A DNA stretch of 60,748 nucleotides, from NCBI GenBank assembly GCA_013538715.1, contig JACAFH010000007.1, positions 1 through 60,748 of the forward strand, given 5' to 3'. The DNA is from Candidatus Nitrosothermus koennekei (GTDB lineage Archaea > Thermoproteota > Nitrososphaeria > Nitrososphaerales > Nitrosocaldaceae). The notes under the pieces were generated by a model that searched no databases, was not told the DNA's origin, and saw only the letters and a program-made list of their open reading frames with translations. Position numbers and translations under genes: made by a program. Below, in pieces: positions 1 through 60,748 of this stretch. The stretch's first letter is position 1, and every line of letters begins with the position of its first letter.

Positions 1-236
1 TCACCTGCTGCGTCTACATTAACTGTTATAGTATCACTAGGATCTCCTCTTAATGCAGTATCAGTTATTAATGCTCTTACCATTGATGGACCAAAGAATG
101 TATCATTGCTTAATTCAATACTAACCTCAGCATAGCTCTTCTGAATAGGCATAACAGCAGCAAATGTGCTAGTTACAAGCAATGCTGCTATTGCTAGACT
201 CATCACTCTATTCTTCATATCTGCTCTAGCTGGCAT
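1..236 (-). CDS. Secreted, S-layer-like protein (5' end only)
   Basis: Reading leftwards from ATG at 236 (or a second ATG at 218) the frame is open to the window edge. It encodes a basic start, a hydrophobic stretch (MSLAIAALLVTSTFAAVM) and a likely signal-peptidase site near KSYAE. The mature part then begins with a beta-rich stretch containing GPSMVRALITDTA and DTITVNVDAAG. This arrangement resembles the N-termini of thaumarchaeal S-layer and other large secreted proteins. The rest of the gene lies outside the window, so S-layer identity is inference only. The start at 218 gives the more typical signal peptide. Confidence 0.6.
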   Translation of the reverse strand, partial: MPARADMKNRVMSLAIAALLVTSTFAAVMPIQKSYAEVSIELSNDTFFGPSMVRALITDTALRGDPSDTITVNVDAAG

Positions 237-476
237 ATCATAATTGTATTATATAAGAATTATGAACAAATTATTCATTCTAATGAGAAACAATATTTGA
301 CATTAGTTATCGCTCATTAGCATCTTGTATGAGACAAGCATATCTTCAGCTGTGATAATAAGACTAATTTCCTAATATGATTAAATCATATAAAGATATA
401 ATTATTGAATTTAGATTAAAAATATAAATATTTGACTATAGTAAGCTATATAAAATAAATGAGCAGAATATAATCT

Positions 477-860
477 ATGAATGATCCAGAGATAGAAAGG
501 ATTATGAGAGAGAAGATGAAGAAACTAATGCAAAGTAATATTAGAATAGTAGATATAAATGGAGATAATATGCATCTCTTATTAAGTGAGAAGCCCATAA
601 TAGTAGATTTTTGGGCTCCATGGTGTGCACCTTGTAAATATATGCATTCTATCTTTGAGAGGCTTGCTTCAAGATATGGAGATAAGATACGATTTGCAAG
701 AATTAATGTTGATGAGAACCAATTACTTGCTGCAAAGTATGAGATTGCTGCTATACCTACACTTCTACTATTGATAGATGGAAGAATAGTAGAAAGAGTA
801 ATAGGTCTAAAAGGCGAGAATGAACTGGATGGCATCATAAGAAGGTACATAGAGGAATAA
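477..860 (+). CDS. Thioredoxin
   Basis: This 127-residue protein has a full thioredoxin fold with the active site WCAPC at residues 49-53 and the cis-proline motif AAIPTL around residue 94. A charged N-terminal extension of about 30 residues precedes the first strand. It should act as a cytosolic dithiol-disulfide reductase; no signal peptide is visible. A 34-residue zinc-finger ORF starts 5 bases after its stop and is probably cotranscribed. The family is certain from the motifs, but the partner reductase and targets cannot be seen here. Confidence 0.93.
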   Translation: MNDPEIERIMREKMKKLMQSNIRIVDINGDNMHLLLSEKPIIVDFWAPWCAPCKYMHSIFERLASRYGDKIRFARINVDENQLLAAKYEIAAIPTLLLLIDGRIVERVIGLKGENELDGIIRRYIEE

Positions 861-865
861 TCAAG

Positions 866-970
866 ATGGAAGAATGTATCGTCTGCTTTAAGAAGATGAT
901 AAAGTTAAAAGGTGGTAATTGTTTATTTATATGCCCTAATTGCGGTTTTAAAATCGATTGTAGTGATTGA
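866..970 (+). CDS. Small zinc-ribbon microprotein (34 aa)
   Basis: ATG at 866 opens a 34-codon frame ending with TGA at 970, starting 5 bases after the thioredoxin stop. It contains two knuckles, MEECIVCF (CxxC) and FICPNCGFKIDC (CxxC plus a further Cys), spaced like a small zinc ribbon. Its stop abuts the convergent regulator gene that ends at 971. Position and the four-cysteine pattern suggest a real microprotein, perhaps redox- or metal-responsive with the thioredoxin. The function is unknown. Confidence 0.55.
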   Translation: MEECIVCFKKMIKLKGGNCLFICPNCGFKIDCSD

Positions 971-1837
971 TTATCTCTTGGACTTTATATATAATGCCTC
1001 ACTCCATTTAATTAGTTGATATAGATCATCTGTATATAGATAATATTCATTAGATTCTTTATTAACTCTATAAGCAAACATGTATACAGCGTGCATTCTT
1101 CCTCTTATATCATCGATAATCTCTTTTATTACTTGTATATTCTCTATCTTATCAGCATAGACTCCAATCAGGATCAGCTCATCTTCTCTCCAAATCTTAT
1201 TAATAAATCGCATAAGTTCTATATCAAATAACGGATCTATCTTGGATTGAGAGCCTATAAAATAAGTATTCCATCCATAGATATAGAATATAGCATCAAG
1301 TATCTTACTCATGTTATTGGAAGCGGTATCTAATAGTATGCATGTTGCTCCTCTCTTTAAATTATTTCTAGGAGAGTTTAACTTGATAAGTATTATAGAC
1401 TCTAGGATAATACTGTTTATAGCCATATGCTCTGAAGCGCTTATGTTACCTTTATTATATAATTCGCTAATAGTATTAATTGAAGGAATTATAACTTCTA
1501 GTAATAGTTTTATAGGTTCTGTGATTTGTAAGGAGTTATTAAGTATATTCTTGATATCGCGATGGTTAATGATTGCATCTATGTAATATCTTCTTACATC
1601 GAGTATATCATGCAGATTAAGTACATCTGCTGTAGTTTGATCTATATACCAAATATTACCAATACCAATACTCTTCCTCTTTACTATTGACATAGACTCT
1701 AAGAGTTTAAGATATTTGATTAATGTAATCCTATTTATACCGGTCTTCTTTGCTAATTCTACGCCTGATAAACCGGCTTCTTCCTCTCTTAAGGCATTTA
1801 TTATCTTTCTTCTAATCTCTTCTAGTGTATATTCCAT
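971..1837 (-). CDS. Winged-helix transcriptional regulator with a C-terminal sensor-like domain
   Basis: Residues 1-70 form a winged helix-turn-helix of the ArsR/MarR type (LSGVELAKKTGINRITLIKY followed by a wing). The C-terminal half alternates strands and helices (GATCILLDTASNNMSKILDA, then YGWNTYFIGS, then ELILIGVYAD) in the order seen in cobalamin-binding Rossmann domains. The DxHxxG cobalamin-ligand motif is absent, so a degenerate B12-binding-like or other ligand domain is only an inference. It is convergent with the zinc-ribbon microprotein. No target can be named. Confidence 0.6.
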   Translation of the reverse strand: MEYTLEEIRRKIINALREEEAGLSGVELAKKTGINRITLIKYLKLLESMSIVKRKSIGIGNIWYIDQTTADVLNLHDILDVRRYYIDAIINHRDIKNILNNSLQITEPIKLLLEVIIPSINTISELYNKGNISASEHMAINSIILESIILIKLNSPRNNLKRGATCILLDTASNNMSKILDAIFYIYGWNTYFIGSQSKIDPLFDIELMRFINKIWREDELILIGVYADKIENIQVIKEIIDDIRGRMHAVYMFAYRVNKESNEYYLYTDDLYQLIKWSEALYIKSKR

Positions 1838-1890
1838 GATCTATTTTTATTAATTTATAATATATGCCTATCATAGTTGATTAACATATA

Positions 1891-2439
1891 TCAAGTCCTA
1901 CCTGCACCAAAGATGCTCATGATACTACTAATCATCATACCTACAGTTAACGAATTACCTAAATTCTCTTCAACGATTAGATTTATACTTAAAAGAATTC
2001 CTAATGATATTAACCCTCCATACTCTGCAATCTTCTTCAATAAAGTACGTTCTTTATTAAATGGTGCAGAAAGCATGCCAAATATCCATAAACCAAATAA
2101 CCAAATCATGACCTTATCTGCTACATTTGATGGATCTATAAACATCATACTAAAATACATAGCAGTGATTAAGAAGTCTGTCTTCATAATTCTAGGGAAT
2201 ATAGAGTTAAACGAGTTCATTTTTATTATAAAGAATCCAAAACCACTACCTAATGCTATTACTGCTCCTAAACTTACAGCAATATATCCATAATTAGAGC
2301 AGTTTTGTAATAAGAATGCAGAAGGTTCTATAGTGTTACAAAATACATAGCTTGTAGCCATAACCATTGTAAATGATTTAATTATAATACTTGCTGCTAG
2401 TAAGAGAGCTTTATGCGAACCTTCTATCTTATCATCCAC
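1891..2439 (-). CDS. Multi-spanning membrane protein, unknown
   Basis: This 182-residue protein has about five hydrophobic segments, roughly residues 10-30, 48-72, 85-103, 108-125 and 140-180, separated by short charged loops. No catalytic or transport motif is recognisable. It is transcribed from its own upstream region and is not closely joined to neighbours. I do not recognise the family; an integral membrane location is the only supported statement. Confidence 0.5.
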   Translation of the reverse strand: MDDKIEGSHKALLLAASIIIKSFTMVMATSYVFCNTIEPSAFLLQNCSNYGYIAVSLGAVIALGSGFGFFIIKMNSFNSIFPRIMKTDFLITAMYFSMMFIDPSNVADKVMIWLFGLWIFGMLSAPFNKERTLLKKIAEYGGLISLGILLSINLIVEENLGNSLTVGMMISSIMSIFGAGRT

Positions 2440-2805
2440 TAACTAATTTATCTTACCTGTAATATAAATATTGTAGAGTTTATATCATTAACTAAAGATA
2501 AAAAACATTGATCTACCTAGTTAAAATAATATATATTTACTCAAAAATAAGAATTAGAATAGTTTATAATTATTTTTGAAGTTAAACTAGCATCTATTTT
2601 TGAATGGTAACAATGATAAGAACTACTCGTAATCTTAGGAACATAACAAGAACTATTCATTATATCCTAGATTATATTGAAGCAATTTGCTAAATAATAT
2701 AGATGTATAAATTCATAATATTTATAAGTACTACTCTTAAGTAGTATATGATATATAATGGTGACTCCACAATAGTTTTATAATTTTTAATATTATAAGA
2801 TAATT
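2440..2805. other. AT-rich intergenic region with a small inverted repeat
   Basis: No convincing ORF or structured RNA is visible. An inverted repeat, TACTAC-TCTTAA-GTAGTA, lies near 2729-2746. It sits about 60 bases before the membrane-protein ATG at 2806, where an operator could lie. The upstream parts presumably hold the promoters of the two divergent genes. Confidence 0.3.
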
Positions 2806-3147
2806 ATGAACATGATAAAATATAAAGAGATACCTATACTCCTAACAACAATCTTCTTACTTTATGTTATAGGAGATTATTTTACCACAGTAATTGCTAT
2901 AGATGTATCTCCTTTAGGTATAAATGGAGAGATTAATCCTATTGCTGTTACATTATATAAAAATTATGGCATGAATAGTTTACTAGTTGTGAAACTCATT
3001 ATGTTCTTACTTCTCTTAATAGTAACTATGGTTATCTTAAAGAGAAATATTAATACAAGATATATGGTAAAGAAGGTGTTATTATCCTTCATAGTATTCT
3101 CTAGCATAGTTGTAGGGATAAACATATACAGCATATTAACGGCTTAA
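2806..3147 (+). CDS. Small membrane protein, DUF5658-like
   Basis: This 113-residue protein has three predicted membrane helices, near residues 10-30, 58-78 and 90-110. The first loop carries GDYFTT and a later GEINPIA, resembling the D-x-x-T and E-x-NP signature of the DUF5658 family, whose function is unknown. Its last 4 bases overlap the end of the convergent TrmB-type gene. The assignment rests on this short signature and is tentative. Confidence 0.5.
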   Translation: MNMIKYKEIPILLTTIFLLYVIGDYFTTVIAIDVSPLGINGEINPIAVTLYKNYGMNSLLVVKLIMFLLLLIVTMVILKRNINTRYMVKKVLLSFIVFSSIVVGINIYSILTA

Positions 3148-3950
3148 TGCCATAGTTTCTTGAAGAGTAGATCTATTGGTTGGATGATAGATTTACAATC
3201 TGTCCATAATGCTGCTATATTATCTTCATCATTCATAAAGAGTAGGATCTCATCGTAATCCTTCATTATAAAGCATGGTGAATCATAATCATAGTCGCTA
3301 CAGATCTGTATACTAGTGTCTCCTAATATACTCATGAATTTGTTTGATAAATCTGTTATTATTTTTACATCTATATCGCTCTTAATACAATCAAGCACTT
3401 CATAATGATAGAGATGAAGCATCTCTTTCTCATCTGCAATTATGCGTAACCTCTCCATTGCATTACTACATAATTCTTTAGCTTTTGAGTATATACTATT
3501 CTTACCTTCTAATATCTGCATTTTATTACGCTCTTCCACTTCATCATATGCAAACTGAGGTAGCTCTGCCCATTTATTTAATAGTTCACTCTTTCTATTT
3601 GTGAAACTTTTAACCTTCTCCTCAAATACTCCTATTAGTATATCTATGGCTTCTTCAAAAGATATAGCAATATACTTTATTGGATGTTGCATACTCGTAA
3701 TCACAAGTCCTTTATTCTGTAATTTTGTTAATAGATGATATGTCTCCGTCCTTGGTATATTCAATGCTTTTGATATATCTATAGCCTTTTTTGCACCGCT
3801 CTTTGCAAGATACATATATAGTTTTGCTTCGTTCTGTGTTAGTCCTAACTCTACAAGCCCTTTAAGAATATAATTTACAGATACTTCGCTATCTTCTCTG
3901 AATAATATGTTATACTCTGTAAGATTCTGATTTGACATACATATATACAC
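3144..3950 (-). CDS. TrmB-family transcriptional regulator
   Basis: Residues 25-95 are a typical TrmB winged helix (GLTQNEAKLYMYLAKSGAKK, then ALNIPRTETYHLLTKLQNKG). A helical linker follows, and the C-terminal domain (about residues 140-268) corresponds to the TrmB regulatory/phospholipase-D-like region. TrmB proteins are archaeal sugar- or stress-responsive repressors or activators. The ORF begins with MYICMSNQN; the second Met at residue 5 may be the true start. Its target is unknown because the neighbours are a membrane protein and tRNA-Gln. Confidence 0.8.
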   Translation of the reverse strand: MYICMSNQNLTEYNILFREDSEVSVNYILKGLVELGLTQNEAKLYMYLAKSGAKKAIDISKALNIPRTETYHLLTKLQNKGLVITSMQHPIKYIAISFEEAIDILIGVFEEKVKSFTNRKSELLNKWAELPQFAYDEVEERNKMQILEGKNSIYSKAKELCSNAMERLRIIADEKEMLHLYHYEVLDCIKSDIDVKIITDLSNKFMSILGDTSIQICSDYDYDSPCFIMKDYDEILLFMNDEDNIAALWTDCKSIIQPIDLLFKKLWH

Positions 3951-4201
3951 AACTCTCTCTTATATAAAATATTCGTGTTTATTATTAATTTAATAAATAA
4001 ATTATAATAAATATCCAATATAAAATCAATATTATAAAGATATTAGTATAAAAGTTTAATATGGTATTTATGATACATAAAATTAATATGTAATACAAGT
4101 TATATAATATTATTTACATAACAATACTATATGGGGAATAGCTATAAGACATTAAAAATCTCTTTATACTATTCTTAATGGAAAATTAATAATACAACTA
4201 A

Positions 4202-4289
4202 TAGCCCGGCCCAGATTCGAACTGGGGTCAAGGGCTCCAAAGGCCCCTATGCTTGGCCGCTACATTCGGTGATTACTCTCCACCGGGCT
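4202..4289 (-). tRNA. tRNA-Gln (TTG) with a probable non-canonical intron
   Basis: On the minus strand the acceptor halves AGCCCGG and CCGGGCT pair perfectly. The anticodon arm is GGGGC-CTTTGGA-GCCCT (anticodon TTG), the variable loop is 4 nt, and the T arm is CCCAG-TTCGAAT-CTGGG. Between the acceptor stem and the D stem there are 17 nt instead of 2. Removing about 15 nt after position 10 restores GGTGGTGTAG, the usual archaeal tRNA-Gln sequence. The extra segment is self-complementary (CGGTG with CACCG). CCA is not encoded. Confidence 0.85.
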
Positions 4290-4363
4290 ACTCCGGGCTT
4301 TGATAATTATCATTAATACATCTTATAATCTTATATGAGAGTTTATCTAATCTAGTTGATGCA

Positions 4364-5446
4364 TTGAAGGTTAATGTAAGCATATATGGTTTAAGCACTG
4401 AAGGATATTATCTAGCATCTATCTTATCGTCTAATGGTGCTAATGTATCAATAATAGATGAGTTAAAGATGATGGCTATTAATGTGCCTCCCTCTATTAC
4501 AATGAGTTATCCAAACGTAGAGACATTAATAGAAGAGGACACGCTCCTAAAGTTGGAGCATCAAGCAAAGACTATTCAAAATGCAGATTACATATTTTTT
4601 GCACCTAAAATAAGGAAGATTGGACAAGAAGCAAAGGATGAGATGACAAATAAATTCAAGAATGCCATAATGAATATAAATAAAAATACCAGTATAATCT
4701 TTAATCTGCCTTTAGGTTTTGGAATGAATCAAGAGTTTATAGAGATTCTAGAACGTTTTACTGGTTCAGAAATAAATTATCATTACATGCCACTAGGATT
4801 ATACTCAAGTCTAATTGGTTCTAATAAGGTTGATGAAAGATTACTTAAGTTGCTTAATAATGTTGATAACAAATTACAAGTGTTAGACGTAGAATCTGCA
4901 GAGATAGTATATATTTCAAAGATACTATCGCATTATTTATCATTAATAAGTTCTTTTGAAGCATATAAAAATTCTAATCAAATAATTAAGATAGAAGAGG
5001 CTAGAGAACTCTATATTGATGATATAGCTTCAAGTTTATTTGATCTAAGAATGATATCACTCTCTATGCAATCTTCTACTCCATTAGCTTATCTTATTAA
5101 TGGTAGCATAAAGAGTGTTGAGAATTATACTAAATATTTAATAGATAAAATAAAGAAGATCATTAGGCGATTAGAGTTAAGGAGCAATAATATCAAGATA
5201 TACTTGATTTGGAGTATGGACAAATATGAGATGAGAGGAGATAGAATATTTATGAGTGAGATTTTAAAGAGCAAAATAGAGGAGAATATAACAGAAGTAA
5301 AAAGAGAATACATAAACAGATTGGATGATAAGATACCTTTAGTTATCTCATGTTCAAGATATGATTATAACAATCTAAAAGAGAAGGGTATTAACGACGC
5401 TATAAATATAAAAGCAAATCCATTTTGTGAAATGCTAAAAGATTGA
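4364..5446 (+). CDS. Rossmann-fold protein, distant nucleotide-sugar dehydrogenase-like
   Basis: This 360-residue protein starts with TTG at 4364. The N-terminus VSIYGLSTEGYYLASILSSN followed by VSIIDE is a Rossmann dinucleotide-binding beta-alpha-beta, and the central part has the helical layout of UDP-glucose/GDP-mannose dehydrogenases. The catalytic Cys signature of those enzymes is not evident, so enzymatic activity is uncertain. It lies 26 bases upstream of grpE and probably heads the chaperone cluster. I assign only the fold. Confidence 0.5.
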   Translation: MKVNVSIYGLSTEGYYLASILSSNGANVSIIDELKMMAINVPPSITMSYPNVETLIEEDTLLKLEHQAKTIQNADYIFFAPKIRKIGQEAKDEMTNKFKNAIMNINKNTSIIFNLPLGFGMNQEFIEILERFTGSEINYHYMPLGLYSSLIGSNKVDERLLKLLNNVDNKLQVLDVESAEIVYISKILSHYLSLISSFEAYKNSNQIIKIEEARELYIDDIASSLFDLRMISLSMQSSTPLAYLINGSIKSVENYTKYLIDKIKKIIRRLELRSNNIKIYLIWSMDKYEMRGDRIFMSEILKSKIEENITEVKREYINRLDDKIPLVISCSRYDYNNLKEKGINDAINIKANPFCEMLKD

Positions 5447-5472
5447 TAAATGGCATGATAGTAATATGAGAC

Positions 5473-5913
5473 ATGGAAGAGCCACTAGATTATGAAGCAA
5501 AATACAAATATCTATTAGCAGAGTATGACAACTATAGAAAAAGGGTAGAGAAGGATGCAGAGATTAGAATTCTTGATGCTAAATCAAGAATCTTACTTAA
5601 GATTATAAATATTAGAGATGATCTAGAGAGAGCTATAAATATTTGCAAGAAGAGTAATGATATTAATACATTATTAGAAGGATTAGATTCCATAATAAAG
5701 CATATAGATGATATATTATCAGATGAAGGAGTGCATGTAATAGATACTAAAGATAAAAAGTTTGATCCAAATCTACATGAAATTATCTCTTTGATTGATA
5801 ATGATGAATTACCAGAGCATACAATAGTGAATGAGTTGAGAAGAGGTTATAAATTAAACGATAGAGTTATTAGGCCTAGTCTTGTTGAAGTATCAAGACG
5901 TAAAGAAAAGTAA
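5473..5913 (+). CDS. grpE: GrpE nucleotide exchange factor
   Basis: GrpE releases ADP from DnaK in the cytosol. This 146-residue protein has the long N-terminal coiled coil (YLLAEYDNYRKRVEKDAEIR) and the C-terminal beta-wing signature (FDPNLHEII, then ELRRGYKLNDRVIRPSLVEV) diagnostic of GrpE. It is shorter than bacterial GrpE because the acidic N-terminal tail is minimal. It is followed 35 bases later by dnaK and then dnaJ, giving a complete Hsp70 system. Archaea lack this system unless it was acquired; Thaumarchaeota usually have it. Confidence 0.95.
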   Translation: MEEPLDYEAKYKYLLAEYDNYRKRVEKDAEIRILDAKSRILLKIINIRDDLERAINICKKSNDINTLLEGLDSIIKHIDDILSDEGVHVIDTKDKKFDPNLHEIISLIDNDELPEHTIVNELRRGYKLNDRVIRPSLVEVSRRKEK

Positions 5914-5948
5914 TGTTAATATTAATAAATAGATAATCACTCTCTAGA

Positions 5949-7727
5949 ATGAGCAAGATAATTGGAATAGATCTTGGAACGAGTAATTCTGCAGCCGCAG
6001 TTATTATAGGAGGTAAGCCTACTATAATACCAGCAGCAGAAGGTACTACTATAGCAGGAAAAGCATTTCCCTCTGTAGTAGCATTTACAAAAGATAATCA
6101 ATTACTAGTTGGAGAACCGGCTAAGAGACAAGCAGTAACTAACCCAGAAGGCACAATCATAGCAGCAAAAAGAAAGATGGGTACTGATTTTAAATTCAAG
6201 GTATATGGTAAAGAGTATACTCCTCAACAGATCTCAGCATTCATATTACAGAAGATAAAGCGTGATGCTGAAGCCTTTCTTGGAGAGCCGGTAACTAAAG
6301 CTGTAATAACTGTTCCTGCATATTTTAATGATAATCAGAGACAGGCAACAAAAGATGCGGGAACTATTGCGGGGCTAGATGTGGTAAGGATAATAAACGA
6401 ACCTACAGCTGCATCTCTAGCATATGGATTAGATAAAGCAGAGAAGGATCTAAAGATCATGGTCTTTGATCTTGGAGGAGGAACTTTAGATGTTACTATC
6501 ATGGAGATGGGTGGAGGAGTATTCGAGGTAAAGAGTACAAGTGGAGATACACAATTGGGAGGAACTGATATGGATAATACTCTAATTGAATACATACTTA
6601 ATAGATTTAAAGAAGAGAAGGGTGTAGATCTAAGAAATGATAAGAATGCTCTTATTAGGATAAGAGAAGCGGCAGAGAAGGCAAAGATAGAATTATCTAC
6701 GCTCTTAACTACAGATATCAACTTACCATTTATAGCCTTTGATAAAGAGAAGAATATGCCATTAAACCTTGAGATGACTTTAACGAGGGCAAAGTTAGAA
6801 GAGTTACTAAAACCTATAATTGAGAGGTGTAAAGCACCAATGCTTCAAGCATTGCAAGATGCGAAATTAACACCGCAAGATATTGATAAGATAATACTCG
6901 TTGGGGGACCAACTAGAATGCCAATGGTTAAAGAGTTTGTAAAGAATATTATGAATAAAGAACCTGAGGGTGGCGTAGATCCCATGGAGGCTGTTGCAAT
7001 AGGTGCTGCTATACAAGGTGCTATAATTGCTGGTGATATAACGAGGGATATAGTATTACTTGATGTAACACCATTAAGTTTAGGAGTTGAGGTAGTTGGA
7101 GGATTGGTTGAGAAGATAATAGAGAGAAATACGACAATACCAACAAAGAAAAGCAAGATCTTTACCACTGCTGCGGATTATCAAACAGCAGTAACGATTC
7201 ACATATTACAAGGAGAAAGGCCTATGGCAAGCGATAATGTATCTCTAGGAAGATTTAATCTAGAAGGAATACCTCCAGCGCCTAGAGGTATACCACAGAT
7301 AGAAGTAACATTTGATATAGATGCTAATGGTATATTACAAGTGAGTGCAAAGGATCTAGCAACAAATAAACAGCAGAGTATTACTATAACTGCTACTACA
7401 AAGTTATCAAAAGAAGAGGTTGAGAGGTTAAGAAAACAGGCAGAAGAGTTTGCAGAACAAGACAAGAAGAAGAAAGAAGAGGCTGAGTTAAAGAATGAAG
7501 CGGATGCTCTAATCTATACTGCAGAGAAGATGGTAAAACAGGATCTTAAAGATAAATTAAAGCAAGAGCAGATAGATAAGATAAATAAAGGTATAGAGGC
7601 TCTTAAAGATGCGTTGAAAAATAATGCAGAGATAAAATCAAAGTTAGAAGCGTTAAAGAATATTCTAGGAGAAGTTAGTGCAGAAGTTTATAAATCAACT
7701 ACTGCTACTACAGAGCAGAAGCAATAA
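5949..7727 (+). CDS. dnaK: Chaperone DnaK (Hsp70)
   Basis: This 592-residue ATP-dependent chaperone has the ATPase phosphate-1 motif [10 protein letters not shown] near the N-terminus, [13 protein letters not shown], and the phosphate-2 motif [13 protein letters not shown]. The linker region [10 protein letters not shown] marks the start of the substrate-binding domain. The C-terminal lid is helical and Lys/Glu-rich, and the protein ends with a short Thr-rich tail rather than the EEVD of eukaryotic forms. It works with the flanking GrpE and DnaJ; only 17 bases separate it from dnaJ. Confidence 0.98.
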
Positions 7728-7744
7728 TTTTTTTTTGATCTAAA

Positions 7745-8779
7745 ATGAGAGATTATTATGAAATTCTTGGAGTAGATAGGAATGCTAGTAAAGATGAGAT
7801 AAAACAAGCGTATAGAAAGTTAGCATTAAAATATCACCCAGATAGGAATAAATCTCCTGATGCTGCGGAGAGATTTAAAGAGATCTCTGAAGCCTATGCA
7901 GTATTATCTGATGACGAGAAGAGAAAGATATACGATACATATGGATACGAAGGGTTATCTGGAAGATATACACAAGAGGATATATTCAAGAATGTAGAGT
8001 TTGATCTAGAAGAGATATTTAAGGATCTTGGGTTTGGTTTTGGAAATATATTTGATAACCTCTTTAGAAGAGAGTTTAAGAGGAGAGAGAGAGAGGTTAT
8101 CGATGTAACTATAACATTAGAGGATGTTCTAAGAGGCAAGAAGGTTGATCTTGATATTCCAACAAATGTAAGATGCGAAGTATGTAATGGAAGTGGAGCG
8201 TATCCTGGAACGAAGATAGTTACATGCTCTGTATGCAAAGGAAGTGGACAGATTAAGAGAGTTACGAACCAAGCATTTGGTATGTTTGTTAGCATAGAAC
8301 CTTGTAGAGCGTGCTCTGCAAAAGGAAAAGTAGTAGAGAAACCTTGCAATAAATGTAATGGCAAAGGTATAGTTATTGAGAATAAAAAGGTTAGTATAAG
8401 TATACCTAAAGGTGTTGAGAATGGAAATATGTTAAGATTCGATTATGATAATAAAGATGTATATGTTAGGATTAATGTAGAAGAACATAAGTACTTTAAG
8501 AGGATAGACGATGATATACTTTATGAATTGAGCCTTACATTTCCTCAACTTGCTCTTGGCACAGAGGTTAGAGTTCCTACACTTGAAGGGAATGAAAAAT
8601 TAAAGATACCAGCAGGGACTCAAGTAAATACAGTATTAAGATTAAATGGTAAGGGCTTACCTAGATATGATGGATATGGTAGAGGCGATCAGTTAGTTAA
8701 GATTAATGTAAAGATCCCAGTAAATCTCACAGAACAGCAGAAGAGACTCATTAAAGAATTAGAGAAAGAGTTTCAATAG
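7745..8779 (+). CDS. dnaJ: Chaperone DnaJ (Hsp40)
   Basis: This class A J-protein of 344 residues stimulates the DnaK ATPase and delivers substrates. The J domain carries HPD at residues 31-33, followed by a short Phe-rich/Gly region. Four CxxCxGxG-type zinc knuckles follow: [24 protein letters not shown] (deviant) and CNKCNGKG. Two C-terminal beta-sandwich domains complete the protein. The third knuckle has lost the GxG consensus. It is the last gene of the grpE-dnaK-dnaJ run. Confidence 0.97.
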
Positions 8780-8862
8780 TTATATATCATGCTTAATGCG
8801 TATTCTATCCCATTTCTATCTCTGTACCATAGAATATTAATATACAATTTATGTAGAGTAAT

Positions 8863-9240
8863 ATGATGATGCAAGTAAATAAACGTGAAACATTGATAAT
8901 AATACTTGCTGGCACTATAATGTTCGTATTCTTAATTAATAGCGTAATAAAATTCACTTATAATGCACTACCTCATACAATTATACATACGATTGGGATA
9001 GGATTATCGATCTTCCTAGTAACAATAGCAATATCTGCGTATAGAAGAACTAGATCATTAAGGTTTCTCTTATTGATATTAGGTTTCGTAGGATTTGCTG
9101 TAACTGAAGGAATGAATCTAGCGTCTTATGGATTATCTATCTTTACTCCAGAGTTAAATCTTTTAAATATAGAGATTACTCATCTATTCGGCGTATATGC
9201 ATTACTATTATTAGCAATAGCTACGTTAAGAGGTGTATGA
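8863..9240 (+). CDS. Small membrane protein paired with a winged-helix regulator
   Basis: This 125-residue protein has four hydrophobic stretches (about residues 10-28, 38-58, 64-84 and 97-120) and few charged residues, so it is an integral membrane protein. Its stop lies 1 base before the ATG of a downstream two-domain helix-turn-helix protein. Such membrane-protein/winged-helix pairs recur in archaea and may form a simple signal relay; that role is inference. Function unknown. Confidence 0.55.
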   Translation: MMMQVNKRETLIIILAGTIMFVFLINSVIKFTYNALPHTIIHTIGIGLSIFLVTIAISAYRRTRSLRFLLLILGFVGFAVTEGMNLASYGLSIFTPELNLLNIEITHLFGVYALLLLAIATLRGV

Positions 9241-9241
9241 T

Positions 9242-9721
9242 ATGAACAATACAGAATTGATAAATATAATAAATATAATGCCTGGCATAAGATACAAAGA
9301 ATTACAAAGAATTACAAAGATGGCTAATGGGACATTAAGTTATAATATAGATATATTAGAGAAAAATGGTGCTCTTAAAATAAAAAGAGATGCTGGAGCT
9401 ACTAGATTATACCCAATTACAATGGATGAGAATACTATCAATATAATAAGTATATTAAGAGATGAATCTAGATTAAAGATTGTTAAATATCTATTAAAGA
9501 AGAAATATGCTACATATCCAGAGCTACAAAAAGTAATCAAAAAATCTTTCTCGACACTAACATGGCATTTAGATAAGATGATAGATGCTGGTATAATAAG
9601 TGTTAATAATACTATAGGAATGAATGAATATAATATAATAAATGAGTCTTTGATAAGCGATATAATTAAGAAGTATATAGATATAGTCAATAACTTCATA
9701 GATGTATGGTCCACCCTTTAG
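9242..9721 (+). CDS. Tandem winged-helix transcriptional regulator
   Basis: Two winged helices are visible. The first spans residues 1-60 (MPGIRYKELQRITKMANGTL, then a wing). The second starts near residue 70 (RDESRLKIVKYLLKKKYATY, then FSTLTWHLDKM). Tandem-wHTH proteins of this kind are common archaeal DNA-binding regulators. I chose ATG at 9242; an in-frame GTG at 9233 would overlap the membrane-protein gene by 8 bases. The close coupling suggests joint regulation with the membrane protein upstream. Confidence 0.75.
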   Translation: MNNTELINIINIMPGIRYKELQRITKMANGTLSYNIDILEKNGALKIKRDAGATRLYPITMDENTINIISILRDESRLKIVKYLLKKKYATYPELQKVIKKSFSTLTWHLDKMIDAGIISVNNTIGMNEYNIINESLISDIIKKYIDIVNNFIDVWSTL

Positions 9722-9752
9722 TATACATTTTATATGTTATAGAAAATATATT

Positions 9753-9778
9753 ATTTCAATCCTATTATAGATTCAAAC
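9753..9778. repeat. Solitary CRISPR-repeat-like 26-mer
   Basis: The sequence begins ATTTCAATCCTATTATAG and ends ATTCAAAC. In reverse it starts GTTTGAATC and ends GGATTGAAAT, the GTTTGAA...ATTGAAA style of many thermophile CRISPR repeats. A close relative occurs at 49914-49940. There is only one copy here and no spacer array, so this is a repeat-like motif and not an array. It sits on the left edge of the decayed mobile module next to tRNA-Ser. Confidence 0.45.
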
Positions 9779-9860
9779 TATATCTGCAGAAAGTGCAAAT
9801 AGCCAATTCAGCAATGTATTACTATGGAATATGTGATACAAACCTAACATATCAATAGCA

Positions 9861-9980
9861 GTAGATCCTATCATAACAACATTCAATGCATCATTCAACG
9901 TTGTATCATAAGTTATTGTAGGAGCAATAGGTATAATAGAAACATCACTTGCTGTAATGATAGTATTAATATCATTATTT
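9861..9980 (+). pseudogene. Decayed C-terminal fragment of the RTX-like secreted protein
   Basis: Translation gives DPIITTFNASFNVVS, a stop codon, then VIVGAIGIIETSLAVMI. This is nearly the same as the C-terminus of the intact protein at 50500-52221 (DPIITEFNASFNVVPE, then VIVGAIGIIGTSLAVMM). The in-frame stop replaces the Pro-Glu position, and the terminal Arg tail is lost. DNA similarity continues past the stop into the flank (tatttatttaat). It is a relic of a second copy of the same module. Confidence 0.8.
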
Positions 9981-10002
9981 ATTTAATGAATAAATCAGTT
10001 GC

Positions 10003-10215
10003 TATATAGGATAACTCTTGCCATTGACTAGCGCATTTGCTATCCTATCTATATAATCTCTTGTTAGTTCTACTATTCTTAGCCATCTCCATGATAATGT
10101 GAATTGAGTATATGATTAGAGTTTATCCTCTCCTATACCTGCTACCTCTGCATTTAGTCATATCCTGCTTTATCCTAGTCAATATTCTTATCCTCTTATG
10201 ATTATACACATATCA
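10003..10215 (-). pseudogene. Decayed ATPase tail and integrase remnant downstream of tRNA-Ser
   Basis: On the minus strand, starting about 10 bases after the tRNA-Ser CCA, the DNA matches the 5' region of the truncated integrase at 52619-53216. Shared pieces are TGATATGTGTATAA, AGCAGGTATAGGAGAG, and a segment reading LTRDYIDRIANALVNG against LTREDIDRIASAIVNR. It carries stops and deletions. At its far end it fuses to GAGTTATCCTATATA, the last codons of the ATPase pseudogene seen at 52261. The order RTX tail, ATPase tail, integrase, tRNA matches the copy at 50.5-53.3 kb. Confidence 0.75.
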
Positions 10216-10224
10216 AATATATAA

Positions 10225-10325
10225 TGGCGCCGGGGACGGGATTTGAACCCGTGCGACCACAAGGGTCACAGACTTAGCAGGCCTGCTCCATACCAGGCTA
10301 GGAGATTCCGGTCATAAACCCCGGC
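10225..10325 (-). tRNA. tRNA-Ser (GCT), CCA encoded, probable intron before the D arm
   Basis: The acceptor halves GCCGGGG and CCCCGGC pair. The anticodon stem-loop is CAGGC-CTGCTAA-GTCTG (anticodon GCT), a long class II variable arm follows, and the T arm is ACGGG-TTCAAAT-CCCGT. The discriminator is G, followed by an encoded CCA (10225-10227). Between acceptor and D stem lie 14 nt instead of about 2, so some 12 nt are extra, including CCGG that can pair with the acceptor-side CCGG. A short intron is the likely explanation; the exact splice points are unclear. Confidence 0.85.
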
Positions 10326-10394
10326 TCCTTTATCCCAGCGCACTAGATAATTTGTATACGATGAATTTTAATCTTAGCATTGATACATTCTCTT

Positions 10395-11120
10395 ATGAAG
10401 ATTAATATATATTCGCCTTCGCTTACATATCTGAATATAGAGAAGATTATAGATTTTATTAAGAGTATAACTAATGTGGAGATAGATAGATATGAAGAAT
10501 TTTCTGAATATGTTAATATAGATGAGATAATTGCAGAAAAGATTGCAAAGACGAGAGTAACAGATTATAAAAAGCCTTTCAAAGAACCTGTGATTAGTAA
10601 GGATGATATATTATCTGAATTAAGAATGCAGTATAGTAATAACACATATGATGGGTTTCTATTTCAATTAATCATGAATTCTCTACTAAAAGATTATGTT
10701 ATACATATAATATTAACTGATAGATTATTATGTACATTTGATGATAATGATTATAGATACCATCTTAGGAGTGTAATATTTGGTTATCCAGATATAATAA
10801 GTATAAGAGGGATTGTAGAAGCTCCAGCAAAACCTAGAGAATATTATATAATGGCTTATAAATACATACAAGAAGGTAAGAGTATAGATGGATTAGAAGA
10901 GTTATTTAAAGATAGAATAATAGGTTATGATACGAGAATAAACAATGTTATCGAGGGGTTGATACTTCAGATATTAAAATATCATATAATTGGTTATCCT
11001 TTCTGCAATAATAAGATGTGTAGACTATATAATGCTCATTGGCAAGAAGAATTGATAAATACACAAATAAATGGATATATATGTGAAAATGATAAGGATA
11101 TATTACAAAGAATTCAGTAA
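10395..11120 (+). CDS. Archaeal conserved protein, possible DUF6775-type metallopeptidase
   Basis: This protein has about 241 residues from ATG 10395; an upstream in-frame TTG at 10380 would add five. The C-terminal part GYPFCNNKMCRLYNAHWQEE has two Cys, a His and Glu residues that could bind a metal. It resembles the archaeal family I know as DUF6775, described as putative metallopeptidases; I recall this from memory and could not check it. There is no classical HExxH motif. It stands alone between tRNA-Ser and the convergent ilvA. Confidence 0.45.
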   Translation: MKINIYSPSLTYLNIEKIIDFIKSITNVEIDRYEEFSEYVNIDEIIAEKIAKTRVTDYKKPFKEPVISKDDILSELRMQYSNNTYDGFLFQLIMNSLLKDYVIHIILTDRLLCTFDDNDYRYHLRSVIFGYPDIISIRGIVEAPAKPREYYIMAYKYIQEGKSIDGLEELFKDRIIGYDTRINNVIEGLILQILKYHIIGYPFCNNKMCRLYNAHWQEELINTQINGYICENDKDILQRIQ

Positions 11121-11137
11121 ATCTTATATTAAATACT

Positions 11138-12352
11138 TTATGACAATATACTAAACTCTATATTATTCTCTCTAAGTGAGTTCATAAGTCGTTGAGTATG
11201 CTCTGCATCTTCTGTCTCTAGACTAAGAGTAACTTTTGCACTACCTACTGCAACATCTTGACTTAATCTATCATGTAATACTTCTACTATGTTAACTCTA
11301 TTAGCAACTATGGTATCTATAACCCGTTTCAATTCTCCTGGCCTATCAACTAATTGTATAGCTATCTTCAGCATTCTTCCTGTCTTTACTAATCCTTTAG
11401 ATACTATCTGCCCAAGTAGATACATATCTATATTGCCTCCGCTTAGAATAGTTATTGCCTTCTTTCTACGAAACCTATCTGGATTAGAGAGCATATACGC
11501 TAATCCTACAGCACCTGCAGGTTCTACTACTAATTTACTCCTCTCCATGAGCAAGAAGATAGATTTTATTATCTCGTCATCATCTATTGTTACTATCTCA
11601 TCTATATTACGAGAGAGTATTTTATATGTTAATTCCCCAGGATGTTTTACTGCAATTCCATCAGCTATAGTTGAACCTTTACTTACCTCTACTATCCTAC
11701 CATCCTCAATAGAACGCTTCATAGCATCAAATGCATTTGATTGTACACCTATGATCTCTACATCCGGTTTTAATGCTCTTAATACAATACTTATACCTGC
11801 AGCAAGTCCTCCTCCGCCAATAGGAAGGGTTATAACATCAAAATCTTTGATCTGCTCAATAAGCTCTAATGCTATAGTTCCTTGCCCAGCAATAACATGT
11901 GGATCGTCAAACGCATGTATAAGTATAAGATTATTTTCTTTAGCAATCTCTAGAGCCTTTTGCCAAGATTGATCGTATAATGAACCATATAATATAATAT
12001 TTGCATTATAACCTCTTATAGCAGATACTTTTGCTGGTGAAGCATTTACTGGCATGACTATGGTACAATCTATTCCATGTATTTTAGATGCATATGCTAC
12101 ACCTTGCCCATGATTTCCAGCAGAGGCTGCTATAACACCATTTCTTTTCTGTTCTTCTGTAAGAGATGCTATCTTTACATATGCTCCTCTAACCTTAAAT
12201 GAACCAGTCTTTTGTAACGATTCTGCCTTTAAATAAACATCAGCATCACATAACTTGCTAAATGTATTAGATCTGTATAATGGTGTATAATGGATTATAT
12301 TATTCAATACTCTTCTAGCATTTATAATATCTTCTAACCTTACATCTTCCAT
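11138..12352 (-). CDS. ilvA: Threonine ammonia-lyase (threonine dehydratase)
   Basis: This PLP enzyme makes 2-oxobutanoate from threonine, the first step towards isoleucine. The PLP lysine lies in KTGSFKVRGAYVK, the phosphate-binding glycine loop is LPIGGGGLAAGIS, and SAGNHGQGVAYAS is also present. Residues from about 330 to the end form an ACT regulatory domain (IAIQLVDRPGELKRVID), so allosteric control is likely. The length of 404 residues is typical of the short ACT-type enzymes. It is convergent with the gene ending at 11120. Confidence 0.93.
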   Translation of the reverse strand: MEDVRLEDIINARRVLNNIIHYTPLYRSNTFSKLCDADVYLKAESLQKTGSFKVRGAYVKIASLTEEQKRNGVIAASAGNHGQGVAYASKIHGIDCTIVMPVNASPAKVSAIRGYNANIILYGSLYDQSWQKALEIAKENNLILIHAFDDPHVIAGQGTIALELIEQIKDFDVITLPIGGGGLAAGISIVLRALKPDVEIIGVQSNAFDAMKRSIEDGRIVEVSKGSTIADGIAVKHPGELTYKILSRNIDEIVTIDDDEIIKSIFLLMERSKLVVEPAGAVGLAYMLSNPDRFRRKKAITILSGGNIDMYLLGQIVSKGLVKTGRMLKIAIQLVDRPGELKRVIDTIVANRVNIVEVLHDRLSQDVAVGSAKVTLSLETEDAEHTQRLMNSLRENNIEFSILS

Positions 12353-12398
12353 AGAGAAGTAAAGGTGTTACTCATATATATGAAGTTAGCCATAAAAA

Positions 12399-13964
12399 TT
12401 AAAATGAGATCTTTGGTTTATAGATACCAAATACTTCTCTAAATATATCACTTATCTCTCCTAATGTAGCATAGCTCTTAACTGCCTCTATTATAAATGG
12501 CATAGTATTTTCATTACTATCTGCAGCTCTTCTAAGCCTTGATAATGTACTCTCTACCTTACTTTTATCTCTACTATTCTTTAACTCTCTTAATCTTTCT
12601 ATCTGTTTCTTCTCTGATGCTGGATCTATGACATATATCTCTGGTTCTCTCTCTTCCTCCTCAATAAATTTATTAACCCCAACTATAATTCTCTTATTCT
12701 CATCTACCTCTTTCTTTAATCTATAGGCATTCTTTCTTATCTCATCTTGGAAATAACCTCTCTCTATAGCCTTTAATGATCCTCCCATCTTATCTATCTT
12801 TGCTAAATACTCGTTAACCTTCTCCTCTATTGTATCAGTTAGATACTCTATATAATAAGAACCACCTAATGGATCTACAACTCTAGTTACTCCACTCTCA
12901 TATGCTATTATCTGTTGTGTTCTTAAGGCTATCTTTACTGCATGCTCTGTGGGTAATGACAATGCCTCATCTTTAGAATTTGTATGTAATGATTGACATC
13001 CTCCTAACACTGCTGCCAATGCTTGTAGAGTAACTCTTATGATATTATTGTCTGGTTGTTGTGCTGTTAAAGACTCTCCACTAGTCTGAACATGAAATCT
13101 TAGATGCATAGATTTAGGATCTTTTGCATTAAATCTCTCCTTCATTATCTTTGCCCAGATCCTTCTTGCTGCTCTAAACTTTGCTACCTCTTCAAGTATA
13201 TCTATAGTGCAGCACCAGAAGAATGAGAGACGGGGTGCAAAATCGTCTATATCTAAACCACGAGCAAGACATGCATCTATATATGCTATAGCATTAGCAA
13301 ACGTAAATGCTAGTTCTTGTATAGCTGTTGCACCTGCTTCTCTCATATGATAGCCAGAGATACTAACTGGATACCATTTGGGAATATATTTACTACAATA
13401 TTCAACAGAATCTACAAATAATCTCATAGATTGTTCTGGAGGATAGATATATGTATTTCTAGCAATGTACTCTTTTAATATATCATTCTGTATAGTTCCT
13501 CTTAGTTCTTGTTGAGAAACATTTTGGTGCTCTGCTACTGCTATGTAGAATGATAAGAGTATATTTGCAGTAGAGTTTATAGTCATTGATGTGCTTACTT
13601 GTTCTAATGGTATGCCATCAAAACATGTCATCATATCCTTCAGTGAACTTATTGCTACTCCTACCCTTCCTACCTCTCCTTCACTCCTAACATGATCTGA
13701 ATCATAACCTGTTTGAGTAGGAAGATCAAAAGCCAGACTTAATCCTGTCTGTCCTTGTTTTAATAAATACTTAAAACGCTTATTAGTCTCTTCAGCACTT
13801 GCAAAACCTGTATATTGTCGCATTGTCCATAATCTACTCCTATACATCTCATTATAGATCCCTCTAGTAAATGGATACTCTCCAGCATCTTCCTTTACCT
13901 CTCTATGCTTCTTATATATCCTCTCTACTTCTATATTAGAATCTGTAAGAAATTTCTCACTCAT
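12399..13964 (-). CDS. Methylmalonyl-CoA mutase, large (catalytic) subunit
   Basis: This 521-residue protein matches the TIM-barrel catalytic chain of two-part mutases: [20 protein letters not shown] near the start, then [17 protein letters not shown], and [11 protein letters not shown] near the end. It isomerises (R)-methylmalonyl-CoA and succinyl-CoA using adenosylcobalamin. The B12-binding small subunit is not in the window. In autotrophic Thaumarchaeota this step belongs to the 3-hydroxypropionate/4-hydroxybutyrate cycle; that role is inference. Four bases separate it from the MeaB-type GTPase gene, which is transcribed first. Confidence 0.93.
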
Positions 13965-13968
13965 GATA

Positions 13969-14883
13969 TCACCTTAATATCTCTTCTGCTATAATCTCTG
14001 ATACTGTGTAAGGATCCATCTTGCCATCTGCTATAAGTTCTATATATTTGCCATATTTAGATTGTATTATCCTCTTTAACCTCTCGTTAACTATTCTCTC
14101 TGTCCTATCTATTATCTCCATCTCTATTCTTCTCTTCTCTACCTCCTTATAATTACTATGCTTTTTATTGATTACATTCTCTATATTATCTATCAACTCT
14201 TTTATGCCTTCGCCTGTAAGGGCTATAGTCTTTAATACTATCTTCTCACTCTTGTCTACAATAAGATCTTTTATATCATAGTAAAGCTTCTCTGCACCAT
14301 CTAAATCTGCCTTATTAACAACATAGATATCGCCTATCTCTGTTAAACCAGCCTTTATAGCTTGTACACTATCTCCTGTTTGAGGATTAAATACAACAAT
14401 TACAACATCTGCTACCTTTATTATCCCAGCATCTAATTGCCCAGCACCTACACTCTCTATTATTATTCTCCTAAAGCCAGCTGCATCAAGCACTCTAATA
14501 GCATTTGTAACGGCCTTTGATATACCCCCTACTTCACCTCTCGATGCCATACTTCTTATAAATATATTTTCGTCTAGAGTATGTTGCATCATTCTAACTC
14601 TATCGCCTAATATAGCCCCTCCACTAATTACACTTGTTGGGTCTATCGCTAGTATGGCTACCTTAAAATCTCTGCTTCTATACTCTTGCACTATCTTATC
14701 TATTAATGTGCTTTTACCTGCTCCTGCTGGTCCTGTTATTCCTATAGTTCTTGCTTCACCTACCTTATTCATTATGGATTTGATTAATTCCCTTGCTCCT
14801 TCTTGCTCATTCTCGACTATTGATAATGCTTTAGCGATAGCGTTTCTCTTACCCTCTAATAATGCCTTGCTTAATTCATTCAC
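13969..14883 (-). CDS. MeaB/ArgK-type G-protein chaperone of methylmalonyl-CoA mutase
   Basis: This 304-residue GTPase has the Walker A motif [16 protein letters not shown], a Walker B/Mg region (ILAIDPTS), a switch-like [20 protein letters not shown] signature of the MeaB family, and the [10 protein letters not shown] base-specificity motif. MeaB proteins gate cofactor loading and protect the mutase from inactivation. The gene lies directly upstream of the mutase gene in the same orientation, which confirms the partner. The C-terminal helical dimerisation arm is present. Confidence 0.93.
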
Positions 14884-15378
14884 GCCTATATTTTGTGATT
14901 ATTATTAAATATTTATTCATTTGTCTCTTTCATATCCAAGTTATAATATGATATACTATTCATAATATTATTGCTACAATAATAATACCAAAAACTCATT
15001 TCTCATTAATCATTGTAGTATTACATTTGAATTTCTAGTTATATGTATATAACTGGTAGAGATACTTCTGTTAAATGTAGCTATAGCAAGATGTCAAACA
15101 TTTATAAAAATATATCACTAAACAATTAGTTTTCAAATTCTCCTTTCTATATCTACGTAGAAATGTATTTTGATATATCATAAAATGTAGATGGCTTAGT
15201 GTAATATATGGTAAAGTGCTAAGGATATTTTTTATAACTATGCTTAAGAGAATATGATATGAGAATGTTTTGATGTTGTTATATTTTAAAAATTATAATA
15301 TATAGACGAGAGTTTATTTAAGGTATAAAAAGCATGATTAGAGAATGATTTAATTAAAAGATATAACAATATATTTAT
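14884..15378. other. AT-rich intergenic region with an 18-bp palindrome-like site
   Basis: No ORF or RNA gene is convincing in this stretch of about 495 bases between divergent genes. The clearest structure is AGTTATAT-GT-ATATAACT at 15037-15054, two 8-bp arms with a 2-nt spacer, suitable for a dimeric regulator or a hairpin. Otherwise the sequence is low in complexity and A+T rich. Confidence 0.35.
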
Positions 15379-15789
15379 ATGAATATAGTAGATTCGTTAA
15401 AACTATATCTGCCTACAGAGGCTAAAGAGTCAGAGGAATATATTCAACTAGCACAATCATGTAGAGCATCTTTACCTAGAATAATATTCAAAGTATTACT
15501 TTATGACTCTATACTCCATTTTGAGATAATTAATGACCTAATACTTTTATTAAACAGTAATAGCATAGATAGAGCACGTAACGAGTGCGTAAATTATATA
15601 AAAGATAACATAGAGAGGTTAAAGAAAAATATAAACAAAGAGGAAGAGGCTTTACATGAGTTAGAGAAGATGATTAAAGAGAGTGATGATCCTTTACTGG
15701 AATCTTTATTAAAATATTTATGTATGGATGAAGAAAGCCATATATCTTTACTAAAATCATTAGTAAAAGAAGCAAGAGATCAATTATAA
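15379..15789 (+). CDS. All-helical ferritin-like or coiled protein, unknown
   Basis: This 136-residue protein is predicted entirely helical. Its last third, DDPLLESLLKYLCMDEESHISLL, has the spacing of the final ferritin-like helix (DEExH), and an earlier helix carries ILHFEIIND. A full set of four Glu and two His diiron ligands cannot be assigned, so metal binding is only suggested. It stands alone with long flanks. A ferritin-like fold is my best guess; a simple helical-bundle protein is an alternative. Confidence 0.4.
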   Translation: MNIVDSLKLYLPTEAKESEEYIQLAQSCRASLPRIIFKVLLYDSILHFEIINDLILLLNSNSIDRARNECVNYIKDNIERLKKNINKEEEALHELEKMIKESDDPLLESLLKYLCMDEESHISLLKSLVKEARDQL

Positions 15790-15915
15790 ATAAAACGATA
15801 ATAATGATTATTTCTATAACTAATCTATCTATAATTAATATTATATGATTAAATATCTATATATTTCTTCTTGCCAAAGACTTTTATTCTACTTTGGAAG
15901 AGTGATTCTATAGGT

Positions 15916-16950
15916 ATGGATACATTCAATATAGATACAAAGAATAGATTACATGATATATTAAGAGATATGAAGAAGAAGGTCCTAGTAATAGGAGATC
16001 TTATATTAGACCGGTATGTTGAGACTATACCTACAAGACTTGCAAGAGAGGCTCCTATACCTATAAGTAGAATAATCAATGAACATTCGTGTGCAGGTGG
16101 TGCAGGTAATCTTGCTACTAATATAACATCATTAGGAGGGGATGCTTTAGTAGCAGGTGTTATTGGCAATGATTATGAGGGAGAAATACTTCTTAACATA
16201 TTTACTAGACATAAGATAGATACGACATGTATATTAAAGATAGACAGAGAGACGTCTCTTCATACTAGGTATTATGTAGATAAGAGTCTACACCTTAGAA
16301 TAGATAAGGATGTTACAAAAGATCTAGATAGAACTAATACTGAGAAACTATTTGATAATATAAAATCTATAATAAAAGATGATATAGATTGTATCTGTAT
16401 ATCGGATTATGATAAAGGTTGTATAACTCCTCGATTATTAAGATATATAATCATGCTTGCAAATGATAAGGGCATACCAGTATATGGGCAACCTATGATT
16501 AGACATTACTTAGATTTTATAGGCTGTACACTAGTAAAGTCTAATATAAAAGAAGCAAGTACTGCTACTGGTATCTCTATACTTAATGAGTCTAGTCTTC
16601 ATAATCTAGGAATAAACCTTCTAACTAGATTATCTGCAAAATATATAATCTTAACAACTGGGAAGAAGGGGTTAACTACATTTGAAGAGAATAATATTAT
16701 TAATATACCATCATTCATAGCATCAGAATCATTTAGAAAAGTTATAGGTGTAAGAGATGCTATGACAGCTATGTTATCGTTAGCATTGCTTGCTGGCGCT
16801 GATATAGTAGAAGCGTCTTTATTATCAAATATGGTTGCTGCTACATTAACTCCTTCTATAACTACAGCTGTTATAGAGAAAGAACGTCTCAAGTCTTATA
16901 TTGATAGATTTGATAAGAAGATGATAACTAAAGTACCTTTACATAGGTGA
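15916..16950 (+). CDS. PfkB-family sugar kinase, RfaE/HldE-like, with altered GAGD motif
   Basis: From ATG 15916 (an upstream TTG at 15871 would add 15 residues) the protein reads KVLVIGDLILDRYVE and then REAPIPISRI, the N-terminal signature of RfaE/HldE-type heptose-phosphate kinases. A GGAGNLATNI sugar-binding loop follows. The catalytic TGAGD motif appears as IGVRDAMTAML: the Asp is kept but the anion-hole glycines are changed, so activity may differ. It leads an operon of pentose-phosphate enzymes, 4 bases before transketolase N. A sedoheptulose- or heptose-phosphate substrate would fit but is inference. Confidence 0.7.
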   Translation: MDTFNIDTKNRLHDILRDMKKKVLVIGDLILDRYVETIPTRLAREAPIPISRIINEHSCAGGAGNLATNITSLGGDALVAGVIGNDYEGEILLNIFTRHKIDTTCILKIDRETSLHTRYYVDKSLHLRIDKDVTKDLDRTNTEKLFDNIKSIIKDDIDCICISDYDKGCITPRLLRYIIMLANDKGIPVYGQPMIRHYLDFIGCTLVKSNIKEASTATGISILNESSLHNLGINLLTRLSAKYIILTTGKKGLTTFEENNIINIPSFIASESFRKVIGVRDAMTAMLSLALLAGADIVEASLLSNMVAATLTPSITTAVIEKERLKSYIDRFDKKMITKVPLHR

Positions 16951-16954
16951 GTAT

Positions 16955-17770
16955 ATGGAGAGTTTATTAAGATTGAATGAGATAGCAAAGAATACTAGAA
17001 GATTGATATTAGAAGCTGTAGCTGAAGCAGGTTCTGGACATCCAGGGGGTTCACTATCTGCTGTTGAATTATTAGTAGCGTTATATTTTTACAAGATGAG
17101 GCATGACCCAAAGAATCCACGATGGAATGATAGAGATAGATTTATCTTATCAAAGGGTCATGCTGCACCTTTATTATATTCTATTCTAGCACAAGCTGGA
17201 TACTTCCCTATTGAGGAGTTAAAGACCTTAAGGAAGTTAGGTAGTATGCTCCAGGGGCATCCAGATCTTAGAACACCAGGGATAGAGTATTGTGGTGGTT
17301 CTGAAGGTATAGGGTTATCTGTAGCAGTTGGGATGGCTCTTGCATCGAAGTTAGATAATAAACAATGGAGAGTATATGCATTATTAGGAGATGGAGAGTT
17401 ACAAGAAGGGCAGGTCTGGGAGGCAGCTATGGCTGCTGTAAAATATAAACTTGATAATCTAACAGTAATAATTGATAGGAATGGAATACAACAAGATGGA
17501 TTTACAGAGAATATAATGCCATTAGAACCATTGAATGCTAAATGGAAATCGTTTAATTGGAATGTTATAGAGATAGATGGCTATAATTTTAATCATATAA
17601 TAAGAGCATTAGATAGAGCAGAAGAGACTATCAATAGGCCTACGGTTATAATAGCACATACTACCAAAGGTAAAGGTGTATCATTCATGGAATGGGCTCC
17701 AGAATGGCATGGGAAGGCTCCAAAGAAGGAGGTATTACCAAAGATAATAAAGGAGGAGTTAGGTTATTGA
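16955..17770 (+). CDS. Transketolase, N-terminal (TPP-binding) subunit
   Basis: This 271-residue protein equals the first third of full transketolase. GSGHPGGSLSAVELL and the TPP/Mg motif LLGDGELQEGQVWEA lead on to a conserved DRNGIQ. Archaea often split transketolase into two chains; the other half is at 18451. The rpe start codon TTG overlaps this stop (TTGA at 17767-17770), so translation is probably coupled. Together the subunits move two-carbon units between sugar phosphates in the non-oxidative pentose phosphate pathway. Confidence 0.95.
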   Translation: MESLLRLNEIAKNTRRLILEAVAEAGSGHPGGSLSAVELLVALYFYKMRHDPKNPRWNDRDRFILSKGHAAPLLYSILAQAGYFPIEELKTLRKLGSMLQGHPDLRTPGIEYCGGSEGIGLSVAVGMALASKLDNKQWRVYALLGDGELQEGQVWEAAMAAVKYKLDNLTVIIDRNGIQQDGFTENIMPLEPLNAKWKSFNWNVIEIDGYNFNHIIRALDRAEETINRPTVIIAHTTKGKGVSFMEWAPEWHGKAPKKEVLPKIIKEELGY

Positions 17771-18450
17771 TATTAATTGCCCCATCTATAATAGCTGCAG
17801 ATCTAGCAGATCTAAAGAATGCAGTAATTATGGCAGAAAAGGGTAATGCAGATCTAATCCATCTCGATGTAATGGATGGTAACTTTGTACCAAATATAAC
17901 TTTTGGATTCTCTACTATAAAGGCATTAAGAAAATACACTAATATACTATTTGATACACATTTAATGATCTCTAATCCCTTAAAATATGTAGATAATTTT
18001 ATTAATGCTGGTTCAGATATTATAACTGTTCATATAGAGGTTTGTAATGCCGAAACATTAAGAGAGATTATAGATAAGATAAATGATAAAGGAAAGAAGG
18101 CAGGGATAGCGCTAAATCCTAATACGGATTTTCCAGAGTGGGTTATAGAGATGTTAGATGCTGTATATTTGTTAAATATAATGTCAGTCTATCCTGGATT
18201 CTCTGGTCAAAAACTTATACCAGAGACACTAATTAAGATGAAGCGTGTACATGAGATGATTAAAGAGTTAGGTCTAAAGACTGTAATAGAGGCTGATGGT
18301 GGAGTTGAAGAGAATAATATTGCTGAAGTGATTAGAGCTGGTGCAGAGATAATAGTTGCAGGAAATGCTATCTATTCAAAGAACGATATACCTAAGGCTA
18401 TAAGGGATCTAAGATTTAATGCACAATTAGCATTGAAGGAGGCTGCATAA
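17767..18450 (+). CDS. rpe: Ribulose-phosphate 3-epimerase
   Basis: This TIM-barrel enzyme interconverts ribulose 5-phosphate and xylulose 5-phosphate. Diagnostic motifs are IAPSIIAADLADL at the start, IHLDVMDGNFVPNITFG (metal His/Asp), MSVYPGFSGQ, and EADGGVEENN near the end. I take TTG 17767 as start, preceded by aaggaggag, because the longer frame adds a non-homologous leader from inside the transketolase gene. That gives 227 residues, normal for the family. It is embedded between the two transketolase subunit genes. Confidence 0.95.
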   Translation: MILIAPSIIAADLADLKNAVIMAEKGNADLIHLDVMDGNFVPNITFGFSTIKALRKYTNILFDTHLMISNPLKYVDNFINAGSDIITVHIEVCNAETLREIIDKINDKGKKAGIALNPNTDFPEWVIEMLDAVYLLNIMSVYPGFSGQKLIPETLIKMKRVHEMIKELGLKTVIEADGGVEENNIAEVIRAGAEIIVAGNAIYSKNDIPKAIRDLRFNAQLALKEAA

Positions 18451-19374
18451 ATGAAACAAGGAGATATGAGGACTAGTTATGGGGAGGCACTAGTAGAGCT
18501 AGGAGCAATAAATAATGATATAGTAGTTGTTGGAGCAGATACTACACAATCTGTAAAGAGTGCTATGTTTGGAAGCAAATACCCTAATAGATTATTTAAT
18601 ATAGGTATAGCAGAGAGCAATGCTATCTCAATTGCTGCTGGATTAGCATTAGCAGGAAAGATTGCATTTGTTAGCACATATGCTGCATTTATACCAGGTA
18701 AATGTGTAGATCAGATAAGAAATGCTATAGCATATCCAAACATAAATGTAAAGATTGTAGTATCACATGGAGGTTTAAGTGTAGGACCAGATGGTGCTTC
18801 TCATCAACAGATAGAGGATATAGCTATAATGAGAGCTATACCAAATATGAGAGTAATAGTTCCAGCAGATGCAACGGCAGTAAAGAGATTAACACATATT
18901 GTAGCATCTACAGATGGTCCATTCTACATGAGACTAGCAAGACCATCATCTCCTATAGTTTATGAAGATGGTAAGTTTGAGATAGGTAAGGCAAACATTC
19001 TAAGAGATGGGAATGATATATCAATAATAGCATGTGGCTTAATGGTTCCAGAAGCTCTAGAAGCTGCAGAGATTTTAAAGAATGAAGGTATTTCTGCGAG
19101 AGTAATAGACCTATTTAGTATTAAGCCTATTGATAAGGATACTATTATAGATGCTGCAAAGACTAATGGTATAGTTACTGTAGAAGAGCATAATATATAT
19201 GGAGGATTAGGCTCTGCAGTTGCAGAGGTTACATCAGAATATAAACCTGTAAGAATTAAGAGAATTGGTGTAGATGATAGATTTGGAGAATCGGGAGAAG
19301 CAGATGAGTTATTAGATAAATATGGTTTAAAAGCAAAGCATATAGTTAATAAAGCAAAGGATTTAATGAAATAA
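18451..19374 (+). CDS. Transketolase, C-terminal subunit
   Basis: This 307-residue protein carries the pyrimidine-binding and C-terminal transketolase domains. Landmarks are RTSYGEALVELG, GADTTQSVKSAMF, FNIGIAESNAISIAAGLAL with the catalytic Glu, and HGGLSVGPDGASHQQIED. It starts directly after the rpe stop and ends 1 base before the transaldolase gene, so the five genes from the PfkB kinase to transaldolase form one transcription unit. It pairs with the N-subunit at 16955. Confidence 0.95.
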   Translation: MKQGDMRTSYGEALVELGAINNDIVVVGADTTQSVKSAMFGSKYPNRLFNIGIAESNAISIAAGLALAGKIAFVSTYAAFIPGKCVDQIRNAIAYPNINVKIVVSHGGLSVGPDGASHQQIEDIAIMRAIPNMRVIVPADATAVKRLTHIVASTDGPFYMRLARPSSPIVYEDGKFEIGKANILRDGNDISIIACGLMVPEALEAAEILKNEGISARVIDLFSIKPIDKDTIIDAAKTNGIVTVEEHNIYGGLGSAVAEVTSEYKPVRIKRIGVDDRFGESGEADELLDKYGLKAKHIVNKAKDLMK

Positions 19375-19375
19375 T

Positions 19376-20041
19376 ATGAAGATATTCCTTGATACTGCCA
19401 ATCTGCAATTGATAAAAGAGTACAATGAGATGGGTTTAGTGGATGGAATAACTACAAATCCTACTTTACTTGCAAAAGAGAATAATGATCCTATAGAGAT
19501 AATGAAAGAGATAGTAAGGCTTGTAAAGGGTCCTGTTAGTTTAGAGGTTGTAAGTCAAGATTATGAAGGAATGATAGATGAAGCTCATAGGTTAAAAAAG
19601 TTCGGAGAAAATGTTGTAGTAAAGATACCAATGACTTCTAATGGACTAAAAGCAATAAGAAGGTTAAAGGAAGATCACATAGATACAAACTGTACTCTAG
19701 TATTCTCTTCCAATCAAGCAATACTTGCAGCAAAATCAGGAGCTCGTTATGTAAGTCCATTCATAGGGAGGTTAGATGATGCAGGTCATAAGGGTATGAA
19801 TCTAATCAAAGAGATAGTAGAAATATTCAAGAATTATAATTTTGATACAGAAGTGATAGTTGCAAGTGTTAGACATCCCCTACATGTTATCTCTGCAGCG
19901 AGAATAGGTGCTGATATAGTTACTCTACCACCAGATGTTTTAGCAAAGATGCTCAAGCATCCACTAACAGATAAAGGATTGGATACATTTAACTCAGATT
20001 GGGAGAAGGTAAAGAAAACCTATCCAAATTTGATATTATAA
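19376..20041 (+). CDS. Transaldolase, TalC/MipB type
   Basis: This 221-residue protein belongs to the short transaldolase/fructose-6-phosphate aldolase group. The start is MKIFLDTANLQLIKEYNEMG, then DGITTNPTLLAKE, with the Schiff-base lysine in VVKIPMTSNGLKA. The end, GLDTFNSDWEK, is typical. It transfers a dihydroxyacetone unit between sugar phosphates. It closes the pentose-phosphate operon, which would let the cell make ribose 5-phosphate from hexoses without the oxidative branch. Confidence 0.94.
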   Translation: MKIFLDTANLQLIKEYNEMGLVDGITTNPTLLAKENNDPIEIMKEIVRLVKGPVSLEVVSQDYEGMIDEAHRLKKFGENVVVKIPMTSNGLKAIRRLKEDHIDTNCTLVFSSNQAILAAKSGARYVSPFIGRLDDAGHKGMNLIKEIVEIFKNYNFDTEVIVASVRHPLHVISAARIGADIVTLPPDVLAKMLKHPLTDKGLDTFNSDWEKVKKTYPNLIL

Positions 20042-20185
20042 TCATCTTTAGTAATTTTTTATAGCGCTAATCTCGATTGTCAAACATAATATCTTCTATA
20101 TTATATACAAAAAGCTATATAGATTTTAGTAAGAATATTTTTGATAGTTAGAAATATTAATATGTAATATATTAATAAATATACT

Positions 20186-20497
20186 ATGGGTAAAAGGAAG
20201 GTACTTAGTGAGGCAGAATTAAAAGAACTTGTATTACCAGAAGCAGGAGAGATACTTGGTAGAGTTATAAAATTATTGGGAAGTGATCATATACTTGTTA
20301 AATGTGTAGATGGCAAGACTAGATTATGTAGAATAAGAGGTAAGCTAAAGAGGAAGATTTGGGTTAGAGATAATGATGTAGTGTTAACGGCACCATGGGA
20401 TTTTAAGAGTGATGAAAAGGCAGATATAGTATGGAGATATACATTAGCACAAGTAGATTGGTTAAAAAATAACAAATATCTACCAGAAGATTTTTGA
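20186..20497 (+). CDS. Translation initiation factor aIF1A
   Basis: This 103-residue OB-fold protein has the eIF1A core GEILGRVIKLLGSDHILVKC, RIRGKLKRKIWVRDNDVVL and DIVWRY. It binds the ribosomal A site during initiation. The lysine-rich start (MGKRKVLSEAELKEL) is typical of archaeal forms. It begins a cluster with a KH protein and topoisomerase VI, an order common in archaea; the RIO1 kinase gene often found between them is absent here. Confidence 0.96.
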   Translation: MGKRKVLSEAELKELVLPEAGEILGRVIKLLGSDHILVKCVDGKTRLCRIRGKLKRKIWVRDNDVVLTAPWDFKSDEKADIVWRYTLAQVDWLKNNKYLPEDF

Positions 20498-20583
20498 GCA
20501 AATCATCATTTCATAAATTTGGTGATATGTCAATAGATTTTTTAGAGAGAAGAGATATGATTAAAGATTGAGAGGTTAATAAA

Positions 20584-21144
20584 ATGAGTTTTATCCATAA
20601 TATAAAGATACCATTAGATAGAGTTGGTGTATTAGTAGGAAAGGATGGAAAGGTAAAAGAGATGATAGAGAAGAGTTGCAAAGTTAGGCTTGATATAGAT
20701 GGTGAGAATGGCGACATAATAATTAGGAGTAATGCTTCTGTAGAAGAGATGAACCCGTTCAAAGCTGTTGAGGTAGTAACAGCAATAGCCAAAGGCTTCT
20801 CGCCAGATAGAGCTAAGAGGTTATTTGATGAAGATACCATACTTCAAGTAATTGATTTAAAAGAATATACAAAATCTAGAGAATCATTAGAGAGGATAAA
20901 AGGAAGGATAATTGGAAGTAAAGGAAAATCAAGAAGATTAATAGAAGAGTTATCTGGTGCTGATATATCTATCTATGGACACTATGTAGCAATAATAGGT
21001 AAGGAAGAAGAGATAAGGATTGCTAATAATGCTGTATCTATGCTACTTCATGGAAGCGAACATAAATCTGTATATAATATGCTTCAAGATGCTAGAAGAA
21101 AGATGAAAGAAGATAAGATGAGGTTATGGGAGGGTAGAATTTGA
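20584..21144 (+). CDS. KH-domain RNA-binding protein (Pno1/Dim2-like)
   Basis: Two KH domains are present in 186 residues. The first contains VGVLVGKDGKVKEMIEKSCK and the second GRIIGSKGKSRRLIEELSG, both with the GxxG loop. Such archaeal proteins correspond to eukaryotic Pno1/Dim2 in small-subunit rRNA processing and bind near the 3' end of 16S rRNA. The stop overlaps the TTG start of top6B by 4 bases. Function is by family and by its place between aIF1A and topoisomerase VI. Confidence 0.9.
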   Translation: MSFIHNIKIPLDRVGVLVGKDGKVKEMIEKSCKVRLDIDGENGDIIIRSNASVEEMNPFKAVEVVTAIAKGFSPDRAKRLFDEDTILQVIDLKEYTKSRESLERIKGRIIGSKGKSRRLIEELSGADISIYGHYVAIIGKEEEIRIANNAVSMLLHGSEHKSVYNMLQDARRKMKEDKMRLWEGRI

Positions 21145-22961
21145 GCAAAGCATTTAGTGAGATCTCGCCATCAGAGTTCTTTTATAGGAATAGAGATCTA
21201 GCGGGATTTACGAACCCAACGAGATCATTATATATGACTGTTAGAGAGCTTGTAGAGAACTCTCTAGATGCATGTGACGCTGAAAGGATACTTCCTGATA
21301 TATACATATCTATAAAAGCATTAAGTGAAGGTCAGGATCCAAAACATTACGTTGTTAGTGTAAAAGATAATGGTCCATCTATAGCAGCAGAATATATACC
21401 AAAAGCGCTAGGAAAAGTTCTTTACGGCACTAAATTTACACTAAAACAGGCTAGAGGAATGTTTGGTTTAGGTGCAACAATGGCTATACTTTATGGACAG
21501 ATAACTACTAATAAACCAGTAAAGATAGTTAGTGCTTATGATAGTAAGAGCTATGAATATACAATGATGTTAGATATACAGCATAATAGACCAGTGATTT
21601 TAAGCAAAAATGAAAAGGTTTCTAATAATAGTAGTGGTTTAGATATAGAGATAACTCTAGAGGGTGATTATAGCAAAGCGCAGCAGAAGATCAAGGAGTA
21701 TGTAGCACAAACTGCCTTAATAACTCCTTATGCTAATATAACTTTTGATGATCCTTTTAATAATAAGATTGAGTATAAAAGGATAACGGATGAGATACCA
21801 TCACCACCTATAGAAGTACAACCTCATCCAGCAGGAATAGATGTTGAGACATTAAGAAGGCTAATAAATAAAGAGTTAACATTGATCTCATTCTCAGATG
21901 TAAGAGATAAGGTAAAGAAGGAACTAAATGCTAGAACAAATCAAAGTGCTGATACGTTAGCAGAATTAGCAAGAGAGAAATGGGATAGATTATCAAGAGA
22001 TGTAAAGTTAATAACATCATTAGCAGTATTACTATCAATAAATCTTGATGAGATAGATAAGATAAGGATAGATAAGATCAATCCTAATACTGACGAAGCA
22101 TCATATATAACATTCGATGAACGATATCTAACAGTAAAATTACAAAAGATTGAACCTTTCTATAAATATCTATTATCTATAGTCGAAGGTGATACATTGC
22201 TATCCTTCTTAGTAAAGAATTTTCAAAGAGTAGGAGAAAGCACAGCAAGAAAGTTTTTAGAATATGTAAAGTTTGACGAAGATAAGAGGATAGGTACTTT
22301 AACAAACGATGAGATAGTAAGACTTACAGAGGCTATGCAGAAATATTCAGAGTTCTTACCGCCAGATGCCAATTGTTTATCACCCCTTAGTGCCAAGTTT
22401 TTAGAAGCAAGTATGGAATCTATGTTTAAACCAGAATTTGTGGAAGCTATACAGAGGCCAGCATCAGCATACTCTGGATTCCCATTCATAGTTGAGATAG
22501 GAGTAGCATATGGTGGAGAGATTAAGGAAGAGGGTATAAAACTTTACAGATTTGCAAATAGAATACCATTACTATATGATGAAGGTTCAGATATCTCGTG
22601 GAAGGTAATCAAGGAGATTGATTGGAAGAGATATAAGATCTCATTTGATATGCCTTTAATAATAGTGACACATATATGCTCAACTAAAGTGCCTTATAAG
22701 ACTGTTGGCAAAGAGTATATAGCAGATAGACCAGAGATAGAGTATGAGCTAAAGAATGGTTTAAGATTCTTAGCAAGAAAATTATTTCTGCATCTTTCAA
22801 AGAAGAAGCATGCAGAGATGGCAAGTAAAAGAGCGAATATATATAGTAGGTATCTTCCATTACTTGCACAATTTAGTAAGGAACTTGCAAATGCAAGCAG
22901 ATTGCCTAAATATGAGAAATTAATAAGATATGGTAAGAGGTATGAAGAAGAGCAAGAGTAA
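21141..22961 (+). CDS. top6B: DNA topoisomerase VI subunit B
   Basis: This 606-residue GHKL ATPase subunit drives strand passage. The Bergerat-fold motifs are visible: ELVENSLDACD (N box), VSVKDNGPSI (G1), and ARGMFGLGATMAILYGQ (G2). A helix-two-turn-helix domain and transducer follow. The start is TTG at 21141, overlapping the KH gene. It overlaps or abuts top6A, and the two encode an A2B2 enzyme that decatenates and relaxes DNA. Confidence 0.97.
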   Translation: MSKAFSEISPSEFFYRNRDLAGFTNPTRSLYMTVRELVENSLDACDAERILPDIYISIKALSEGQDPKHYVVSVKDNGPSIAAEYIPKALGKVLYGTKFTLKQARGMFGLGATMAILYGQITTNKPVKIVSAYDSKSYEYTMMLDIQHNRPVILSKNEKVSNNSSGLDIEITLEGDYSKAQQKIKEYVAQTALITPYANITFDDPFNNKIEYKRITDEIPSPPIEVQPHPAGIDVETLRRLINKELTLISFSDVRDKVKKELNARTNQSADTLAELAREKWDRLSRDVKLITSLAVLLSINLDEIDKIRIDKINPNTDEASYITFDERYLTVKLQKIEPFYKYLLSIVEGDTLLSFLVKNFQRVGESTARKFLEYVKFDEDKRIGTLTNDEIVRLTEAMQKYSEFLPPDANCLSPLSAKFLEASMESMFKPEFVEAIQRPASAYSGFPFIVEIGVAYGGEIKEEGIKLYRFANRIPLLYDEGSDISWKVIKEIDWKRYKISFDMPLIIVTHICSTKVPYKTVGKEYIADRPEIEYELKNGLRFLARKLFLHLSKKKHAEMASKRANIYSRYLPLLAQFSKELANASRLPKYEKLIRYGKRYEEEQE

Positions 22962-24045
22962 AGATAGAGAGAGTACAAAGATAAGGAAAGAGAGGGTTAA
23001 GGAATTATTAACAAGCCTAGGTATAAAGATATATAATGATTTAGATAATCAGATCTTTCCTGAATTAGAGATCCCAAGTAGATCTGTTAGTAATATAGTA
23101 TATGATAAAAGACTAAAGCAATACATTCTTGGTGATGCTATTATAAAGAGGTCAAGTTCAAATATGAGACATTTACGTTCGTTTACACAATTAGTATGGC
23201 TAGCATTCTTTGTAAATAAATTAGTTAATGAAGGAAAAACCTCAACTTTAAGAGATATCTACTACTCTTCACAAGCATTTAACATGGATTTCGAGGATCA
23301 ACCAGAGTCTGATCATATAATTACTGATCTAGAGGCATTAATATCATTTGCAAGAGAAGACTTTAACATATACCCAGAAGAGAGGAGTAGTATATTTGGT
23401 GATCTAACAATAGAGTATACTGTTAGAGGATATGAAGGAAGGAGATTAAATCTAGCAGATCATCCAGATGGGTATTTGATAGGACCAAGTCTTAGTAGTG
23501 CTGAATTTATAGAGACCAGTGCCGAGATGGTTTTGGCTGTTGAGAAAGGAGGTATATTTACTAGATTTGTTGAAGAGAATGTTCATAAGAAATTTAAAGC
23601 GTTAATTGTAGATACTGCGGGACAACCTCCACGAGCAACTAGGTATCTACTTAAGAGGTTACATGATGAACTCTCACTTGATGTATATATTCTTGCTGAT
23701 GGTGATGTGTATGGTGAACATATTGCTATGGTTATAAAATCTGGTTCTGCAAATGCTGCTCATCTTAGAGAGTTAACAGTATCTGATGCTAAATGGATTG
23801 GTGTATGGGCTAGTGACATACAAAAGTATAAACTCCCAACTGATCCAATGACAGAGGCTGATATTAAACGCTGTTATGAATTGAAGAATGATCCTAGATA
23901 TCAATTAGATATATGGCAGAAAGAATTGGATCTATTCATAAAGATGAAGAGGAAAAGTGAACTTGAGGCTTTTGCAAAGTATGGATTAACAAAGATAACA
24001 GATGATTATCTACCAGAGAAGTTAAAGATTGCTAATAGTCTATAA
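22942..24045 (+). CDS. top6A: DNA topoisomerase VI subunit A (Spo11-like)
   Basis: This is the DNA-cleaving subunit. The catalytic tyrosine lies in LRDIYYSSQAF, in the winged-helix 5Y-CAP domain. The Toprim metal site appears as AVEKGGIFTRFVEE and YILADGDVYGEHIA. ATG 22942 gives MKKSKSK; ATG 22930 is an alternative that lengthens the overlap with top6B. The protein is about 367 residues, normal for the family. Its last 6 bases overlap the convergent small heat-shock gene. Confidence 0.96.
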   Translation: MKKSKSKDRESTKIRKERVKELLTSLGIKIYNDLDNQIFPELEIPSRSVSNIVYDKRLKQYILGDAIIKRSSSNMRHLRSFTQLVWLAFFVNKLVNEGKTSTLRDIYYSSQAFNMDFEDQPESDHIITDLEALISFAREDFNIYPEERSSIFGDLTIEYTVRGYEGRRLNLADHPDGYLIGPSLSSAEFIETSAEMVLAVEKGGIFTRFVEENVHKKFKALIVDTAGQPPRATRYLLKRLHDELSLDVYILADGDVYGEHIAMVIKSGSANAAHLRELTVSDAKWIGVWASDIQKYKLPTDPMTEADIKRCYELKNDPRYQLDIWQKELDLFIKMKRKSELEAFAKYGLTKITDDYLPEKLKIANSL

Positions 24046-24501
24046 TCTCCTTATCTTTAATGTTAAGATACCATTTCTATATCTAAACTCAGCTATTCCC
24101 ATCTCTTCACTAATATCTAGCGGCACTTCTCTAACAAACCCTTGTCCGCCCCTTATATATAATACACTATTAACTAATCTAACATTTACAGCATCTTCTG
24201 GTCCAGGAACTTCAGCAACAAAGACAACCTCATTATCACTCTTTATTAGATCATATACCCAGTTCTTTGATTCTTGAACCTCCTTTTGGTCATACTTGAA
24301 CTTTATCTCATTTCTCGTTGTCCTCTTCAAATAAATAGCCCAATATATGACAGTTAGAGAGGCAAGACTTACAAGCACGAAACTTGCAAAAGTATAACCA
24401 TTCTTTGCAAAAAAGACATACATAATTCCAATAAACATTAACGTAATTATAGCAATTACAAATGCAGTTGAACTCTCGTAAGAATATCTCTTAGCATACA
24501 C
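24040..24501 (-). CDS. Membrane-anchored Hsp20/alpha-crystallin-like protein
   Basis: Residues 10-60 contain two membrane helices (FVIAIITLMFIGIMYVFF and ASFVLVSLASLTVIYWAIYL). After a charged linker, the last 70 residues form a compact Hsp20 domain: EVVFVAEVPGPEDAVNVRL, VLYIRGG and FRYRNGILTLKIRRL, where the final strand holds the I-x-I/L-like pattern. Small heat-shock proteins are normally soluble oligomers. This one would present its chaperone domain at the inner membrane face. It is convergent with top6A, overlapping by 6 bases. Confidence 0.75.
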   Translation of the reverse strand: MYAKRYSYESSTAFVIAIITLMFIGIMYVFFAKNGYTFASFVLVSLASLTVIYWAIYLKRTTRNEIKFKYDQKEVQESKNWVYDLIKSDNEVVFVAEVPGPEDAVNVRLVNSVLYIRGGQGFVREVPLDISEEMGIAEFRYRNGILTLKIRRL

Positions 24502-24592
24502 TTACTATGCGCCTCATCTAATTTTCTCATATCATATTTATAAATTCTTACGTTGCTCAAGGATTAAATTTAGTTTAAGAGCATAGCAGTAT

Positions 24593-24790
24593 ATGAATGC
24601 AAAATGGTCTAGAGGATACCTGGCAAGTGTAATCATAGCTGTGGTTAATAGTATACCATCCTTAGCTACTTTCTTTATAGTTAAGAGTATAACAAATGAT
24701 AATCTAATTGCAATAGTTGTAAGTAGTATTATATTTGTAATTGCTATAGGTTTCTCTATAAAATTAGCAAAAAGAGTATTAAATAAGTGA
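24593..24790 (+). CDS. Small two-helix membrane protein
   Basis: This 65-residue protein has two clear membrane helices (YLASVIIAVVNSIPSLATFF and LIAIVVSSIIFVIAIGFSI) and basic ends (MNAKWSRG and KLAKRVLNK). It has its own upstream region and no close partner. No family is recognised. Composition and good codon structure support a real gene. Confidence 0.5.
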   Translation: MNAKWSRGYLASVIIAVVNSIPSLATFFIVKSITNDNLIAIVVSSIIFVIAIGFSIKLAKRVLNK

Positions 24791-24840
24791 TATAATTTAT
24801 TTATAATATATTTCAATAATCAGATATTTATGAATGTTTA

Positions 24841-25407
24841 TTATATCATCTCTTCCCCTTTCCATCTCTTAAAGATCTCATGTTCTATATTAAATTGATC
24901 TAAAATTTTTCCTACTATATGATTTAATAACTCATCTATACTCTTAGGCTTATGATAAAATCCAGGCATAGCTGGAAGTATAGTTACTCCTAACCTAGCA
25001 AGTCTAAGCATATTCTCAAGATGTATTGCTGTTAATGGAGTCTCTCTTGGAACTAGCACCAATTTTCTACCCTCCTTAATAGTAACACTAGCAGCCCTTG
25101 CAATTAGATTATTATCATATCCATTCGCTATACTTGCCAACGTCTTCATACTACATGGTATTATTATCATACCATTAGTCTTGAATGAACCACTCGCTGG
25201 TGCAGATGTTAGGTTATTATTATCATGAATAGTATCTACTAAACTTATCAAATAGTCTATATCTTTATCACATTCTATCCGTATACACTCTTTTGCCCAC
25301 TTACTTACTATAAGATGAGTCTCGATCTTTAGTGTATGCAATACTTCAAGTAATCGTAAAGCATAGATTGAACCAGAACCTCCCGATATTCCTATTACTA
25401 ATCTCAT
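24841..25407 (-). CDS. ubiX: Flavin prenyltransferase UbiX
   Basis: This 188-residue flavoprotein makes prenylated FMN, the cofactor of UbiD-type decarboxylases. Signatures are the N-terminal RLVIGISGGSGSIYALRLLE, then IIIPCSMKTLASIANGYDNN, LIARAASVTIKEGRKLVLVP and RETPLTAIHLENMLRL. No ubiD homologue lies in the window. It is divergent from a TrmB-like gene at 25451, with 43 bases between the starts. Confidence 0.95.
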   Translation of the reverse strand: MRLVIGISGGSGSIYALRLLEVLHTLKIETHLIVSKWAKECIRIECDKDIDYLISLVDTIHDNNNLTSAPASGSFKTNGMIIIPCSMKTLASIANGYDNNLIARAASVTIKEGRKLVLVPRETPLTAIHLENMLRLARLGVTILPAMPGFYHKPKSIDELLNHIVGKILDQFNIEHEIFKRWKGEEMI

Positions 25408-25450
25408 ACTATTGATTATCCTTAAATATATTTAATACCTTCCTATTATC

Positions 25451-25774
25451 ATGGATGTTGATAAGATCATAAAATCACTTGCCAATGAATTAGATATTGA
25501 GCCTATAATAATAGATACATATCTCAAACTACTTCTTCATGGTGCGATGGATATAAACCAATTATCGATAGATAAGAATATTATTGATATATTAGTTAGA
25601 GATGGAGCATGTATAGAGATAAATGGTAAGTATCAAGCATTAAATCCAAAATTTGCTATAACAAATATGTATAGGATGAAGATGATGAGAGATAATAGAG
25701 TTGTACATAAGAATAATAACATAGATAGGCTAGCAACTGTAATAGAAGGTCTTATGGAGAGAAGAACTAAATAA
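25451..25774 (+). CDS. Short TrmB-like winged-helix protein
   Basis: This 107-residue protein looks like the DNA-binding half of a TrmB regulator: IDTYLKLLLHGAMDINQLSI, a recognition region ending in DILVRDGACIEINGKYQAL, then PKFAITNMYRMKMM. No ligand domain follows. It begins a close four-gene run (25451-27469), so it may control that run or the divergent ubiX. The target is unknown. Confidence 0.5.
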   Translation: MDVDKIIKSLANELDIEPIIIDTYLKLLLHGAMDINQLSIDKNIIDILVRDGACIEINGKYQALNPKFAITNMYRMKMMRDNRVVHKNNNIDRLATVIEGLMERRTK

Positions 25775-25789
25775 GACTTGGAGTTGTTA

Positions 25790-26173
25790 ATGATTATGGA
25801 ATGTAAGCATAGTATAGTATATTTTGGTGTTACAAATATCATCCATAAAGGGAGAACTATAGGAGCTGTAGATCATTGGAGATGTGTCAAATGTAAGAAG
25901 ATATTTGCAGAAGAGAAACAATTAGGAGTTTTAGAATTAGCATCAGAAGTAGGCATGCCAAGTATAAAGGATGATGAGAGATGGGCTGTGCTAGTATGTA
26001 AGTTAAATGATATGAAAGGTAGATGGAGATTATTCAAGGTAAAGAATGGTAGCAAGATAAAACATGAATGTGTAAATAATATACTAGAATTAGGTTTGAA
26101 TGATAAGATTGATAATAATCATCTCATCTTCTTCCCAGAGGAGTATATAAATAAGGAGGTTATAATAGATTGA
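25790..26173 (+). CDS. Zinc-knuckle protein, unknown
   Basis: Near the N-terminus MECKH and HWRCVKCKKIF supply CxH and CxxC groups that could bind zinc; the remainder is a mixed alpha/beta domain of about 90 residues. ATG 25790 or 25796 are plausible starts; a TTG at 25778 is also in frame. It lies 15 bases after the TrmB-like gene, and its stop overlaps the TTG of the next gene. I do not recognise the family. Confidence 0.5.
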   Translation: MIMECKHSIVYFGVTNIIHKGRTIGAVDHWRCVKCKKIFAEEKQLGVLELASEVGMPSIKDDERWAVLVCKLNDMKGRWRLFKVKNGSKIKHECVNNILELGLNDKIDNNHLIFFPEEYINKEVIID

Positions 26174-26418
26174 AGGTATGTATAACACATATTAAGGCAA
26201 GTGAGATAACAAGTATAATTAAAGGTTATTTGCTGATTAATGAAGAGAAGATCAAGTTTAATGGCATAGCATTTGGCAGAATTGGAGGTCATAATGTGAA
26301 TATAAAATTGAGCAAGAAGGAAGAGAGAAGACTTGAGGAACTTGGTTATAATCCAGAAGAGGTTATAATAAAAGCACAAAGGATGCTTATTGAAGGCGAT
26401 ATAGAGATTATAAAGTAG
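26170..26418 (+). CDS. Small conserved-looking protein, unknown
   Basis: This 82-residue protein uses TTG at 26170, which overlaps the TGA of the gene upstream (tgattgaagg). A ribosome-binding site, aaggagg, lies about 13 bases before it. It begins KVCITHIKASEI and ends in a helix-rich tail (SKKEERRLEELGYNPEEVII). The tight coupling to both neighbours supports translation. No function can be inferred beyond cotranscription with a dehydrogenase. Confidence 0.45.
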   Translation: MKVCITHIKASEITSIIKGYLLINEEKIKFNGIAFGRIGGHNVNIKLSKKEERRLEELGYNPEEVIIKAQRMLIEGDIEIIK

Positions 26419-26458
26419 TTTAAACTTATAAATATTGTAAGAAGTGGATTGATAAATA

Positions 26459-27469
26459 ATGAAGATTGCATTGATAAATGGCGATGGTATAGGACCAGAG
26501 CAGATGGAATCAGCAAGGAGTATATTATATAAGATTGATGATATATTGGATATAAATCTAGAGTTTGAAGAGATAGAGGCTGGTGATAGCGCTCTTATTA
26601 AATATGGAAAAGCGTTACCAGATGAGAGTATAGAAAAGATCAAGAGATGTGATGCATGTCTAAAAGCACCGATAGGCTCTAGTGCTGCCGACGTTATAGT
26701 CACACTTAGAAGAATGCTCGATCTATATGCAAATGTAAGACCTGCAAAAACATACCCAACAATCAAAGCTTTAAAGGATGATATAGATATAATCATAGTT
26801 AGAGAAAATACTGAGGATCTATACTCTGGATTAGAGTATGAGTTAGACGATTCAGCAATAGCAATTAAAGTTATAACAAGAAGGGCATCGCTAAGAATTG
26901 CAGAGTTTGCATTTAAAATGGCAATGATGAGAGAAAGGAAGATAGTTCATGCTGTTCATAAGGCAAATTTACTTAGAAAAAGTGATGGATTATTTGCATT
27001 ATGCTGTAGAGAAGTTGCTAATAGATATCCTGAGGTAGAGTATGGAGAGATGCTAATAGATGCATGTTCTATGCAGCTTATAAGAGAGCCTAGAGAGTTT
27101 AGTATTATTGTGACTATGAATATGTATGGTGACATACTCTCTGATGAGGCTGCACAGGTAGTAGGAAGTCTAGGTATAGCACCATCAGCAAATATCGGAG
27201 ATAAGTTTGCCATATTTGAACCAGTTCATGGTTCAGCGCCAGATATAGCTGGTAAAGGAATAGCAAACCCATTATCGTTGATATTATCAGCTGAGATGAT
27301 GTTTGAATGGTTATCATCAAAGGATCGTAGATGTAAAATTGCAGCTGAGATGATTGATAATGCAATAAACAATGTGTTAAGAAAAGGCATAAAGACACCA
27401 GATATTAGCGGTAATAATAATACTCATGAAGTTACAAGCGCTATTATTAATGAACTTACCAATTATTAG
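26459..27469 (+). CDS. Isocitrate/isopropylmalate dehydrogenase family protein
   Basis: This 336-residue beta-decarboxylating dehydrogenase has GDGIGPEQMESA at the start, LYANVRPAKTYP and IVRENTEDLYSGLEY in the substrate site, KANLLRKSDGLF, MNMYGDILSDEAAQVVGSLG, and the NAD-site EPVHGSAPDIAGKGIANPL. A GSAPDI pattern favours NAD over NADP. Family members act on isocitrate, 3-isopropylmalate or homoisocitrate; the substrate cannot be fixed by eye. An aconitase elsewhere in the window makes isocitrate one candidate. Confidence 0.85.
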   Translation: MKIALINGDGIGPEQMESARSILYKIDDILDINLEFEEIEAGDSALIKYGKALPDESIEKIKRCDACLKAPIGSSAADVIVTLRRMLDLYANVRPAKTYPTIKALKDDIDIIIVRENTEDLYSGLEYELDDSAIAIKVITRRASLRIAEFAFKMAMMRERKIVHAVHKANLLRKSDGLFALCCREVANRYPEVEYGEMLIDACSMQLIREPREFSIIVTMNMYGDILSDEAAQVVGSLGIAPSANIGDKFAIFEPVHGSAPDIAGKGIANPLSLILSAEMMFEWLSSKDRRCKIAAEMIDNAINNVLRKGIKTPDISGNNNTHEVTSAIINELTNY

Positions 27470-27636
27470 TATTATATGTTTAGATAATGCTCAATATGTT
27501 AAATATCTATATTGTTTATAATCGTAAACCACAATAGTTCTAAAATATAAAAATCTTTTTTATTACCTTTATTCTATCAATATCTATATCATCTACTCAA
27601 AGGAGTATTTCATATCTCTAACCAATTTATTATATA

Positions 27637-27652
27637 CATATCAATTGATATG
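27637..27652. promoter_or_regulatory. 16-bp perfect palindrome
   Basis: CATATCAATTGATATG reads the same on both strands. It lies in the 230-base gap between two convergent genes, so it is not an obvious promoter operator. It could be a protein-binding site or part of the transcription-end structure with the hairpin that follows it. Confidence 0.3.
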
Positions 27653-27656
27653 ACGA

Positions 27657-27698
27657 GCAAGTGTATATTGAAAAACATCTAGATAGTTATATACTTGC
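27657..27698 (-). terminator. Imperfect hairpin at the 3' end of aspS
   Basis: GCAAGTGTATA (27657-27667) pairs with TATATACTTGC (27688-27698) with one mismatch and a 20-nt loop. It begins 3 bases beyond the aspS stop codon. Archaeal termination relies mainly on T-runs, so a terminator role is tentative; an RNA-stabilising hairpin is an alternative. Confidence 0.35.
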
Positions 27699-27700
27699 TT

Positions 27701-29008
27701 TTATGGGGTTAATCTCTCTGTATCTCTTGGATAAAGTACAACTTCTCTTATATTATTAGTGTTTGTAAGTATCATCATAAGTCTATCAAATCCTAGCCCC
27801 CAGCCAGAATGAGGTGGCATACCCCATTCAAATACTTTTAGATGATCAGCAAAGTCTTCTGGCTTTAATCCTTGTTCTACTAATCTTTTCTTTAATATGT
27901 TAGGATTATGTTCTCTTCTACCTCCTGATGCTAATTCTAGATATCCATGTTGCAGATCGAATGAGCAAGAGAGATTTGGTTCATCATCTTTTGCATGTAT
28001 GTAGAATGGTTTTAGTTCTAGAGGCCAATCTGTAATGAAGTAAAATCCTTTATGACGTTCTCCTAAAAGCCTTAAACCATGATCTGGTAGATCGTCTCCA
28101 TACTCTATCTTAATATCACGTTTTAACTCATCTATAATCCTAGCATATGTTAAACGTTCAAATGGAATCTTTGGTATCTCATGATTTATGTTCAATACCT
28201 CTAACTCTTTGGAAGCATATCTTGTTATGTAAGCGAATACATCTATTATAACTTCCTCTGCTATATTCATAACGTCTTCAGCATCCATGAATGCTGCCTC
28301 TATATCAATGCTTATGAACTCATTAAGATGCCTTATTGTATGTGACTTCTCTGCTCTATAATATGCTGCTATCTCAAATACTCTATCTAATGCTAATGTT
28401 AATTGCTCCTTATATAATTGTGGACTCTGTGCAAGATATGCTTGTTTATTAAAATATTTGAATGCAAAGAGATTTGCTCCTCCCTCACTTGCACTACCTA
28501 TTATCTTTGGCGTGTTAACCTCTATGAAATTATGCTTAATTAGAGTAGTTCTAATAGATTGTAACGCATGATGTCTTATCTTGAATATGGCTCGTGTGTT
28601 AATATTTCTTAAATCTAACGCTCTTGCATCCAATCTAACATCCAATGAAGAATCTATCCTCCCACTAGGATCTAGTGGTAACGGATGCACAGCTTCTGCT
28701 AATAGATCTATTCTTTCGGCTTTGATCTCTAAAGGCATGGTCTTTGATCTACTTCTCTGTACAATACCATCTACAGCTATTATACTTTGTTTTGGTATCT
28801 TATTTATGTTTGAGGATATGATCTGTATAGGACCATAAATATCATTTATTATTAAGAATGTTATAGTGCTTAATTCTCTAATATCAGAAATCCATCCTGC
28901 TACTCGTACTCTCTTTCCAATCATATCTTCATTTATATCTTTACTATAATATCCTCGATGTATATCCATGCATGCAATTAAATCTATCTTAACATTTATT
29001 CTTTTCAT
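27701..29008 (-). CDS. aspS: Aspartyl-tRNA synthetase (archaeal type)
   Basis: This class II synthetase has an N-terminal OB-fold anticodon domain (KRVRVAGWISDIREL), motif 2 around YRAEKSHTIRHLNEFISIDIE, and motif 3 GWGLGFDRLMMIL near the end. Its length of about 422-435 residues is that of archaeal enzymes. The start may be Met 14 (MDIHRGYYS, base 28969), which matches family N-termini better. It shares a short divergent promoter region with the ABC ATPase gene. Confidence 0.95.
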   Translation of the reverse strand: MKRINVKIDLIACMDIHRGYYSKDINEDMIGKRVRVAGWISDIRELSTITFLIINDIYGPIQIISSNINKIPKQSIIAVDGIVQRSRSKTMPLEIKAERIDLLAEAVHPLPLDPSGRIDSSLDVRLDARALDLRNINTRAIFKIRHHALQSIRTTLIKHNFIEVNTPKIIGSASEGGANLFAFKYFNKQAYLAQSPQLYKEQLTLALDRVFEIAAYYRAEKSHTIRHLNEFISIDIEAAFMDAEDVMNIAEEVIIDVFAYITRYASKELEVLNINHEIPKIPFERLTYARIIDELKRDIKIEYGDDLPDHGLRLLGERHKGFYFITDWPLELKPFYIHAKDDEPNLSCSFDLQHGYLELASGGRREHNPNILKKRLVEQGLKPEDFADHLKVFEWGMPPHSGWGLGFDRLMMILTNTNNIREVVLYPRDTERLTP

Positions 29009-29044
29009 CCTAAGAATAATATAACATTAGCAACATTTACAGAG

Positions 29045-29986
29045 ATGATGCAATCGCTTCTAGTTGATAATTTAAAGACTTATTATTTTACTAATAGTGG
29101 TGTTGTAAGGGCAGTAGATGGTGTAACATTTGAACTAAAGAAAGGAGAATCACTTGGTTTAGCAGGAGAGTCTGGTTCAGGTAAGAGTACGTTAGCCTTA
29201 TCTATAATGCGAATCTTACCTTCTTTTGCAAAGATAGTATCTGGTAGGATACTTCTTGATAGTATAGATATACTTTCCATCTCAGAGAAGGATTTCAATA
29301 AGAGTTTTAGATGGAAGAAGATATCAATGATATTTCAAGGTGCGATGAATGCTTTAGATCCAGTATATAATATAAGAGATCAATTGTATGAGATACTAAA
29401 ATATCATAATTATAAAGATAGATTTGAGGATAGAGCTAAAGAGGTTTTAGAAGAGGTAGAGTTAGAAAGTTCCGTATTGAATAGATATCCACATGAACTT
29501 AGTGGAGGCATGAAACAGAGGGTAGTTATAGCAAGTTCTCTACTCTTAAAACCTAATCTATTGATAGCTGATGAGCCTACTACTGCATTAGATGTATTGG
29601 TTCAAGCAGAGATAATAAATCTTCTTAAAAGATTGAAGAGAGAAGGTATGAGTATAATGCTTATAACTCATGATCTAGCGATAATATCAGAGATTGCAGA
29701 GAAGATATGCATAATGTATGCAGGAGAGATTGCAGAGTTTGGTAGAGCAAAGGATATATACACTAAACCTATGCATCCATATACTCAAGCCTTGATAAAG
29801 GCTATACCAAGACTTAGAGGGGAGAAGAAATTATCATACATTAAAGGTTCTCAACCAAACCTTATAGAACCTTTGGAAGGATGTAGATTTAGAGATAAAT
29901 GTCCATATGTAATGGATGTATGTAAGAAAACTCCTCCATTAATAAAAAGTAATGACGGGTATGTCAGATGTTGGCTTTATAAATAA
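29045..29986 (+). CDS. Oligopeptide-type ABC transporter ATP-binding protein (OppD/DppD family)
   Basis: This 313-residue ATPase has Walker A GESGSGKSTLALSI, the Q loop MIFQGAMNALDP, the signature HELSGGMKQRVVIA, Walker B LLIADEPTTALD, and the H loop THDLAI. The C-terminal Opp/Dpp extension has PMHPYTQALI and then cysteines in CRFRDKCPYVMDVCKKTPP, a cluster known from this subfamily. Permease and binding-protein genes are not adjacent, so it is an orphan here and its transport substrate is unknown. Confidence 0.9.
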   Translation: MMQSLLVDNLKTYYFTNSGVVRAVDGVTFELKKGESLGLAGESGSGKSTLALSIMRILPSFAKIVSGRILLDSIDILSISEKDFNKSFRWKKISMIFQGAMNALDPVYNIRDQLYEILKYHNYKDRFEDRAKEVLEEVELESSVLNRYPHELSGGMKQRVVIASSLLLKPNLLIADEPTTALDVLVQAEIINLLKRLKREGMSIMLITHDLAIISEIAEKICIMYAGEIAEFGRAKDIYTKPMHPYTQALIKAIPRLRGEKKLSYIKGSQPNLIEPLEGCRFRDKCPYVMDVCKKTPPLIKSNDGYVRCWLYK

Positions 29987-29998
29987 TCGTACATGTGT

Positions 29999-30856
29999 TT
30001 AAAATGCTTTAACCTCAATACTCTTGAATATTCTCTCTCCCTCTTCCTCAACAGTTCTGCTATCTGGTATCTTATCTATACCAAAATTATTCTTCTTAAG
30101 AGAGGCTATAGATGATGCTACTGCTAATGATAAAGCCCATACCGGATCTTTATCCTTCATATATGAGCATGTATATGTAGCAGCAAATATATCACCTATT
30201 CCAGTAGAATCTATAGAGTCTATAGGATTAAACCTAATGATATATAATTTATCGTTATATACCATCCTCGTGCTATCCTTTGTAGTTAGTATTATTATTT
30301 TGCTCTTCAAACTTCTTACAGCATCTAAACCATATAAACCGGTTAAAGCATAAGCTTCTTCTTCATCGACCTTAATAACATCTATATTATCAGTTAATAA
30401 ATCTGTTCTTGCTATATAGCATTCTTTATCTTTAAACCTCCTAACAAATCCTTGAGGATCAAGAAATATAAAATTAGAATGTTTTATAATATCTCTAACC
30501 ATCTCATTACTTATCTCATTTGTTATAGGGCTTATTACATATCCATCAAGATCTATGATATCATTACTACTTAGATCTTCACATCTAGCTAATAGAAATA
30601 ACCTTCTCTTATACCCTTGAATAACAAGTTTAAATCTAGTTGTTGGACTTGCTACTGCATAACTTCTCTCTATCATGTTATATTTATCCATCTCAAATGG
30701 AAAGTCATAACCTACTTTTGTTATTAACACTGGTTTTAAATTCAATTCTTTTATCATTAATCCTGCATAATAAGTAGGTCCCCCTATTGATATTCTCTCT
30801 AGATCATTATTTACAATATTATCTATTGCTGTATGAGATGCTACACCAATCTTCAT
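29999..30856 (-). CDS. PfkB-family carbohydrate or nucleoside kinase
   Basis: This 285-residue ribokinase-fold protein starts KIGVASHTAIDNI and has a GGPTYYAGLM sugar-site motif. The catalytic loop DSTGIGDIFAATYTC equals TGAGD with Ile in place of Ala, keeping both anion-hole Gly and the Asp base. It is convergent with the ABC ATPase gene, 12 bases apart. Archaeal homologues phosphorylate diverse substrates (ribose, inositol, nucleosides); the substrate here is not determinable. Confidence 0.8.
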   Translation of the reverse strand: MKIGVASHTAIDNIVNNDLERISIGGPTYYAGLMIKELNLKPVLITKVGYDFPFEMDKYNMIERSYAVASPTTRFKLVIQGYKRRLFLLARCEDLSSNDIIDLDGYVISPITNEISNEMVRDIIKHSNFIFLDPQGFVRRFKDKECYIARTDLLTDNIDVIKVDEEEAYALTGLYGLDAVRSLKSKIIILTTKDSTRMVYNDKLYIIRFNPIDSIDSTGIGDIFAATYTCSYMKDKDPVWALSLAVASSIASLKKNNFGIDKIPDSRTVEEEGERIFKSIEVKAF

Positions 30857-31047
30857 AAGATTTGCTCTATCGATTCCTTATTAATATCATGCTAAATACT
30901 AGATGATACAAAAATTTATCTAATCTAATCGTAATACAAGAGCAAGGTGATTCTAGATTTACATATCATTCTAATTTACAAAGATTTGTAATTATGGACT
31001 TAGTGATTATTTTAAGAATATTCTATAACATTATAAAATAAATTTAT

Positions 31048-31665
31048 TTATGCTACATATCTTTCATATACTCCATCGAGTATCATATTTTGTGCCTTTA
31101 ATGATTCTATAGCAGTATCTATTAGTCTATTATCTTTACTGCCTTCCATTAATCTCTTCCATGTAGCTGCATGTTTTATATCAACTATAGCATGTACTCT
31201 CTGGTATTCAGTAGCATCGTCATCTGTTATACAATATAATCTTATCAAACCATCTAACTTCCTTTTGCTTATCTCTGGTAATTGTGCTTCATAAGCATAC
31301 ATTGATGCTATACCATATTTGCTTTTACTTAATTGTAGCATTATGTTAACCGCATCTCTAACTTTATCAGATACATCATAATTCTCAAACTTCTTCATGT
31401 CTACACCAATCCCCTTAGCAAATCTTCTCCATAACTCTATATGCTCTCTCTCTTCTTTTAAATTCTCAATTATCTCCTTATCATTAACATGCAATGCTAT
31501 ATTACTTACCATATCTGGCACAGCTTTCACTAGATGGAAATACTCATTAGCATATCCTTGTAAATCCTCAATGGTTAATCTCCCTTCACTCCACATTTGA
31601 TAAAATGGATGTTTTAATAGACTATACCTCTCTATCTCTTCATCTATCCTCTTTATTATACTCAT
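31048..31665 (-). CDS. TenA/PqqC-fold diiron protein, CADD-like
   Basis: This 205-residue all-helical protein begins with LLKHPFYQMWSEGRLTIEDL. Potential metal ligands are EEREHIELW (His 75), YEAQLPE (Glu 126) and HAIVDIKH (His 158, Asp 162, His 165). This H-x3-D-x2-H spacing is that of the CADD-type haem-oxygenase-like diiron oxidases, which make p-aminobenzoate from their own tyrosine. TenA-type thiaminase is the alternative, but its catalytic Cys is not evident. A pterin enzyme (PCD) lies nearby. Confidence 0.65.
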   Translation of the reverse strand: MSIIKRIDEEIERYSLLKHPFYQMWSEGRLTIEDLQGYANEYFHLVKAVPDMVSNIALHVNDKEIIENLKEEREHIELWRRFAKGIGVDMKKFENYDVSDKVRDAVNIMLQLSKSKYGIASMYAYEAQLPEISKRKLDGLIRLYCITDDDATEYQRVHAIVDIKHAATWKRLMEGSKDNRLIDTAIESLKAQNMILDGVYERYVA

Positions 31666-31861
31666 ATATCCTACTATTCATAACCCCATCTAAAAATCTT
31701 TGCTATAATAAACTTCAAGATAATTATAACTATCATCTAACCGTAATTTGTTTATTTAGTGAATTTACACTATTCTATTCGTATGCTTGTGAATATACTA
31801 ATATTATTCTATTTCTAGCTCTAGGAAAAGATTTATCTATCATGTCAAAATATAAGCATCT

Positions 31862-32491
31862 ATGAAATTAATAGAGATTTATAGAATAAAATCAAGAGAG
31901 AAGATGATAAAATTTCTTAATGTCATACCTTCTGGGACTTTAGGAAGTATAGATGAGAATGGTTTTCCTCAATTGATACCAATGAACTTTGTCTATGCTT
32001 ATGATGCAATATACATGCATTCTTATCATATGGGAGAGAAGATAGATAATATAAAGAGGAATAATAAAGTTGGGTTTGAAGCTCATAAACATGTTGAATT
32101 CTTACCATCTTACTTCTTTGATCCGTATGATGCATCTAGAGCTGACACACTCTATATTAGCATAGTTATAAAAGGTATAGCAGAGTTTGTTAACGATCTA
32201 GATGAAAAGGCTAATGCCTTGAATAGTTTAATGGAGAAGTATCAAAGCGAAGGATATTATGAGCGTCTGACAAAAGAGATGGAGAGTGTTAGAGAAGTTA
32301 CTGTTATTAAGATCAAACCTATAATCATGACTGGTAAATATAAATTAGGACAACAATGGTCAAGAGAGTATAGAAGATATATAGCGGCAAAGATATTAGA
32401 GAAAGATCCTGCTGCAAAAGAGTGTATTATGCTTATGGGTTTTAATCCAAATACTCTTGAGTACATACATGAGCCAGACTTACCCTCTTAA
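31862..32491 (+). CDS. FMN-binding split-barrel (PNPOx-like) protein
   Basis: This 209-residue protein has the flavin split-barrel fold. PSGTLGSIDENGFPQLIPMNF, AIYMHSYHMGEKIDNIKRNN and KVGFEAHKHVE match NimA/pyridoxamine-phosphate-oxidase-like proteins. Such proteins use FMN or F420 for redox chemistry, and several act in detoxification. The C-terminal helical extension (RYIAAKILEKDPAAKE) is less common. Its 3' end overlaps the convergent PCD gene by 12 bases. Substrate unknown. Confidence 0.8.
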   Translation: MKLIEIYRIKSREKMIKFLNVIPSGTLGSIDENGFPQLIPMNFVYAYDAIYMHSYHMGEKIDNIKRNNKVGFEAHKHVEFLPSYFFDPYDASRADTLYISIVIKGIAEFVNDLDEKANALNSLMEKYQSEGYYERLTKEMESVREVTVIKIKPIIMTGKYKLGQQWSREYRRYIAAKILEKDPAAKECIMLMGFNPNTLEYIHEPDLPS

Positions 32492-32791
32492 TCTATTTAG
32501 AGTATGCTTTAACTCTTCTATTCTCCATGCTATCTCATCTAGATCTTCTTCGTCAAGGTTAGTATCCCATCTCTCTAATATCCTCTTAGATATCTCTAAA
32601 GTATGATAGAGTAAACCCCAGTATGGATGATGCTCAGCAGTTGTATACGCTACTTCTAGTGCATCTTCTAAACCAACATTAGCCATTTTTATAACATCTA
32701 TATTAGTTTTATATACTTTAATTACTTCGCCGTTCTTAACAGTCATATCATACTCCTTTGCTAATTTGTTCAACTCTTCAATAAATCCCAT
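32480..32791 (-). CDS. Pterin-4a-carbinolamine dehydratase
   Basis: This 103-residue protein contains the signature AEHHPYWGLLYHTLEIS and then WRIEEL, matching the active-site histidines of PCD/DCoH proteins (the EHHP motif). The enzyme dehydrates 4a-hydroxytetrahydropterin. The N-terminal half is divergent, so the assignment leans on the His motif. No phenylalanine hydroxylase is nearby; PCD-like proteins can also serve in molybdopterin or tetrahydropterin repair. Confidence 0.8.
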   Translation of the reverse strand: MGFIEELNKLAKEYDMTVKNGEVIKVYKTNIDVIKMANVGLEDALEVAYTTAEHHPYWGLLYHTLEISKRILERWDTNLDEEDLDEIAWRIEELKHTLNRLRG

Positions 32792-32837
32792 AACTTGACT
32801 ACCATGTTGAGTATTATAATCTATTCTAAATTTGTAT

Positions 32838-34064
32838 CTAAATCTTTCCTATATCCCTTCTATAATACATTCCATCAAAATCTATCATACTAATAGCATC
32901 ATATGCTATCTTTCTTGCGGATTCTAAATCTTTACCTAATGCTGTAACTCCTAATACTCTCCCCCCATTTGTTATCACATCATTTCCAATCCTTGTAGTC
33001 CCAGCATGAAATACTATTGCATTGTTTATCTTATCCAATCCATGTATAACTTTACCCTTTTCATAACTACCAGGATAACCTTTAGATGATAATATAACAC
33101 ATACAGCAGAATTATTACTATGCTTTATAGGTTCCAATTCATCTAATCTACCTTCATATGCATATTTTATATACTCTAATAGATTAGATTCCATTCTTGG
33201 AAGTATGACTTGGGTTTCTGGATCTCCTAATCTAACATTAAATTCTAATATATATGGTTTATTATCTACTATCATCATCCCGCCATAAAGAAAACCTCTA
33301 AACTCTCTATTTATTCTCCTCATACCATCTATAGCCTTTTGCATTATTGATAATGCTTTATTGTATACTTCATTATTAATTATTGCTGGAGAATAAGCAC
33401 CCATACCTCCAGTATTTGGTCCTTGATCATTATCATATGCCTTCTTATGATCTTTACTTGTTGCTAAAGGCATTATCTTCTTTCCATCGCTAATAACTAT
33501 GAATGATAGTTCTTTACCTTTCAATAACTCTTCTACAACGATCTTATCACCAGCGTAACCAAATTCTCGTTTTATCATTATTCTATCTATAGCATCTATC
33601 GCTTCTCTATTGCTCTTACATACAAATACACCCTTCCCGGCTGCTAATCCATCAGCCTTTATTACTATCTCTTCTTTATCCTTTACATATTCTTTGGCAT
33701 CAGAAGGATCTGAAAATATTTTAAATTCTGCAGTATCTATAAAGTTACTCTTCATAAACTCTTTTGCCCAAACTTTACTATACTCTAATATCGCAGCATC
33801 CTTTGTAGGACCAAATATAGGTAAATCATGCTCCTTAAACTTATCAACTACACCTTTAGCAAGAGGTTCTTCTGGGCCAACTATTGTAAATGCCTTCTTC
33901 TCTTTAGCAAATGATATTAAAGCCTCATCGTCATAGCGATATGTAAGATTTTTGCTTGTTCCACCATTACCGGGAGAATAATATAGTTCTATATCGTTAT
34001 CCTTTCTGATCTTCCATCCTAAAGCATGTTCTCTTCCGCCAGAGCCTATGATTATTACGCTCAT
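32838..34064 (-). CDS. purD: Phosphoribosylamine-glycine ligase
   Basis: This ATP-grasp enzyme (408 residues) catalyses the second step of purine synthesis. Motifs include VIIGSGGREHALGWKI, IVGPEEPLAKGVVDKF, VIKADGLAAGKGVFVC, the DNDQGPNTGGMGAYSPA loop, and LEFNVRLGDPETQ with the metal ligands. Its GTG/ATG region overlaps the end of the upstream bcp gene by 4 bases, so the two are cotranscribed. Confidence 0.97.
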   Translation of the reverse strand: MSVIIIGSGGREHALGWKIRKDNDIELYYSPGNGGTSKNLTYRYDDEALISFAKEKKAFTIVGPEEPLAKGVVDKFKEHDLPIFGPTKDAAILEYSKVWAKEFMKSNFIDTAEFKIFSDPSDAKEYVKDKEEIVIKADGLAAGKGVFVCKSNREAIDAIDRIMIKREFGYAGDKIVVEELLKGKELSFIVISDGKKIMPLATSKDHKKAYDNDQGPNTGGMGAYSPAIINNEVYNKALSIMQKAIDGMRRINREFRGFLYGGMMIVDNKPYILEFNVRLGDPETQVILPRMESNLLEYIKYAYEGRLDELEPIKHSNNSAVCVILSSKGYPGSYEKGKVIHGLDKINNAIVFHAGTTRIGNDVITNGGRVLGVTALGKDLESARKIAYDAISMIDFDGMYYRRDIGKI

Positions 34065-34498
34065 CCTATCACTTGTAAGATCTCATTAGTATGGTCTTTA
34101 ACATTAACCTTAGTAAAGATATGTTTTATAATACCATTCTCATCAATAACAAATGTTACTCTTCTTGACCTATTATTCTCGTTTAATACACCATACAATC
34201 TACTTATAGAGCCATCCTCATCTGATATTAATGGGAAATCTAGATTATGTTTCTTTGCAAATTTGTAATGTGAATCTAGTGTGTCTACGCTTATACCTAT
34301 AACAATAGCATTTACATTATTTAGTCTATCCAAACCTTGTTGTAGATCTATCGATTGCATAGTACAGCCAGGAGTTTGATCTTTAACATAGAAATAAAGG
34401 ATAACTTTTTTCCCTTTAAAGTTCGATAACGCTATATCTCCTTTTGTACTTTTAGCAATAAAATCAGGTGCTTTATCTCCTACCTTTAAATGTGTCAT
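34061..34498 (-). CDS. Thioredoxin-dependent peroxiredoxin (BCP/PrxQ family)
   Basis: This 145-residue peroxidase reduces H2O2 and organic peroxides. The peroxidatic cysteine lies in KDQTPGCTMQSIDLQ; the usual resolving Cys five residues later is replaced (CTMQSI), so it is likely a 1-Cys type or uses another thiol. KVILYFYVKD precedes it and PLISDEDGSISRLYGV follows. It probably receives electrons from thioredoxins such as the one at 477. It is the first gene of a bcp-purD pair. Confidence 0.92.
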   Translation of the reverse strand: MTHLKVGDKAPDFIAKSTKGDIALSNFKGKKVILYFYVKDQTPGCTMQSIDLQQGLDRLNNVNAIVIGISVDTLDSHYKFAKKHNLDFPLISDEDGSISRLYGVLNENNRSRRVTFVIDENGIIKHIFTKVNVKDHTNEILQVIG

Positions 34499-34942
34499 AG
34501 TACTTACTCTCTATCTACATAATAAAAAGATTAGCTTTTATGGATTAAAAGTTATTATCAATTCAATCGCTATATCTGCTATTAATATTAGTCATTACTC
34601 GAGATTATTAATGAACCTAGTTCTCCTAATAATCTATTTATAGCGTATGAGAGTATAGCCTCAACAAGTTCTATTATAACAGTCATTAAAATATCATCCT
34701 CTTAATATAGTCGTTATCGCTTCAAATGATGCTGTTAACAATAATTCAAATACTAAGCAATATACAAAATATATCAAGAGCCTCCTATAGAGAATACTAG
34801 TCGATGCTTTATTACCTCTTTGTTAATGATGCTAATAAATGAACTAATCTAATGGATCCATAACTACAAATAATGATATAATATCAACATATTCCATCTA
34901 AAATTCATTCATAATATATTTTATAAATGTTAATAATTGATA
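34499..34942. other. Intergenic region with two tiny tandem ORFs on the minus strand
   Basis: No standard gene is present. On the minus strand a TTG at 34777, 3 bases after GGAGG, opens 27 hydrophobic codons (MIYFVYCLVFELLLTASFEA) ending at 34694. Seven bases later ATG 34686 opens 32 codons (MTVIIELVEAILSYAINRLL) ending at 34588. Both would be small amphipathic or membrane peptides. They may be chance ORFs in AT-rich DNA. Confidence 0.3.
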
Positions 34943-35668
34943 CTATTTCATAAGATAACTAAGTTCTTTAAATATACCTTCAAGTGTATGTTCATTAGCA
35001 ATAATAGAATCCATTCCATATGTTTTTAATCTATTGGCGGTAAATGGTCCTATGGAGATCTTATGAACCTTCTCTACTAACTTGAGATCTTTTATTAATG
35101 TGAAGAATGCATCTACGTTTGATGCACTTGTAAATATAATACATGTTATCATGTTATTCATTAATAATTTTATAAATTCATCAAGATTCTTATCTATATT
35201 ATACTTTATATCATATACATAAACCTCTTTAACCTCTAATCCTAATCTAGTAAGATTATCTCTTAGATAATTATCAGATGCACTACTACGGGGTATGAGT
35301 ATTCTCTTTCCCTTAACATCAATAGATTTGAAGAGATCTACTATCCCATATGATGAATACTTTGCCGGCATTAAAGATACTCTTAAATCGTGATTCTCAA
35401 GACTTGCTCTTGTCTTTGGTCCTATAGCAATTATTTTGCTCTCCTTTAATAAAGGAAGTATTGACTGATCTAAGATTTCTATAGTATTTGCACTCATAAA
35501 CAAGAGATAATCATACCTTTTATCTTTTAAGATACTCTTTAACCTCTCTATCTCTTTTGTATTAGGTATTAATCTAATGAGTTCTAATGCTAGCACATTA
35601 ATTCCTACTTCTTTAGCCATCTCTATAAAGTTAGATGCTGCCTCTTCTCCCCGAGTTATGGCTATCAC
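34943..35668 (-). CDS. hemD: Uroporphyrinogen-III synthase
   Basis: This 241-residue protein has the two-domain HemD fold with weak but typical motifs: AITRGEEAASNFIEMA at the start, YDYLLFMSANTIEIL, LIPRSSASDNYLRDNLTRLG, and CIIFTSASNVDAFF, then KISIGPFTANRLKTYG. It cyclises hydroxymethylbilane with inversion of ring D. It is the last gene of the hemL-hemC-cobA-hemD operon and overlaps cobA by 4 bases. Confidence 0.9.
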   Translation of the reverse strand: MIAITRGEEAASNFIEMAKEVGINVLALELIRLIPNTKEIERLKSILKDKRYDYLLFMSANTIEILDQSILPLLKESKIIAIGPKTRASLENHDLRVSLMPAKYSSYGIVDLFKSIDVKGKRILIPRSSASDNYLRDNLTRLGLEVKEVYVYDIKYNIDKNLDEFIKLLMNNMITCIIFTSASNVDAFFTLIKDLKLVEKVHKISIGPFTANRLKTYGMDSIIANEHTLEGIFKELSYLMK

Positions 35669-36399
35669 TCTCTCAACCTCTTTGAAACTTCTACACTCTT
35701 CCCTATTATTATTATTGATGGTGGTTTTATGTTATGCTCTTTAATCTTATCAATTATATCATCAATCCTTCCATAAATTATCTTCTCATTAAAAGATGCG
35801 CTCTCTATTACTGCAATACTAGTATCCTTGCTTATACCAGCGTCTATTAAACGCTTTAATATCTTCTCTAAATTGCTTATTCCCATGAATACTACTAATG
35901 TATCTACAGCTTTTGCTAACTCTTCCCATTTTATACTCTCTTTCCCTTTCATTGCATCTTCATGCCCAGTTACTATTGCTAACGACGATGAATATTCTCT
36001 ATGTGTTAATGGTATTAATGCTGAAGCAGCTGCTGCTAATACTGAAGATACTCCTGGCACTATCTCAAATCTTATACCATTCTTCTTTAAGAATTCTGCC
36101 TCTTCTCCTCCTCTACCAAATATAAAAGGATCTCCACTCTTTAACCTAACAACCTTCTTATTTTCTCTAGCATATTTGAGCATTAATTGGTTTGTATATT
36201 CTTGATGCTTATAGTCATCTCCAACTTCTCTACCTACATAGATCTTCTCTTTATCTCTTATCTTATCCAATAATTCCTTTCTAACTAGTCTATCGTAAAG
36301 TATCACATCTGCCTCTTCTAATATCTTCATCCCCTTTATAGTTATGAGATCTGGATCTCCTGGTCCTGCACCTACTATATATACAATCCCTTCACTCAT
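35665..36399 (-). CDS. cobA: Uroporphyrinogen-III C-methyltransferase (SUMT)
   Basis: This SAM-dependent enzyme of 244 residues makes precorrin-2 for sirohaem, cobalamin or the alternative haem route. Signatures are VYIVGAGPGDPDLITIKGM, RLKSGDPFIFGRGGEEAEFL, and the loop VPGVSSVLAAAASALIPLTH. It overlaps hemC by 8 bases and hemD by 4. Placement in the hem operon agrees with archaeal haem synthesis through precorrin-2 and with the B12-dependent mutase in this window. Confidence 0.96.
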   Translation of the reverse strand: MSEGIVYIVGAGPGDPDLITIKGMKILEEADVILYDRLVRKELLDKIRDKEKIYVGREVGDDYKHQEYTNQLMLKYARENKKVVRLKSGDPFIFGRGGEEAEFLKKNGIRFEIVPGVSSVLAAAASALIPLTHREYSSSLAIVTGHEDAMKGKESIKWEELAKAVDTLVVFMGISNLEKILKRLIDAGISKDTSIAVIESASFNEKIIYGRIDDIIDKIKEHNIKPPSIIIIGKSVEVSKRLRE

Positions 36400-37297
36400 A
36401 GCGCCATTCCTTTGCTATCTCTATAGCACCTTTACTTATAAGTTCTTTAGCAACCTTTTTACCAAGTATATCAGCATTATACTTATCATCATACATCTCT
36501 GCATATATCCTCTTACTTGCATCTAATGAAGATATACTGGAATATAGCATAATCTTATTGCCTATAACTCTAGCAACTGCACCTAATGGAAATTTGCATC
36601 CAGCATTCATCTCTGCTAACAAACTTCTTTCCGCAATACTCTCTAATCTAGAATTGGCATCTTCTATACTTCTTAATATTGTTATTAACCTTTTATCATC
36701 ATCTCTAGCAACTACAGCTAATGAACCTTGACATGGTGCAGGTACAAACTCTTTTATATCAAATCTTTGAGTTATATAATTATCTATTCCTAATCTCTTT
36801 AATCCAGCCTCTGCTAGTATTATAGCATCGTAATCTCCATTAAGCATCTTATTTATCCTAGTCTCTACATTTCCTCTAATTGCTTTTATATTGAGATCTT
36901 TTCTTAAATATCTAATCTCTGCCATTCTTCTTAAGCTACTAGTCCCAATTATTGAACCGCTCTTTAATTCATTTAGTAGTAAGCCTTTACTTATAAGTAC
37001 ATCATTAGGCTCCTCCCTTTTGGGCACTGCTGCTATAGTTAATCCATTAGGTAGTTCTGATGGTAGATCCTTCATACTATGAACTGCTAGATCAATCTCA
37101 TTATTTAATAAAGCCAGATCTATCTCCTTCTCAAATATTCCCTTTGAACCTATATCATATAATGGTCTAGCATCCTCATCTCCTTTTGTCTTTATTACTT
37201 TGATAATAAAATCTTCTTTACTTACTTCTCTTAATCTCTCTAGCACATATTCGCATTGTTTTAATGCTAGCTTACTTCCTCTACTTCCTACTCTCAT
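36392..37297 (-). CDS. hemC: Hydroxymethylbilane synthase (porphobilinogen deaminase)
   Basis: This 301-residue enzyme joins four porphobilinogens. Motifs are RVGSRGSKLALKQCEYV at the start, VHSMKDLPSELPNGL, GTSSLRRMAEIRYLR and the dipyrromethane-cofactor cysteine in LAEMNAGCKFPLGAVA. Length and domain order are normal. The start overlaps the hemL stop by 4 bases. Confidence 0.97.
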   Translation of the reverse strand: MRVGSRGSKLALKQCEYVLERLREVSKEDFIIKVIKTKGDEDARPLYDIGSKGIFEKEIDLALLNNEIDLAVHSMKDLPSELPNGLTIAAVPKREEPNDVLISKGLLLNELKSGSIIGTSSLRRMAEIRYLRKDLNIKAIRGNVETRINKMLNGDYDAIILAEAGLKRLGIDNYITQRFDIKEFVPAPCQGSLAVVARDDDKRLITILRSIEDANSRLESIAERSLLAEMNAGCKFPLGAVARVIGNKIMLYSSISSLDASKRIYAEMYDDKYNADILGKKVAKELISKGAIEIAKEWRYE

Positions 37298-38574
37298 CCT
37301 AACTTCCTCAAAGAACTATCTATAGCCTCTATACTCTTATCTATTGCTTCTCTTGTATGAGAGTATGAAAGGAAACACGTCTCAAACTGTGAAGGCGGTA
37401 TAAATACACCGTTTCTTAATAATTGCTGGAAATATGTTTTGAACATATCGGTATTTGAACTTATCACACTCTCATAATCTATTATATCCATCTTACTAAA
37501 GAAGATCTGAAACATAGATGCTATATTATTCACTCTTGCTTCTATACCATGATCGATTATAAGATCTTTTATTGCTTTTGTTAGATATGAAGAATTCTTC
37601 TCTAACTCTTTATATATAGTTCTCTTAAGCATCTTTAAAGTAGCTATACTTGCTCTTACAGAGAGAGGATTACCAGCAAAAGTACTTGCTTGATAGACTT
37701 TGCCTTCTGGAGCTAGGCAACTCATTATATCCCTTCTTCCTGTAAGTGCTGATATAACAAATCCATTAGATAATGCTTTACCAAATGTTGCAAGATCTGC
37801 TTTAATACCATAATACTCTTGAGCTCCTCCTAGTGCTAATCTAAATCCAGTTACAACTTCATCAAATATTAATAATGCATCGTTTTTCTTTACTATCTCT
37901 GCTAGTTTATGAAGATAACCATCTTTTGGTAAGATTAAACCCATATTTGCTATTACTGGCTCGAGTATTATACACGCTATATCATTATGCCTCTTAAATA
38001 GCTCTTCTACAGCCTCTATGTTATTATACGGTAAGACTAGAGTGTTATCTATAACTGAGTTTAACATACCCTCTGATAATGGTATCCTCTCTTCTAATGC
38101 ACCAGAACCAGCCTTTACTAGAACATAATCATAAGCACCATGATAGCATCCTTCAAACTTTACTATCTTATCCTTCTTTGTATATGCTCTTGCTAATCTT
38201 ATAGCATGCATAGTAGCCTCTGCTCCAGTATTCATTAATCTAACCATCTCTGCTGATGGTATGCTCTTACTTAACATCTCAGCAAGCTCAATCTCACTCT
38301 CTGTAGGGGCACAGTATAACGTGCCTAGCTTTAATTGTGATTTTACTTCATCTATTACATCTTTATATGCATGTCCTAACAATATAGAACCATAACCCAT
38401 ACAATAATCTATATACGATTTACCTTCAACATCGTTTATCTTACATCCTTTAGCGTCTTTAACAAAGAATGGGTATGGTTCATAATATCTCACAGGACTG
38501 TTAACACCTTTTGGAATTAACTTCTTAGCTTTTGCAAATAACCTTGCACTATTCATATGTAATATACTTAACAA
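37294..38574 (-). CDS. hemL: Glutamate-1-semialdehyde 2,1-aminomutase
   Basis: This PLP enzyme (426 residues) forms 5-aminolevulinate in the C5 pathway. PKGVNSPVRYYEP, the PLP-site GAEATMHAIRLARAY, IFDEVVTGFRLALGGAQ, and the Schiff-base lysine in LATFGKALSNGF are all present. Met 7 (MNSARLF, base 38556) may be the true start. It leads the haem operon; glutamyl-tRNA reductase and porphobilinogen synthase genes are not in the window. Confidence 0.97.
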   Translation of the reverse strand: MLSILHMNSARLFAKAKKLIPKGVNSPVRYYEPYPFFVKDAKGCKINDVEGKSYIDYCMGYGSILLGHAYKDVIDEVKSQLKLGTLYCAPTESEIELAEMLSKSIPSAEMVRLMNTGAEATMHAIRLARAYTKKDKIVKFEGCYHGAYDYVLVKAGSGALEERIPLSEGMLNSVIDNTLVLPYNNIEAVEELFKRHNDIACIILEPVIANMGLILPKDGYLHKLAEIVKKNDALLIFDEVVTGFRLALGGAQEYYGIKADLATFGKALSNGFVISALTGRRDIMSCLAPEGKVYQASTFAGNPLSVRASIATLKMLKRTIYKELEKNSSYLTKAIKDLIIDHGIEARVNNIASMFQIFFSKMDIIDYESVISSNTDMFKTYFQQLLRNGVFIPPSQFETCFLSYSHTREAIDKSIEAIDSSLRKLG

Positions 38575-38779
38575 GAGTAATTAAAATGTTAAGTGCAAAT
38601 TAGTATTACTTAAATTTATATTAATATATCCTAATTTATATGCTAAAATATATATCACTTATTGAATGATCTTAATTAATTATAATATATCAACTTGATG
38701 CAGTAAATATTAATTAATTTAATATTTCATAACTTCAAGTGATAATATATATATATTCATTAGATTATCATTTATATAT

Positions 38780-39295
38780 ATGAGAAAGATTGAGGCAATA
38801 ATAAATACAGAATCATTTCCAGAGCTTAGAAGTATGTTGGAAGATAAAAATGTGTATAGCCTTAGCAAACATGATATTGGAAGTTCAATGATGCCTAACA
38901 AGAGTAGTAATAAAAAGGGTGTATTTCTAAGTAAAGTAGAGATAATTACTGGAGATAAAGATAGTAATAAGATAGCTAATATGATAGCGAGGTTTGTTGT
39001 TGAGGATGGGAAGATCTTTGTATCAGATCTAGATGAGATAATAGATGCAAGGACATTTGAGAGTAAGAGAGATTTAGAGAAAGTAGATACAAAGAGGAGT
39101 AGATTAGTTCCATTACAAAAATATAGTATGCTTAGAGCAGAGAAATTTTATGATTCGTATAGAGATATACTGAGAACTGAATATAGAATTAGATCATTCA
39201 GTGATTTCATAAACTATTGTGTAGTATCTTACATACCTCTTCTAGAAAATGATATAAAACGCCATAGCACTATACTTGAAAACAGACAATTATAA
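38780..39295 (+). CDS. Divergent P-II-like protein with C-terminal extension
   Basis: The first 110 residues follow the GlnB fold: MRKIEAIINTESFPELRSML, KVEIITGDKDSNKIANMIAR, and GKIFVSDLDEIIDARTFES, the C-terminal P-II strand. The T-loop region is unusual (GSSMMPNKSSNKKGVFLSKV) and lacks the tyrosine modified in bacteria. A helical extension of about 55 residues follows (LRTEYRIRSFSDFINYCVVS). It is convergent with a more standard P-II gene, 11 bases apart. It may be a modified nitrogen or energy sensor. Confidence 0.65.
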   Translation: MRKIEAIINTESFPELRSMLEDKNVYSLSKHDIGSSMMPNKSSNKKGVFLSKVEIITGDKDSNKIANMIARFVVEDGKIFVSDLDEIIDARTFESKRDLEKVDTKRSRLVPLQKYSMLRAEKFYDSYRDILRTEYRIRSFSDFINYCVVSYIPLLENDIKRHSTILENRQL

Positions 39296-39306
39296 AAAAT
39301 ATATTT

Positions 39307-39645
39307 TTAAAGCTCTAATTCCTTTTCAGTGCGTATATTTATGCATGTATCTATATTACTTACCATTATTATACCATCACCAACTGAACCCGTCTTTGCT
39401 GATTCTATTATAGCATTTACTATTTGATTAACTTTAGAATCTTCTGCTACTATCTCAAATTTTACCTTAGGTAAGAGATCTACCTCCATTATCTTTCCAG
39501 TTCTTCCAAGTAATTGAACTGCACGCTCTTTACCCCAACCTGTTGCTTGATATATAGTCATACCACCTACTCCAATACTAACTAACTTCTCTTTAACTTG
39601 ATTCATCTTCTCTATCCTTACTATAGCATCTATCCTTTTTGGCAT
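39307..39645 (-). CDS. P-II family signal protein (GlnB/GlnK-like)
   Basis: This 112-residue protein has the P-II core: KRIDAIVRIEKMNQVKEKL, the Walker-like B-loop region KTGSVGDGIIMVSNIDTCIN with GDG, and a T-loop GWGKERAVQLLGRTGKIMEV. The T-loop has no Tyr 51 equivalent, so uridylylation is not expected. P-II trimers sense ATP/ADP and 2-oxoglutarate and bind transporters or enzymes. No amt or glnA gene lies beside it. Confidence 0.85.
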   Translation of the reverse strand: MPKRIDAIVRIEKMNQVKEKLVSIGVGGMTIYQATGWGKERAVQLLGRTGKIMEVDLLPKVKFEIVAEDSKVNQIVNAIIESAKTGSVGDGIIMVSNIDTCINIRTEKELEL

Positions 39646-39725
39646 GTTATGGATACAAATCTCTATTACTAAAGTATTACTATTATAAAGGCTTTTATCC
39701 TACTTACTGCTCTTATTTATACTTG

Positions 39726-40754
39726 ATGAATAAGATAAAGACATTAAAGATTTTAAGTAAATGGGCAGCTAATAATATGATTGGTAAGAGGAAGCCACTA
39801 ATAGCGGTTATAGGAATAACTCATTTCTGTAACTATTATTGCCCTATGTGCCCATATGGTGACGCTAATAAAGAACAACAAGTAAAGTATGCTAGAGAAC
39901 ATGATCTATCTACTCAAGAATGGAAGAGGATCATAGATAAGATTGCAGAAGAATGTATTGCTATTATAATAGAAGGTGGAGAACCATTAACTAGAAAGGA
40001 TATGATAGAATTGTTATTGTATGCAAATGCAAAGATACCAGTAATCATGATAACTAATGGTTCACTATTACATACAATAGATCTTGATAGACTGAGAGGA
40101 TTATATTCTATATGCTGTAGCATAGATTCTGTAAAGAAGGATGCATATTGTAAGATAAGAGGTGTTAATGAAGAACTATACTATAGAGTCATGGATAATG
40201 TAAGATTATTAAGCAGACATAAGATAAATCGCTATATAAATTCTGTAATAACCAAATGGAATACTGAAGAGTTCATAACACAAGAGTATTTTGATTATGT
40301 AAAGAATGAGTTAGATGTACATACCATAAGTATGACATTCGTACAGAACAGAGTTGGAGGAGTAGACTTGCTACCAGATAAGAAGAGTATGGAAGAGGTG
40401 TGTATCAGTATATTAGATTATATGAAAAGGCATAGGGATCCAACCATATTAATGCCAGAAGCATATTGGGAACAGATACTAAGATATGGCAGAGGTATAT
40501 TTGATGAATGTGGTGTATGGAAGAGTATAGTTATAGAACCAGATGGAGGAGTAGCTCCCTGTTGGAAATTCTCTAACTATAAAGTTAGCCTTCTAAAGTA
40601 TGAGATAGATGAGATATATAGCATGTCATATTGGCAGGATATAAAAGGGTGTAAAGAATGTAACACTTTAGGTTGTGTATGGTATTCATCACAAAAGAGC
40701 AGTATAGCAGCAAAAAATTATTTGAGAATACTTGCAAGTAATATTAGATTATAG
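39726..40754 (+). CDS. Radical SAM protein with SPASM-like C-terminus
   Basis: The CxxxCxxC cluster motif THFCNYYCPMCPYG binds the SAM-cleaving 4Fe-4S; EGGEPLTRKD and MITNGSLL are typical of the barrel. Further cysteines at the C-terminus (FDECGVWKS, APCWKF, GCKECNTLGC) resemble a SPASM/twitch auxiliary cluster. I chose ATG 39726; the longer ORF frame from 39639 overlaps the divergent P-II gene and has an unlikely Tyr-rich leader. The product is unknown; such enzymes modify peptides or cofactors. It is convergent with thrB, overlapping 11 bases. Confidence 0.85.
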   Translation: MNKIKTLKILSKWAANNMIGKRKPLIAVIGITHFCNYYCPMCPYGDANKEQQVKYAREHDLSTQEWKRIIDKIAEECIAIIIEGGEPLTRKDMIELLLYANAKIPVIMITNGSLLHTIDLDRLRGLYSICCSIDSVKKDAYCKIRGVNEELYYRVMDNVRLLSRHKINRYINSVITKWNTEEFITQEYFDYVKNELDVHTISMTFVQNRVGGVDLLPDKKSMEEVCISILDYMKRHRDPTILMPEAYWEQILRYGRGIFDECGVWKSIVIEPDGGVAPCWKFSNYKVSLLKYEIDEIYSMSYWQDIKGCKECNTLGCVWYSSQKSSIAAKNYLRILASNIRL

Positions 40755-41646
40755 ATGTTCCTTTTCTATCTATGTTACAAAGTATAGTATGAGCATCTAT
40801 TCCATCCTCCTTAAAACCATCTAACATTGCTCTTCTAACTGCTTCTTCCCTTCCATCAAGGAATGCTATTAATGATGGACCAGCACCACTTATAGTTACT
40901 GCTAACGCTCCAGCTTCTAAAGCATTCTTCTTTACTTTTTCATAGCCCTTGATTAATCTTGCTCTTGCAGGTTCTATTATAACATCTCTTATGGATTCAG
41001 TTATCAATCTTATATCTTTCATACTAAATCCAGCAACTATCATACTAGCGTTTGAGAGATTGGATACCATACTCTTTAGAGGAATATCGTTAGGGATTAC
41101 ACTTCTTGCTACTTGTGTCTTCATGTTAGGCACATCAATCTTAGGTATTGCTATACAGAATCTCATCTCAGGTGGTTCTATCCTTACTACCCTAAATGGT
41201 TCACTTCTAACTATTACAAAACCACCAAGCATTGATGCTGCTACATTATCATAATGTATAGAACCCGCAGATGCCTGCTCACCTATTGCTGCATACTTAA
41301 CTAGTTCCTCATTTGTAAGTTCTAATTCATATAATTTATCTAAAGCTCTTATTACAGCAGCGGCACTTGCTGCACTAGAGCCTAAACCATATCCTGTTGG
41401 TATACCCTTCTTTATCTTTATCTTTAACCCATCACTTATCTTAAAGTCATTCAAGAGTTTTGTTGCTGCTAAACCTGCAGAATTGGATTTTACATCCAAT
41501 GGTATATTATCATAACTCTCTATAATTATATCATGATCTATTATACTAACCTCTACCTCATCATAATAGGCATCTAACGCTAAGCCAAATATATCAAACC
41601 CAGGTCCTAAGTTTGCTGTTGATGATGGCGCTTTGATTCTCATCAA
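40744..41646 (-). CDS. thrB: Homoserine kinase
   Basis: This GHMP kinase of 300 residues begins IKAPSSTANLGPGFDIFGLA and has the ATP motif GIPTGYGLGSSAASAAAVIRAL and GALAVTISGAGPSLIAF, all diagnostic of ThrB. It phosphorylates homoserine for threonine synthesis, upstream of the threonine dehydratase encoded at 11138. It overlaps the GPN-loop GTPase gene by 4 bases, and the two are cotranscribed. Confidence 0.96.
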   Translation of the reverse strand: MMRIKAPSSTANLGPGFDIFGLALDAYYDEVEVSIIDHDIIIESYDNIPLDVKSNSAGLAATKLLNDFKISDGLKIKIKKGIPTGYGLGSSAASAAAVIRALDKLYELELTNEELVKYAAIGEQASAGSIHYDNVAASMLGGFVIVRSEPFRVVRIEPPEMRFCIAIPKIDVPNMKTQVARSVIPNDIPLKSMVSNLSNASMIVAGFSMKDIRLITESIRDVIIEPARARLIKGYEKVKKNALEAGALAVTISGAGPSLIAFLDGREEAVRRAMLDGFKEDGIDAHTILCNIDRKGTSII

Positions 41647-42383
41647 TACTCTAGCTCCTCTCCTCCCTTAAATATTCTTGAGAGTAATGCTGCTATATTC
41701 ATCAAACCTTCATATGTAACACTAGATACTGGTAATGGTGTTGAGATTCTGTTACTCTTTAGTGTCTTAAATAGATCTAATGCTAGTAGATGTAACTCAT
41801 CATCCTTTCTAATAAGTTCATTCTCAAGCGATGCATAATTACTAATCCATGCAAACTTCTTATCAATGAGATCATATTTTGATAGTACATTAATCTGTGC
41901 GATTTTTAATCTTAACATTATGCTTATTGATAATAGCATTATAGATACATAATTTGATGGTATAGATATCAATGAACTATCGAATAAGAAGATATTTGCT
42001 TTTATATCTGCATTTAATTCTTGTACGAAATATAACCCACTCGCTCTATAAGCAAACAATTCAACTTGCCCTGGTGTATCAACTATCAGATAATCTGGAT
42101 TTAGTTCATCTATCTCCTTTTGTAACTCATCTAACTTCGAACTTATCATGTCACTTGCCATTATCAATGCACCATTAGGACCAAGAGAGTATCTATTCAT
42201 TATCTCTTCTATATCTATATATGCTCTAACATCTACATCTGGCTCATATGGTAGGCTTATAGCACCTGGATCTAGATTCAAGATTATAGGGTATGCTTCT
42301 ATCTTCTCATACCATTCTCTTAATCTTGATGCAAGCAAGGATTTACCTGATCCAGCTGTACCTGTTAAGAATATAGCGTACAT
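41643..42383 (-). CDS. GPN-loop GTPase
   Basis: This 246-residue GTPase has the P loop FLTGTAGSGKSLLASRL, the family-defining Gly-Pro-Asn in YSLGPNGALIMA, VDTPGQVELFAYR (G3), and a base motif LSKYDLI. Eukaryotic GPN proteins help assemble RNA polymerase; archaea have a single homologue that forms a homodimer. It is the upstream gene of a pair with thrB. Confidence 0.95.
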   Translation of the reverse strand: MYAIFLTGTAGSGKSLLASRLREWYEKIEAYPIILNLDPGAISLPYEPDVDVRAYIDIEEIMNRYSLGPNGALIMASDMISSKLDELQKEIDELNPDYLIVDTPGQVELFAYRASGLYFVQELNADIKANIFLFDSSLISIPSNYVSIMLLSISIMLRLKIAQINVLSKYDLIDKKFAWISNYASLENELIRKDDELHLLALDLFKTLKSNRISTPLPVSSVTYEGLMNIAALLSRIFKGGEELEY

Positions 42384-42491
42384 ATTATTAATTTTCCTAC
42401 TATCTAGATAATAAATCTAACTAAAATCAAAAAACTATAATAGAATATATTGATAAAACTATATGGATATCATGTTGTAAAAGTTATAATG

Positions 42492-45044
42492 TTATATGTT
42501 AGATCTCTTTTCATTTTCTATTATAGATTTAAGTACATAATTTAGTATACCATCATGTAAGTAATATTCTAATTCTATCTCAGTATCTATCCTAACCTTT
42601 AATTTACACTTTTTAATATTGTTGTCTTTATACACAAATAGATCTACTATCTTGTTTGGTTTAAGATCTTCTAAGCCTTTTATATCAAACTTCTCGCTAC
42701 CATCTAACTCTAAAGTTGAAGCATTAGCATCTATAAACTCTAACGGCAATATACCCATACCTATAAGATTACTTCTATGTATCCTCTCGAAACTCTCTGC
42801 AATAACTGCCTTTATACCTAATAATTTTGGTCCTTTTGCAGCCCAATCTCTCGAGCTTCCAGCTCCATAATTCTTTCCAGCTATTATTATCAGATTTGTG
42901 TTTGATTCTTTATATAGATTAGATGCTTCGTATATACTAACTATCCTTTTGCTTGGATAATGAATAGTATAACCTTGTCTTTGTATCTTAAGCATCTTAT
43001 TCTCAAATTTACCAGTAAAGGTTCCTCTAACCATAACTTCCCAATTACCTCTTCTAGCACCAAACGTATTTAGTTGTGCTATATTAACTCCTAGGTTCAA
43101 TAGATACTTTCCAGCCTCTGAATCTGGCTTTATAGGTCCTGCTGGAGATATATGATCTGTAGTGATATTATCTCCTACTATCAATAATGCTCTAGCATCT
43201 AGTATGTCTTTACTATTTTGTGGATTTAATGAGAAGGATGACATGTATGGTGGTTTCTTTATATATGTATCATCACTCCATCTATATAAAGTGCTTGAAG
43301 TTGCTTCTATACTCTCCCATTCCTTATTGACTCTAATCTTACTATATATGTTCTTAAAATCTTGAGGAGTGATAAGACTTGCTAACTTCTCAACTTCATC
43401 AACGCTTGGCCATATATCTTTAAGATAAATAGGCTTATCACTATAACCTATAGGCTCTTTTGTAAGATCCTTTATTGCACCAGTTAAAGCAAATGCAACT
43501 ACCAATGGAGGTGACATTAGGAAATTTGCCTTGATGTCTGGATGTATCCTTCCTTCAAAGTTTCTATTACCAGATAAGACTGATGCTACTATTAGATTAT
43601 TGTTATGTATAATCTTGCTTATCTCCTCATCTAATGGACCGCTATTGCCTATACAAGTTGTGCAACCATATCCAACTATCCCAAATCCTTCCTTCTCTAG
43701 ATATTCTAACAAACCAGTCTTTTGAAGATAATCTTTAACTACTCTAGAGCCTGGAGCGAAACTTGCTTTTACATACTTAGGAACCTTTAAGCCTAATTCA
43801 TAAGCCTTCTTTGCTACCAAACCCGCAGCTATTAATAATGAAGGATTGCTAGTATTAGTGCAACTTGTTATTGCTGCTAGTACTATAGAACCATCCCCTA
43901 CTTCATTATCAACTCTGCTTCCTTTCTTTTTTATTAACTCATCCATACTACTCTTTATCGTATCTAAACTTTGTTTCTGCCATGGTAGTGATGGTCCTGC
44001 TATACTTGCTTCTACTGATGCTAAATCAAACTCTATGACTTTGCTATAATACACATCTTTTGCAGCACCATACATACCTTGTGCTTTAAAGTATGCTTTA
44101 ACTAACTCTATATGTTCATAATCTCTTCCTGTTAATCTTAGATAATTTATCGTTTGATCATCTACAGGAAATAGGGCTGCTGTAGCACCATACTCTGGTG
44201 CCATGTTTGATATTGTAGCACGATCTGCCACTGTTAATGAATCTACTTCACCAAAATACTCTATAAAATTATCAACTACATTATGCTCTCTAAGAACTTT
44301 GGTTAGAGTTAGCACTATATCAGTTGCAGTAACACCTTCTCTTGGTTTATTATATAACTTTACCCCTATTATTCGTGGTATTATATTAATTGCTTCTCCT
44401 AGCATAGCAGCTTCTGCTTCTATACCTCCAACACCCCAACCTAATATTCCTAAAGCATTTATCATAGTAGTATGAGAATCCATTCCTAGAACTGTATCAA
44501 AATAAGCATTATTGTTTAATATTACAACCTTTGCTATATGTTCAAGATTTATCTGATGAATTATTCCACTCCCAGGAGGGAATAATCTAAAGTTGTTAAA
44601 TGATCTCTCTGCCCATTTCAAAAACTTATACCGCTCTTTATTCCTCTCAATCTCTAATTTTAGATTCATATCAAAAGCATCTATTCTATTCCAATAGTCA
44701 ACTTGAATACTATGATCTATTACAAGATCTGTCTCAACCAAAGGATTTATTGTTTTAGCATCCAAACCATATTTAATTATAATATCTCTCATCAATGCGA
44801 GATCTATCAATGCTGGCACGCCAGTATAATCTTGCATTATTACTCGTGCAACCTTAAAAGAAACAGCCTTAGGATTATTTGGATTCCAATCAATCATATT
44901 AGAGAGATCATCTTGTGTTATACTCTTATTATCGAGATTCCTAATTATAGATTCAAGTATTATTCTTGCAGTATAAGGCATCCATGAGTATTTACTAACA
45001 TCATAATATGGTATATTCTTTTCATTGATCTCCAATTTACTCAT
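42492..45044 (-). CDS. acn: Aconitate hydratase
   Basis: This enzyme of 850 residues belongs to the AcnA/IRP-like group. The cluster cysteines lie in AAITSCTNTSNPS and GYGCTTCIGNSGPL. Active-site signatures include ARVIMQDYTGVPALIDLA, LGMDSHTTMINALGILGWGVGG, and the swivel-domain loop GKNYGAGSSRDWAAKGPKLLG. It isomerises citrate and isocitrate. It is monocistronic and divergent from the LhgO-like gene. Confidence 0.97.
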   Translation of the reverse strand: MSKLEINEKNIPYYDVSKYSWMPYTARIILESIIRNLDNKSITQDDLSNMIDWNPNNPKAVSFKVARVIMQDYTGVPALIDLALMRDIIIKYGLDAKTINPLVETDLVIDHSIQVDYWNRIDAFDMNLKLEIERNKERYKFLKWAERSFNNFRLFPPGSGIIHQINLEHIAKVVILNNNAYFDTVLGMDSHTTMINALGILGWGVGGIEAEAAMLGEAINIIPRIIGVKLYNKPREGVTATDIVLTLTKVLREHNVVDNFIEYFGEVDSLTVADRATISNMAPEYGATAALFPVDDQTINYLRLTGRDYEHIELVKAYFKAQGMYGAAKDVYYSKVIEFDLASVEASIAGPSLPWQKQSLDTIKSSMDELIKKKGSRVDNEVGDGSIVLAAITSCTNTSNPSLLIAAGLVAKKAYELGLKVPKYVKASFAPGSRVVKDYLQKTGLLEYLEKEGFGIVGYGCTTCIGNSGPLDEEISKIIHNNNLIVASVLSGNRNFEGRIHPDIKANFLMSPPLVVAFALTGAIKDLTKEPIGYSDKPIYLKDIWPSVDEVEKLASLITPQDFKNIYSKIRVNKEWESIEATSSTLYRWSDDTYIKKPPYMSSFSLNPQNSKDILDARALLIVGDNITTDHISPAGPIKPDSEAGKYLLNLGVNIAQLNTFGARRGNWEVMVRGTFTGKFENKMLKIQRQGYTIHYPSKRIVSIYEASNLYKESNTNLIIIAGKNYGAGSSRDWAAKGPKLLGIKAVIAESFERIHRSNLIGMGILPLEFIDANASTLELDGSEKFDIKGLEDLKPNKIVDLFVYKDNNIKKCKLKVRIDTEIELEYYLHDGILNYVLKSIIENEKRSNI

Positions 45045-45173
45045 GCTTGACCTTATTAAATAATTATATTTAAAGTCTACATTAACAATATAAGAATCAC
45101 CATCTACATATCTTTTTGTTTATAACAACTTATACATATCAAATTTATAACAGTTTAGCATATAATTACTAAA

Positions 45174-46454
45174 TTGAGTAAATTATTTAATATAGCAATC
45201 ATTGGTTCTGGTATATTAGGAGCGTCTTTAGCATATATTCTATCACTTATTACAAAGAATAAGATTGTTGTTATAGAGCAGGAGAGTAATGCTGCTTATC
45301 ATACATCATCAAGAAACAGTGGTAAGGTTCACGCACCATTCCTTTATGATCCAGTGAAGAAAGGGCTAGTAGCAAAGATAGCATATCTAGGTTTTGATAT
45401 GTGGAAGAGATATGCAAATTATAAGAATATCCCATTTAAGATAGATGGAGTGTTAGAAGTAGCTGTTGATGATTCTGATATAGATATGTTAGAGAGATAT
45501 ATAAAATGGGGGGAGATAAATGGTTTAAAAGAGGATCTTATAGTATTGGATGATGTAAGAGAGTTTGAACCAGAGGTAAGATGTGTAAAAGCCCTATATT
45601 GTAAAAGAGATGCTTCTACTAATTATAAATTATTAACACTAGAATTGGTTAATGACGCTAAAAGGAATGGAGTTACATTTCTATTCAATAATAAGGTTAA
45701 GAGCATACATAATAATGTAATAAGGTGTAAAGAGAATATAGAAGTGGATTTCTTGATAAATGCTGCAGGAGGAGCATCTATGAAGATAGCACATGATATG
45801 AATATAGCAACTGACCTAAAAGAGATGTATTTTAGAGGAGAGTATTGGAAAGCAGATAAAGTATATAGTAATATAACACGCTCTAGTGTATACTCTGTCC
45901 CAAAATTTGTAGAATATCCATTCTTAGATCCTCATTGGTTAGTAAAGGTTGATGGAAGCTGCGAAGTTGGTCCAAATGCAGTACCTGTCTTAAGTCCTTA
46001 TGGATATGATATGATAGAGAACTTAAAATCCTCCTCTAAGCTTATAGAAATGCTAACTTCAAATATAAGAAATATGTTATTTGACAAAGAATTTCTAAGA
46101 CTTGCAAAAGAGGAATGGTTATCATCGTTATCAAAGAAGCATATGATAGAGAGGGTAAAGAGATTTTTACCAAGAGTGAGAGAAGAATACTTTAATGAGA
46201 GAGGAATATCTGGTATAAGGTCATTATCAATAGATAAGAATGGAAAATTCTTATCAGAGCCATCTATAAGGATGAATGATGCATCATTACATATACTTAA
46301 TTATAACTCTCCAGGAGCCACTGGAGCATTGCCGTTTGCTATTTATGTATGTATGTTACTAGAGAGGAGAGGAATTATCAGGATAAGTAATACAAGAGAT
46401 AGATATTGGGATATCTCTTCTATAGTTGAGATCTTAAACAATACTATTATATAA
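45174..46454 (+). CDS. FAD-dependent oxidoreductase, L-2-hydroxyglutarate oxidase-like
   Basis: This 426-residue DAO-family flavoprotein starts at TTG 45174. FNIAIIGSGILGASLAYILS is the FAD Rossmann motif. YHTSSRNSGKVHAPFLYDP matches the LhgO family signature (SSRNSGVVHAG-like). NAAGGASMKIAHD and NYNSPGATGALPFA close the FAD site. It would oxidise L-2-hydroxyglutarate or another hydroxy acid to the 2-oxo acid. It is divergent from aconitase, with 129 bases between. Confidence 0.8.
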   Translation: MSKLFNIAIIGSGILGASLAYILSLITKNKIVVIEQESNAAYHTSSRNSGKVHAPFLYDPVKKGLVAKIAYLGFDMWKRYANYKNIPFKIDGVLEVAVDDSDIDMLERYIKWGEINGLKEDLIVLDDVREFEPEVRCVKALYCKRDASTNYKLLTLELVNDAKRNGVTFLFNNKVKSIHNNVIRCKENIEVDFLINAAGGASMKIAHDMNIATDLKEMYFRGEYWKADKVYSNITRSSVYSVPKFVEYPFLDPHWLVKVDGSCEVGPNAVPVLSPYGYDMIENLKSSSKLIEMLTSNIRNMLFDKEFLRLAKEEWLSSLSKKHMIERVKRFLPRVREEYFNERGISGIRSLSIDKNGKFLSEPSIRMNDASLHILNYNSPGATGALPFAIYVCMLLERRGIIRISNTRDRYWDISSIVEILNNTII

Positions 46455-46476
46455 CACATAAGAGAATAGGAGTGAC

Positions 46477-46758
46477 ATGTCTGCAACAAAGGCATCAAAC
46501 GAGATATTCATAGGTAAGAAACCACTCATGACCTATGTAACAGCAGCACTAGTGCAGTTGGCAAATGAACCAAGCATAACCATCAAAGCAAGAGGTTTAA
46601 GTATTACTAGAGCAATAGACGTAGCACAGATCATAGCTCAGAGAATGGATTCTCTTGGCTATAAGGTAGGTAATGTAAAACTAGGTTCAGAGCAGATGCA
46701 ATCACAGAATGGAAGAACAAGAAACGTAAGCACGATAGAGATAGTTATAAGTAAATAA
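46477..46758 (+). CDS. Chromatin protein Alba
   Basis: This 93-residue DNA/RNA-binding protein has the Alba core IFIGKKPLMTYVTAALVQLA, ITIKARGLSITRAIDVAQII and GSEQMQSQNGRTRNVSTIEI. The lysine in FIGKKPLM is the equivalent of the acetylated Lys 16 region in Sulfolobus Alba. It starts 22 bases after the LhgO-like gene with gaataggagtgac upstream. It should be abundant and coat chromosomal DNA. Confidence 0.96.
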   Translation: MSATKASNEIFIGKKPLMTYVTAALVQLANEPSITIKARGLSITRAIDVAQIIAQRMDSLGYKVGNVKLGSEQMQSQNGRTRNVSTIEIVISK

Positions 46759-46817
46759 AACTCTTTTATTCTTACTTTTTTAATTAGAATTATAAATAGA
46801 CTCTAGTGATCTAACTT

Positions 46818-47393
46818 ATGCTACACTTCATATACCTTGTTAGTGATAGATGGAAAGATCATCTTAGATATGAATGGTTATATGTATATAGGATGGCAAA
46901 ATTCTATCAGTATTGGTTAAAGAAGAGTCTTAGATTACATTATGATGTTAAGTGTAGCGTAATGGTAGTAGATGCTAGTAGATTAACACGTTGGAGATTT
47001 GGCATGCAAGATATCATAAAGGATCATAAAGAGAAAGGTGAGAATAATTATCATATATATCTCTCATACTTTAAACCTCTCCTCTCAGATTGTAGTGTAG
47101 GATATTATCTAGATAGAATAGGTTTAGTGAAATGGAGATATTACGAAGGGAATAATGATCTAGTTAAATTTTTGGCAGAAGAGAATTGTTCAAAAGTATC
47201 ACATATAATACTTCATGAAGTAGCAAGAAATATGCGAAAAGAGGAGAGGAAGAAGTATTATGATGCTATTCATGAACAATGGGATAGACATATAATGAAT
47301 ATAGATGAGTTCGAGTATTATAATGAGAGATATGAGAGAGTATCAAAGAGTAGTAATTTTATGTTTGCTACTATGAAGGTACCTAAACAATAA
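46818..47393 (+). CDS. Conserved-looking soluble protein, unknown
   Basis: This 191-residue protein is rich in Trp, Tyr and charged residues, with no membrane segment. A stretch HIILHEVARNMRKEERKKYY followed by IHEQWDRHI supplies several His and Glu residues that could bind metal, but no full protease signature is present. It follows Alba by 59 bases. I do not recognise the family; an archaeal lineage-specific protein is likely. Confidence 0.5.
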   Translation: MLHFIYLVSDRWKDHLRYEWLYVYRMAKFYQYWLKKSLRLHYDVKCSVMVVDASRLTRWRFGMQDIIKDHKEKGENNYHIYLSYFKPLLSDCSVGYYLDRIGLVKWRYYEGNNDLVKFLAEENCSKVSHIILHEVARNMRKEERKKYYDAIHEQWDRHIMNIDEFEYYNERYERVSKSSNFMFATMKVPKQ

Positions 47394-47424
47394 AACTTTA
47401 TACCATTTATGAGTATCTCATATC

Positions 47425-47946
47425 ATGATTAAGAAGAGGCATAGTGTAGAATACATACTTACCATGATAGCAGGGATAATAATGTTAGTTAATAGTATAC
47501 CATTCATAGCATCTCTATTTATTCAATTACCATCAGATATCATATTTGATAGATTTAGATTAGAATTAGGCGAAGAAGGTTTTAGACTTGCTCAAATAAG
47601 GATCATAACATCATCTTTACTTAGTGGTATTATGCTTATAGTGCTAGCAACTATGATGGAGAGACATCCAAGAGATCTAAGACATTATGGTATAATGACT
47701 ATCATAGTCTCAGTAGTAAGTCTAGTTGGAATGGGTTTAATACATGTAGTATCAATCATAATTACATTAATAGGAATTGCTGGAGGGAGCATAGCAATTA
47801 TTAGAGGAAGAGAAGGAGTTATAATGATAGATGCTACTTACAAACCTATAGAACATGCTGAATATTTCTGTAGCAAATGTAATATTATGTTTAGTTCTGA
47901 TAATGAATTAAGAAAACATATGGTTAAACATATTGAATATGATTAA
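47425..47946 (+). CDS. Membrane protein with a C-terminal C2H2 zinc finger
   Basis: Residues 10-120 contain about four membrane helices (LTMIAGIIMLVNSIPFIASL, IITSSLLSGIMLIVLATMM, and two more). The last 30 residues form a classical C2H2 finger: FCSKCNIMFSSDNELRKHMV, with the second His four residues further on (KH), giving Cys-x2-Cys-x12-His-x4-His. A finger on a membrane anchor could bind nucleic acid or a protein at the membrane. The finger is sure from spacing; its role is unknown. Confidence 0.65.
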   Translation: MIKKRHSVEYILTMIAGIIMLVNSIPFIASLFIQLPSDIIFDRFRLELGEEGFRLAQIRIITSSLLSGIMLIVLATMMERHPRDLRHYGIMTIIVSVVSLVGMGLIHVVSIIITLIGIAGGSIAIIRGREGVIMIDATYKPIEHAEYFCSKCNIMFSSDNELRKHMVKHIEYD

Positions 47947-48678
47947 ATATTAGATTTGTTTCTACTTACAATTTATGTTTCTTGCAACGATCTAATACAA
48001 AGCCATCCAAAATAGATTATTATTGCTATTAATGTTCTATACGAGCTATCTCTCATACCAATGAGATCTATTGTAATTATTAACCATACCATAGATTCAA
48101 TATATGAATATAATCTTGTATGTTCTAGTTTAACGAGTTAATAACATATCTCTTATCGTTACTCTCTAATGAATGTGAATAATTTTCATAAACTTAATTA
48201 TGCAACTAATTTAATGCAAGTTCTAAAGACTCTTGAAGAGTATAATGTTAATAAGAGTTATATTTACTAGTAGCATATTGGGATAATAATTCTTTACAAA
48301 ATATAAATGAATAAACCAAATACTATAAGTTCATTGCGCAAGAATATATTATACAAAATAGATGTGTAGTAAATATTATCAATACTATTATTAATTATTT
48401 TTAATGTATTAAATAATGCTTTGTTACATAGCAAGATGTTTTAATATATCCTTGACTATTGTATGAATTGGCATGTGTATAATAGTTGTGATGAGATACT
48501 CTTTTTCTTTAAATTGGATAGATGAAGAGTTAAGAAGGATGAATTGATGAAGATGGTAGTAGGGTTATGAATGCTAAGGCCATCAAGACCCTACATTTCA
48601 AAATCTATGAGGATGTTGTTGAACTCCTAAGCATAAAATGTAGTCCCAATAAGTGTCTATGTAACTTTTAAGATGTCA
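47947..48678. other. AT-rich spacer at the start of the accessory region
   Basis: About 730 bases hold no convincing gene. A short plus-strand frame at 48568-48672 (start MNAKAIKTLHFKIYEDVVEL) and the minus-strand 72-codon frame beyond it have a more even base composition than the surroundings. They may be remnants of a foreign gene, but I cannot identify a family. Confidence 0.3.
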
Positions 48679-48888
48679 TCATTGTGAATATCTCTTGTTA
48701 ATAGAGTATGATTTGGGGAGATCAGTAGTGTAAGGAGTATATTTCATCATTGCATTTGAACATCTTATGACCTCAATGAATTCGAAGATATCTTTGTATG
48801 TGATATTACTAGTGACAGATTGGAATGCACTATCTACTCTGGCTATATCCTTAAACTTCCCATTCACAGGCAAGCTGGTATTGATTAA

Positions 48889-49797
48889 ATGAATCAAGAG
48901 TCAAAAAACTATAAATTTACTCTTTTCGTATATTTTTATATGATAAAACATGAGCAGATCAAAGGAGCTTTATTTTTGTTCCTTATAACGGGCACAATTA
49001 CCATGACAATGGTAAACGAGGTAACTTTTGGATGTACTCTGATGCCTAGGCCAGATGTAACGAACAGACCATCATTCCTACTTGAATTGACAATACAAGG
49101 AGAAGTAGACAATCCCTCATTATTACAGGATGATATACGCCAAGCATTTGACATCGTTAGAGGTTCCTTTATTTCAGATGTCTCAGAAATTGTTAGAGAC
49201 AATATTGGAAAGGTTACTAACCTTATACCGTATTATGTAGAGGCAGAGTGGTCATTGAATGAAGAGCAATACGATCTCCAGATCTATTATTATGGAGAAG
49301 AGAGGCAGTTTAGGCAAGACCTAAAGAACGTATTCTTGAAGACAAGTGCTGTAAAATTAGCACATTTGAGCATGAACCCACTTCAGAGTATTGTATATTT
49401 AGAATCAGATTGTAGGATATTCCCAGTATCTGCTCCTTCGAAGGAGTTCAGTGTTTGGGTAACTACTCTACATAATCTTGGCATTGAGACTGTTGCAAAA
49501 TACAGCGATGAACTCTCTGGGTCTAGAATAGAAAGTGTGTCATTCGAACGCTTGAACTACACCACTGGAAAAGTAATGTTGAAACTTGATTCAGGAATCA
49601 TTGAAGAATTTGTATATAATGACTTGAGTGATGTTCAAGGTTCTTCTATTCCAACTCCAGAAAGACCGAGAGGTGATACCGAGCCGTTCTTCAAATATAT
49701 GATAGGTTATATTGTATCTTTTGCCTTTCTTCTAGTGATCTCTACAGTTATTCTCTTTTTGCGCAGAAAGAAACATAGGCAGGATATAAGATTATAG
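48889..49797 (+). CDS. Unknown membrane-anchored protein with foreign composition
   Basis: This 302-residue frame has a hydrophobic segment near residues 25-42 (GALFLFLITGTITMTMVNEV), a large polar extracytoplasmic domain (residues 50-265), and a C-terminal helix FKYMIGYIVSFAFLLVISTV followed by a basic tail RRKKHRQD. Topology suggests both ends inside and a sensor or binding domain outside. The start may be the Met at residue 18 (MIKHEQIKG). Codon use is visibly more G+C rich than in neighbours, suggesting transfer. No family is recognised. Confidence 0.5.
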   Translation: MNQESKNYKFTLFVYFYMIKHEQIKGALFLFLITGTITMTMVNEVTFGCTLMPRPDVTNRPSFLLELTIQGEVDNPSLLQDDIRQAFDIVRGSFISDVSEIVRDNIGKVTNLIPYYVEAEWSLNEEQYDLQIYYYGEERQFRQDLKNVFLKTSAVKLAHLSMNPLQSIVYLESDCRIFPVSAPSKEFSVWVTTLHNLGIETVAKYSDELSGSRIESVSFERLNYTTGKVMLKLDSGIIEEFVYNDLSDVQGSSIPTPERPRGDTEPFFKYMIGYIVSFAFLLVISTVILFLRRKKHRQDIRL

Positions 49798-50499
49798 ATT
49801 CTGCATTTGTTGCAAAGTACAATATATGGAAGATTGGAAGGCTTAGCACATTAGCCTTCATACTTATGTATGCTGCAATTATTATCTATGCATTACTGAC
49901 AGCAGATGTATAAATTTCAATCCTACTATGTAATTCAAACATAATCAATATAAAGAATCAGTAACTTTATGCTCTAAAGATAAGTTCTAAATTCTTCATT
50001 ATCTTATGATGAAGAGGCTAGTTATTAATGAGATAATATATATGAGACCTTGCTAGAAGAAGCAAAGTCTTTAACTGCAAGAAGGAGACAAGATATATAA
50101 CACACAACACTTGTAGAGTTTCAGAATAAAGGTAATTGTAAGCATGTAGAAGCAGAGTATTACAACTTTCTATGATAAGATGATTCTTGACTCTATTTCT
50201 AATGTTATTACTTATGCTAGCACTCAACCTTGATTGAATGTTAGTATTGTTAAGATATTACTCTATAATATACTATCTTCTCTTCATATAATATTCTTAC
50301 AAACTTTTAAACTATATAGGATAACTCTTGCATAGAAGTATATAATGAATGAAGATAATCTTGATGTATGAGTTACAATGATGAATTACTATAGCATAAC
50401 TAGATAATAATAATCTATAACATGAGTTATATAATAGATGTTACATAACTTACATCCATATATAGAAAAGATTATAAAATATAAAAATGTATACGTTGT
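49798..50499. other. Spacer with decayed coding traces upstream of the RTX-like gene
   Basis: About 700 bases without an intact gene. It holds the CRISPR-repeat-like motif at 49914-49940. A third copy of the ATPase-tail sequence tataggataactcttgc lies near 50320-50336. Between them a frame with stops (LLEEAKSLTARRRQD and then HTTLVEFQNKGNCKHV) looks like a broken gene of unknown family. These traces suggest several rounds of insertion and deletion. Confidence 0.4.
49914..49940. repeat. Solitary CRISPR-repeat-like 27-mer
   Basis: It starts ATTTCAATCCTACTATG and ends TAATTCAAAC. It differs from the motif at 9753-9778 by a few internal bases and one extra base, and keeps both conserved ends. 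No second copy or spacer array is adjacent. As at 9753, it lies on the side of an RTX/ATPase/integrase module away from the tRNA. Confidence 0.45.
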
Positions 50500-52221
50500 A
50501 TGGCTAGTAAAAAACTGAGTGTAATAATTGCTACTACACTTCTAATAGTGTTATCAATGACTATAACAGATGTTAGAATGGTATATGCTCAAGCAGTAGA
50601 TTGTAATAATCATACAATAGAGAGAGGTAACTTTGATAGTGATGCTGATGATGAGGTTAGAGTAGATCTTAATCTATATAACAATGGAGATATCATTATA
50701 TTAGATGGTAAGACATATACTGTAATGATTGCTGGTTCTTCATCCTCTTCTAGTCCATTCAATGGCACTAATAGCAATGACTTGATAGTTGGTACCAATA
50801 GCAATGATGTGATATATGGTAAGGAAGGAGATGATTTTATAGTTGGATTGGATGGCGATGATTATCTTTATGGAGATTATATAGAAGGAACTTCTAATGA
50901 TGATATACTAGAGGGAGGGGATGATATATTGTGTGGTAATGCTCGTTTTGATTATCTTTATGGAGATTGGATATTTGGAGATGCTGGCAATGATACAATA
51001 ACTGGAGGCAATGATGCACTAGATGGAGGAGAATATGGTGATAATCTTTATGGAGATTGGATATTTGGAGGTGCTGGCAATGATACAATAACTGGAGGGG
51101 ATGATACATTAAAGGGAGAATATGGTGATAATCTTTATGGAGATGTTATAAGTGGAGGATATGACAATGATACAATAACTGGAGGCAATGATACATTAAA
51201 TGGAGGAGATGGCTATAATGATCTTCATGGAGATGATATATATGGAGAAGATGGTGATGATACAATAACTGGAGGCAATGATACATTAAATGGAGGAGAT
51301 GGCTATGATTATCTTTATGGAGATTATATATTAGGATATGATGGTAATGATACAATAACTGGAGGCAATGATACATTAAATGGAGGAGATGGCTATGATA
51401 CGCTTCTTGGAGATCATATATATGGACATACTGGCAATGATACACTAACTGGAGGTAATGATACATTAAAGGGAGGAGATGGCAATGATGATCTTTATGG
51501 AGATGATATATTAGGATATGACAATGAGGTACCTGCAGATGATGGTGATGATACACTAACTGGAGGCAATGATACATTAAATGGAGGAGATGGCAATGAT
51601 TGGCTTTATGGAGATGGTATATCTGGATATGTTGGCAATGATACAGGATATGGAGGCAGTGATGTAATCGATGCTCAAGATGGTATAGTTAATAATGATA
51701 ATATAAATGGTGATTCTATATTTGCAGATATAGAAACAGTAACTCTAGGAGATCAAGATATATGTGCAAGTGATACAGGAGATACTGAAACAAACTGTGA
51801 GTATGATGATATATCAGCACTAGTAACATTCAAGGCAGAAGATCCTGTAGATGTAGATGATACGATAAACCTAGGTCAGAGCATAAACCTTGTATTCACA
51901 TCAAGTGTTGATAATCCAGTTACTATTACAGGTTTACAAGTAACAACACCTCTAAGCAATACATGCACATACAATATACTACCAGTAACAATACCTCCAA
52001 ATGGCTCATTCACAGCAACATATCCTGATGATTTTACAGGAGTAGGTTGTGATACAAGTACTGCTGGAACATACACAGTAATACTGACTACAGAGGTTGG
52101 AGATCCTATCATAACAGAGTTCAATGCATCATTTAACGTTGTACCAGAAGTTATTGTAGGAGCAATAGGTATAATAGGAACATCACTTGCTGTAATGATG
52201 CTTTATGCTAGAAGAAGATAA
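50500..52221 (+). CDS. Secreted RTX-like (calcium-binding repeat) protein with C-terminal anchor
   Basis: This 573-residue protein has a signal peptide (residues 1 to about 30, ending VYAQA). Residues 90-410 hold glycine/aspartate-rich repeats of the hemolysin-type Ca-binding class, such as TITGGNDTLNGGDGYDYLYG. In the centre the unit is 30 residues (90 bp) and nearly identical at DNA level. An Ig-like domain follows (VTITGLQVTTPLSNTC). The end is a membrane helix (VIVGAIGIIGTSLAVMMLY) and ARRR, like a sorting signal or C-terminal anchor. It should be a cell-surface or released protein folded by calcium. Confidence 0.85.
   Translation: MASKKLSVIIATTLLIVLSMTITDVRMVYAQAVDCNNHTIERGNFDSDADDEVRVDLNLYNNGDIIILDGKTYTVMIAGSSSSSSPFNGTNSNDLIVGTNSNDVIYGKEGDDFIVGLDGDDYLYGDYIEGTSNDDILEGGDDILCGNARFDYLYGDWIFGDAGNDTITGGNDALDGGEYGDNLYGDWIFGGAGNDTITGGDDTLKGEYGDNLYGDVISGGYDNDTITGGNDTLNGGDGYNDLHGDDIYGEDGDDTITGGNDTLNGGDGYDYLYGDYILGYDGNDTITGGNDTLNGGDGYDTLLGDHIYGHTGNDTLTGGNDTLKGGDGNDDLYGDDILGYDNEVPADDGDDTLTGGNDTLNGGDGNDWLYGDGISGYVGNDTGYGGSDVIDAQDGIVNNDNINGDSIFADIETVTLGDQDICASDTGDTETNCEYDDISALVTFKAEDPVDVDDTINLGQSINLVFTSSVDNPVTITGLQVTTPLSNTCTYNILPVTIPPNGSFTATYPDDFTGVGCDTSTAGTYTVILTTEVGDPIITEFNASFNVVPEVIVGAIGIIGTSLAVMMLYARRR
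51166..51615 (+). repeat. Tandem 90-bp coding repeats in the RTX-like gene
   Basis: About five units of roughly 90 bp share the core gatacaataactggaggca and ggaggagatggc. Each encodes a 30-residue turn: DT-[IL]-TGGNDTLxGGDGxxxLxGD followed by a variable tail. One unit is lengthened by an insertion coding NEVPAD. Near identity at the DNA level suggests recent expansion by slippage or recombination. Shorter, more diverged units occur upstream from about 50790. Confidence 0.85.
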
Positions 52222-52260
52222 AATACATCTTATATTTATTTAATTGATAAATAATAGATA

Positions 52261-52622
52261 TCATATAGGATAACTCTTTGCTAATCCTCTTCTTCTTGAG
52301 AAAAGTAATGGCAGATTATATATTCTTGATTCACTTACATTAAATAGATAGCATAACTCTTTAGCAGTATCCTTATCTAAAGATAAAAGTTCTACATAAT
52401 GATGTTAACTCATACTATCATTAAATCTATTCATGCTTTGAGTTGCTAAGGTAACATTAATGCATTCAATACTTCCCTAATAGCAAATGTATTGATTAGT
52501 TGTGCCTCATCTATATAGAGATAATATTTATTAGATAATGCTGATTTAGATTTTGTTGAAACATATAGCATATGAGTCAACAAATCTTATGATATCATCA
52601 GCAATTATTGATGATAGATCAA
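52261..52622 (-). pseudogene. HerA/VirB4-type ATPase, C-terminal fragment, decayed
   Basis: Reading leftwards and joining frames gives IDLSSIIADDIIRFVDSYA, then KYYLYIDEAQLINTFAIREV (Walker B DEAQ), then NVTLATQSMNRFNDSM, and finally YNLPLLFSRRRGLAKSYPI and a stop. This order (IDLS, IDEAQ, TQS, final Arg-rich tail) is that of plasmid or conjugation-type HerA/VirB4/TraG ATPases. At least two frameshifts and one in-frame stop are present. The fragment begins where the truncated integrase ends, implying a deletion that joined the two genes. Confidence 0.65.
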
Positions 52623-53216
52623 TAATCATTATCTTCTTCTCTTATCATGGAATATACGCATATTAAGCAACTCATAACATATAGTAATGCTCTATCCCTT
52701 GCTGGATACCTACTAATTCTAGGTACTGCTTCAATGAGTTTAAGGAACTCCTCTCTAGTAAGAAGGTCAGTTGCTCTTACCTTATCCTCCCTCATTGCCT
52801 TTCTCTTATAGCGATCTGGTTTGATATGAGCAACCTCTTCACAGTAGTTACCCTCACCCTCTGCTATCTCTTTGTGTTTAGCATAATGGACTAATCTCTT
52901 CAATGTCCTCAATGCTATAGTAATAGTTGATAGACTCCAACCCTTCCTATTCACTATTGCACTTGCTATCCTATCTATATCCTCCCTTGTTAGGTTTGTT
53001 ATATTTACATGCTTACCTGTATTAGTCATATGATCTGCATGCTTACCTGCAAATAACTCATGTATTATCTCCATTATCCTATATGTGAATTGAGCATATG
53101 ATTGGATCTTACCCTCTCCTATACCTGCTAATCTCAATGCATTAATGAACCTGTTTGCTAGTTCATAGTCATACCCTGCTTCCTTTACCCTTCTTAATAC
53201 TCTATTATCCTCTAGT
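52619..53216 (-). pseudogene. Tyrosine recombinase (integrase), N-terminal part, truncated
   Basis: Starting about 20 bases from the tRNA-Pro CCA, the frame reads VLRRVKEAGYDYELANRFIN, then SYAQFTYRIMEIIHELFAGK, then LTREDIDRIASAIVNRKGWS and LTREEFLKLIEAVPRISRYP. This is an archaeal SAM-like core-binding domain leading into the start of the catalytic domain (ARDRALLYVMS). The catalytic Arg, His and Tyr region is missing. There is no good start codon upstream of a TTG at 53137, so the 5' end is also damaged or was supplied by the uninserted form. A shorter relic lies at 10003-10215. Confidence 0.75.
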
Positions 53217-53237
53217 TATACACATATCAGAATATAA

Positions 53238-53315
53238 TGGTGGGGTCGGCCGGATTTGAACCGGCGACCTCGAGCGCCCAAGGCTCGAAGCATAACCAAG
53301 CTAGCCCACGACCCC
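53238..53315 (-). tRNA. tRNA-Pro (TGG), CCA encoded
   Basis: The acceptor stem is GGGGTCG with CGACCCC. The anticodon arm is CGAGC-CTTGGGC-GCTCG (anticodon TGG), the variable loop has 5 nt, and the T arm is GCCGG-TTCAAAT-CCGGC. The discriminator A is followed by an encoded CCA at 53238-53240. It has canonical length without an intron. Integrase sequence starts directly after the CCA, so its 3' end is a probable attachment site. Confidence 0.92.
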
Positions 53316-53370
53316 TTTAGAATCATTTAACATAGTATCCTATATTAAAGACTTTAGATTAATTAATGAT

Positions 53371-54255
53371 GTGGAGGAGTATATAAGAGCAGGTAAGATA
53401 GCATCAGAGGTTAGAGAATATGCAAGGAAGAAATATCACGTTGGAAGAACATTGTTAGATATATGTGAAGAGTTAGAACAAATGATAATCTCTAAAGGTG
53501 CTAAACCAGCCTTTCCATGTAATGTTAGTCTTAACGAGATAGCAGCGCACTATACAGCAGAACCAAATGATGAGAGGATAGTAAAAGATGGCGATCTACT
53601 AAAGATAGATATTGGTGTGCATGTAAATGGCTACATAGCTGATACAGCTGTTACAGTATGTTATGATACGAGATATGAGTCTCTAGTTAACGCTACAGAG
53701 ATAGCATTACAGGAAGCTATAAAGATAGTAAGGAGTGGAGTAAATGCAAGTGATATAGGTAAAGTTATAGAAGACACTGTAAAACGTCATGGTTTTATAC
53801 CTATACATAATCTAACTGGGCACTCTCTGTCACAATATATAGTACATGCAGGAAAGTCTATACCAAATATAAGAACTTATACTGGATTCTTATTATTAGA
53901 AAATGAAGCATATGCAATAGAACCATTCTTAACAACAAAAGATGGGAATGGTTTAGTGGTTAATGGTAACATAAGAAATATCTTCTCTCTAGTTAGTAGG
54001 AAGAATATAGGCAATAAAGATGCAGATGCTTTAAAAGAGTATATATGGAATAGATTTAAGATGCTTCCATTCACTACCAGATGGCTTACCAAAGATTATG
54101 ATATAAAACATCTTAATTTGCTTTTAGAGTTGTTATTAAAGAAGAAAGCAATAAGATCTTATCCAATCTTAGTGGAGGCTAATAAAAAGTATGTTGCTCA
54201 AGCTGAGCATACTGTCATACCGAAAGAGAATTCTGCTCTAGTTATAACCCTTTAA
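53371..54255 (+). CDS. map: Methionine aminopeptidase, type 2
   Basis: This 294-residue metallopeptidase removes N-terminal Met from nascent proteins. Ligand motifs are DGDLLKIDIGVHVNGYIADT (first Asp), TGHSLSQYIVHAGKSIPNI (His) and the terminal AEHTVIP with Glu. The helical insert AFTTRW-like region (MLPFTTRWLTKDY) marks type 2 enzymes, as in eukaryotes and archaea. The start is GTG 53371; no upstream ATG is in frame. Confidence 0.95.
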   Translation: MEEYIRAGKIASEVREYARKKYHVGRTLLDICEELEQMIISKGAKPAFPCNVSLNEIAAHYTAEPNDERIVKDGDLLKIDIGVHVNGYIADTAVTVCYDTRYESLVNATEIALQEAIKIVRSGVNASDIGKVIEDTVKRHGFIPIHNLTGHSLSQYIVHAGKSIPNIRTYTGFLLLENEAYAIEPFLTTKDGNGLVVNGNIRNIFSLVSRKNIGNKDADALKEYIWNRFKMLPFTTRWLTKDYDIKHLNLLLELLLKKKAIRSYPILVEANKKYVAQAEHTVIPKENSALVITL

Positions 54256-54284
54256 ATCTTAATGTCTTATCCTTGTCTATGCCC

Positions 54285-54813
54285 AATTACATAAGCTGAT
54301 CTCTATATATGTTGAGTATCATCTTCTCCATATCTCTACCCATCCTCCTTCCTAGAGAGCATATACTAACCCTCAACTCCATATGCATATCATGCCTAAG
54401 CTTATCATGTCTAAGTATTCCTGCATATCTTGTCTTAACCTATTGCTTTCTTCTCTAAGATCTCTAATCTCTCATCCATTCTAGCCTCTAAATCAGCAAA
54501 CTTATCATCTCTTTATATCCTGCTACTGCATATCTAAACTCCTTATCCTCTCCTAACATATCTAATAACTTCCTCTTCAATTCATTACTCTGCATGAGTA
54601 GAAATAATGCAATGGCAATGTGTATATCTGCTCTTCTTTCACATTAAAGAGTTAGGCAATGCTTTTGTAGTATATCTGATCTGAAACATGTTATGGTTCT
54701 GGCTTTCCTCTACAAACCTCTCAACCTTCTCGATTGCATCCACGAAATCCTTTGCTTGTTGAGTATGGTTTGAGTGGTATATTCAGTTGTGTCCTTTGCT
54801 TCACCCTTGCCAT
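54285..54813 (-). pseudogene. Decayed coiled-coil protein, DUF3782-like
   Basis: An ATG at 54813 with an upstream TAGGAGG begins MARVKQRTQLNIPLK but soon meets stops. Later pieces in other frames read DAIEKVERFVEESQNHN, ELKRKLLDMLGEDKEFRYAV, ADLEARMDERLEI, and LRVSICSLGRRMGRDMEKMI. A Glu/Arg-rich coiled coil followed by SLGRRMGRDMEK resembles the DUF3782 nuclease-like family frequent in thermophilic archaea. Several frameshifts make it a pseudogene. It fills most of the gap between map and the metal island. Confidence 0.45.
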
Positions 54814-55006
54814 CCTCCTATCTGCTACAATTCTATATAATAACAAGTGGTATAGCAATACTAATAAGTGATGGTACTTCTCTTATCACTTCATCATAAG
54901 GAGATATAGATTATCAATTTGAGTAATCAAGCTCGAGATCACATCTATCTGTTTTCTGCCCCTATTCAATAACATATTACCGCCTGCTCCCTATAGGTCA
55001 ATTTTA

Positions 55007-55468
55007 TTATTGCTCCCTATAGACTCTTAATCCTCCAAGTTTATAGATGGAGAATGTTATTATTACAATGGATAATACTGTAAGTAAAGGTGAATAGGCT
55101 GTTAATGTTAGACTTGCGCCCAATGGTAAAAGAAATGCTATAAATGAGAAACACGCTGGACATACACCAACTATAAAACCAAGTATAGAACCTATAGTAC
55201 CACTTTGTAGATATTTCTTTCTATTAATATTACAACAAGATATGCTCTTTGTATAAATGTAGAGTGTGATATAAATTCCAAATAGTATAGAAAACATTAT
55301 GTAAAGCGTTGCATTAAAAGGCTTGTTTAGTAGATCAACAAACCAGATCTCCCATGCTAAAGGTGTGTTTATGCTCTGTATTAAAGGTATTAAGAGGAAT
55401 ATTCCTAGAGAAGCAATTATTGTTATAATTGGTCTAGTTCTTATTGCATGAATAATCAAATAACTCAT
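55007..55468 (-). CDS. Four-helix membrane protein with CC and CPAC motifs (candidate metal-ion transporter)
   Basis: This 153-residue protein has four membrane helices. A cytosolic-type loop has SISCCNINRKKY, and the third helix carries GFIVGVCPACFSFIAFLLP. Paired cysteines in and next to membrane helices recall Hg(II) carriers such as MerT/MerC, though the sequence is not one I recognise as either. It ends a three-gene unit (56616 to 55007) and shares loop and helix patterns with the first gene of that unit. Mercury or soft-metal transport is inferred from context. Confidence 0.6.
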   Translation of the reverse strand: MSYLIIHAIRTRPIITIIASLGIFLLIPLIQSINTPLAWEIWFVDLLNKPFNATLYIMFSILFGIYITLYIYTKSISCCNINRKKYLQSGTIGSILGFIVGVCPACFSFIAFLLPLGASLTLTAYSPLLTVLSIVIITFSIYKLGGLRVYREQ

Positions 55469-55472
55469 ATAT

Positions 55473-56051
55473 TCACCTTAATAAGGGTTCCAGCACATTC
55501 TTTGCTGTAATATAACTTAATGGCCTTATATCGAAGTACCTTACTATTCCATCCTTATCCAGTACATACTTGCTATCTAAGTATCTTATATTATAATCCT
55601 TCACCGCTCTCTGCTCATTATCCTTCACTATATACCACGAGTCCCTTCCATACTGTTGTCTCCATTTAACCAACTCTTTATAATCTTCCGTCGGATCAAC
55701 GAATATTATAAGCACATTAAAACCAGCGTTTGTTTCGTCATAGTACTTTGCAAGCTGCTTTGCGCCGACTTGACATGGAGTGCACCATGTTGTTGTGAAG
55801 AATATGAATAATGGCTTGCCTTTTAATAGCTCTTTACTTATCTCTCCCTTCTCAATATCAAAGAGTTTAAAGTCTGGGGCAGTTGTGTTGATGGGTAAGC
55901 CTCCAATACTTGCACTGTTTGCTGTAGTAGGCGCTGTAGTAGGCGTAGGCTGTAAGTTTTGTGAGTTTACCATCAATATTATAACTATCAAAGCTATACC
56001 TATACAGCATCCTACTCCTATAACTATCATATAACGCTTTCTTGACTTCAT
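55473..56051 (-). CDS. Membrane-anchored TlpA/ResA-like thioredoxin
   Basis: This 192-residue protein has an N-terminal anchor (YMIVIGVGCCIGIALIVIIL) and a Thr/Pro linker. It then carries a TlpA domain with FFTTTWCTPCQVGAKQLAKY (active site WCTPC) and VLDKDGIVRYF. The thioredoxin domain would lie outside the membrane. Placed between two CC-type membrane proteins, with 1-4 base spacing, it probably keeps their cysteines reduced or passes metal thiolates; this is inference. The anchor helix itself carries a Cys pair. Confidence 0.8.
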   Translation of the reverse strand: MKSRKRYMIVIGVGCCIGIALIVIILMVNSQNLQPTPTTAPTTANSASIGGLPINTTAPDFKLFDIEKGEISKELLKGKPLFIFFTTTWCTPCQVGAKQLAKYYDETNAGFNVLIIFVDPTEDYKELVKWRQQYGRDSWYIVKDNEQRAVKDYNIRYLDSKYVLDKDGIVRYFDIRPLSYITAKNVLEPLLR

Positions 56052-56052
56052 A

Positions 56053-56616
56053 CTATACCACCTTATGCCTTCTATTAATACTAGTATTTACGATGTTCTT
56101 TGCTGTAAGGTAAAGAGATGCTATCAACAATGCTATGGTTATCGAGGCAAACTGAATACTATACACAGCAAGATAACTAAATGCCAATGAACCTATAGCA
56201 TAAACCAATATGCCACCACTACAACATGCAAAACTTGTAAAGAAGGCAGGTATAAATGATAAGAACGTTCTATTCGTCATGTTAATACTACAGCATCTAA
56301 CCCTTCTTCCATGTATTAATAATGCAACATTTAACCCTACTAGGAATGCTGTTATTATAATGAAAGCAATAGCATGATAGAATGCAAAAAAGTAAACATG
56401 ATTAGATAATGCTGCAATTATACCTATGTTTGTGAATCTTATGGTTGGTATTATTGGGAATATCTTTGCTAGATCTACTGTTGGATAGTATGATACTATA
56501 CCCACTATAAACATATAGGCAATTGAATATGCTATTGTTATTACTATTATCATCTTAAATCTCTCTGCTATAACAGTCTTGAGTAATACACGAAGACTAT
56601 TAGTCATCTCAGCCAT
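56053..56616 (-). CDS. Membrane protein with paired cysteines (candidate metal-ion transporter)
   Basis: This 187-residue protein has about five membrane helices. The loop GRRVRCCSINMTNRTFLSF and the following helix FFTSFACCSGGILVYAIGSL each hold a Cys pair, in the same order as in the protein at 55007 (SCCNIN, then CPAC). The two look like distant paralogues. It is the first gene after the divergent promoter shared with the HxlR regulator. No MerP-type periplasmic protein is seen. Transport of Hg(II) or a similar thiophilic ion is inferred. Confidence 0.6.
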   Translation of the reverse strand: MAEMTNSLRVLLKTVIAERFKMIIVITIAYSIAYMFIVGIVSYYPTVDLAKIFPIIPTIRFTNIGIIAALSNHVYFFAFYHAIAFIIITAFLVGLNVALLIHGRRVRCCSINMTNRTFLSFIPAFFTSFACCSGGILVYAIGSLAFSYLAVYSIQFASITIALLIASLYLTAKNIVNTSINRRHKVV

Positions 56617-56631
56617 ATATTTACACCATAT

Positions 56632-56675
56632 TAACTATATATCGAATAGTATTTAAACTATGAAGTATATAGTTA
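56632..56675. promoter_or_regulatory. Inverted repeat in the divergent promoter of the metal island
   Basis: TAACTATATA (56632-56641) and TATATAGTTA (56666-56675) are perfect 10-bp inverted arms with 24 bases between. They lie between the divergent starts at 56616 and 56686 and overlap the TATA-like tatttaaac. Such symmetry suits a dimeric repressor such as the HxlR protein encoded next to it. Confidence 0.6.
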
Positions 56676-56682
56676 GATAGTA
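56646..56682 (+). promoter_or_regulatory. 37-bp element, copy A (probable HxlR operator/promoter)
   Basis: The element runs from atagtatttaaactat to ttagatagta, ending 4 bases before the regulator ATG. A copy with 34 of 37 identical bases lies in inverted orientation at 57136-57172. The central tttaaa could serve as TATA box for both divergent transcripts. It overlaps the inverted repeat at 56632-56675. Binding by the adjacent HxlR protein is inference. Confidence 0.7.
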
Positions 56683-56685
56683 AGT

Positions 56686-57084
56686 ATGAGTAAGGATAGT
56701 AAGAATGATGATAGTAGCAGTGGTAACGACAATGTAATCTGCCTCTGTCCATTAGAGGGGATAATAGATATCATAAGCAAAAAGTGGTCATTGCTTATAA
56801 TAAATGAGATAGGTAATCATGGCAAACTAAGGTTCAACCATCTTATGAGGGAGCTTAGACCCGTAAGCCCAAAGACATTAGCAGATATGCTTAAGGAGTT
56901 GCATAATGCAGGATTGATAGATAGACGTGTATATAATGAGATACCTCCTAGGGTAGAGTATACATTAACCGATGAGGGTAAGAGTCTAAGGGAAGCGATA
57001 ATTCCACTTTTAAGATGGGCTATAGAAAGAGACGATGCTGCTATTGCACACTGTTCGTGCACATTAATAAGGAGCAGAGAGTAG
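56686..57084 (+). CDS. HxlR-family regulator with CxC and CSC motifs (probable metal/thiol sensor)
   Basis: This 132-residue winged-helix protein is of the HxlR class: ICLCPLEGIIDIISKKWSLL, then GKLRFNHLMRELRPVSPKTL and PRVEYTLTDEGKSL. Besides the conserved HxlR cysteine it has a second one nearby (CLCP) and a C-terminal AHCSCT. This cysteine set could bind Hg(II) or sense thiol oxidation. The gene lies between the divergent transport operon and the merA operon, with matching 37-bp elements on both sides, so it likely controls both. Confidence 0.8.
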   Translation: MSKDSKNDDSSSGNDNVICLCPLEGIIDIISKKWSLLIINEIGNHGKLRFNHLMRELRPVSPKTLADMLKELHNAGLIDRRVYNEIPPRVEYTLTDEGKSLREAIIPLLRWAIERDDAAIAHCSCTLIRSRE

Positions 57085-57135
57085 ATTCAGATGTAGACTT
57101 GCCTAACATAACTAGTAGCTATGCTAATGGATATC

Positions 57136-57172
57136 TACTATCTAATTATAAACTTTATAGTTTAAATACTAT
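57136..57172 (-). promoter_or_regulatory. 37-bp element, copy B (inverted), upstream of the microprotein and merA
   Basis: Reverse-complemented, it reads the same as copy A at 56646-56682 except for three bases. On the plus strand tttaaata (57161-57168) lies about 30 bases before GTG 57195, a suitable TATA distance for a leaderless transcript. The matching elements on both sides of the regulator gene suggest one regulator controls both operons. They also form an inverted repeat that could allow inversion of the 0.5-kb segment. Confidence 0.7.
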
Positions 57173-57194
57173 AGTTTCGATAGTAAAGGCAGAG

Positions 57195-57344
57195 GTGAAT
57201 TGTAGAATGTGTAACTGCTGTGGTATGAGTGACAAGGATAAGAAAGAATGGGAAGAATGGACTAAAGAGGATGGACAAGGCAGTAATGAGTATACACAGA
57301 AGGTAAAGACAAAGAGAGGTATAACGAAGCGCTTTAGATTCTAA
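57195..57344 (+). CDS. Cys-rich microprotein upstream of merA
   Basis: From GTG 57195 (or ATG 57207) the frame encodes about 49 residues beginning MNCRMCNCCGMSDKDKKEWE and ending in a basic tail. Four Cys fall within the first nine residues (C-x2-C-x-CC). It is followed 17 bases later by the merA ATG. The charged, soluble body and the Cys cluster suggest a small metal-binding or delivery protein, perhaps for Hg(II); no family is recognised. Its placement between operator copy B and merA supports a real gene. Confidence 0.55.
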   Translation: MNCRMCNCCGMSDKDKKEWEEWTKEDGQGSNEYTQKVKTKRGITKRFRF

Positions 57345-57361
57345 CACTAGAGGTGATAAAG

Positions 57362-58774
57362 ATGGCAAATAACTACAATCTTATTATTTTGGGTAACGGT
57401 GCTGCTGCATTCTCTGCTGCAATAAAGGCTACTGAGATAACCGATGGTAAAGCAAACATACTCATGATAGGCTCTGGAGAATTAGGGGGAACATGTGTAA
57501 ATGTAGGCTGTGTACCATCAAAGTACTTACTCGCTGCATCAAATACATACTTTAATATTCAGCATCCTAGGTTCAAAGGTATAGAACCAGTTAAGCCCAA
57601 TATAAGATTCAAGGATGTAATGCATGGTTTAAGATCATTGGTCTCTGAACTAAGAGAAAGCAAATATGCTGATATACTCAAATCGTATACAAACATAGAG
57701 TATATAGAAGGCAAAGCAAGATTCTCGTCATTTAACGAGGTAGAGGTAAACGATAGAGTATTCAAAGGAGATGCTATCATCGTAGCAACAGGTTCTAGAC
57801 CAAGCGTACCAAATATAGAAGGATTGAATGATATAGATTATCTAACAAGTAATACTATATGGGAAGTAGATGAATTACCTAATAGTATAGCAGTTATAGG
57901 TGCAGGTGCAGTAGGGCTTGAGATAGGACAAGCATTACTTCATTTTGGCTCAGTTGTCACTGTTATAGATGTTGCTAACAGGGTCATAGCAAATATGGAG
58001 CCAGAGTTATCATTGCTATTGCAGGAGAGGCTTGTAAGGGAAGGCATGAATCTGTATATGAAGGCTAGGATAAGCAGCATAAAGAGAGCCGATGGTAAGA
58101 AAGTTTTAGATATTATAACCTCTAATGGTAAAGAGCATCTAGAGGTTGATCAGGTATTAGTTGCAACTGGCAGGTTACCCAATACAGATGCTCTTAGATT
58201 AGATAGAGCAGATATAGAAGTAAATAAGCAAGGTTTTATAATAACCGATGATATGATGCAAACCAGTAATCCTCATGTATATGCTGCTGGTGATTGTATA
58301 GCAAAGAGATTCATGTTAGAGACAGTTGCTGCAAGAGAAGGAGTAATAGCAGCAGATAACATATTTGGTATTAGAGCAAATATGGATTATTTACATATTC
58401 CTTCAGTAGTGTTTACAACTCCACAGATAGCATCGGTAGGCTTTGGGGAAGAAGAATATGTTAACAAATACGGTTCATGTTCATGTAGGATTATTAAACT
58501 CGATAACATACCAAAGGCCATTATACTAAATGAAGATGAAGGGTTGGTGAAGATGGTTATAGATCCTAGTAACAGAAGGATAGTTGGTTTGCATATTGCA
58601 GCATATAATGCATCCGAGTACATAATTGAAGGTTCTCTTGCGATAAAGCTAGGATTAACAGTAGATGATATAATTAATACAGTACACGCATTTCCAACAC
58701 TCGCAGAATCAATAAAGATAGTAGCACAATCATTCATTAGAGATGTTAAGAGGATGAGTTGTTGTATGGAGTGA
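57362..58774 (+). CDS. merA: Mercuric reductase-like flavoprotein disulfide reductase
   Basis: This 470-residue FAD/NAD(P)H enzyme has LIILGNGAAAFSAAIKATE (FAD site), the redox pair GGTCVNVGCVPSK, AVIGAGAVGLEIGQALLHFG (NAD(P)H site), YAAGDCIAKRFMLETVAARE and the dimer-interface AFPTLAESI. The last residues are KRMSCCME, the C-terminal vicinal Cys pair that passes Hg(II) into the MerA active site. The N-terminal heavy-metal domain of some MerA proteins is absent. I take ATG 57362, after aggtgat, rather than GTG 57353. It should reduce Hg(II) to volatile Hg(0). Confidence 0.88.
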   Translation: MANNYNLIILGNGAAAFSAAIKATEITDGKANILMIGSGELGGTCVNVGCVPSKYLLAASNTYFNIQHPRFKGIEPVKPNIRFKDVMHGLRSLVSELRESKYADILKSYTNIEYIEGKARFSSFNEVEVNDRVFKGDAIIVATGSRPSVPNIEGLNDIDYLTSNTIWEVDELPNSIAVIGAGAVGLEIGQALLHFGSVVTVIDVANRVIANMEPELSLLLQERLVREGMNLYMKARISSIKRADGKKVLDIITSNGKEHLEVDQVLVATGRLPNTDALRLDRADIEVNKQGFIITDDMMQTSNPHVYAAGDCIAKRFMLETVAAREGVIAADNIFGIRANMDYLHIPSVVFTTPQIASVGFGEEEYVNKYGSCSCRIIKLDNIPKAIILNEDEGLVKMVIDPSNRRIVGLHIAAYNASEYIIEGSLAIKLGLTVDDIINTVHAFPTLAESIKIVAQSFIRDVKRMSCCME

Positions 58775-58830
58775 TATTGAATATATACTACGAGATAATT
58801 ATATATTAGCATCAGTTTTTAATAATACTT

Positions 58831-58856
58831 CTTTATTGCATAACGATGCAATAAAG
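58831..58856. terminator. Perfect 11-bp hairpin after merA
   Basis: CTTTATTGCAT and ATGCAATAAAG pair fully around an AACG loop, 57 bases after the merA stop. It could end merA transcription, or be the left-end hairpin of the TnpB-bearing element whose remnants follow. The symmetric stem is among the strongest in the window. Confidence 0.5.
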
Positions 58857-59290
58857 CATCGAATATTACAACATAAAGCCATTATATGCTCAGAGAGGGC
58901 TTGCAGATATCGCTTATGAGAATTAGAGAAGCGTTCTCTACCTAATCCTGAGGGTTTAGAGAATACAGTATTGATAAGGATGAGCAAGAGACCTTTGGCA
59001 GGAATACAAAGAGTGAAAGTAAATGTTACGAGAGGGAGACTAAAATACTCATAATGACAATAACTTTGATAGAGAGAAGAGTAGGAATGGTAACGCTAAA
59101 TTCGTTATAAAAGGCATTAAATTATAAGACGAGATTTGATATGCTTATTGATGCAATAGAAGGTAGAAATGGTATAACTATAGGAGATCCATGCATAGTT
59201 AGAAAGAACAATAGATACTTCCTACATATATCAATAAGCAAGAATGTAGATACAAAGAAGTTAAACGAAGAATCAGCAAACAACAATAAA

Positions 59291-59299
59291 GATAAGGCA
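59291..59299. repeat. 9-bp target-site duplication, left copy
   Basis: GATAAGGCA lies directly before the left terminal inverted repeat of the inserted IS. The same 9 bases follow the right end at 59874-59882. Removing one copy and the IS joins the TnpB reading frame NNNKDKA to LRLITKH. Confidence 0.8.
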
Positions 59300-59873
59300 G
59301 GGGTTGTTGCCTAATTCGATATCGCATACTATTCCACCTTGAATCCCAGTTTGTTTGCACATTGTATCCGGTTTAGCACTTCCATGTTCCACCCGATGTC
59401 CTTGATTATCCCAAATCTTTTCTGGTTGTTCTTTAACAGGAACCTGCAGTAGAGCTGGTGGTGTTCTGCTTCTTCGGCACCGAATATTCCCTCTATCAAT
59501 ACTATGTAGTGGTACACTGACACATTGAACAACTTGGAAGCCTTTCTAAGATACTTCATGCGTTCTCTGTTTCTGGCGTTTATCTTCTGCTTGACGTTTG
59601 GAAGCATGTTCATGCCAAACACAGATTTGCAGTTGTCCTGAGCGTCATAGCCTCTGTCAGCTTGAATATCGAGCCTGCAAGGTCTACTCCGTACTTAGTT
59701 TATTTAGCATCGAAGTATCAGTGAATCATGCGTCTGCTTGCTGGTTGTCCTTACAGTCAGTACCCGTCCTTCCTCTTGTGCTTGCACGTCATGGGGAGTG
59801 CATCCCTTCATGCTAAAGCTGATTCTATGAAACACCGTTTATTAGCAGTTAAAATGAATTAGGCAACAACGCC
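59300..59873. mobile_element. Short IS-derived element (574 bp) with 18-bp inverted ends
   Basis: Left end GGGGTTGTTGCCTAATTC (59300-59317) and the reverse complement of the right end, GGCGTTGTTGCCTAATTC (59856-59873), match at 17 of 18 bases. The element is flanked by 9-bp direct repeats. Inside, the minus strand holds the broken end of a DDE transposase. It is too short for a full IS and has internal stops, so it is a deleted, non-autonomous copy. It uses more G+C than the host, suggesting recent arrival. Confidence 0.85.
59329..59622 (-). pseudogene. DDE transposase, C-terminal fragment inside the short IS
   Basis: The 97-codon frame continues upstream in the same frame as DIQADRGYDAQDNCKSVFGM, the second catalytic Asp region of DDE transposases (aDrgYD). 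MLPNVKQKINARNRERMKYL and LIEGIFGAEEAEHHQL follow, with the catalytic Glu region. The first Asp region is lost to stops and deletion. The 9-bp duplication and 18-bp ends are compatible with IS4-like groups; the exact family is not settled. Confidence 0.65.
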
Positions 59874-59882
59874 GATAAGGCA
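59874..59882. repeat. 9-bp target-site duplication, right copy
   Basis: GATAAGGCA follows the right end of the IS directly and equals the copy at 59291-59299. After it the TnpB frame resumes as LRLITKHRRR. Confidence 0.8.
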
Positions 59883-60278
59883 TTAAGGCTTATAACTAAA
59901 CATAGAAGAAGGATAGAGAAGCAACAACTCATATTATCATTTCTAGCATACAACAAGTTCAGAGAAGAACTCAAACAGAAGCGTTGTGGAATAATATAAT
60001 CGTAGAGAATGTAAACCCAGCATACACCTCACAAATATGTGTAAGATGCGGCTCTAAAAATGAACAGACAACACAGAGAAGGTTCAAGTGTGAAAAATGT
60101 CATTGGAAAATGAATACTGATTATTAATGCTTCTCTGAACATAGTATTAAGGTATGCTAAGGAACTAGGTATTAAGATAAGATATAGTGGTAATAATACT
60201 GTAAACAACAATACTAGCAATAGCATACAGGGAAGGTAATAGTACAATGACTGACATGTGCTGTTGTCCCTCTGCAAG

Positions 60279-60294
60279 CCAGCATAAATGCTGG
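60279..60294. repeat. 7-bp hairpin, probable right-end structure of the TnpB element
   Basis: CCAGCAT-AA-ATGCTGG is a perfect stem with a 2-nt loop, about 40 bases past the TnpB tail. Subterminal hairpins near the right end are recognised by IS200/IS605 transposases and also form the end of TnpB guide RNAs. Given the decayed TnpB it is probably a relic. Confidence 0.5.
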
Positions 60295-60331
60295 TGGTAG
60301 AATTGGGTTTGTCATAGGATCCAAAGCAGAT

Positions 60332-60466
60332 ATGCAGAGGAACTCTATAGCGACTGGTGAGGACTATTCTTCTCTTGGAGAAGAGTTATCTGAAGTTGTT
60401 ATGGATGCAATACATCCTTGTATGTCTGCTAAAGAGATACATAACAAAAAATGCAATGGCGGATAA
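60332..60466 (+). CDS. Short ORF fragment, unknown
   Basis: Forty-four codons from ATG 60332 (MQRNSIATGEDYSSLGEELS) end at 60466. The frame stays open further upstream to about 60274 (ASINAGGRIGFVIGSKAD) without a start. It may be the 3' end of a host gene truncated by the TnpB element, since it begins right at the element's hairpin. Composition is protein-like, but I recognise no family. Confidence 0.3.
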   Translation: MQRNSIATGEDYSSLGEELSEVVMDAIHPCMSAKEIHNKKCNGG

Positions 60467-60575
60467 CAAAGCGCAAGGATAATACTATAACACATTTATA
60501 AATATCGTTTATGATTAAGCTTATGTAATTAAAGAAATAGCGGAAAATACAGGGAGTTAAAATCCAACTATTACT

Positions 60576-60748
60576 TTAAACCTTAACATATTCTGCATAT
60601 ACCATAGAGATAATGGTATCACTACCACATTTCTTACACTTATTACCATGTTTATAAACATAGTCGCCAACATTAAAGTCTCTCTTTAGTTTGTGCTTGC
60701 ATTTAGTGCATTCTTCTATAGTATAAACAATCGCCTTCTCCTCTTCCT
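60576..60748 (-). CDS. Zinc-ribbon protein (3' part; start beyond the window)
   Basis: The minus-strand frame is open from the window edge to TAA at 60576. It encodes EEEKAIVYTIEECTKCKHKL, then RDFNVGDYVYKHGNKCKKCG and SDTIISMVYAEYVKV. Two CxxC knuckles 20-25 residues apart form a zinc ribbon with a beta-sheet. Small proteins of this kind occur in Thaumarchaeota, but their function is unknown. The 5' end is missing. Confidence 0.6.
   Translation of the reverse strand, partial: EEEKAIVYTIEECTKCKHKLKRDFNVGDYVYKHGNKCKKCGSDTIISMVYAEYVKV

Follow-up and report, generated by a model that had tools for sequence, protein, structure and literature searches.

Classical mer operons are governed by a MerR or ArsR regulator. 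In Sulfolobus islands, which combine ArsR/MerR, a TRASH-domain protein (MerH), and merA, the gene directly upstream of the archaeal merA encodes a small protein rich in Cys. According to a 2012 survey of mer operons (PMC3466566), merA is often the sole gene of an archaeal operon, and apart from a single merP no transport genes occur in archaea. A 2021 survey of MerA in 84,032 genomes (PMC8261052) mentions neither HxlR nor the partners reported below, and we found no description in the literature of merA with HxlR, TlpA, or CcdA.

Here we describe a merA island in a 60,748-nucleotide stretch of DNA (the window) from the class Nitrososphaeria. As in Sulfolobus, a small Cys-rich protein is encoded directly upstream of merA. 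Unlike in Sulfolobus, this peptide lacks the TRASH signature, a membrane module is present, and the regulator belongs to the HxlR family instead of the classical MerR or ArsR. This ammonia-oxidiser-type archaeon appears to carry a conserved cluster in which MerA is accompanied by a highly diverged mercury transporter and, unexpectedly, by a thioredoxin.

Results

The genes for a microprotein and an HxlR regulator lie upstream of merA, and memA-TlpA-memB are divergent (Table 1). All six genes and their arrangement in divergent operons are as the initial annotation described them. This also holds for its MerA-type reductase with a C-terminal CC, its extracytoplasmic-type TlpA thioredoxin, its HxlR regulator with CxC and CSC, and its two membrane proteins with a CC loop plus a helix Cys pair (CC/CPAC in memB, CC/CC in memA). 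No classical MerP, MerR, or MerB is found in the island, also as proposed; both HMA matches of the genome, the signature of MerP, lie within a single frame of 816 aa on a different contig. The four-Cys microprotein does exist as a Cys microprotein, with three Cys (MCNCCG) when read from its more likely start, the ATG at 57207, which lies shortly downstream of an AGAGGTG ribosome site.

Table 1 Features of the merA island and the evidence on which each was assigned
Feature	Position	Strand	Basis
memB, 153-aa 4-TM membrane protein, predicted N-in/C-in	55007..55468	-	Conservation, topology
TlpA/ResA-type membrane-anchored extracytoplasmic thioredoxin, WCTPC	55473..56051	-	AhpC-TSA, conservation, ResA structures, tree
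memA, 187-aa membrane protein, putative remote MerT relative	56053..56616	-	Conservation, MerT-model matches in homologues, topology
37-bp promoter/operator element, copy 1, TTTAAA box, between the divergent operons	56646..56682	+	Duplicate comparison
HxlR-family regulator, CLCPL and HCSC Cys motifs	56686..57084	+	PF01638
37-bp element, copy 2, upstream of microprotein-merA	57136..57172	-	Duplicate comparison
Cys microprotein MCNCCGMSDKDKKEWEEWTKEDG..., 45 aa	57207..57344	+	ORF list, counterparts; alternative GTG start 57195
MerA, mercuric reductase without NmerA domain	57362..58774	+	TIGR02053, PDB matches, tree

The merA frame can be read from GTG 57353 or ATG 57362, of which the latter is the more likely start. 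Its product has GGTCVNVGCVP as redox motif and SCCME at the C terminus. It scored 551 bits against the MerA model TIGR02053 (curated cut-off 454) and 366 bits against the lipoamide dehydrogenase model, below that model's own cut-off of 409, and it did not reach the cut-offs of the RclA and hypothiocyanous-acid reductase models. Mercuric reductases were its best PDB matches. Every complete MerA row of the alignment has the C-terminal CC, which is missing from all rows of dihydrolipoamide dehydrogenases (LPD). The site of the archaeal Tyr605 is occupied by Phe, the F of HAFPTLAES being aligned to the Y of 5x1y. A tree position among LPD, which the initial annotation had named beforehand as speaking against its reading, was rejected, as the enzyme grouped with MerA (SH-aLRT 99). 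Collectively, these results indicate that the enzyme is a genuine MerA.

The relatives' microproteins open with M-C-x-C-C. Counterparts are encoded directly upstream of merA in several related loci (L030, L031/L052, L035/L058, and L059) and in L034, where the first Cys is missing. A search of the ORF holding the window microprotein for TRASH and other families gave no family match. Two further relatives encode a small Cys-rich protein at the same spot (L082 and L089), that of L089 being TRASH-like.

The regulator matched PF01638 at 4.1e-24 (84.7 bits against a cut-off of 20.8), and its Cys are arranged as C19-x-C21 and as CSC near the C terminus. Both motifs occur in 9/9 merA-linked HxlR proteins; two paralogues beside islands do not have both. 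The two copies of the 37-bp element are identical at 34 of 37 positions, against a shuffled maximum of 25, and copy 1 shows leaderless-type spacing to HxlR. In relatives, the operator ATAGTNACTAT is found at several promoters. The common promoter element suggests that both operons belong to one regulon.

In the TlpA protein, WCTPC lies downstream of an N-terminal membrane anchor, and the AhpC-TSA match is above the cut-off (6.2e-18). Its profile matches ResA structures; it thus combines the AhpC-TSA/Redoxin fold, a CxxC, and the membrane anchor of the TlpA/ResA group.

For memA, the evidence points to distant kinship with MerT. It is predicted to have about four transmembrane (TM) helices and an N-terminal extension; C131-C132 open a TM helix, and C108-C109 lie in a loop predicted by the charge rule to be cytoplasmic. 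C131 and C132 are invariant in 21 homologues. Among these, MerT was the commonest Pfam match and merT_RC607 the commonest NCBIfam match (4/21, best 4.8e-5), all matches to MerT models being sub-threshold. When 398 genomes were scanned blindly with PF02411, eight matches resulted, two of them memA genes (8.0e-5 and 0.003) and one more a 343-aa memA paralogue; memA homologues remained below the PF02411 cut-off, and the window memA gives no match. In L171, a memA that adjoins merA carries a fused HMA (MerP-like) domain, and in another archaeon MerT, MerP, and TlpA form one polypeptide (L180; MerTP_fusion 1.6e-27, ResA 8.3e-17). The profile search against MerT proposed by the initial annotation thus found its matches among homologues of memA, the blind scan included, and not in the window copies. 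Its statement that no MerT is present was too strong, because memA is apparently a remote relative of that protein. A scan of genome contigs with memA returned two relatives only.

In contrast, memB matched no family in Pfam or NCBIfam. Its C103-P-A-C106 lies in TM3, and C78-C79 (CxxC in relatives) lies in a loop that is predicted to be cytoplasmic, with 9-16 K+R on the side of the Cys loop and 1-2 on the other. This agrees with the logic of MerT, MerC, and MerF, in which cytoplasmic Cys are used. Comparison by hhalign of memA with memB gave 20% probability, and alignment of either with MerT and CcdA was not significant. The structure models were poor (pLDDT 66 and 57), that of memA too poor for a structure search. 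Membership of the membrane proteins in an unrelated, well-characterised family, which would have spoken against the initial annotation, was not found, memA being MerT-like and memB matching no family.

The layout recurs in Nitrososphaeraceae and in one Calditenuaceae genome. Starting from MerA in 250 genomes of the class, we found module members adjoining 12 of 35 merA loci; members of the memA/memB superfamily lie within 7 kb of 13/36 merA loci. Beyond these, memA-TlpA or memA adjoins merA in three more families of the phylum (f32, f47, and f28). The co-occurrence survey that had been suggested thus linked the membrane proteins, TlpA, and HxlR strongly to merA across families. Recurrence in other genera and families, together with island Cys that are invariant or nearly so among relatives, shows that this gene set is more than chance. 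In the trees, memA and TlpA of the window group with those of Nitrososphaeraceae, whereas the window MerA and the Nitrososphaeraceae enzyme belong to separate deep MerA clades. At the tRNA-Pro gene (53238-53315), a search for signs of island integration found no att-like direct repeat of at least 16 bases.

Discussion

Based on these findings, we postulate that the locus is probably an island for import and reduction of Hg(II), in which TlpA would stand in for MerP and Hg(II) would travel inward on the cysteine pairs of memA (with memB), to be reduced by MerA. Hg(II) at the outer face would be captured by the WCxxC dithiol of the anchored TlpA and handed over through thiol exchange to the CC that memA holds within the membrane, possibly also to the CPAC pair of memB. 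Both memA and memB would next receive it on their cytoplasmic Cys (pair). We infer that delivery continues from memA to the microprotein, which would hand Hg(II) to the C-terminal CC of MerA for reduction to Hg(0). The microprotein may thereby stand where TRASH-domain proteins of archaea or a fused NmerA stand elsewhere. HxlR may sense Hg(II) or thiol stress via its CxC/HCxC Cys and control both operons.

Several results count against import. The window memA and memB match no MerT model in Pfam or NCBIfam, direct profile comparison (hhalign) with the MerT of pMOL30 was not significant, and the memB structure model had no match in the PDB. The module is missing from many archaeal merA loci, some memA-TlpA pairs occur with no merA within reach (L172-L174 and L040), and one genome (G201) holds the module with no MerA above threshold.

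The main rival, which we consider unlikely, is that TlpA, served by memB (and memA) as transmembrane dithiol electron carriers, keeps extracytoplasmic thiols reduced, protecting proteins under Hg(II) or oxidative stress and importing no Hg(II). TlpA/ResA proteins are normally dithiol reductases, and redox regulators are known among HxlR relatives (RrpA/RrpB). The place of memB is taken in L034 by a CcdA-like protein, which carries the NPCGFAMLPAYISYF motif and matches CcdA 5vkv weakly (E 0.05), yet the membrane-protein profile shows no match to this protein; in L092, a memB-like protein is paired with a DsbA-type protein. A disulfide relay of the DsbB/VKOR kind is disfavoured for memB, since the Cys loop is outer in DsbB/VKOR and the loop pair of memB is predicted to be cytoplasmic. 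Thiol repair also accounts poorly for the MerT-like character of memA-type proteins, the fusion of one of them to a metal-binding HMA domain, and the existence of a MerT-MerP-TlpA fusion.

Homeostasis of copper or of soft metals in general, with the MerA-like enzyme either acting on a different substrate or placed there to be regulated jointly, seems improbable. Ammonia-oxidising archaea depend on copper, memA homologues are found without merA, and the memA-TlpA pair of L040 has an HMA-domain protein and a P-type ATPase nearby. Nevertheless, the enzyme clears the cut-off of the MerA model but of neither the RclA nor the hypothiocyanous-acid reductase model, merA linkage extends to many families, and the membrane part matches MerT models, not copper-importer models. 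That an ordinary merA merely neighbours unrelated membrane and redox genes is hardly credible: the wide distribution of TlpA proteins is the sole point in its favour, whereas gene order and the divergent layout are conserved in several genera, the genes co-occur in many families, and fusions and common promoter elements are found.

Returning to import and reduction, the island might represent a distinct archaeal form of Hg(II) uptake, a broader proposal that we regard as evenly balanced. In it, an anchored thioredoxin would replace MerP, and a pair of four-helix dithiol proteins, MerT-derived in one case and from a new family in the other, would move Hg(II) inward under a Hg-sensing HxlR; it would be Thermoproteota-wide and associated with at least two MerA lineages. 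Mercury intake for detoxification becomes directly testable in archaea, because these organisms have been reported to lack such transporters. If the reading is true, excessive divergence hid the transporter from the surveys of 2012 and 2021. The reading would also explain how Hg(II) is channelled to MerA in archaea, assign thioredoxins a role in metal delivery, and imply an exchange of accessory mer modules among MerA lineages.

Compared with known systems, the window TlpA has the anchored extracytoplasmic fold and WCxxC of TlpA/ResA/StoA (PF00578); it differs in falling below both the ResA and StoA cut-offs and in its operon context with merA and MerT-like proteins. The regulator has the winged helix of HxlR proteins, which include RrpA/RrpB, YodB, and HypR, but merA-linked members differ in their paired CLCP and HC[STA]C motifs. 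The small transporters MerE/MerF/MerC are absent from the window; their likeness is seen in related islands (L086, L089, L093, and L030-L034), whose small two-TM CC proteins reach no family cut-off. MerT (PF02411; merT_RC607, PRK13751) resembles memA in that a hairpin follows a TM helix holding a Cys pair, Cys lie on the cytoplasmic side (predicted in memA), and the gene is linked to merA; MerTP fusions parallel the memA-HMA fusion. MerT is a protein of about 116 aa with three TM helices, whereas memA is longer, with its N-terminal extension and about four. The partner of MerT is MerP, and that of memA would be TlpA.

Gene content and genomic context of a proposed mercury island

Judging by its sequence, the window MerA is genuine. 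It scored 551 bits against the MerA equivalog (TIGR02053, cut-off 454), while the lipoamide dehydrogenase model gave 366, under its own cut-off of 409. Mercuric reductases are its closest solved structures, and alignment to solved structures placed a Phe at the position that serves as an archaeal MerA marker in PMC3466566. The protein carries the redox Cys pair and a C-terminal vicinal Cys pair, the latter found in all complete MerA rows examined and in no dihydrolipoamide dehydrogenase (LPD) row. Phylogeny placed it within MerA, separate from LPD (SH-aLRT 99), so the LPD affiliation that would have spoken against the island proposed in the initial annotation does not apply.

All six genes claimed for that island were confirmed at its positions. 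The genes memB, TlpA and memA are spaced by just 1-4 bases and therefore form one operon.

Genes of the window island, and two-transmembrane small proteins of related loci
Feature	Position	Strand or orientation
memB	55007-55468	minus
TlpA-type thioredoxin	55473-56051	minus
memA	56053-56616	minus
HxlR regulator	56686-57084	divergent from memA-TlpA-memB
Cys microprotein	57207-57344	divergent from memA-TlpA-memB
merA	57362-58774	divergent from memA-TlpA-memB
Two-TM small protein	L030:12330-12521	
Two-TM small protein	L031:5468-5743	
Two-TM small protein	L032:4493-4750	
Two-TM small protein	L033:8206-8463	
Two-TM small protein	L034:1521-1772	

The window corresponds to contig C32 in a genome of 1.46 Mb (96% complete); merA and memA are both absent from the five other surveyed genomes of its family. 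An integrase-like remnant (52619-53137), some 2 kb to the left of the island, lies beside a tRNA-Pro gene (53238-53315), and no attachment repeat was found there. To the right, a fragment (59984-60127) looks, by eye, like a zinc-ribbon end from a TnpB transposase. This archaeal host also encodes a 573-aa secreted-type protein of RTX-like GGNDTLNGGDGYD repeats (50500-52221).

Recurrence of the module beside merA

Relatives retrieved with the window genes fall in the class Nitrososphaeria. The arrangement memA-TlpA-memB divergent from HxlR-merA also occurs in Nitrososphaeraceae (loci L031 and L032 of a single genome, and L033), and the set recurs in archaeon HRbin02 of Candidatus Calditenuaceae (L030), in L034 with TlpA exchanged for another, and on contig L029 without merA. 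A Nitrosopumilaceae-type genome (family f2, L082) has HxlR divergent from microprotein-MerA-TlpA-memB, and more remote memA-TlpA(-memB-like) sets adjoin merA in L086, L089, L091 and L093. Outside the class, memA-TlpA is divergent from merA in L168-L170, and memA adjoins merA in L171. A memA/memB superfamily member lies within 7 kb in 13 of 36 merA loci (12 of 35 among those retrieved by a MerA-only search of 250 genomes), versus about 0.03 expected in the 0.44 Mb examined given ~25 memA-like genes across those 250 genomes, our own estimate, which ignores shared ancestry although at least eight families are involved. Co-occurrence with merA in other genomes, the lack of which would have spoken against the initial proposal, was thus found. 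memA-TlpA also occurs in places without merA nearby, which suggests that the module may serve further thiophilic metals besides Hg.

In the MerA tree, the window copy groups with L096, L089, L090 and L091, in a deep clade different from the one that holds Nitrososphaeraceae MerA; window TlpA groups with Nitrososphaeraceae and HRbin02 proteins (support 100/99), as does memA with weaker support (93/89). The module has thus been combined with two or more MerA lineages, in keeping with a function tied to Hg(II).

Putative transport proteins

The initial annotation recognised no MerT, which proved too strong: window memA matched no Pfam or NCBIfam model, but some of its homologues match MerT models weakly, and every sequence in the memA alignment has P123, F126, C131 and C132. 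Among 21 homologues, merT_RC607 was the most frequent NCBIfam match (four members, best 4.8e-5), followed by PRK13751 MerT, and MerT was the most frequent Pfam match. A blind PF02411 (MerT) scan of 398 genomes gave eight weak matches, including two memA genes (8.0e-5 and 0.003) and a 343-aa memA paralogue. Since all MerT scores of the homologues fell under curated cut-offs and direct hhalign of memA with one MerT was not significant, we call memA a putative remote relative working like MerT, not a MerT family member. AlphaFold models of memA and memB, computed from three sequences, were of low quality. In L171 (2802-3587), memA is fused to a C-terminal HMA (MerP-like) domain; merA lies directly 5' of this fusion, and an ArsR gene flanks the opposite side. 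Paralogues of ~290-410 aa with CPTC in a helix (L038, L041, L042, L044-L047, L050, L189:7004-7942) occur in Nitrosopumilaceae-type and other families, mostly away from merA.

Every complete module copy encodes TlpA between memA and memB. The single over-cut-off MerT match in the 398 genomes combines MerT, HMA and TlpA/ResA in one polypeptide (L180; MerTP_fusion 1.6e-27, ResA 8.3e-17). The gene does not adjoin merA, but the fusion offers independent evidence that a TlpA domain may act with a MerT-type transporter. It belongs to an archaeon of the same phylum (L188:8069-9223, G384:C50) and stands beside ribosomal protein genes. Small thioredoxin-like proteins with a CPLC motif occur within merA islands (L092:5274-5561, L032:2505-2807).

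memB fits no family model. Its four helices have both termini predicted inside, so the loop Cys pair is predicted to be cytoplasmic, with CPAC in TM3. It may be a second Hg(II) carrier, or a reductant carrier for TlpA. In L092, next to HxlR-merA, a memB-like protein pairs with a thioredoxin of DsbA type, and in L034 a CcdA-like protein takes the place of memB.

Regulation

A 37-bp element lies between the divergent operons, with an inverted second copy upstream of microprotein-merA (34/37 identical; shuffled maximum 25). Relatives carry the palindrome ATAGTNACTAT at island promoters, in ten exact copies across seven loci versus ~0.35 expected. All nine merA-linked HxlR proteins have CLCPL and HC[STA]C, cysteines through which the regulator would sense; two HxlR paralogues nearby do not carry both.

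Small Cys proteins and comparison with known mer systems

We found no description of this partner set in the mer/MerA surveys PMC3466566 and PMC8261052, nor in the open-access journal papers searched; our reading of the whole island is drawn from sequence. Unclassified two-TM proteins of ~64-92 aa, starting near [MF][FL]CC..GL, lie between HxlR and merA in relatives, are absent from the window, and are perhaps another small carrier. In L032, the second island copy of its genome, the microprotein frame (4236-4492) is shifted (MCDCCCGTSEMSEK, then another frame), which suggests decay or sequence error. Short MCxCC proteins directly precede merA in L030, L031/L052, L035/L058 and L059, a variant in L034 begins MGNCC, and Cys-rich proteins occupy this spot in L082 and L089, the latter with weak TRASH-family matches. 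The microprotein would pass Hg(II) on to MerA, a role that NmerA plays elsewhere.
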